A stretch of DNA of 28,021 nt from the IMG/VR virus record IMGVR_UViG_3300045581_000470, positions 1-28,021 of that record, one strand, 5' to 3'. The notes beneath the pieces are model-generated. The model searched no databases and was not told the DNA's origin. It saw only the letters and a list, made by a program, of their open reading frames with translations. Of the stretch, positions 1 to 28,021 are shown piece after piece. The DNA is from a virus. Position 1 is the stretch's first letter; each line of letters starts with the position of its first letter. The translations under genes and the position numbers were made by a program.

Positions 1-1
1 C

Positions 2-313
2 ATGGGTGAGGAACTGCTCGCTCGAGGTGTCGCATCACGCGAAATCCTCCCCAAACTCGCCCAATCCATCATCGTTGACCTCGGATTACGGATCGCAGCA
101 GGCGAATGGGAAATCAAATCAGCCGAGGAAGCCACCAAAGTCGCCAAAATCTGGTATGACGTGCTCCGTTTGGAGATGGGTCAGGCCACAACGATCCAAG
201 AACAGCGTGTCGGCAGCCCCGAAGACCGCCTATCCCGCCTCGAGGAACTCAAAATTGAGGCGAAACGCCGTGTCGAAGCCGGATTGCGTGCCATTGGGGA
301 CGGTTCAGGGTGA
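2..313 (+). CDS. Probable terminase small subunit (possibly 5' truncated)
   Basis: This would be the DNA-recognition partner of the large terminase, which chooses the packaging site and hands the genome to the motor at the portal. The assignment rests mainly on position: it sits directly upstream of the large terminase and overlaps its GTG start by 4 nt (GTGA, 310-313). The visible 103 residues are helical and charged, with two probable helices around residues 18-60 and a basic C-terminal helix around 76-98. No DNA-binding motif is obvious. The first ATG lies one base from the window edge, so the true start may be further upstream and an N-terminal DNA-binding domain may be missing. It could instead be an unrelated small protein that happens to precede the terminase. 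Confidence 0.5.
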   Translation: MGEELLARGVASREILPKLAQSIIVDLGLRIAAGEWEIKSAEEATKVAKIWYDVLRLEMGQATTIQEQRVGSPEDRLSRLEELKIEAKRRVEAGLRAIGDGSG

Positions 314-1881
314 ATTTGCTGTCAGATGACGAATTTGTCCAGTTATCTGCCGCCGAACAAGACGAATACCTCCGTCTACTCGAAGCAGACCTGTCTGCAT
401 GGCGGCTAACCGGCAACATACGGCAGGAACGCGCCCACATCCTCGTCGGCAAAACAGATTGGCTGCTTTACGGCGGTGCAGCCGGTGGCGGCAAGTCCGA
501 ACTGCTCGCCTACCACGCCCACGAACTGTCCACCAAATACCCAGGACACCGTGCCCTGCTCATCCGAACCGCCCTACCCGAGCTACGCCGGTCGCTCATC
601 ATCCGCTCTCAAGTCAGATACGCCCAACTAGACGTATCCGCCCAGCTGCGATCCATCGACAACGTCAAAGCCTGGTGGTATGACAACGGCTCCATCATCG
701 AATACGGCTACTGCTCCCGAGACGAAGACGTAGGCCAGTTCATGTCAGCCGAATACGACTTCATCGGATTTGACGAAGCCACTCAATTCACCCCCTACCA
801 GATGCTCATGATTTCCGGCCGACTTCGCACCAGCCGCAAAATGAGCCGACTAGGCGTCCGAACCCACGTTATGTTCGCCACCAACCCTGGGGATAAAGGC
901 CACACGTTCCTCTACAAGATGCTGGTCCAACCCACCAACAACGGCCAATACGCCGTCGTCTATGACGTACGCGAAGGCTTCGAGAACCCCGACATCGTCC
1001 GTCGCGTCGAACTACCAGACGACAATGCGGAACTCGCCAAAATCGACATCCCCCACGACCCCAACGACCATCTGGTCGTCGCATTCGTCCCCAGCACCGT
1101 CGACGACAACCCCCACATCGACCCCACCTACCGGAAGCACCTATCCATGCTTCCCGAAATCGAACGCAAACAAAAACTGTTAGGCGACTGGGACACCTTC
1201 ACCGGCCAGTATTTCTCCGAATTCCGCCGCGACCAGCACGTCGTCACCCCATTCACCATCCCCGCCGAATGGCCCCGCTACCGCGGAATCGACTTCGGAA
1301 CCGCCAACCCCTACTGCTGCCTATGGGGAGCATGGGACCCTGCAACAGGCATCTGCTACGTCTACAGGGAGGACTACACCAAAGGACTCACCGCCGCCCA
1401 ACAAGCAGGCCGAGTCAAAGAACTATCCAAATCCGACGGCAAACCCGAATCCGTCATCATGACCGCCATCGACCCCTCCACCTTCTCCAACGTCGCCGGA
1501 CTCGGATCAACCGTCGCCTCCGTCTACAACAGCCTCGGAGTGCCAGTCTCCAAAGCCAAAAACGCTCGAGTCTCAGGCTGGCAAAACGTACGCCGATACC
1601 TCCAACCTAGTGAGGACACCGGAATACCCAAATTACAAATTTTTGCGAATTGCGAGCACCTGCTCCGCACGCTGCCCGCCATGCGCCACGACAAAACACA
1701 GGTCGAAGACATCGACACCGACGACGAAGACCACGCAGTCGACGCACTCCGATACCTGCTATCGTGCCGCCCATACGTCGAAATAACCCGCCGTCATAAA
1801 ACGACGATGCAAGGGGCCGAAGGAAGGGTACAGAAATTCATGGACCGTCTCGACAAGTCTGCACGAAAGCGCCGTTGGTGA
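310..1881 (+). CDS. terL: Terminase large subunit (packaging ATPase and nuclease)
   Basis: This is the ATP-driven motor that pumps phage DNA through the portal into the prohead and cuts the concatemer. The 523 residues show both expected domains. The N-terminal ATPase has a Walker A loop GGAAGGGKS at about 55-63 and a Walker B motif FIGFDEA at about 151-157, with a coupling-type motif MFATNPG near 188-194. The C-terminal RNase H-like nuclease has acidic residues in RGIDFG (Asp near 328), AIDPS (Asp near 388) and DHAVDALRYLL (near 474-484), the usual three-part nuclease signature. Length is normal for the family. Translation starts at a GTG overlapping the stop of the upstream gene, which suggests coupling. 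The identification is secure from motifs; the packaging strategy (headful or site-specific) cannot be read from here. Confidence 0.96.
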   Translation: MNLLSDDEFVQLSAAEQDEYLRLLEADLSAWRLTGNIRQERAHILVGKTDWLLYGGAAGGGKSELLAYHAHELSTKYPGHRALLIRTALPELRRSLIIRSQVRYAQLDVSAQLRSIDNVKAWWYDNGSIIEYGYCSRDEDVGQFMSAEYDFIGFDEATQFTPYQMLMISGRLRTSRKMSRLGVRTHVMFATNPGDKGHTFLYKMLVQPTNNGQYAVVYDVREGFENPDIVRRVELPDDNAELAKIDIPHDPNDHLVVAFVPSTVDDNPHIDPTYRKHLSMLPEIERKQKLLGDWDTFTGQYFSEFRRDQHVVTPFTIPAEWPRYRGIDFGTANPYCCLWGAWDPATGICYVYREDYTKGLTAAQQAGRVKELSKSDGKPESVIMTAIDPSTFSNVAGLGSTVASVYNSLGVPVSKAKNARVSGWQNVRRYLQPSEDTGIPKLQIFANCEHLLRTLPAMRHDKTQVEDIDTDDEDHAVDALRYLLSCRPYVEITRRHKTTMQGAEGRVQKFMDRLDKSARKRRW

Positions 1882-1882
1882 C

Positions 1883-2380
1883 ATGCGAATCGTCGACAAC
1901 TACAACTACCTGCCCGGATGCTGCTGGATTTGCCGCGGCGTCTCCAAACCCATCATCGACCTCGAAATTGACCTTGATGGCGTCAATTCCCCCGATGACC
2001 CCAACCCGTCAGCCATCACCCGCCTTTACATTTGTGCTGACTGCGCTATCGAACTTGGCCGACAAATGGCCCCACATCGTTCACTGGAAATCGTTCGAGC
2101 TGGCGAACTCGCCCAAGCAAACCGAGTCGCCAACGAACTAGCCGCCCGCGCCGAAACCGCAGAGACCCAACTCGAGAACATCGCCGCCGCAATTGCTGGT
2201 GTAGCATCGCGTCGCGGCGAGACGGCAGGCTCGACGCACGTTCCCGACGAGGGTGGTTCCGAGCAGCCTCTTACCGAGAGCGCCGACGCTCCACCCCTTC
2301 GGCGTCGAGGACGCCCTCGTCGGGAACAACCCACAGCCCCCGTCGAAGAAATCAACACCGACTTCGTAGGTGACCTGTGA
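1883..2380 (+). CDS. Zinc-finger and AT-hook protein of unknown function
   Basis: I do not recognise this 165-residue protein as a named family. The N-terminal third has two Cys pairs, CWIC (14-17) and CADC (51-54), spaced like a four-Cys zinc-binding finger. A helical, probably coiled-coil stretch follows at about 70-105. After an acidic, low-complexity linker there is a basic patch RRRGRPRR at about 140-147 with the RGRP core of an AT-hook, a minor-groove DNA-binding motif. It begins one base after the terminase stop and its end overlaps the next gene by 4 nt (GTGA), so it is part of the head operon. A DNA-binding or packaging-accessory role is a reasonable inference from the two motifs and the position, but nothing proves it. 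Confidence 0.75.
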   Translation: MRIVDNYNYLPGCCWICRGVSKPIIDLEIDLDGVNSPDDPNPSAITRLYICADCAIELGRQMAPHRSLEIVRAGELAQANRVANELAARAETAETQLENIAAAIAGVASRRGETAGSTHVPDEGGSEQPLTESADAPPLRRRGRPRREQPTAPVEEINTDFVGDL

Positions 2381-2589
2381 TCGTCGCAACCATCGCCACC
2401 AACATCACCCTGTTCGCCCTGTGCATAGTGCTGCTGCTCGAGAACCGTCGCCTGACTAACCTTGTGATAGCGAAAAACCCAGAAACTGTCCTTGCAGCCG
2501 AAAGGGTCAACAAGCAGAAAAAGGAACGCAGAAACGACGACAAGCCCCACTCCGCGTGGGCCAACCCGAGTGAGGCAGTAGGACCGTGA
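2377..2589 (+). CDS. Small single-span membrane protein, unknown function
   Basis: This 70-residue protein starts at a GTG that overlaps the previous stop. Residues 2-21 are hydrophobic and form one likely membrane span near the N terminus. The rest is polar and strongly basic (KKERR at about 48-52), so the C-terminal part would lie in the cytoplasm. It ends by overlapping the GTG start of the portal gene at 2586-2589. No family is recognised. Small membrane proteins between terminase and portal are not a standard head component. It could be a membrane-anchoring accessory or a superinfection-related protein, but this is guesswork. Confidence 0.6.
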   Translation: MIVATIATNITLFALCIVLLLENRRLTNLVIAKNPETVLAAERVNKQKKERRNDDKPHSAWANPSEAVGP

Positions 2590-4532
2590 ACGAGTGGACA
2601 CCACCGGAACCACAGAAAGTCATCGAACTGTGGAACAAAGCCGACACCTACCTCCTCAAGGAGCGTCGTGACTATTGGATGAACGCCAGCTACTACGCTG
2701 GCCTTCAGTGGATTTGGTGGGATTACACCCGCAACATCGTCCAAGAACTGGACTACAACACCGACTACGAAAAGTTCACGCGCATCACCGTCGACAAGTT
2801 CGGCCCGCGTGTCACCAACCTCGTAGCCCGCATGACCCGCTCGCCGCTCGTCTGGGAAGTCGAACCGTCAGGCATTGACGACTCCAACCTGCGTCGCCAG
2901 CGTCTTCAGGAACAGTTGCTGCTGTCCGAATCATACGAACAGCATTGGGACGACATTCGTGAAGAATCCCTGCTTCAAACCCTGTTTGGTGGCGTAGCCG
3001 CCATTTCAGTCGACTGGGACCCTGATCTTGGCCCGACCGCCGCAATCGACCCGGTCACCAACATTGCGATCCCCACCGGCGGTGTTTCCATCACTCCGCT
3101 GTGTATTTCCGAATTTACGCTCGAGCCTGGTTCTGCAGACGAATTTGCATCGCGGTACTGGATCAAGTGTGTCGCCATGCCACCCGAGCAAGTCAAAGAA
3201 AAGTACAAGCTTGATTGGCTTCCGGCACCGGACGCCGAAGCGGCGCTCTCATCGCGGCATCGCACCCTTCTTACCCGCCGTCCCCAGGGTCAGCCGCCGC
3301 GTTTGACGTTGGTGTACTGCTACTACGAACGGCCCACCGAAACCACACCGGGCTGCGTGATCCATGTGGTCAACGGCAAACAGGTGTACGGATACGGCGA
3401 CGGTGGCGCAGGCTGGCCGTTCCCGTTCACCCATCTCAACATTGCGCTCGGCAAGCAGCGTCGCATCCCGCGCACCTGGGTCGGCCACACGCTTCTGTCC
3501 CCGGCACGCGACATCCAGTACGCCTACAACCGTGCCCGCTCCACCATCCTCGAGCACATGCGAAAGGCCGCTAACGCACGCCTCATGGTGCCCGTCGGCT
3601 CTATCGAAGACTCCGACACCGTCACCACCGACCCGGCCGACATCCTCGAATACAACGCCGAAATCGGTGAACCGCATTGGCAGATGGCGCCCGACGTGCC
3701 GCGTTGGATCAGCAACGAAGCCACCCAACTCGAAATGGAGATGGACGACATCTTCTTCACCCACTCGGTGTCTCGAGGTCAAGCCCCCGGCGACCGCAAC
3801 TCGGGCCTCGCCCTGTCGGTGTTGGCAGAAAAGGACGACACGCCGCTTGGCCCGATGGCCCGCAACCAATCACAGTTGTGGGGCCGCGTCGGCAAGATGA
3901 CGTTGCAGTTGTACCGCGCCTACGCCGAACAGTCCGGCATGGTTCGCACACAAACCCTCACCACCCCGCAGGGCAACACGATCCAGTTCGCCTGGTCAGC
4001 AGACGACATCGACGACAACCCGCAGGTCAAAGTGCCGTTGGATGCCACCGCACCACGCTCCAAGATCGCCACCCAGTCGGTGCTCACCAGCCTGGCCGAC
4101 AGATTCCCGCAGGCATTCGCCAACGCCGATCCGCTCGCCTTGGCACGCATGCTCGACCTGCCCGACCCCAAGGGCTACCTGGCAACAATGGACGCCGACA
4201 TCGCAAAGGCCGAATGGGAAAACGGACTGCTTATGCAGGCCACCCCAGTCATGCCCGCCACGTTCGACGACCATGCCAAGCACATCGCCCAGCACAACAA
4301 GGAGCGTAAGACCGCTGCCTACGAACTGGCGTCAGCCGACGTGCGTCAAGCCATTGACCTGCACATCCAGGCTCACGAAACCCTCGCAGCAGAAGAAGCC
4401 GCCCAGCAGCTTCAACTCATGCAACAGATGCCAGGGGCGCAAGCCCTGCCGCAAGCCAACGAGCCGCCCGGTTCGATGGTTCCCCAACCCCAGCTCGGAG
4501 CAGCTGGCCCACAGGAGATGATGCCCCAATGA
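2586..4532 (+). CDS. Portal protein
   Basis: The portal forms the ring at one capsid vertex through which DNA enters and leaves and to which the tail adaptor binds. The identification comes from size (648 residues, in the podovirus range), position after the terminase and before the scaffold and capsid genes, and composition. There is an N-terminal helical region with many Trp and Tyr residues (about 15-55), mixed alpha/beta stem and wing segments in the middle, and a long, Gln/Ala-rich helical C terminus (about 560-648) like the crown or barrel helices of podovirus portals. Start is GTG at 2586, overlapping the upstream stop. The end overlaps the scaffold ATG by 4 nt. No short signature motif exists for portals, so this is a context-supported call. 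Confidence 0.9.
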   Translation: MNEWTPPEPQKVIELWNKADTYLLKERRDYWMNASYYAGLQWIWWDYTRNIVQELDYNTDYEKFTRITVDKFGPRVTNLVARMTRSPLVWEVEPSGIDDSNLRRQRLQEQLLLSESYEQHWDDIREESLLQTLFGGVAAISVDWDPDLGPTAAIDPVTNIAIPTGGVSITPLCISEFTLEPGSADEFASRYWIKCVAMPPEQVKEKYKLDWLPAPDAEAALSSRHRTLLTRRPQGQPPRLTLVYCYYERPTETTPGCVIHVVNGKQVYGYGDGGAGWPFPFTHLNIALGKQRRIPRTWVGHTLLSPARDIQYAYNRARSTILEHMRKAANARLMVPVGSIEDSDTVTTDPADILEYNAEIGEPHWQMAPDVPRWISNEATQLEMEMDDIFFTHSVSRGQAPGDRNSGLALSVLAEKDDTPLGPMARNQSQLWGRVGKMTLQLYRAYAEQSGMVRTQTLTTPQGNTIQFAWSADDIDDNPQVKVPLDATAPRSKIATQSVLTSLADRFPQAFANADPLALARMLDLPDPKGYLATMDADIAKAEWENGLLMQATPVMPATFDDHAKHIAQHNKERKTAAYELASADVRQAIDLHIQAHETLAAEEAAQQLQLMQQMPGAQALPQANEPPGSMVPQPQLGAAGPQEMMPQ

Positions 4533-5254
4533 CAGACTTCACCCCCGAGGCGCAGGTGGATGCCGCGCCGACAGGTGACGCTGCGCCTGCCGAAACCGCC
4601 GTCGATTGGAAAGCCAAGTACGACGCAGAAGTACAGGACCGAGTCAAGGAACGGGAACGGTACAAGCCGATTGCCCAATCGTTTGGGAACCTGCACCCCG
4701 ACGACGCTCGAGCCATTCAGGACTTCGTGAAGGCATACGCCACCGGAGACACCGAAACTGCCACCCGATGGATGATCGACAACGCCCGCACCCTCGCCGG
4801 AGACAGATTCCAAGAATTCGTCTCACCGGCCCAGCAGGCTGCCATCACCCAGCAGGCCCAACTGGACGGAGCCGCCCAGGGACTGACCCCGCAGGCCGTC
4901 GAACAGATGGTCAACCAGCGGATCGAACAGTTCCAGATGCAGCAGGCCCAGGCGTACCACGAACAGCAGATTGAGCAGACCCTGATCCAGGCTGGCTACC
5001 AGCCCGACTCGGCCATCGCTACCGCAGCCATCGTCGCCGCCTCCAAGCGTCCCGACCTTGACCTGAATGCCGCCATCCGTGAAGTCGAAGACGAACTGAT
5101 CCAGCGGGCCTCCGCCATCGCTCAGCGACGCGCTGAAGCATCACAGGCAATGGGTGCTCCCATCGCTAACGGTGTCACCGCCGTGAGTCAGGTCGGGCAG
5201 GCAATGTCGCCGCGTGAACGCGCACTCGCACGTCTCGAGGCCAACGGACTGTAA
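4529..5254 (+). CDS. Capsid scaffolding protein
   Basis: A scaffold directs assembly of capsid subunits into a prohead and leaves before or during packaging. This 241-residue protein has the typical features: no Cys, an acidic Ala/Pro-rich N terminus, a largely helical body and a Gln-rich stretch at about 100-165 likely to form coiled coils. It has a basic C-terminal tail (REALARLEANGL-like, final 15 residues) of the sort that binds the inner face of the capsid protein. It lies between portal and major capsid protein, the canonical position, and overlaps the portal stop by ATGA. No protease domain is seen, so removal of the scaffold is probably not by self-cleavage. The function is inferred from position and composition. 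Confidence 0.85.
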   Translation: MTDFTPEAQVDAAPTGDAAPAETAVDWKAKYDAEVQDRVKERERYKPIAQSFGNLHPDDARAIQDFVKAYATGDTETATRWMIDNARTLAGDRFQEFVSPAQQAAITQQAQLDGAAQGLTPQAVEQMVNQRIEQFQMQQAQAYHEQQIEQTLIQAGYQPDSAIATAAIVAASKRPDLDLNAAIREVEDELIQRASAIAQRRAEASQAMGAPIANGVTAVSQVGQAMSPRERALARLEANGL

Positions 5255-5264
5255 TGGTTGCATG

Positions 5265-5283
5265 ACACCACAACATGTGGTGT
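5265..5283 (+). other. Perfect 8-bp hairpin downstream of the scaffold gene
   Basis: ACACCACA (5265-5272) and TGTGGTGT (5276-5283) are exact inverted repeats around a 3-nt ACA loop. Allowing a bulged G at 5264, pairing extends by GCAT/ATGC (5260-5263 with 5284-5287). It lies 10 nt after the scaffold stop. No T run follows, so it could be a weak terminator, an RNA-processing site or a protein-binding palindrome. Confidence 0.55.
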
Positions 5284-5288
5284 ATGCT
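5283..5288 (+). promoter_or_regulatory. Candidate -10 box for the major capsid gene
   Basis: TATGCT resembles a sigma-70-type -10 element. A TTGCAT that could serve as -35 lies at 5258-5263, but the 19-nt spacing is longer than usual and the hairpin overlaps the region. A start near 5295 would place the second hairpin at the very 5' end of the transcript. Support is weak. Confidence 0.25.
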
Positions 5289-5294
5289 GACCGC

Positions 5295-5350
5295 TAGTGG
5301 CCGGATAGCCACTACATACAGCGACCGCACAACAAAACACCGGATGGTGT
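5295..5350 (+). promoter_or_regulatory. Two tandem hairpins in the capsid-gene leader
   Basis: Two more inverted repeats follow the first hairpin. TAGTGGC (5295-5301) pairs with GCCACTA (5308-5314) around CGGATA, and ACACC (5337-5341) pairs with GGTGT (5346-5350) around GGAT. They lie 71-126 nt upstream of the capsid start in the only long gap between head genes. An mRNA-stabilising or translation-controlling leader for the most abundant phage protein is plausible. The rest of 5255-5420 shows no open gene that I would support. Confidence 0.45.
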
Positions 5351-5420
5351 AGTGGCGATTGCCGGACGGCACGTTCAGGTTGCGTTCAACAAATCAGCAG
5401 ACCACGACCAAGGAGCAACA

Positions 5421-6689
5421 ATGCCCGCAAGTTTGTCAACGGTCGATGCGATCCTGAAGGACGACTACAAGGATTTCCTCGACAACCTCAACGAAGCCAA
5501 CTTCATCCTTTCGCAGATCGAAACGCGCAAGGACACCGTCCAGGGCCGCATCGCCCGGCACGCCGTCCACTTGGGACGTTCGTCCGGTGTCGGCGCCCGC
5601 GCTGAGAACGGCACCCTCCCGACCGCAGGAAACCAGGCGTACGCCACCGTTCCGGTGCCCGTGCGCTACGTCTACGGACGTATCCAGCTTTCGGGTCCGA
5701 CCATCCGCCAGGCCGTCTCGGATCGCGGCGCGTTCATCGACGCCCTCGACGCTGAAATGGAAGGCATCAAGAAGGACGCGATGAAGGACGTGAACCGTCA
5801 GCTGTGGGGCACCTCAAACGGTGTCATCGCACAGTGTGGCACCACCTCGTCCAGCACCACCGTCGTTCTGGCCTCCACCACCGGCTCGACCGCCCTCCGC
5901 CAGTTGTTCTTCGACGGCGGCATGGTTGTCGACATCGGAACGGTCGCAGCCCCGACCACGGTCGCCTCGGCCCGTACCGTCACCTCGGTCGACGAGTCGG
6001 CCAAGACGATGGTGATCTCGGGTGCCGCTGTCACGACCTCGTCCAGCCACTACGTGTTCCGTAGCGGTGCAGGCGGAGCGTCCAGCAACACCGGTCAGCC
6101 CGGCGACGGCCAGGTCGAACTCACCGGCCTCCAGACCATCGTCGACGACACCGCGATCCTTCACACGATCAACCCGTCGAGCCAGCCCAAGTGGAAGGCG
6201 TACGTGAACTCGAACTCGGGAACCAACCGTTCGGTCACCGAATCCCTCATCACCGGCTCCATCATGAAGGTCCTCACCAACTCGGGCAAGAAGCCCAGCC
6301 TGTTGGTGTCGGCCGAAGGCGTCAACCTCGCCATCAGCAACCTCCTCCTCTCCCTCAAGCGGAACATGGAGCAGACCCAGCTGAAGGGTGGCTACGCAGG
6401 CATCCAGTTCTACAGCCCGTCGGTTTCCGGCAAGGGCGATGAGGCACCGACGGCGCTCTACGCCGACTTCGACTGCCCGAACAACCGCCTGTACGGCATC
6501 AACCCCGAGGTGCTCGTTTACCACCAGGTCGGCGACGGATTCCAGTTCATGGACCTCGACGGCGCGGTGATGAACCGCAAGCCCGACCTCGACGCCTACG
6601 AGGCCACGCTCTACATGTACGGCGAACTCGCCTGCAAGCAGCGCAACGCCCACTTCGTCATCAAGGACCTCACCGAGGTGACGATCTGA
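5421..6689 (+). CDS. Major capsid protein
   Basis: This is the main shell subunit, 422 residues. It follows the scaffold, the usual order, and has the look of an HK97-fold capsid protein. There is an N-terminal helical arm (about 1-45), a stretch resembling the E-loop with basic residues (about 45-90), a central beta-rich, Thr/Ser/Val-rich insertion (about 135-230) and a C-terminal alpha/beta part. The reading frame is open from 5352, but the start at 5421 is chosen because AAGGAG (5410-5415) sits 5 nt upstream of it and the upstream 23 codons show no ribosome site. No processing site or protease is obvious. It probably has its own transcription unit or stabilised transcript, given the structured leader. 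The fold is inferred, not demonstrated. Confidence 0.92.
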   Translation: MPASLSTVDAILKDDYKDFLDNLNEANFILSQIETRKDTVQGRIARHAVHLGRSSGVGARAENGTLPTAGNQAYATVPVPVRYVYGRIQLSGPTIRQAVSDRGAFIDALDAEMEGIKKDAMKDVNRQLWGTSNGVIAQCGTTSSSTTVVLASTTGSTALRQLFFDGGMVVDIGTVAAPTTVASARTVTSVDESAKTMVISGAAVTTSSSHYVFRSGAGGASSNTGQPGDGQVELTGLQTIVDDTAILHTINPSSQPKWKAYVNSNSGTNRSVTESLITGSIMKVLTNSGKKPSLLVSAEGVNLAISNLLLSLKRNMEQTQLKGGYAGIQFYSPSVSGKGDEAPTALYADFDCPNNRLYGINPEVLVYHQVGDGFQFMDLDGAVMNRKPDLDAYEATLYMYGELACKQRNAHFVIKDLTEVTI

Positions 6690-6690
6690 C

Positions 6691-7011
6691 ATGGCGGCAT
6701 CGGTAAGCGTCACCTGGGGGCCGGAAGTTCCCGGCAACCGCAAGCAGGTGCTGGGCACCGTTACGTTCGACTCGTCCTATGCGACGGGCGGCGAAGCGGT
6801 GTCGCTTGCCAACCTCGGACTCTCGCGCCTGGACTGGCTGTCGGCATCAACCACCGACGGCTATGTCCCGGCCTGGGACGGCTCGAGCACAGCACCCAAG
6901 ATCAAGCTGTTCTGGGTCGACACGACCACAGACGGCGCACCGCTTGCAGAAGTTCCTTCGACGACCGACGTGTCGGCAGTCGTTGTTCGCTTCCACGCAA
7001 TCGGCGCCTGA
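6691..7011 (+). CDS. Small head protein, possible capsid decoration protein
   Basis: This 106-residue protein starts one base after the capsid stop. It is rich in Val, Thr, Ser and Gly, has no Cys, and is predicted by eye to be all beta, with alternating hydrophobic strands (for example VLGTVTF near 20-26 and AVVVRFHAIGA at the C terminus). Position directly behind the major capsid gene, small size and beta character fit a decoration or head-stabilising protein. They do not exclude another minor head protein. It is the last gene before a strong hairpin terminator, so it belongs to the capsid transcript. Confidence 0.6.
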   Translation: MAASVSVTWGPEVPGNRKQVLGTVTFDSSYATGGEAVSLANLGLSRLDWLSASTTDGYVPAWDGSSTAPKIKLFWVDTTTDGAPLAEVPSTTDVSAVVVRFHAIGA

Positions 7012-7032
7012 TTCAAATAACAACACACGGCA

Positions 7033-7068
7033 AGCAGGGTCGGTTACCTTCGGGTGACCGGCCCTGCT
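7033..7068 (+). terminator. Strong 16-bp stem with UUCG tetraloop, terminator-like
   Basis: AGCAGGGTCGGTTACC (7033-7048) pairs along its full length with GGTGACCGGCCCTGCT (7053-7068) around a TTCG loop. There are 16 pairs including two G-T wobbles and no bulge. TTCG is an exceptionally stable tetraloop. No T run follows, as is common for terminators in high-GC actinobacteria and their phages. It lies 21 nt after the small head protein and would end or stabilise the capsid transcript. Confidence 0.8.
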
Positions 7069-7071
7069 GTC

Positions 7072-7077
7072 TACAAT
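7072..7077 (+). promoter_or_regulatory. Candidate -10 box directly after the terminator
   Basis: TACAAT is a 5-of-6 match to TATAAT, located 3 nt after the terminator stem. A start about 7 nt downstream falls at 7084-7085, on an in-frame ATG, or gives a leader of roughly 48 nt to the preferred ATG at 7133. No convincing -35 is visible because the hairpin fills that position. Confidence 0.35.
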
Positions 7078-7132
7078 GGGCAACATGATTCGCGCAGCAG
7101 ACCTGATGGGAAATGTCCAGGGCGGAGGCCAA

Positions 7133-7540
7133 ATGGCTGAAGTGTCCTGGGATGTCTACGACATCGCTACACGCATCCAAAAGGGTGACGAGTCAGGTTG
7201 GCGAGGCGACCCGTCAGCATCGCTGATGTTCAACCCCATCGCCCAACGGTTCGAGGTTTGGATGGTGGATGCCATCGGAGAGCCATACATCGCTTGCACC
7301 CACACCCGCTGCGACCACACCCTCATCACAAAACTGATTGAAGGTGACTGGCAAAAGGGCAAGCAACTGCACGAAGACCTGATGAAGCGCAACAAGGCCA
7401 TCCGCGACAAGCACGAAACCGAAGAACGGGACAAGCGGCTCGAGTTGGCCGACAAGCTCCATTGGGCACTCATTCAAGACGTTGGACACCTGGATGGCGG
7501 CAACCGGCGCCAATACAGCATGGCAAAGAAAGGCAAGTAA
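7133..7540 (+). CDS. Conserved-looking phage protein of unknown function
   Basis: This is a 135-residue protein with an alpha/beta N-terminal half and a highly charged helical C-terminal half (about 78-125, rich in Lys, Glu and Arg, likely coiled coil). A Cys/His cluster, CTHTRCDH at about 55-62, could bind a metal. The frame is open from ATG codons at 7076 and 7085. I prefer 7133 because GGAGG (7124-7128) lies 4 nt ahead of it, while 7085 is only supported by a possible leaderless start. Its place between the capsid block and the tail adaptor suggests a virion or assembly role. I recognise no family. The stop overlaps the next ATG by one base (TAATG). Confidence 0.7.
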   Translation: MAEVSWDVYDIATRIQKGDESGWRGDPSASLMFNPIAQRFEVWMVDAIGEPYIACTHTRCDHTLITKLIEGDWQKGKQLHEDLMKRNKAIRDKHETEERDKRLELADKLHWALIQDVGHLDGGNRRQYSMAKKGK

Positions 7541-7839
7541 TGGCTACATACAGCGTCAACACAGCCAAACACGCCGTCCTGACACCCTCTACGGTCGACA
7601 CCGTCAACCTTGCCAACCCGGCATCGTTCATCCTGGTATCCAACCGCACCACCTCAGGCGACCCGATCTTCTTCACATTCGGTGACGCAACCAAAGGTGT
7701 CGCCACCCCAACCATCTCGGGCGACGACACCTACGTCGTCACCATCGGCATGACCGTCAGCCTGCCCGGCGATGGCACCAGCCCGCAAGTGAAACTGATT
7801 TCCAACAGCGCACAGGCATACAGCATCCAGGTCGTCTGA
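7540..7839 (+). CDS. Small beta-rich structural protein
   Basis: This 99-residue protein is rich in Thr, Ser and Val, with alternating beta strands and no charged helices. The form suggests a small beta-sandwich or barrel, as in head-fibre, decoration or tail-attachment proteins. The frame is open from 7462, but the ATG at 7540 overlaps the previous stop by one base and follows AAAGGCAAG, so it is the natural start. Its stop overlaps the adaptor start (TGATG at 7837-7841), placing it in the same translated unit. It resembles in composition the protein at 12490-12819, though I see no clear alignment. A structural role is inferred from composition and neighbours only. Confidence 0.7.
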   Translation: MATYSVNTAKHAVLTPSTVDTVNLANPASFILVSNRTTSGDPIFFTFGDATKGVATPTISGDDTYVVTIGMTVSLPGDGTSPQVKLISNSAQAYSIQVV

Positions 7840-8459
7840 TGAACCGCGGCGAACTCCGAACAGAAATCAAAGACCGCCTCGCCATCCCATCAACAGGTGA
7901 CGGTCTGATTACTGACTCGTATGTGAATTCGTCGATCAACAACGCCCTAAGCCGCATCTCTGCCGAACGTGACTGGTGGTGGCTGTCAGGAACCAGCACC
8001 CCCGTCTTCTCCACCACCACCGGTTTCGCCACCCTGCCATCCGACTTCATGCGAGCACAACAGCTCGTCATCAACGGAGCCGTCGCCCAAGCCGTCCCCT
8101 TTGAGACATACCTCGACGCCGATTCCAGCGATGTCGGCAACGCCTGGGTGATCTACGGCAACAACATCGCCCTCTGGCCCATCCCCTCCACCTCGCCGAC
8201 GGCCACGTTCTACTACTTCCGTAACGAGCCGACGCTCTCGAGCGACGGTTCAACCCCGCTTATGCCTGCGGTCTACCACTACAGCATCTGCTCATACGCC
8301 GCCTACCTGTGCGCCGCCCGACGCCAAGACGAAACCCGTGCTTCGCTGTACCTGCAGGAATACGGCAACTGGCTCAAGACAATGAACGACGACAACCGAA
8401 CGACAATCCAAAAGCGAATCAAGTTCAACCGCACCACCGACTACGCCGTCTGGGAGTAG
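7839..8459 (+). CDS. Portal adaptor / head-tail connector (tail tubular A-like)
   Basis: In short-tailed phages this protein forms the ring that joins the portal to the tail nozzle. The 206-residue protein has the family layout. An N-terminal helix begins MNRGELRTEIKDRL, then a helix carrying NNALSRISAERDWWWL (about 34-50), a beta-rich middle (about 55-135), and two C-terminal helices around 142-185 with YAAYLCAARRQDE and YLQEYGNWLKTM. The typical order of adaptor followed immediately by the nozzle protein supports the call. Length fits T7 gp11-type and related adaptors. Start overlaps the previous stop by one base. Assignment is by recognisable architecture and position, not by a catalytic motif. 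Confidence 0.8.
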   Translation: MNRGELRTEIKDRLAIPSTGDGLITDSYVNSSINNALSRISAERDWWWLSGTSTPVFSTTTGFATLPSDFMRAQQLVINGAVAQAVPFETYLDADSSDVGNAWVIYGNNIALWPIPSTSPTATFYYFRNEPTLSSDGSTPLMPAVYHYSICSYAAYLCAARRQDETRASLYLQEYGNWLKTMNDDNRTTIQKRIKFNRTTDYAVWE

Positions 8460-8462
8460 CCA

Positions 8463-10106
8463 ATGGGCACCTTCCAAATCACCTACGACGACTTCACCGG
8501 CGGCCACTACATGGGCGACCGGTCAACCGAACTACCGAAAAACACTTGGAAGGGTACCAACGCTATTCTCAGCCCTCGAGGCGACCTGGTGCCGTCAGGA
8601 TGCAAGCATGTAGCAACAGTTACCGCGCCTACCCCAGTTGTCGGAAACCCTTGGGAATCATCGAAACTATGGTCTGCATTTCAAATTGACATCACCGACT
8701 CAATCTTTTTTGTAACGTGGTACGACAGGACGGGTCCGACCTTTTACTTTCAATCGCAAATTGTTCTAGTAAATACTGAGGGGCCGTCATACGCCACATC
8801 TCGCTATGGCCTTACTGGTCGTTTAGACGGAACTGTTGTTTGGGATAACTACAGAACAGGCTCATCGGTCGATAACAGGTTTACCTACCTCGATGGTAGT
8901 ACTGGTGATGTTCGACAGTTCATCTGGGATACAAAAACCGATTCGCTAGTAGTTGCTAATCCATTTGGGACGCTGTATCCATCGCATTTGTTCAAAGTCG
9001 GATCGCGCCTAGTCACATACAAAGACCGAAAACTCTTTTATTCGGGAGCACTTGACGCCGCAACATGGTCAACAACAACCCAGTATTACGAATTTCCAGA
9101 CGAAATCACAAATGTCTACCCACGAACAAATGACTTCGTCGTATCAACTGCATCAGGGCTGTATTCCGTTACAGGCGTTCTGGGTGAATCAGTCAACATT
9201 CAGACAATCATTCCTGACTCAAACATCTACGCAGGATTCGGTCGAGGATGCATTGACAATCGCACCGTGTACATCCCAGACGAAAGTTACTCCGTTCCCG
9301 GCTACCCAGATGGGTCGATCTATGCACTCAACGGAGCGTCAGTAACACCAATCGCCACGCTTGACCAATCAGACCTGACGCCATTACTCATCCCCCAACG
9401 CAACTCTGGGGAGCACTTCACAATCGGAACTGCAGGGGGAAACCAACTAGCGTGCTGGGCGCGGTCAGGCGTTGCATGGTTCAGAAATGCCTACGGCGCA
9501 TGGTCACGATTCCTGCCGTCAAACATGCCATCGGTAACATTCTTGGCGGGTTACGGCGAACAACAAATTATTTGCAGGCCACTATCAAACTTTGCTGGAT
9601 CAACGCAGTTTTACCCAGTCAATGAATACACCGCTGTTGGATTCCTTGACTCATCATTCACGCTACGAGTTATTCGATACATCAACAATCATGCATGGCC
9701 GAACTCCAACGATTTTTCATGGGATTACTCGACGAGCGTGGCTGCAGCACCTGCATCTGCAACGGTTGATCTATCTGAATACTGGCATTCCAAGCCGATG
9801 GTCGTACGCGAAGTCATCATCGAAGCTGGTTTCGATACGGACGACAGCCTAAACATTACGGGCAACGCAACAATTCAACCGTTCGTAAAACCAACGGGCA
9901 TTATTGACAAGGGGCCAAACGACACCGGCAGTTATGTGTCCAGCACCCAGACAATCACGGTCGACCTATCAACAATCAGCGCAGACAACAGTAATGCCAT
10001 CTACAGATTCAAAATCAACGATGCCGGTCGAGCGTACGGCTTCTTCCCACGGATCACCTGGCAGGGTTGTCGCATTCGACGCGTCATCTGCATCTGCGAG
10101 GACTGA
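8463..10106 (+). CDS. Tail nozzle protein (tail tubular B-like)
   Basis: This 547-residue protein is almost entirely beta, with repeated short strands and many Tyr, Trp, Asn and Ser residues. It lies directly after the adaptor. This matches the beta-propeller nozzle proteins that form the short tail tube of podoviruses (T7 gp12 type). The C terminus ends with several Cys (CRIRRVICICED). Base composition drops clearly from about 8,600 to 10,080 compared with the flanking genes, with A/T-ending codons such as TTA, AAT and ATT, as if most of the gene came from a different phage. The stop overlaps the next ATG (TGATG). It could alternatively be a beta-propeller tail spike, but its position favours the nozzle. 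Confidence 0.75.
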   Translation: MGTFQITYDDFTGGHYMGDRSTELPKNTWKGTNAILSPRGDLVPSGCKHVATVTAPTPVVGNPWESSKLWSAFQIDITDSIFFVTWYDRTGPTFYFQSQIVLVNTEGPSYATSRYGLTGRLDGTVVWDNYRTGSSVDNRFTYLDGSTGDVRQFIWDTKTDSLVVANPFGTLYPSHLFKVGSRLVTYKDRKLFYSGALDAATWSTTTQYYEFPDEITNVYPRTNDFVVSTASGLYSVTGVLGESVNIQTIIPDSNIYAGFGRGCIDNRTVYIPDESYSVPGYPDGSIYALNGASVTPIATLDQSDLTPLLIPQRNSGEHFTIGTAGGNQLACWARSGVAWFRNAYGAWSRFLPSNMPSVTFLAGYGEQQIICRPLSNFAGSTQFYPVNEYTAVGFLDSSFTLRVIRYINNHAWPNSNDFSWDYSTSVAAAPASATVDLSEYWHSKPMVVREVIIEAGFDTDDSLNITGNATIQPFVKPTGIIDKGPNDTGSYVSSTQTITVDLSTISADNSNAIYRFKINDAGRAYGFFPRITWQGCRIRRVICICED

Positions 10107-10408
10107 TGTCATTCGAGTACACATTCCGTAGTTCCGACATGGACGGCCTCGAGGGTCAAACCGCTGACCTTATGGAAAACCGCGACCAAGAACTTGAGTT
10201 GTGGCTCAAGTTCGCTGTACCCACAGGTGGCATCATTCGGTGGCATGGAACCTCAATCGCCGTCCCAGCAGGATGGCTTAGGACAAACGGGGCATCAGTA
10301 AGCCGAATCACCTACACCGGCCTGTTTGCTGTCATTGGCTACACTTACGGCGGGTCGGGAGCCAACTTCACCCTGCCTACCGTCACAGACCACATCATTA
10401 GGTACTAA
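10106..10408 (+). CDS. Small tail protein with a phage tail-collar domain
   Basis: The 100-residue protein has a short helical N terminus (about 1-38) and then a compact tail-collar domain (about 40-100). This contains GGIIRWHG, the Pro-x-Gly-Trp-Leu element (PAGWLRTNG), a Leu-Phe-Ala-Val-Ile-Gly-Tyr-Thr-Tyr-Gly segment and the closing FTLPTVTDHI. These are the standard landmarks of the collar domain found in tail-fibre and short-fibre proteins. It starts one base inside the nozzle stop (TGATG), with GCGAGGA upstream as ribosome site. A separate protein this short is probably a linker or collar subunit connecting fibre and tail. The domain call is strong; the exact role is inferred. Confidence 0.82.
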   Translation: MSFEYTFRSSDMDGLEGQTADLMENRDQELELWLKFAVPTGGIIRWHGTSIAVPAGWLRTNGASVSRITYTGLFAVIGYTYGGSGANFTLPTVTDHIIRY

Positions 10409-10419
10409 GGAGGCCGGAC

Positions 10420-12486
10420 ATGACAATCCCCCCGTCACTAGCCCAGCCGTCCATCGTCCAGGCTCCCCTCGAGGAACTTGACCCGAACGCAATCAACAAG
10501 TCGATCATCGACGCCAAAGGCGACCTGGTCACCGGCACCGCCAACGACACCCCTGCCCGCCTGGCAGTAGGCACCGACGGCCAGGTGCTTCTCGCCGACT
10601 CCAGCACCGCCACCGGCCTCCGCTGGGGCGCAGACCCCACAGCCGCCACCGTCGACGCCAAAGGCGACATCCTGGTTGGCACAGCCCCAGACACCGTCGG
10701 CCGACTCCCAGTAGGCACAAACGGCCAGGTCCTCGTCGCAGACTCATCCACAGGTACCGGCCTCGCCTGGTCATCCGAAGCCGACCCCACAGCCATCCAG
10801 AAAGCCATTGTCGATGCCAAGGGCGATCTGATCGCAGCCACGGCAGCTGATACCCCTGCCAGGCTCCCCATCGGTACCGACGGCCAGTATCTCGTCGCCA
10901 ACTCGGGCGCATCCACCGGCATGGCCTGGACGACACCCAACATCGCCCTCGGAACCGAAACCACCGGGAACTATGTCGCAGGTATCACGGGAGGCACAGG
11001 CGTCACCGTCACCGGCTCCGGTTCCGAGGGTGCCACCCCGACAGTCGCTATCGGCCAGGATGTGGGCACCGGCTCGAGCGTCGCCTTCGGCGGCCTCAAT
11101 GTGGACACAGGCACCCTGTATGTAGACGCAAGCAACAACCGCGTCGGCGTCAATAACCTGACCCCCGCCTACAGCCTTGATGTCACCGGCGACGGCCATT
11201 TCACCAGCAACCTGACAGTCGACGGCACCCTCTACGCCCCACACGTCCACGGTGACTTGGCTGGCCTCGTCTACTTCCACGTCAAAAACACGACCGCCTC
11301 CACCATCCCTAACGGCACTCCCGTCTACATCACCGGTACCGTCGGCTCCACCCAAGTCTGCGAAATCGCCCCCGCAGACGCATCAAACACCGCCAAAATG
11401 CCTGCAATCGGCATCACCGACGGCGACATCATCGCTGGAGCCAACGGCCACGCCGTCATCGTTGGCGACCTCGACTCCCAGAACACGAACGCCTACAGCA
11501 TCAACCAGCCCCTGTACGTCGCCTCGGGCGGAGGATTGACAGGCACCCGCCCAAGTGGCGCATCCGATGTCATCCAAATCGTCGGCCATGTCAGCCGCGT
11601 CAACACCAACACCGGCGGCATCGTCGTCGCCTGCGGCCCGTCAGCCACCACCCCGAACAGCATCAGCGTCTCAGGCAACATTGCGACCACCGCAGGACAA
11701 TTCACTGGTTCTGGAGCTGGGCTTACCAGCCTGAACGCCTCCAACCTGTCTACAGGCACCGTCCCGTCAAGCGTCATCGGCAACGACACGATTGCCCTTG
11801 GCACCAAGACAACAGGCGACTACGTCCAGACAGTTTCGGCTGGCACGGGCGTCACCGTCACGGGAGGCACCGGCGAAGGATCAACCCCGACCATCGCCAT
11901 CGGCCAGGCCGTCGCCACAACCGACAGCCCCCAATTCGCGGCTATCACGACGACCGGAACCGCCAACCTGAACGCGGCCAGCGTCACCACCTCCGTCTCA
12001 GCCAACAGTCTGTCAGCCACCACGTCAATCAGCGGCGCATCACTCACCATTGACGGCATCGAAATCGACACAACCGGAGCTACTAGCAACCAGGTGCTCA
12101 CCTACAACGGCACTAAGTTCGCCCCCGCAACCCCATCAAGCGGTGGCATCCCGGCAACAATCCTCGACGCCAAGGGCGACATCATCGTCGCAACCGCCGC
12201 CGACACGGCGGGCATCCTCTCGGTCGGATCAACAGGTCAGGTTCTCGTCGTTGACTCCACAACCGGCACCGGACTGAAATGGGCTGTTGACCCGACCACT
12301 GATGTCGTCACCACAAAAGGTGACTTGATCGTCGGAACAGCCGCCGACACTGTCGCACGCCTTGGGGTTGGCACAAACGGACAGGTTCTTACAGCAGATT
12401 CAGCAGCATCAACAGGTGTCAAATGGGCCGCTGCCACTGGAGGCGGAGCCGGTTATCAAGACATCTTCCTACTCATGGGAGCATAA
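10420..12486 (+). CDS. Tail fibre with tandem AKGDL-type repeats
   Basis: This is a 688-residue fibre protein. Two kinds of repeat are visible. Repeat A, about 41 residues (DAKGDL...GTA.DT..RL.VGT.GQVL.ADS...TGL.W), occurs five times at about 29-69, 77-117, 130-170, 581-621 and 629-669. Repeat B, 57 residues beginning IALGT.TTG.YV, occurs at 175-231 and 458-514. Between the B copies lies a unique beta-rich region with HVHGDLAG and GITDGDI elements typical of phage fibre shafts and heads. The protein ends YQDIFLLMGA. An excellent ribosome site AAGGAGG (10407-10413) precedes the ATG by 6 nt, implying high expression. It probably trimerises and reaches the cell surface; the receptor is unknown. 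Confidence 0.88.
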   Translation: MTIPPSLAQPSIVQAPLEELDPNAINKSIIDAKGDLVTGTANDTPARLAVGTDGQVLLADSSTATGLRWGADPTAATVDAKGDILVGTAPDTVGRLPVGTNGQVLVADSSTGTGLAWSSEADPTAIQKAIVDAKGDLIAATAADTPARLPIGTDGQYLVANSGASTGMAWTTPNIALGTETTGNYVAGITGGTGVTVTGSGSEGATPTVAIGQDVGTGSSVAFGGLNVDTGTLYVDASNNRVGVNNLTPAYSLDVTGDGHFTSNLTVDGTLYAPHVHGDLAGLVYFHVKNTTASTIPNGTPVYITGTVGSTQVCEIAPADASNTAKMPAIGITDGDIIAGANGHAVIVGDLDSQNTNAYSINQPLYVASGGGLTGTRPSGASDVIQIVGHVSRVNTNTGGIVVACGPSATTPNSISVSGNIATTAGQFTGSGAGLTSLNASNLSTGTVPSSVIGNDTIALGTKTTGDYVQTVSAGTGVTVTGGTGEGSTPTIAIGQAVATTDSPQFAAITTTGTANLNAASVTTSVSANSLSATTSISGASLTIDGIEIDTTGATSNQVLTYNGTKFAPATPSSGGIPATILDAKGDIIVATAADTAGILSVGSTGQVLVVDSTTGTGLKWAVDPTTDVVTTKGDLIVGTAADTVARLGVGTNGQVLTADSAASTGVKWAAATGGGAGYQDIFLLMGA
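10504..10929 (+). repeat. Three tandem copies of fibre repeat A
   Basis: Copies of the 41-residue coding repeat span 10504-10626, 10648-10770 and 10807-10929 inside the fibre gene. They share the core D-A-K-G-D and G-Q-V/Y-L. Nucleotide similarity is high enough to allow unequal recombination. Confidence 0.8.
12160..12426 (+). repeat. Two tandem copies of fibre repeat A at the 3' end
   Basis: Copies at 12160-12282 and 12304-12426 repeat the N-terminal A modules of the same protein, giving the order A-A-A-B-unique-B-A-A along the fibre. Confidence 0.8.
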
Positions 12487-12489
12487 ACA

Positions 12490-12819
12490 ATGCCTACCGC
12501 CTACAAAGTCCTCGGCCAATCGGCACCATCGGCAACAACCGCCACAACGCTGTACACAGTGCCGTCGGCAACCGAAACGGTCGTATCAACCGTAACGGTC
12601 TGCAACCGTGGCTCGACTGCGGGCACCTTTCGTATTTCAGTTCGCCCCAACGGTGCAACGCTCGCCAACCAGCACTACCTGGTCTACGACGCTTCTTGCG
12701 CGTCATACGACACGATCACGTTGACTCTTGGCATCACTATCGACGCCACAGATGTCCTTGAGGTGTATGCCTCAAGCGCCAACTTTTCGTTCAACGCTTT
12801 CGGTTCAGAAATCTCGTAA
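12490..12819 (+). CDS. Small beta-rich fibre-associated protein
   Basis: This 109-residue protein consists of short alternating beta strands, with two Cys in the middle region and an ending of FSFNAFGSEIS. Proteins of this style, with a VCNRGSTAGTFRISVRP-like strand pair, often follow phage fibre genes, and I recall similar ones in many actinobacterial phages and prophages. That is memory, not a search. It starts 4 nt after the fibre stop and is followed by the glycine-rich proteins. A fibre-tip, chaperone or carbohydrate-binding role are all possible. No catalytic motif is seen. Confidence 0.75.
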   Translation: MPTAYKVLGQSAPSATTATTLYTVPSATETVVSTVTVCNRGSTAGTFRISVRPNGATLANQHYLVYDASCASYDTITLTLGITIDATDVLEVYASSANFSFNAFGSEIS

Positions 12820-12834
12820 TCAACCGTGGGGTTT

Positions 12835-13749
12835 ATGGCCGTCTCCCAGGCCGGGCTGACCGGAGCAGGACCGCAGGCGTCCCGTCGAGCGGCTCAAAAT
12901 TTGCCGTATTCAAACGACACGGCAACGAACTCTGGTGGCTACCGCATCCACACCTTCAACGACACGGGAACACTAAACGTCACCAAAGGTGGCTCGGGTG
13001 TTGAGTATCTAGTTGTCGCAGGAGGCGGCGCTGGAGGCCACAACGGTTCCGACAACATTGGTGAAGGTGGCGGTGGCGCTGGTGGCTATCGAACGTCGGC
13101 TGGCACGTCCGGCGGTGGCGCATCAGCTGAAACGGCGATCACCATCTCAACAGGAGTCAGTTACACCGTCACCGTCGGCGGCGGTGGAACAGCAGGAACG
13201 GGCGCAACTTCCTCAACCAGCGGAACAAACTCCACGTTTTCAAGTATCACTTCGACAGGCGGTGGCCGTGGCGGCGGCTGGGGAACAGCAACGTATTACG
13301 CACCTGAAACAGGCGGTTCAGGAGGAGGCGGCGGGTATGGCAACACGGCCGGAGCCGCTGGGACAGCCAACCAAGGTTACGCCGGAGGCACCTACCAAAC
13401 ACCCAACCCCAACTACGCAGGTCCAGGCGGCGGTGGCGCAGGAGCTGTGGGAGTAAACGGCGGCGCTGGTGGCACCAGCGTTCCTGGTGCTGGCGGCGCT
13501 GGCGTCGCATCGTCGATTACAGGTTCGTCCGTGACTCGAGGAGGCGGTGGCGGCGGCGGAACTCGAGCAGCCACCGGATACGGAGCTGGTGGTCTTGGCG
13601 GGACTGGCGGTGGAGGACAAGGCGCGGGAACCAATGGCGCAGGCGGCGCAGGTTCAGCGAATACCGGCGGCGGTGGTGGAGCAGCCACAGGAACGCTCGC
13701 AGCTGGCAACGGCGGTAAAGGTATTGTGATTGTCAGGTATCTCCAATGA
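12835..13749 (+). CDS. Glycine-rich adhesin-like protein, one module
   Basis: The 304-residue protein has a short N-terminal region (about 1-35) and one large glycine-rich module. The module opens with the strand pair HTFNDTGTLNV and VEYLVVAGGGAGG and closes with GGKGIVIVRYLQ. In between are long Gly-Gly-Gly-Ala and Gly-Gly-Ser runs broken by Thr/Ser strands, compatible with stacked polyglycine-type helices. Glycine-rich loops at phage tail tips (for example the T-even gp38 type) bind receptors, so an adhesin role is likely but inferred. ATG at 12835 is preferred because GTGGGG (12826-12831) can serve as ribosome site; a GTG at 12826 is the alternative. The stop overlaps the next start by ATGA. 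Confidence 0.82.
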   Translation: MAVSQAGLTGAGPQASRRAAQNLPYSNDTATNSGGYRIHTFNDTGTLNVTKGGSGVEYLVVAGGGAGGHNGSDNIGEGGGGAGGYRTSAGTSGGGASAETAITISTGVSYTVTVGGGGTAGTGATSSTSGTNSTFSSITSTGGGRGGGWGTATYYAPETGGSGGGGGYGNTAGAAGTANQGYAGGTYQTPNPNYAGPGGGGAGAVGVNGGAGGTSVPGAGGAGVASSITGSSVTRGGGGGGGTRAATGYGAGGLGGTGGGGQGAGTNGAGGAGSANTGGGGGAATGTLAAGNGGKGIVIVRYLQ

Positions 13750-15500
13750 GTGTCAAATCCGTTCGCCTGTCCACGCTCGGTGGCAACAATAAACTGAAAG
13801 ACCTACCGTGGCAAGCCCAAGCCACAGGAGGCGACACTGTCCTGCCGTACGCCGATGCTGACGGTCGCTTGTGGTGGGTGCACACGTTCAACAACTCCGG
13901 CACATTCACCCCGTTGAAGGAATTGACCGTCGATTATTTAGTCATTGCGGGTGGAGGCGCCGCTGGAGACGGAACTGGCGGTTACGCAGCCGGTGGTGGT
14001 GGAGCAGGAGGGTATCGTTGTACGGTCACCGCAACAGGTGGGGGTGGCACGCTCGAAAGTGCACGCACGCTTACCGCAGGAATTGCTTACACCTGTACTG
14101 TCGGCGGCGGTGGGGCGGTTGGAAGCAATGGTTCCAATAGTTCTATTAGCGGAACAAACTTGACAACAATTACATGTACCGGTGGCGGGCGAGGTGGCTA
14201 TCAGAGTGCAGTAGGAGTTGCAGGCGGCTCAGGTGGAGGCGGTTCACACAACGTAGGAAACGGCGGTGGGGCTGGAACCACGAATGAAGGTTACGCAGGA
14301 GGCGCGGCCGCCAACTATGACGGCGGTGGAGGCGGTGGCGCATCAGCAGTTGGTGCGAATGGAACGGGCGGCAGCCCAGGAAAAGGCGGCAACGGCGGTG
14401 CCGGACTAACCAACTCAATCAACGGCACATCAACTGCGCGGGGCGGTGGCGGAGCAGGTGCTGGTTATCTAGGAAATGGTGGCACCGCAACTGCAGGCGG
14501 TGGAAACGGAGGCGGTTGGACCGGCTCTGCATTTACGGCTGGGACAGCAGGCACCGACGGAACTGGCGGCGGTGGCGGTGGTGGTGTGAATGCAGGAAAC
14601 TCAAAAGCTGGCGGCAAGGGCATCGTCATCGTTCGTTATCCCGTCGACGGCCCGTTCGCTACCGGCGGGACGATCACTTCGTCGGGCGCGTATTGGGTTC
14701 ACACCTTCAACGACTCGGGCACGTTCACGCCGTTGCGGCCTATCGAGGTTGAGTATGTCGTCGTCGCGGGTGGTGGTGGAGGCGGTGATGCAAACGATGC
14801 CAATAATGTGCCCGGCGGCGGCGGAGCAGGTGGCTATCGCTCATCCGTCACGGGCGAAAACTCTGGTGGTGGAGCGTCAGCAGAAGCAAAAGTCACCGTT
14901 TCAACCGCCCAAACCGTGACAGTCGGTGCTGGTGGGGCAGCAAACACAACCGCATCTGGATCGAACGGCAGTAACTCCGCATTCGGTTCAATAACTGCAA
15001 CAGGTGGTGGTGGTGGTGGTTTCAACGCAGCAGGTGCGACCGGCGGTTCAGGCGGTGGCGGCGGCGGTGGCACCAACCCAACCAACGGTGGCGCAGGAAC
15101 AGCCAATCAGGGTTATGCGGGCGGTTCAAATGGTTCATCAACTGGCTACGCCGGTGGAGGCGGCGGTGGTGCATCGGCTGCTGGAGGAAATGGAACTGGA
15201 GGCACATCCCCAATTGGCGGTGCTGGTGGAGCTGGCGTATCATCGTCAATTACCGGGACTGCAACGACTCGCGCAGGAGGCGGAGGTGGAGCTGCTTATT
15301 CTGTTCCCGATTACACCTGGTTTGGCACCGGAGGTGCTGGCGGATCAGGTGGCGGAGGTGCGGGTGGGGCAGGAACTGGCAATGGAACTGCAGGAACAGC
15401 CAATACAGGTGGTGGCGGCGGTGGCGGTGGATCACAAAATCTTCCCGGCGGTTCGGGTTCTGCAGGCGCTGGCGGCAAGGGCGTCGTCATCGTTCGATAC
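12949..15500 (+). repeat. Three related glycine-rich coding modules
   Basis: Modules lie at about 12949-13743, 13881-14639 and 14700-15500, split over two genes. Their first bases (ACACCTTCAACGAC at 12950 and 14701) and last bases (GTCATCGTTCG near 14634 and 15495) are nearly identical in DNA, so they arose by duplication and can recombine. Confidence 0.75.
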
Positions 15501-15518
15501 TTGAAAACACAACGATAG
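13746..15518 (+). CDS. Glycine-rich adhesin-like protein, two modules
   Basis: This 590-residue protein carries two tandem copies of the module found in the preceding gene. After a unique N terminus (about 1-44), module one runs from about 46 to 298 and module two from about 319 to 585. Each opens with HTFN.SGTFTPL followed by a V-(D/E)-Y-(L/V)-V-(I/V)-A-G-G-G strand and closes with KG(I/V)VIVRY. Glycine makes up a very large share of both. The region between modules (about 299-318) looks like a linker. As with its neighbour, cell-surface binding at the tail or fibre tip is the most likely job. The repeats make this gene a good candidate for rapid domain gain or loss. It could also be a structural fibre cap. 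Confidence 0.82.
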   Translation: MSVKSVRLSTLGGNNKLKDLPWQAQATGGDTVLPYADADGRLWWVHTFNNSGTFTPLKELTVDYLVIAGGGAAGDGTGGYAAGGGGAGGYRCTVTATGGGGTLESARTLTAGIAYTCTVGGGGAVGSNGSNSSISGTNLTTITCTGGGRGGYQSAVGVAGGSGGGGSHNVGNGGGAGTTNEGYAGGAAANYDGGGGGGASAVGANGTGGSPGKGGNGGAGLTNSINGTSTARGGGGAGAGYLGNGGTATAGGGNGGGWTGSAFTAGTAGTDGTGGGGGGGVNAGNSKAGGKGIVIVRYPVDGPFATGGTITSSGAYWVHTFNDSGTFTPLRPIEVEYVVVAGGGGGGDANDANNVPGGGGAGGYRSSVTGENSGGGASAEAKVTVSTAQTVTVGAGGAANTTASGSNGSNSAFGSITATGGGGGGFNAAGATGGSGGGGGGGTNPTNGGAGTANQGYAGGSNGSSTGYAGGGGGGASAAGGNGTGGTSPIGGAGGAGVSSSITGTATTRAGGGGGAAYSVPDYTWFGTGGAGGSGGGGAGGAGTGNGTAGTANTGGGGGGGGSQNLPGGSGSAGAGGKGVVIVRYLKTQR

Positions 15519-15525
15519 GAAACAA

Positions 15526-15888
15526 ATGGCATACTTCGCACAAATTGACGCAGACAACATCGTGGTCCAAGTCCTCGCCGTCCCCGACGCCCAGGAACAT
15601 CGAGGCCAAGATTTCCTCGCATCCGACCTGCAACTCGGCGGCAACTGGATTCAAACCTCGTACAACCACCGCATCCGCAAACAGTACGCAGGCATCGGCT
15701 TCACGTATGACCCCGTAGCCGATGTATTCGTCGCCCCCCAGCCATTCCCATCATGGACCCTGGACGCCAACCACGACTGGCAACCACCCACACCACGCCC
15801 AGAAGACGGCAAATTTTACCGATGGGACGAACCAACCCTCACATGGATTGAAGTGGCCGAACCAGTATTGCCACCAACGCAGGAGTAG
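15526..15888 (+). CDS. Conserved phage protein of fibre region, unknown function
   Basis: This 120-residue protein begins MAYFAQIDADNIVVQVLAV and contains GGNWIQTSYNHRIRKQYAG at about 38-56 and a Pro/Trp-rich C-terminal half (PFPSWTLD, DWQPPTPRP, KFYRWDEPTLTWIEV). I recall this pattern as a widespread but uncharacterised family in aquatic phages, usually near structural genes. This is from memory. The first half looks like a small beta-rich domain, and the Trp/Pro repeats of the second half could bind glycans or other virion proteins. The ribosome site GATAGGAA lies just upstream of the ATG. It is the last gene of the receptor-binding block before a new promoter. Confidence 0.75.
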   Translation: MAYFAQIDADNIVVQVLAVPDAQEHRGQDFLASDLQLGGNWIQTSYNHRIRKQYAGIGFTYDPVADVFVAPQPFPSWTLDANHDWQPPTPRPEDGKFYRWDEPTLTWIEVAEPVLPPTQE

Positions 15889-15890
15889 TT

Positions 15891-15899
15891 TGCTAACCT
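15891..15899 (+). promoter_or_regulatory. Extended -10 promoter for the metallophosphoesterase group
   Basis: TGCTAACCT matches the TGnTAnnnT extended -10 pattern. A TTGCCA that resembles a -35 lies at 15868-15873, but the 20-nt gap is too long to rely on. Transcription would start near 15906, giving a leader of about 16 nt that contains the ribosome site AAAGGAGG (15909-15916). Confidence 0.4.
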
Positions 15900-15921
15900 G
15901 ACTCCCGCAAAGGAGGGGTCC

Positions 15922-16173
15922 ATGCCTGCCAACAAACAATCCCTGCTCGACAGCATCCTTGCCCACAACAAGGTTGTCAAAGGGCCACAATGCACCATCG
16001 CCACCACCCTGGCAAACCTGCCCAAAGATGACGCCGACGCCCTGATCCGAGTCCTAGCCGACCCGACCATCAGGACAACCGCCATCAGGCGTGGCCTGGC
16101 CGCCAACGGCATCAACCTTGGCGACACCACCATCGCCCGCCACCGGAAAGGCGAGTGCCTCTGTGGGTCTTGA
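15922..16173 (+). CDS. Small basic protein, possible DNA-binding helix-turn-helix
   Basis: The 83-residue protein is helical. The C-terminal half can be read as a helix-turn-helix: a helix at about 37-57, a turn at LAANGINLG, and a second helix ending ARHRKGECLC with a Cys pair at the very end. An interior Cys is present near 24. A similar His-Arg-(Lys/Arg)-Gly-(Glu/Asp)-Cys ending occurs in small actinophage proteins as far as I recall. It has the best ribosome site in the window (AAAGGAGGGG) and is first in a small operon with the metallophosphoesterase, whose GTG start overlaps its end by 11 nt. A regulatory or DNA-end-binding role is inferred. Confidence 0.65.
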   Translation: MPANKQSLLDSILAHNKVVKGPQCTIATTLANLPKDDADALIRVLADPTIRTTAIRRGLAANGINLGDTTIARHRKGECLCGS

Positions 16174-17233
16174 AGACGACATTCACGCAGCCAACGACGA
16201 CACCGAGAAGCTCCGCGCCCTGGTCATCCAGGCCCGCCGGGCTAGGGCATCAGCCGAGAACGCCAACGTCCACCTGATCGCCCGCGTCGAGGAACTGGAA
16301 CGGGCGCTCGAAATCGTCGACACCGCCACCACATCGGCCCTAGAACCCCCTAAATGGCTCTTAGAGCCACGATCCGGCCGGAAGAAGCACGCAACCCTCG
16401 TCCTGCTCCTATCGGACACCCACTTCGACGAGGTGGTCGACCCAACCGAAGTTGGCGGCCTGAACGCCTACAACCGCCGAATTGCGGAAATCAGACTTCG
16501 GGCATGGGTGGAGAACGCCACCAAAATGGCTCGCCACTACCTGGCCGGGGTCACCTACGACGGGGTGGTCTGCATGCTGGGCGGCGACCTGTTCTCCGGC
16601 GACATCCACGAAGAACTAGCCAACACCAACGAAGCCGTCATCTTGGAAAGCCTGCTCCATTGGTCCGAGCAGGTCGCAGCCGCGCTCGAGGTACTGGCCG
16701 GGGAGTTCGGCAAAGTCCACGTCCCCGTCGTCGTCGGCAACCACGGCCGCCAGTCCCGCAAACCGCGAATGAAACAACGGGCCAAAACCAACTATGACTG
16801 GCTGCTCGGCAAAATGCTGGAAAGACATTTCCACAATGACAAGCGGTTTACTTTCCAAGTAAGCGAAAACGCTGACACCCTGATCCCCATCTACGGGTTC
16901 GGCCATCTGCTGACCCACGGCGACCAGGTGTCCGGCGGCGGTGGCATCGGCGGCATCTGGCCCCCGATCATGCGGATGCGAGCCAGAAAAGCCCAGCGTG
17001 CGATGGATGTCGGCCAGCCATTCGACACCCTGTGGATGGGCCATTGGCACCAATACATCTCCACCCCCTACCTGGTCATCAACGGGTCCACCAAAGGGCT
17101 GGACGAGTACGCCTGGATCAACAATTTCGGCTTCGAGGTTCCCCAGCAGGCGTTGGCTATTGTGACCCCCGAGCACAACATCACCGTCCAAGCACCGGTG
17201 TTCTGCCAGGAACGAAAGAAGGAGAAATGGTGA
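16163..17233 (+). CDS. Calcineurin-like metallophosphoesterase with N-terminal coiled coil
   Basis: The 356-residue enzyme shows all five motifs of the calcineurin-like superfamily, which binds two metal ions and hydrolyses phosphodiester or phosphomonoester bonds. They are SDTH (84-87), GGD (140-142), GNHGR (192-196), THGD (251-254) and GHWH (293-296). The usual Asp/Glu after GNH is replaced by Gly. A charged coiled coil occupies about 12-52, ahead of the catalytic domain that starts near 77. The frame is open from 16091, but GTG at 16163 is chosen because GGAAAGGCGAG precedes it by about 7 nt and it limits overlap with the upstream gene. Substrate is unknown: nucleic acid (Mre11/SbcD-like), cyclic nucleotide or protein phosphate are possible. 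It lies between adhesins and lysis genes. Confidence 0.88.
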   Translation: MGLEDDIHAANDDTEKLRALVIQARRARASAENANVHLIARVEELERALEIVDTATTSALEPPKWLLEPRSGRKKHATLVLLLSDTHFDEVVDPTEVGGLNAYNRRIAEIRLRAWVENATKMARHYLAGVTYDGVVCMLGGDLFSGDIHEELANTNEAVILESLLHWSEQVAAALEVLAGEFGKVHVPVVVGNHGRQSRKPRMKQRAKTNYDWLLGKMLERHFHNDKRFTFQVSENADTLIPIYGFGHLLTHGDQVSGGGGIGGIWPPIMRMRARKAQRAMDVGQPFDTLWMGHWHQYISTPYLVINGSTKGLDEYAWINNFGFEVPQQALAIVTPEHNITVQAPVFCQERKKEKW

Positions 17234-17532
17234 GCATCGACCGGCACATCGTGGAAGCCCACGAATGCGTCCCCCCGGTTATTTCCCGTTTCTGGCCCGA
17301 TGTCGTCCCCCTCCATGCCATCGTCATCATCGACGTAATCAACGAACTAGGAAAGCGAGAACTGCTCGTTATGACCGACTCAGAACAGCCGCCGTGGATG
17401 GCGTCAGGAATGCTCGGCCTCGTCAAAGCCGATGTCGATACCGACTGGTCCCATAACCCGTACGAGTACGACGGTGAAGACGACGAGGACGAGGACGACG
17501 ACGAGGACGACGACGACTATGACGACGAGTAA
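17227..17532 (+). CDS. Small protein with extremely acidic C-terminal tail
   Basis: The 101-residue protein has an ordinary mixed alpha/beta body (about 1-75), including a hydrophobic stretch VPLHAIVIIDVINEL near 26-40. It ends in a tail in which nearly all of the last 24 residues are Asp, Glu or Tyr. Such tails occur in DNA mimics, histone-like-protein antagonists and metal-binding proteins; none can be chosen here. AAGGAG (17219-17224) precedes both possible starts, ATG 17227 (spacing 2) and GTG 17230 (spacing 5). Protein and neighbours are little affected by the choice. The start overlaps the metallophosphoesterase stop, so the two are translationally linked. No family recognised. Confidence 0.75.
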   Translation: MVSIDRHIVEAHECVPPVISRFWPDVVPLHAIVIIDVINELGKRELLVMTDSEQPPWMASGMLGLVKADVDTDWSHNPYEYDGEDDEDEDDDEDDDDYDDE

Positions 17533-17665
17533 AGCCGGAATCAAACTCAGCAGAGCCGACACGCTCACGACCCTCAAGTTCCTCTCCCGAGCCATCCCCA
17601 AGGGGCAGCTCGAACAAGACGAACTGTACGCCGTTATCGCCAAACTCGAACGCCAACTCAAATGA
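17519..17665 (+). CDS. 48-residue helical protein of unknown function
   Basis: This short gene begins inside the last codons of the acidic-tail gene (overlap 14 nt) and uses the GAG/GAC-rich tract as its ribosome site (GAGGA at 17503-17507, 11 nt upstream). The product is basic at the N terminus and helical throughout (SRADTLTTLKFLSRAI, then ELYAVIAKLERQL), suggesting a small helical hairpin. The frame is open further upstream from 17432, but that would give a low-complexity Thr/Arg run that merely mirrors the acidic tract. Function unknown. The position suggests it works with the acidic protein or the metallophosphoesterase. Confidence 0.5.
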   Translation: MTTSKAGIKLSRADTLTTLKFLSRAIPKGQLEQDELYAVIAKLERQLK

Positions 17666-17686
17666 CTGGTAACCGCAGTACCCATT

Positions 17687-17695
17687 TGGTATGGT
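17687..17695 (+). promoter_or_regulatory. Extended -10 promoter before the holin-like gene
   Basis: TGGTATGGT fits TGnTAnnnT. The start of transcription, about 7 nt downstream, would fall at 17702-17703, exactly on an ATG with no ribosome site, which suggests a leaderless message. No -35 is visible. Confidence 0.38.
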
Positions 17696-17702
17696 TATGG
17701 GC

Positions 17703-17915
17703 ATGACAGCCAAACTGATTGCCATTAGAACGGCGAGCGCATTCGTCCTTGCGGCGACCTCAACCATTCCCCTTGGCGCAGTCATGGACGTCGCCGTCTG
17801 GAAAACAGCAGTCATGGCCGGGGTGGCCGCGGTGCTGAACATCCTTCACAAACTTGCCAAGGCATACCGCGACGGCAAGCTGACCCCAGAAGAACTACCC
17901 CAAATCTTTGAGTGA
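17703..17915 (+). CDS. Holin-like small membrane protein
   Basis: This 70-residue protein has two hydrophobic stretches, about 4-27 (LIAIRTASAFVLAATSTIPLG) and about 32-50 (VWKTAVMAGVAAVLNILHK). A charged C-terminal tail ends KLTPEELPQIFE. That is the size and layout of a class II-type holin, which makes holes in the inner membrane at a set time and lets the endolysin out. The endolysin lies 0.26 kb downstream, which supports the call. Three in-frame ATGs are present (17691, 17697, 17703). None has a good ribosome site, and 17703 coincides with the predicted transcription start. Topology and role are inferred. Confidence 0.65.
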   Translation: MTAKLIAIRTASAFVLAATSTIPLGAVMDVAVWKTAVMAGVAAVLNILHKLAKAYRDGKLTPEELPQIFE

Positions 17916-17928
17916 AAGGACACCTGCC

Positions 17929-18159
17929 GTGTCAAACATTGTCGTCGCCACAGTCCACTTCCACATCCCCGTGGACAACCTCCCGCCGGACATCCCCGGC
18001 ACACCCGAAACACCGGAAACCGACGCCGAACTTCCGATGACCGGAGCTGAGATTGTCGCATCCGATTTCGTTGCCAAGATCATGCAAACGTTGCCGACTG
18101 GCGTGTACCCCATCCTGGCTGACACCACACATTTCAAGGCAGAACGCACACCGTTCTAA
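17929..18159 (+). CDS. Small acidic protein of unknown function in lysis cassette
   Basis: The 76-residue protein starts at GTG 17929, with GAAAGGA (17914-17920) as ribosome site 8 nt upstream. It has a beta strand with VATVHFHIPV near 5-14, a Pro/Thr/Glu-rich linker (about 18-37) and a helical segment with ASDFVAKIMQTLPTGVYPI (about 46-64). No signal peptide or membrane segment is seen and no family is recognised. It sits between the holin-like gene and the endolysin and so may modulate lysis or be a leftover moron gene. Confidence 0.6.
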   Translation: MSNIVVATVHFHIPVDNLPPDIPGTPETPETDAELPMTGAEIVASDFVAKIMQTLPTGVYPILADTTHFKAERTPF

Positions 18160-18160
18160 C

Positions 18161-18169
18161 TGCTAAGGT
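18161..18169 (+). promoter_or_regulatory. Extended -10 promoter before the endolysin gene
   Basis: TGCTAAGGT fits TGnTAnnnT and begins right after the preceding stop. The expected transcription start (about 18176-18178) coincides with the ATG of the endolysin, suggesting a leaderless or near-leaderless message. AAGG inside the box could also act as a ribosome site for read-through transcripts. Confidence 0.38.
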
Positions 18170-18177
18170 TCGCATTC

Positions 18178-18636
18178 ATGGCGAACCGCAAATACACAGG
18201 CTTTGACAAGGCTGGAAAGGGCACCGCCCCCGGCCTGAAAGCGTTGATGGACACCATCCTGTTCTTCAACGCAGGAAAAGTGTCCAATCTCGGTACTTTC
18301 ATGCTACGAGACATGAAAGGCAAGCCCGGCAAGCCGTCCGTCCACAGCACCGGCCGTGCGGGCGACATTGGCTGGACCGACCGGGCCGCCATCGAAGGCG
18401 TCATCAACTGGCTCGTCACCAACGCCGACCTGCTCGACATCGAGTATGTGGCCGACTACTTCCCCGCCCCCGGCGGCCGAGGCTGGAAATGCAACCGCGG
18501 AGCCTGGTCCACCTACAAGAAAGGCCAGATCGCCGGTGCCCCTGGCGGCAAATGGATTCATGTGGAAGTCGGCCCCCGCCTCGGGTTCGACAAGGCTGGC
18601 ATGGAAGCCGCCATCAAAGAAAGTTTCGCCGCATGA
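18178..18636 (+). CDS. Endolysin, M15-type peptidase
   Basis: The 152-residue enzyme is a probable cell-wall peptidase of the M15 (D-Ala-D-Ala carboxypeptidase / L-Ala-D-Glu endopeptidase) type, which cuts peptidoglycan peptides. The zinc-binding signature S-x-H-x-x-G-x-A-x-D is present as SVHSTGRAGD (54-63, ligands His56 and Asp63). The second His is in GKWIHVEV (His128), matching the W-x-H element. The single-domain length is normal for phage M15 lysins, but no separate cell-wall-binding domain is visible. It has no signal peptide, so it needs a holin, and membrane proteins flank it on both sides. Its stop overlaps the next ATG. It could instead be a virion-associated wall enzyme, but the cassette favours lysis. 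Confidence 0.85.
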   Translation: MANRKYTGFDKAGKGTAPGLKALMDTILFFNAGKVSNLGTFMLRDMKGKPGKPSVHSTGRAGDIGWTDRAAIEGVINWLVTNADLLDIEYVADYFPAPGGRGWKCNRGAWSTYKKGQIAGAPGGKWIHVEVGPRLGFDKAGMEAAIKESFAA

Positions 18637-18896
18637 CCCCCGTCATCGTTGCCGTCATCGGCGCGGTGGGCATGATCCTGGCCGCCCTGATCGAAAAAGG
18701 CCGACGCGAAAACAAGCGCGACCACGGCAACGTCATGGATCGGCTCGACCTCATCTCGAGCGAAATTCGCAAAGACATCCGACAGGTACGAGGCGACCTG
18801 ACCACCCACATCAACGGCCCCCAACACACATCTGCCCCTGTTCCCCCAGCGTCTAGTGGTAAAGTGACCCGCAGACGTAAACCCAAGGCTGGATAG
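18633..18896 (+). CDS. Second small membrane protein of lysis cassette (holin or spanin-like)
   Basis: The 87-residue protein starts within the endolysin stop (ATGA). It has one N-terminal membrane span at about 2-21 (VIVAVIGAVGMILAALI). A charged helical, probably coiled-coil region follows at about 22-60, then a Pro/Ser segment and a basic tail (KVTRRRKPKAG). N-terminal span followed by a soluble helix is typical of phage membrane proteins that regulate lysis, either a class III-like holin or an antiholin. A spanin is unlikely in a Gram-positive host. The stop-start overlap suggests a fixed ratio to the endolysin. Confidence 0.68.
   Translation: MTPVIVAVIGAVGMILAALIEKGRRENKRDHGNVMDRLDLISSEIRKDIRQVRGDLTTHINGPQHTSAPVPPASSGKVTRRRKPKAG
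18857..18865 (+). promoter_or_regulatory. Extended -10 promoter for the internal virion protein operon
   Basis: TGGTAAAGT fits TGnTAnnnT and lies in the last codons of the membrane-protein gene. Transcription would start near 18872 and give a leader of about 45 nt. The leader contains a small GGCT-GGAT-AGCC hairpin (18887-18898) and the ribosome site GGAG (18909-18912) ahead of the ATG at 18918. Confidence 0.38.
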
Positions 18897-18917
18897 CCGA
18901 GGTTCCCCGGAGCACCT

Positions 18918-19712
18918 ATGGCCTACGAAGCATCAGCCGAACTGGCACGCAAACAGTACGAGCTGGCTAAAGGCCGTGCGGAATCAGCCCGCGACCTGCG
19001 GTTGGGCACTATCGGACGCAACTATTTGCAAGGCGCACGGTCGCTCGAAGCAGGCATGGAAGGCCGCGGCATCCTGCGATCCGGCGAAGCGATGCGCCGC
19101 CGTGTTGAATACGGAGCTGAAGAAAAGGCCGCCCGTGAAGCTGCGATGCAGCAGGGTGAATACGACGTCAACCAGGCCGCCCTTGACTACGCCAGCGAGT
19201 TGGCGCGACTCCAGGGACTTGGATACAGCGGAGCGACAACAACGCCCGAACCGGAAAAGCCGAAAGAACCGGAACCGGCACCGGCACCCAGGCCAGCAAC
19301 AGCACCCGCTACAGGCGGGGGCGCTCCGGGCGGTGGCGGATCAGCTCAATGCCAACCGACTCCAAAGCCGGGTAATCCGCCACTTGGATACGACTATGTA
19401 TGGAATTCCAGCAAATGCGCTTGGGAACTCATTGCGCTGACTTCAGGTGGCCCCGCACAACCTGGAATGCCAGCAGCCCCTCCAGGCCAAGGCGGAGTCA
19501 ATGAAATCGGTTCTGGAGGACGCCCCATCGGCACACCGCCGCCCAACTTCGTACCTGTTGGAACATCACCAGGCGCACTCGTCGGCGGCCCAGATCGGGC
19601 ACTCGCCAACGGAGGAGGCGTCGTGGACGGCATCTACATTCCGCCCGGAATCAACTGGGCAGCACTCGGGGCCGCAATGAGTGGCGGTGGCGGGAAAGTG
19701 ACTAAGAGCTAA
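18918..19712 (+). CDS. Probable internal virion protein, helical N terminus and Gly/Pro-rich tail
   Basis: The 264-residue protein begins with an Ala/Glu/Arg-rich helical region (about 1-100). It continues with a Pro/Glu/Ala linker (about 105-135), a Gly-rich segment, a short Cys-containing patch (QCQPTPKPG and SKCAWEL, about 142-170) and a Gly/Pro-rich C terminus. The helical part resembles small proteins stored inside podovirus heads. It heads a run of four overlapping genes that lead to the 1957-residue protein, and the run has its own putative promoter. No enzyme motif is seen. Function as an ejected or head-core protein is inferred from position and composition. A tail or scaffold-like role is possible. 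Confidence 0.65.
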   Translation: MAYEASAELARKQYELAKGRAESARDLRLGTIGRNYLQGARSLEAGMEGRGILRSGEAMRRRVEYGAEEKAAREAAMQQGEYDVNQAALDYASELARLQGLGYSGATTTPEPEKPKEPEPAPAPRPATAPATGGGAPGGGGSAQCQPTPKPGNPPLGYDYVWNSSKCAWELIALTSGGPAQPGMPAAPPGQGGVNEIGSGGRPIGTPPPNFVPVGTSPGALVGGPDRALANGGGVVDGIYIPPGINWAALGAAMSGGGGKVTKS

Positions 19713-20212
19713 TGGCCGCCATCAGTCCCCTCGAATGGCTTGGCATCGCCATGGCAACACGCGCCAAAGAAGCAGGCGAACGAGCCAAAGCCAAAAGCGC
19801 CGAAGAACAAGCACTCGTCAACGAACGCCTAACCAAATACGGTGGCGACATGAGCGCATTCCAAAAAGAATGGGAATACGGCTACGGCCCCCAGCAGACA
19901 TTGTCACAACAGCAGGCACAACAGTTCTACGACTACTGGATGGACCTGCCCAAAACCCTTGAAGGCGCACAAAAAGAACAAAAGGGATTGGGCAAAGCCA
20001 GCGTCCTGCCTGCTGTTTCACCTTACGACGAGGCCCGAGCATTGGCCGCAGCTGAAAGAGAACGGTCGTACAAGTCGCCGTATGGCCCGACATTTACGTC
20101 AGCTGACACCGCAGAAACACGCGCCTTGGCCCAACCACGTCGACCCGCCACAAGCGCAACCGCACCTCGAGCCAGGTCACTTAGTCGCACAGGAACAGTC
20201 AGGTTCTCATGA
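19712..20212 (+). CDS. Probable internal virion protein, 166 residues
   Basis: This protein starts one base inside the previous stop (TAATG). An N-terminal helix (ISPLEWLGIAMATRAKEAGERAKAK) is followed by a helical, Gln/Glu-rich body (about 30-95) with several aromatic residues (EWEYGYGP, FYDYWMDLP). A basic, Ser/Thr/Pro-rich tail ends RSLSRTGTVRFS. No signature is recognised. Being between two larger putative core proteins, translated in series with them, it is likely part of the same head-internal assembly. The basic tail could interact with packaged DNA. Confidence 0.6.
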   Translation: MAAISPLEWLGIAMATRAKEAGERAKAKSAEEQALVNERLTKYGGDMSAFQKEWEYGYGPQQTLSQQQAQQFYDYWMDLPKTLEGAQKEQKGLGKASVLPAVSPYDEARALAAAERERSYKSPYGPTFTSADTAETRALAQPRRPATSATAPRARSLSRTGTVRFS

Positions 20213-21591
20213 AACCGCGCACAGGCCCCCAAGGAGCAACCGTCAGTCGTGTTGCGGATGTAGCACGACGCGGTTCAGCCGCAATGAAGCCGTCAACCGA
20301 CTACAAGATCACCCGCATCACACCCCAAAGCGCCCCGAGCATTTCTGTAGAGGATTTGGTGGCTGGCGCTATTGGTGGCCCGGCGACAACATACGGCAAA
20401 AAGTACGGCGGGTTATCAACGATGGATCAGTTCAATACTGCCGTCATCGGCCACGTTGCTCGCGTACCAGAGCTGCAACGTCTGGCCTTCCAAAAAGCAG
20501 CCGAAGCACAAGCCGCACTTGAGGCAGGTCGCCTGTACAGCCCGCAAAGCCCGGCCGACTACGACCGCGTACGAGCCGAAGAAGCCCGCATTCAAGAGGC
20601 TCTCGCACGTCCCATCACAGCACCGGCAGCAGAACTTGCCGCAGTACAGGCACGTCGCGCCGCCATTAGTCCCGCACAACAGCGCCTTGCTGAAATTGAA
20701 ACCCAGTTAGCCACTCGGGGCACGCAGACGCCAGGTTCGCTTGTCGGGTCGCGCGCGACAGACGAGACATTGCGAGATGAGGCACGGATGTTGCGCCGAC
20801 AGTTGGGCGATGAACCGACCCAGCAGACTGAGCAGGCCGTCCGTCAAGGCGAATCAGATCGACTCCGTCAGGACGCCTACGCCCGTTACATGGAGCGCAT
20901 GAATGTCAACCCGTATTACGGCGAGACGCCCCGCGAGGCCGCCCTCTTGAATCTGGGCACTCCGATCAGCGGGACCGCATTGCGAACCCGAGTCGAACCA
21001 ATGATGAACGTGGCAACTGAATTGGCGAATTTGCCCCGAGCCGACCTGGCCCAGCGGATCGCTACCGAGGTGTACGGCATGGAGCCGACATTGGCTCGAG
21101 GAATGTTCGGTGGCGAGTTTGAGCGCGATCAGCGTCTTCGTGAGCTGGCCGACATCAACGTCTTCCCCGGCCAATCCATTGAAGAACAGATCGCTCTGAC
21201 CCAAGGCCCAGACGCCCTGATCGCCTACCAGCAACAGCAACTGGCAAACGCCCTCGCCAAGCAGCAGGAAGGGTTCAAGACCGCCGACGAAGAAGCGTTT
21301 GACTTGTCCATTGAACAGCAGACGGGCATCCCGGTGGAGGCCGCCGCAGGCAACTACACGCTTGACACCGCCCGCCGTGTCCTTACTGACCCGAACTTCA
21401 TTGACACGGTGGCTGAATCTCGTCAGATTCTGATGGATAGTGGAGCAACAAGTCTTGAGGAACAGCGCAACGCGGCTCGCAATGTCGCCATGAATTATTT
21501 CAATGCGACAGGCGACCAGGTCGCCGCACAAATTCTGTACAACGTCCTGGTGTCGTTTGACTTCACGATGGCATTCACGCCCCTCGGGTAG
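20209..21591 (+). CDS. Probable internal virion (ejection) protein, 460 residues
   Basis: The protein starts in the previous stop (ATGA) and is almost wholly helical. It has long Ala/Glu/Gln/Arg-rich stretches (about 95-190 and 320-380) typical of coiled-coil or bundle proteins, and no Cys. The N terminus (about 1-50) is basic. The last 30 residues are more hydrophobic and aromatic (AAQILYNVLVSFDFTMAFTPLG). Length and composition resemble the mid-size ejection proteins of T7- and P22-like phages, which assemble with a giant partner into the DNA-translocating channel. That partner would be the next gene, 2 nt downstream. No catalytic motif is visible. Confidence 0.68.
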   Translation: MKPRTGPQGATVSRVADVARRGSAAMKPSTDYKITRITPQSAPSISVEDLVAGAIGGPATTYGKKYGGLSTMDQFNTAVIGHVARVPELQRLAFQKAAEAQAALEAGRLYSPQSPADYDRVRAEEARIQEALARPITAPAAELAAVQARRAAISPAQQRLAEIETQLATRGTQTPGSLVGSRATDETLRDEARMLRRQLGDEPTQQTEQAVRQGESDRLRQDAYARYMERMNVNPYYGETPREAALLNLGTPISGTALRTRVEPMMNVATELANLPRADLAQRIATEVYGMEPTLARGMFGGEFERDQRLRELADINVFPGQSIEEQIALTQGPDALIAYQQQQLANALAKQQEGFKTADEEAFDLSIEQQTGIPVEAAAGNYTLDTARRVLTDPNFIDTVAESRQILMDSGATSLEEQRNAARNVAMNYFNATGDQVAAQILYNVLVSFDFTMAFTPLG

Positions 21592-21593
21592 CC

Positions 21594-24500
21594 GTGGCTG
21601 AAACACCCAAACCGACCAGCGTTGCCATCACCGGGCGACCCTACGCCGCCCCCAGGTTGACAGCACCACGCCCCACCGCAGTAGCACCACAACCCGCCAC
21701 GGCGCTCCCAGCACTACCTCGGTTGCGTCCTGCTGGCCTGCCGAAAGTGTCTGCAGCCCAACTCGGCGGTGGACGAGTGCAACGCAAGGGCGACGACAAG
21801 GGCATCATCGGTGGATTGCTTTCAATCCCCATGTCGGCCGCCAAAGCCATCGGCGCAGGCATCGCCGCCGTCCCCCAATTCGTCGGCAAAACAGCACAAA
21901 CCGCATACGGATTTGGTGAGGGTCTAGTTGACCTCAGCCTCGACCTGATTGACGAAGACATCTTCAAGAGCCGATTCGAGACAGACCTAGAGCGTGGTCG
22001 TGAACTCGGCCTAGAGGGCGACGCCCTTGTCGCATACGCAGGTCAACGCCAGTATCCACTCGGAAGCATGATTATTCAATCCGGTGCCGCGACAGGCCGC
22101 CGCGTTGGTGAACTCGCAACTGCGGGGGCATACGACACCGGCGAAGAAGGAATTGACTACGCACGCGCCCTACGGCAAGGCGACCTTGGCGCACTACTCG
22201 TCGAAGATGTTGGCAATGTCATCCTCGCCGGTCGTGCTGCTGGGCTGGGCAACGTCGTCGCTCGAGCAGGCGCTGCCGTACCGGGTCGCACCGGTCGCGT
22301 TATTTCCACCACCGGCCGACTGATTGAGGAACCAATCGCCACAACCACCCGTGGCGTAGCCCGCGCCACCGGAGCAGGAGCACAACGAGCAACAGGGCGC
22401 TTGGCGCCATTGGGCGCCATAGTTGACCCAGCAGAACGAATCAGCCAAGCTGAGCGGCCGTTGCGCCAAATCGTCAACGAGATACGCGACATCTACCAGG
22501 AACGGCGCGAAGGACAGTTGGCGGAACTTGATACCGAGATTGCCAATCTGATCGAACAGCGTGACGCGGCAGACATCATGGGCGACACAGCCCGACGCGA
22601 AGCCATTCAAGAGGACATCAACAAGAAGCAGCAAGAACAGGGCCGTGCGCTCGAGGGAACAGGTGTCGTCAAATACGCCCGTCGTATCGTCAAACGGTGG
22701 ACCATCGCATCCGAACGTGATCGCCAAACACTCATCGCCCAGTTCGCTCGCGTGACCGACCGTGGCGCCGCCCCCGAAAAAGTCGCCACCTACCGCAGTC
22801 GAGCGGAACGTCTACGCCGCGAAGCCGAAGCCGCGACCGACGCAGTAACTAGGGAACGCAAGACAGCCGAAGCAGTCGCTAACGAAACGATGGCAAACCT
22901 AAAGGAACAGTTCCCCGAGGAATTTGACAAGCCGTTAGACCCCACCACCCAGGAAGCCGCAATCCACTACGGCACCCGTAAAGCCATCGTCCTGTACGAG
23001 TTGGCAAAGCGTGGCTACACGACCGAACAGTTGGTGCGAGCCGCCACCGACCCGACGATCACGCCATACCTGGCCGAACGCGGCTTGCAGCCGACAGCCG
23101 AAGGCGTGCTGAAAGCCATTGAGTATGTGAAGGCACAGCGTGGCGAACCGTCCACTCTGAACGCCGCCCAAATCTTCAGCCTTGATTCTGTTTACAGCCT
23201 AATGAAGCGGTGGAACGACTTCATGACCACTGCGATGGGGCGTGGCGAAGGAATGCCGCAAGGCCCGGCGCCGTTCTACTGGTTCCAGACATTCCCGGTA
23301 CCGCACTATCTGCTACCACTAATAGATGCCCTCAAGAATGAGCGTCAACTAGCTATCTTGTCCCAGCTGGATAACGCCGCAGTTATGTTGATGGACAGCC
23401 TCGTCCGTTCGGGCCTGACTGACATCTTCGAAACCCTCAAGATTGACCCCGAAAATCCGCAGGGGGCGTGGCGCAAACTGGTCAAGGACGGCTTGGCCGA
23501 ACTGGAAATCAAGGAGAAGCAAGGCCAGTCGTTGGCCTACCGCATCGCATTCGGCGCACTTCAGTTGTCATACAGGCGTCTGCGCGAACTCGAACCAGAC
23601 CTGATGCTGAACCCCGAGATTTATCCAGCGACTATGCGGCCGATGATTATCACTCTGCGTCAGGCAGTCCGTGGCGTCACCGGCGAAGACGTGCGGATGA
23701 TGGCCGACCAGTTGATGACTCTCGCCCGCGACTACGGCGACATCATCCCCGGCCGAACCTTGGATGCCATCGCTCGAGACATCGGCATCGCCGTTGATCC
23801 TCAGCGTCGAATCACCAAGGAAGCATGGCGTCGTCTCCGTAATCGCATCGTCCAAGTCCAAGAGACAGCGACCGCACGAAGCCGCGAACTGGGCAACATA
23901 GCCGCGGAATTGACCGCACAGCAACAGAACGAATTGGCCGCCCTCAACGCCATTGCCGAACAGTTGGGTGGCGTAATGATGGCCGTCGATCAGATCGTGG
24001 AAGCTGGCCCGCAGCCAACCACCCGCCTGATCCGTGCCCGCGGTCGCCTGAAGGAAGCCGAAGCCCGCCAAGCCGAACTTGCTACCGAACAGGCTGCAGT
24101 TGGCGCCGACATTGAGGCGGCGGCAGAAGCACAGATCGCCGGACAAACCGACCTACAGGCCGAAACGACACGACTCCGTAGCGACTACGACACCCGCCAA
24201 GCGAAGGTGGCTGAACTACAGGACGAACTTGATGCCGCCGAATCTGGTCTAGCTGACCTGGGCGGCGCACTTGACCGCTTGGATCGCCTGGCCGCAGAAG
24301 GCATTGACACCCTTGCCATCTTCGAGGATTTGGCTATCGCTACGGATGTTGCCCGGTCGACAAGGGAACGCCGGTCCTATGTAACTGACAACCAAGCTCG
24401 AGCCGCCAGACAAGCCGACGTGGCATTGAGACAAGCTGAGGTTGATGCGGCGTTTGCATCAGTTGAAGAAATACTTGGTGGCGGGAAAATTCTGCGAGAC

Positions 24501-27467
24501 ATTACGGCAGATGATCCAAGATACCCGCGCAGAGACCAGTTTGAACTCGCCGAACAAGAAGACTACCAAGCCGCCATTCAGCAGGGTATTGGCCCGTACC
24601 CTGACAATGCTGAAATTGTGGACGCTTTCATGGAAGCACACACGGAATACGCCACTTCAAAGACCGTAGACGAAATCGCAGCTGACGCCGTTGATGACCA
24701 GTGGCGTGAAATGGACGCGGGTTCTGTACTAGAAGAAGTCGCACGCCGATTCGCCATCCAATACCGCGCTGAACAAGCATTGAAGAAAGCTAAAAAGCGC
24801 ACGATCAAGTCCTACAAACAGGAACTGCTGGCCAGTGTTGCAAGCGCCGTTGACGACGCAGTATCTGCGAAAACCCGCACGGGCCTGACCTTGACCCAGT
24901 TGAACCAGTTGCGCGAGTTACTCGACCCAGAAAAACGAGCGTTCGCCGTCAACCTTCGCAACGCCACACAGCGTCGCATCGAAACGCTCCGCCAGCAGAT
25001 CGCAGACGAACGCCGTGCGCTTGCCGGAATGCGCCGTGACCTAGCCGACGCTGAAGGCGCCCTCCTGGTTCGGACGCCCGGTGAACTAGTCCGTCGCCGT
25101 CAACAGGTGCGTGCCGAACAGAAGAAGGTCACCACGCAAATCCCGCGTCTGCGTCGAGGCGTCGGGTTTGCTGAACGGGCCGAACCTGCTGGGGCTATCG
25201 CCCAAGAGCGTGGGTCGCTACGACGCATTGTTGACATCCGCCGTCCTGCTGCTGGCGCCGAAGGGCCGACGCTGGTACGCATGCAACCGAGGTTGGTGCG
25301 CCGTGCTGCAGCCAGTATGGAGAAACTGAACGCCAAGCAGGAGCAGACAGTCAAGCGTCTCAAGGTGCTGAAGGGTCGCATTGCCGAACAGGACGCCTTG
25401 GCATCGGCGGCCGACATTGCTAACGAAATCGTCACCGGCGAAGTTCGTCGCCCCAGCCTCATCGGCCCTGAAATGCCTCTCGGCCCCGAGATGCTTCGCC
25501 CTGGCGAGGAACCCTTGTACCTGCCCGCTGGCCCGCGCCGATCCGTTCTGCCGTCCCGTGATGTCACCTTGCAGATTCGAGGCGAAGGCGCCGCCCCGCA
25601 AACCAGGTTGCAGGCGACACAACAGCGGTACTCGGGTGCGTTTGAGTTGACTCTCAACGGTCTGATCGGCCGCATGAACGAAGTGCTCGGCCAGATGTAT
25701 CGCAACAGCGCCGTTGAGGAACTGATCGTCGATCCGACTGTTGCCCAGTCAGCTGGCACATTGTTGACACCGGATCGTTACGCCCAGATCGTCGCTGATG
25801 CCGAACGTGCCGTAGCAGAACAAGGTATCGACCGAACCCAACCGGAGTTCAACGCGGCCGTCAAACGGCAGGTCGGTACCGTCGTCCTACGCGAAGTGGA
25901 CAAGGCAGGCTACGAAGTCGTCAGCCCCGTCAAGATGGACCCCGACCGCCAAGGACACGAACCAGTTGGTGACCTTCAGCGAACCGTCAGCCCTGACGCC
26001 GTGGACGAGAACAGCATCGTCATGCGAAAGGGTATGGCCGAACGACTGTTCTCAGAGTTTGAACGCAAGTACGCACGCCAGTTGCCGGTCGCCGTTGACC
26101 GCGTCCTGAGTGGCCTGGGTGATCTGACATCCCGATGGAAGTCGCACATTCTTCCCATCTCGCTTCGGTGGCAAATTGGCGACGCCGTCGGCATTGCCAT
26201 GTTCGCCTGGATTCGCGGCGACATTCCGCCCCGCCAGTTGGCTGCTCGCATCCGTGAAGTCGTCGGCCGCATGACCGACCCCAACGATCCGCGTCTCGGC
26301 ACCATCCTGTTCACCGACCTTCTCGGCCAGCCACTCACCGACCCGGTGCTCGCCGCAGGATTCGGAGCTGCGCTCCAGGCTCGAGGAATCAAAGCCGAAG
26401 AAATCCGCTTCATTGAACTCCAAGCCGCACGCCTCACCGGCGAACAAGTCGCAGTCGGCAGGTTCAAGCGGTACGACCAGTTCCGCAACAAGGCGTTCCG
26501 TCTCAACGAAGCCATCAACAGCATCGGTCGTGCCGCCGTTTACATTGAAAACCTGGATCGCATCCTGACCGAAAAGGGACGGTCGCTTGACGAAGTCAAC
26601 GGCCCGAACACCTTGAACGATCCCGAAATCACAACCGCCATTCGTGAAGCCGTCGACGCCGCCAACAACACGCTCGGCGCGTTCTCCGACCTGTCACCGT
26701 GGGAGAAGCAGGTTCTCCGTAAGGTGTTCCCGTTCTGGTCGTGGATCAAGTTCATCAACAAGGCCGCCTACGAGTTGGCCATTGACCAGCCTGACCGCGT
26801 CCTGTTCTACGCCCACCTTGGCTCCATCGCCGCAGACCCCGACGGTAACGACCTGTCCGACTGGCTCCGCGGGAAGACACCGATCATGGGTGCCCTGTAC
26901 GACCTAAACTTCCTGAACCCCTATCAGGACGCATTCCTATTCAAAGGCAACCCGTTCACTTCATCAGCAGAAACATTTACCCAGTTCAGCCCCGCATTCG
27001 TGGTTCCGGCCACAGGAGTTCAGGAGCTGTACTTCTCCCAGACGGGACGTTTCCTGCCACTGTTCCCCCGCCTCTCACGCCCCGGCTATCTCGAAGGCCG
27101 ACCCGAAGCCACTACTCGAGGCATGGGTGATGTGCTCGGCGGTATCGGATACACCGCCCTGACCGGCCTCGGTGGCCCGCTTCGCAACGTCCTCCAGCTC
27201 CTGCCCGAAGGCACGGTGCCGTTTACTGATGTCGCCACCGGCCCGGTCCAGCGTTTCCAACAAGGTTCGCTCCGTACCACCGGTGCCTATGCAGAGCCAC
27301 GCCTCGGCCCGATCACCGGCCGACTGGCCGCCCTCGGTCGTACCTTCGGCATCCCGGCCCCACTTATTGAGCAGGACATGGCGAAGAAGCAGGCCGAGGA
27401 ACAGGCGCAACGCGACCAAGCCGCACGCCTCCGCAGAATCAAAGAACGACAGCGAGCAGGGCAATGA
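21594..27467 (+). CDS. Giant internal virion protein, 1957 residues
   Basis: This is the largest gene of the window. The likely role is a head-internal protein ejected to carry the genome across the cell envelope, as with T7 gp16-type proteins. Evidence is size, position and structure. A Pro-rich basic N terminus (1-65) leads to a Gly/Ala hydrophobic region (about 68-240) with possible amphipathic helices. Long coiled coils follow near 290-350, 755-900 and 1119-1190. A mixed region (about 1250-1600) precedes a helical C-terminal domain with PWEKQVLRKVFPFWSWIKF (about 1701-1719). The final 30 residues are a charged, basic helix. I see no lytic transglycosylase, protease or nuclease motif, so it may be purely structural. 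Start is GTG 21594, 2 nt after the previous stop. It ends in ATGA with the resolvase. Confidence 0.8.
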   Translation: MAETPKPTSVAITGRPYAAPRLTAPRPTAVAPQPATALPALPRLRPAGLPKVSAAQLGGGRVQRKGDDKGIIGGLLSIPMSAAKAIGAGIAAVPQFVGKTAQTAYGFGEGLVDLSLDLIDEDIFKSRFETDLERGRELGLEGDALVAYAGQRQYPLGSMIIQSGAATGRRVGELATAGAYDTGEEGIDYARALRQGDLGALLVEDVGNVILAGRAAGLGNVVARAGAAVPGRTGRVISTTGRLIEEPIATTTRGVARATGAGAQRATGRLAPLGAIVDPAERISQAERPLRQIVNEIRDIYQERREGQLAELDTEIANLIEQRDAADIMGDTARREAIQEDINKKQQEQGRALEGTGVVKYARRIVKRWTIASERDRQTLIAQFARVTDRGAAPEKVATYRSRAERLRREAEAATDAVTRERKTAEAVANETMANLKEQFPEEFDKPLDPTTQEAAIHYGTRKAIVLYELAKRGYTTEQLVRAATDPTITPYLAERGLQPTAEGVLKAIEYVKAQRGEPSTLNAAQIFSLDSVYSLMKRWNDFMTTAMGRGEGMPQGPAPFYWFQTFPVPHYLLPLIDALKNERQLAILSQLDNAAVMLMDSLVRSGLTDIFETLKIDPENPQGAWRKLVKDGLAELEIKEKQGQSLAYRIAFGALQLSYRRLRELEPDLMLNPEIYPATMRPMIITLRQAVRGVTGEDVRMMADQLMTLARDYGDIIPGRTLDAIARDIGIAVDPQRRITKEAWRRLRNRIVQVQETATARSRELGNIAAELTAQQQNELAALNAIAEQLGGVMMAVDQIVEAGPQPTTRLIRARGRLKEAEARQAELATEQAAVGADIEAAAEAQIAGQTDLQAETTRLRSDYDTRQAKVAELQDELDAAESGLADLGGALDRLDRLAAEGIDTLAIFEDLAIATDVARSTRERRSYVTDNQARAARQADVALRQAEVDAAFASVEEILGGGKILRDITADDPRYPRRDQFELAEQEDYQAAIQQGIGPYPDNAEIVDAFMEAHTEYATSKTVDEIAADAVDDQWREMDAGSVLEEVARRFAIQYRAEQALKKAKKRTIKSYKQELLASVASAVDDAVSAKTRTGLTLTQLNQLRELLDPEKRAFAVNLRNATQRRIETLRQQIADERRALAGMRRDLADAEGALLVRTPGELVRRRQQVRAEQKKVTTQIPRLRRGVGFAERAEPAGAIAQERGSLRRIVDIRRPAAGAEGPTLVRMQPRLVRRAAASMEKLNAKQEQTVKRLKVLKGRIAEQDALASAADIANEIVTGEVRRPSLIGPEMPLGPEMLRPGEEPLYLPAGPRRSVLPSRDVTLQIRGEGAAPQTRLQATQQRYSGAFELTLNGLIGRMNEVLGQMYRNSAVEELIVDPTVAQSAGTLLTPDRYAQIVADAERAVAEQGIDRTQPEFNAAVKRQVGTVVLREVDKAGYEVVSPVKMDPDRQGHEPVGDLQRTVSPDAVDENSIVMRKGMAERLFSEFERKYARQLPVAVDRVLSGLGDLTSRWKSHILPISLRWQIGDAVGIAMFAWIRGDIPPRQLAARIREVVGRMTDPNDPRLGTILFTDLLGQPLTDPVLAAGFGAALQARGIKAEEIRFIELQAARLTGEQVAVGRFKRYDQFRNKAFRLNEAINSIGRAAVYIENLDRILTEKGRSLDEVNGPNTLNDPEITTAIREAVDAANNTLGAFSDLSPWEKQVLRKVFPFWSWIKFINKAAYELAIDQPDRVLFYAHLGSIAADPDGNDLSDWLRGKTPIMGALYDLNFLNPYQDAFLFKGNPFTSSAETFTQFSPAFVVPATGVQELYFSQTGRFLPLFPRLSRPGYLEGRPEATTRGMGDVLGGIGYTALTGLGGPLRNVLQLLPEGTVPFTDVATGPVQRFQQGSLRTTGAYAEPRLGPITGRLAALGRTFGIPAPLIEQDMAKKQAEEQAQRDQAARLRRIKERQRAGQ

Positions 27468-27835
27468 CTGACACCTGGTATCTCGAGATTCACGGCAAGC
27501 GTCCTACCACGCTGAACCAGGAGCGCAAGCAAAACAACTGGGGTCGCCGGGCGACTGACACGAAATGGTGGCGGGAGCAGTTCTGCGCCGCCGCCGTCGA
27601 GGCTGGCATCCCCGAGCATGACGCCATCCGTATCTCTGTCATTCCCCTCCACAAGAACGGCCGATCCCCGCAAGACACCGGAGCCTGCTTCCCGGCAGCC
27701 AAAGCCGCCATCGACGGGCTGGTGGACGCCGGGGTGGTCGAAGACGACACCGCCAAGCAGGTCGTTCAAATAGACTTTCACGCACCGCTCGTCGACGGCG
27801 TCGACGGACTACGACTCATGATTAGGAGCGCCTAA
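27464..27835 (+). CDS. RusA-like Holliday junction resolvase
   Basis: RusA-type enzymes are small dimeric endonucleases that cut four-way DNA junctions symmetrically, usually with Mg2+. The 123-residue protein fits in length and motif. After an N-terminal beta-rich part with a basic region (about 12-36), the segment at 71-95 has D-x8-K-x3-D-x5-G-(V)-(V)-x-D-D: Asp71, Lys80, Asp84 and Asp94/Asp95. This matches the catalytic Asp cluster and Lys of RusA. The usual second N-terminal Asp of the D-x-D pair is not seen (DTG), so the active site is slightly unusual. It overlaps the end of the giant virion gene by ATGA, an odd place for a recombination gene. A likely job is removal of junctions before packaging. 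Confidence 0.82.
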   Translation: MTDTWYLEIHGKRPTTLNQERKQNNWGRRATDTKWWREQFCAAAVEAGIPEHDAIRISVIPLHKNGRSPQDTGACFPAAKAAIDGLVDAGVVEDDTAKQVVQIDFHAPLVDGVDGLRLMIRSA

Positions 27836-28021
27836 TGGCCGAAGGATACGAAGCAGCACGAAGCGGCCTGGCGGCCATGATGGCCGGTGGCATGCCCGGC
27901 GGTATGGGCGAGGAAGGCGAAGGCGAAGAAATGGCCCCATGCCCCCTGTGCATGGGTACTGGCATGGTGCCCGAGGACTTGGCTGAAGGCATGGGTGGCG
28001 CAATGCCGTCCGGCCTGGCGA
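27835..28021 (+). CDS. Met-rich protein with CxxCxGxG motif (3' truncated)
   Basis: The gene starts one base inside the resolvase stop (TAATG) and is still open at the window end after 62 codons. The visible part has ten Met and many Gly and Glu residues. It contains CPLCMGTG at about 36-43, which has the C-x-x-C-x-G-x-G form of a DnaJ-type zinc-binding repeat. One such repeat is half a site, so a partner repeat may lie beyond the edge. Function is unknown. Small proteins of this type could be chaperone-like or zinc-dependent adaptor proteins. Confidence 0.6.
   Translation, partial: MAEGYEAARSGLAAMMAGGMPGGMGEEGEGEEMAPCPLCMGTGMVPEDLAEGMGGAMPSGLA

Follow-up and report, generated by a model that had tools for sequence, protein, structure and literature searches.

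A small basic protein gene paired with an MRE11-like metallophosphoesterase gene in phages: a candidate two-subunit nuclease

The sequence analyzed here, hereafter the window, is a virus fragment of 28,021 bases. In the window, the gene for a basic 83-aa protein lies directly upstream of, and overlaps, the gene for a 356-aa metallophosphoesterase. The pairing is conserved among relatives of the enzyme, whose active site is intact and whose fold is that of a phosphoesterase. It is likely, with a probability of about 0.6, that the two proteins constitute a two-subunit DNA nuclease; its probable use is in the recombination or repair of phage DNA. The sequence-only reading of this locus had proposed an undescribed system of four genes. 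The pair is not of an undescribed kind, because it is present in hundreds of actinobacteriophage records, where the annotation of the enzyme is that of an MRE11-like nuclease.

The two genes are the first of four consecutive ORFs on the + strand, each of which overlaps the next, by 11, 7, and 14 nt in order (Table 1). Upstream of the four ORFs are glycine-rich tail-fibre-like genes and a 120-aa gene of PHROG 7759. Downstream are a weak holin match (17691) and a 152-aa gene (18178). In our own reading of its sequence, the 152-aa gene appears to encode an M15-peptidase-like SxHxxGxAxD ... WxHxE motif; no profile match was obtained for this reading. Two tail-fibre-like proteins (307 and 590 aa; window 12826-15518) are very glycine-rich and repetitive, with repeated GGGGAGG-type segments. 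The largest gene of the fragment, a 1957-aa ORF at 21594-27467, has no PHROG match.

Table 1. Coordinates of the four overlapping ORFs and associated features in the window.
Feature	Position	Strand	Evidence
Strong Shine-Dalgarno region (GCAAAGGAGGGGTCC context) of the 83-aa gene	15908..15921	+	Duplex energy, sequence
83-aa basic helix-turn-helix-type protein, proposed DNA-binding subunit	15922..16173	+	Pairing, profile, AlphaFold
11-nt overlap; GTG start of the enzyme within the last codons of the 83-aa gene	16163..16173	+	
356-aa metallophosphoesterase, GTG start, PHROG 284 'exonuclease', proposed catalytic subunit	16163..17233	+	Profile, metal ligands, fold
Enzyme residues 3-57, forming the N-terminal coiled-coil helix	16169..16333	+	AlphaFold secondary structure
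101-aa protein ending in an acidic tail; companion specific to the lineage	17227..17532	+	23/81 loci
48-aa helical protein; companion without a fixed link to the nuclease	17519..17665	+	46/81 loci

The sequence-only reading was correct about the four overlapping genes and about the strength of the first ribosome site. The duplex between the 83-aa gene's ribosome site and the anti-Shine-Dalgarno sequence has an energy of -12.3 kcal/mol, the best among the 26 window starts tested. The separate promoter claimed for the set is not supported, since the gap from the preceding gene is 33 nt and a search for promoters of the sigma-70 type saw no such site in 15400-18300. The third codon positions are the most divergent in the 83-aa, enzyme, and 101-aa genes, and these three genes are thus probably translated and under selection. 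Their dN/dS values are about 0.36-0.73, 0.15-0.25, and 0.13-0.24, respectively. For the 48-aa ORF, one comparison gave a dN/dS of about 0.45, which is weak coding evidence; its status as a gene appears less certain than that of the other three, although a relative is present in 46 loci.

The conservation of the pair was evaluated in 81 loci, the window and 80 IMG/VR relatives of the enzyme; the counts are not independent, because some relatives are overlapping contigs from the same phages. In 77 of the 81 loci, the window included, an iterated profile search identified a member of the 83-aa family as the gene immediately before the enzyme. The four loci with the enzyme and no 83-aa gene (L039, L040, L041, and L043) form one close group. 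Clades differ in whether the lysis genes come before or after the enzyme, and the gene pair stays together in either case. The earlier view of a DNA-binding-type protein and a phosphodiesterase-type enzyme as a set holds, DNA processing being the likely role. The same reading had held that an enzyme occurring without the other genes would speak against a functional unit. The acidic-tail and 48-aa genes do show such separation, whereas the small basic gene does not; just the 83-aa and enzyme genes are consistently together.

The overlap between the two genes is 4, 11, 14, or 17 nt among the relatives, and the enzyme always starts at the same residue. Both possible frame offsets occur, 4-nt ATGA overlaps versus 11-, 14-, or 17-nt GTG overlaps, depending on the clade. 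A programmed frameshift joining the two ORFs is therefore unlikely, as the frame offset differs between clades while the start residue stays constant, and stop/start coupling is the simple reading. One contig (IMGVR_UViG_3300025732_000085) has two enzyme genes near its ends (L010 586-1653 and L014 6001-7068), each with its partner. The two enzymes are 94% identical, and the arrangement could stem from assembly or from tandem duplication if the genome is circular.

The remaining two genes are lineage-specific accessory companions, and a four-gene cassette was rejected. The acidic-tail family is present in 23 of the 81 loci, in 21 right after the enzyme and in two about 0.5 kb away. The tail described earlier is present in the window, with 19 D/E among the last 24 residues of the 101-aa protein. 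Its length is variable (6 to 23 acidic residues among the last 24), and it is long solely near the window. The tail is encoded by a slippage-prone GAC/GAG near-repeat (17460-17532), part of which is shared with the beginning of the 48-aa gene. PHROG matches of the acidic-tail protein (best E 0.005) and a Pfam 'LAT' match were disregarded, the latter being driven by low complexity. The position of the 48-aa family is not fixed; among its 46 loci, about 34 have it downstream of the enzyme and 12 about 1.6-1.9 kb upstream, beside lysis genes. Other clades carry a different small protein, with a WxDAH ... VLxIPxxMV pattern, after the enzyme (L026 7047-7412; L039, L049, and L018), indicating that this slot holds exchangeable genes.

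The enzyme matches PHROG 284 'exonuclease' with an E value of 7.8e-43 over residues 42-347. The complete five-motif phosphoesterase and its added coiled coil, both pointed out in the sequence-only reading, were confirmed. Eight metal ligands (D85, H87, D142, N193, H194, H252, H294, and H296) are invariant in 53 relatives, and the AlphaFold model (pLDDT 89) consists of a 55-residue N-terminal helix and a phosphoesterase domain. The closest solved folds are the 3'-5' exonuclease DP1 of DNA polymerase D (Z 16-18), followed by Mre11/SbcD (Z 13-14). LpxH and Vps29 are also near Z 13-14, and thus the fold alone is insufficient to fix the substrate. No match was found with the sequence profile against PDB, or with PADLOC models and NCBIfam.

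Relatives of the enzyme in bacterial genomes and other phages mostly have 40-100 extra N-terminal residues. Ten such fused relatives were scanned, and their N-termini mostly gave weak helix-turn-helix (HTH), zinc-ribbon, or ParB-like matches, of which only one passes the Pfam cut-off. In cyanophages and Bacteroides phages, the enzyme gene sits among genes for ExoVIII, annealing/SSB proteins, polymerase, and helicase. No assay of a purified PHROG 284-type enzyme was found in the open-licence literature. MRE11-like homologues have been overexpressed in M. smegmatis in three screens of mycobacteriophage genes; Hammy gp34 is strongly toxic (PMC10700055), and Amelie gp31 (PMC11797047) and Waterfoul gp34 (PMC9339283) are moderately toxic. 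Waterfoul gp33, which from its size and gene order is probably the small partner, is mildly toxic (PMC9339283).

The AlphaFold model of the 83-aa protein (pLDDT 77) has five helices. Its fold matches are weak (Z up to 4.2) and include transposase HTH and Fur domains; nothing was above noise in the PDB fold search, and the search of BFVD returned uncharacterised phage proteins only. Members of the family match Pfam at E 0.003 or worse. Because the Pfam and PDB matches are not above noise, the proposed DNA binding rests on the helical pattern and on annotation. Homology to the N-termini of the fused enzymes was looked for, and none was detected.

Among cultured phages, the pair is present in those that infect Mycobacterium, Streptomyces, Cutibacterium, Gordonia, Pontimonas, and one freshwater actinobacterium. 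In cultured actinobacteriophages, the enzyme is annotated as "MRE11 double-strand break endo/exonuclease" (SEA-PHAGES) and corresponds to PHROG 284. Most upstream partners are annotated as "hypothetical" and correspond to PHROGs 1738, 3979, and 1923, all of 'unknown function'; these are three of the four PHROGs matched by most members of the 83-aa family, and the window protein itself has no PHROG match. In some records the partner is already named 'helix-turn-helix'.

A tblastn search of 50,697 phage records with the 83-aa protein alone matched five records, of Pontimonas phage phiPsal1 and Gordonia phages Phendrix and GodonK. Each of the five matches lies just before a gene annotated as a repair endonuclease, exonuclease, or metallophosphoesterase. 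The GodonK enzyme found 805 records, mainly of Mycobacterium, Propionibacterium/Cutibacterium, and Streptomyces phages. The 83-aa profile is matched by the small genes that precede the enzyme in Jayhawk, phiHau3, Pound, Guey18, PHL009M11, GodonK, phiPsal1, and DSL-LC01 (E 2e-25 to 0.0024 for the eight partners; above 1 for three unrelated control genes). Catfish and KashFlow were held out, and they match the profile rebuilt with the other partners at 6e-8 and 2e-12. Olliecat and Hortus1 have no such gene before the enzyme; their enzyme has an extra N-terminal segment with HTH-like sequence. Records with the partner versus records with the enzyme number 233 versus 233 for Propionibacterium/Cutibacterium, 172 versus 174 for Streptomyces, and 268 versus 308-321 for Mycobacterium. 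The lower partner count in Mycobacterium is probably due to Pound-type partners too divergent for BLAST.

The gene order in mycobacteriophage Jayhawk, whose pair is gp34/gp35 (lysin A, lysin B, holin, membrane protein, small gene, enzyme) is much like that in one clade of the window relatives. Elsewhere, the pair is between the protease and the major head protein (GodonK) or after primase genes (phiHau3). In many cultured homologues, D-x-Q replaces the D-x-H of motif I; several of these are from actinophages (L200 2252-3397, L199 4245-5414, and L085 1535-2551). With this first metal-binding motif altered, their use of metal or their activity may be different. No paper describing the pairing was found among open-licence papers.

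In the proposed nuclease, the catalytic subunit would be a dimetal phosphoesterase of the Mre11/SbcD/DP1 type whose N-terminus is a coiled coil. Most distant relatives have a DNA-binding-type extension at the N-terminus that this enzyme lacks, and the 83-aa protein would supply that function. Translational coupling through the stop/start overlap would make both subunits together, and the small subunit would bring the complex to DNA. In recombination, repair, or replication, the complex would then trim or cut the ends or intermediates of the phage DNA. The physical complex, the binding of the small protein to DNA, DNA as the substrate, and the role in recombination or repair are what we infer from the pairing, the pairs in cultured phages, the fused DNA-binding-type N-termini, the gene neighbors in cyanophages and Bacteroides phages, the fold, and the toxicity of homologues. 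Counting against this proposal are the small protein's lack of Pfam or PDB matches above noise, the fused N-termini that are not recognisably homologous to it, the four relatives with the enzyme alone, D-x-Q in many cultured homologues, and the position of the window pair, next to lysis genes and not in a recombination module. If the proposal is true, PHROGs 1738, 3979, and 1923, which occur in hundreds of actinophage genomes including those of Mycobacterium and Cutibacterium phages, would acquire a testable function as DNA-binding subunits of the adjoining MRE11-like nuclease. Biochemistry on the enzyme alone, as it is annotated today, would miss half of the nuclease.

It is fairly unlikely that the pair is instead a nuclease directed at the host, which would damage host DNA early and shut off host functions or defence genes, with the small protein targeting host DNA or shielding phage DNA. 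The position among tail and lysis genes would suggest late, not early, expression; no paper on transcription timing in cluster K phages was found among the open-licence literature. PADLOC gave no match, and neither D29 gp54 (PHROG 221), which we take to be a Bxb1 gp47-type phosphoesterase, nor D29 gp66 (PHROG 547) matches the enzyme profile; both are taken as representatives of the A10ZJ24 gp48 type. A10ZJ24 gp48, a different mycobacteriophage phosphoesterase, breaks down DNA in vitro, attacks the DNA of the host in vivo, and is required to overcome defence (PMC12287305), and by this analogy an anti-defence role of the pair is possible. The toxicity of the window-enzyme homologues in M. smegmatis (PMC10700055, PMC11797047) points the same way. 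Toxicity can also be read as a sign of an autoregulated operon, in which the small protein would be a repressor that keeps a toxic nuclease low and not a subunit of it. A small HTH-type gene overlapping and upstream of a gene toxic when overexpressed alone resembles such operons. This reading is improbable, as the gene order and the tight stop/start overlap are kept across the very different promoter contexts of GodonK, Jayhawk, and phiHau3, and the DNA-binding-type module within the same chain of distant enzymes fits a subunit better. The putative small partner Waterfoul gp33, assigned from size and order, is itself mildly toxic.

The least expected role is in genome packaging, with a small protein resembling the terminase small subunit and an enzyme that trims genome ends. 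The small gene is labelled terminase small subunit in DSL-LC01 and CAP 9-2, and PHROG 426, the family of that subunit, weakly matches 10 of 36 members of the 83-aa family (best E 0.0024). Staphylococcus phage CF9 and Synechococcus phage S-CBS2 have the enzyme close to their terminase genes. This role is nevertheless very unlikely. PHROGs 1738 and 3979, the nuclease partners, match the family better, and most pairs are far from terminase genes. The window 83-aa gene is 14 kb from TerL (310-1881), and its product has no match to this or any other PHROG. TerL has its own small gene directly before it, an ORF of at least 103 aa that is cut by the window start (2-313), has no PHROG match, and is probably the small terminase subunit. 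A broader version of the two-subunit nuclease is speculative and has little chance of being correct: a conserved Mre11/DP1-type catalytic domain would be served by interchangeable modules for DNA recognition, either in the same chain or as a separate coupled subunit, and would cut phage or host DNA at targeted sites or structures, and the acidic-tail protein would be a DNA-mimic brake in this lineage.

Among characterized proteins, the best fold match to the enzyme is DP1, the proofreading 3'-5' exonuclease subunit of the archaeal DNA polymerase D, which aligns over 237-240 residues. It differs in that the window locus has no polymerase partner, the identity is 15%, and no sequence-profile match in PDB links the two. 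Mre11/SbcD shares the phosphoesterase fold and the metal ligands; however, no Rad50/SbcC gene adjoins the window enzyme, whose neighbors are tail-fibre, holin, and peptidase-type genes, none of them an ATPase of SbcC size. GNHD is usual in Mre11, whereas the window enzyme has GNHG. The mycobacteriophage proteins A10ZJ24 gp48 and D29 gp54 are also phage metallophosphoesterases, and the DNase activity is theirs (PMC12287305). They are different in being standalone proteins of about 255 aa from another family, represented here by D29 gp54, which is in PHROG 221 and does not match the enzyme profile; A10ZJ24 gp48 has been aligned and grouped with Bxb1 gp47-type phosphoesterases (PMC12287305). A10ZJ24 gp48 shows that a phage phosphoesterase is usable against the host, which is a precedent and not a proof for the window enzyme.

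Prophages, cyanophages, and Bacteroides phages carry fused PHROG 284 relatives that share the catalytic domain and the coiled coil (28-50% identity), but those with HTH, zinc-ribbon, or ParB-like modules carry them in the same chain. The closest correspondence is with the MRE11-like enzymes of actinobacteriophages (PHROG 284/SEA-PHAGES), which have the same enzyme family (E 8e-43), a small gene directly upstream, and an overlap of 4-17 nt. In cluster K mycobacteriophages, the pair is likewise located after lysis genes. The window enzyme is distant from the cultured ones, with weak profile matches for most and 24% identity to that of DSL-LC01, and it is distinguished from them by the canonical D-x-H in motif I, the coiled-coil N-terminus, and the acidic-tail gene that comes next. 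While the kind is known from annotation, what is new here is the pairing of the small gene with the enzyme and its spread across several phage groups.
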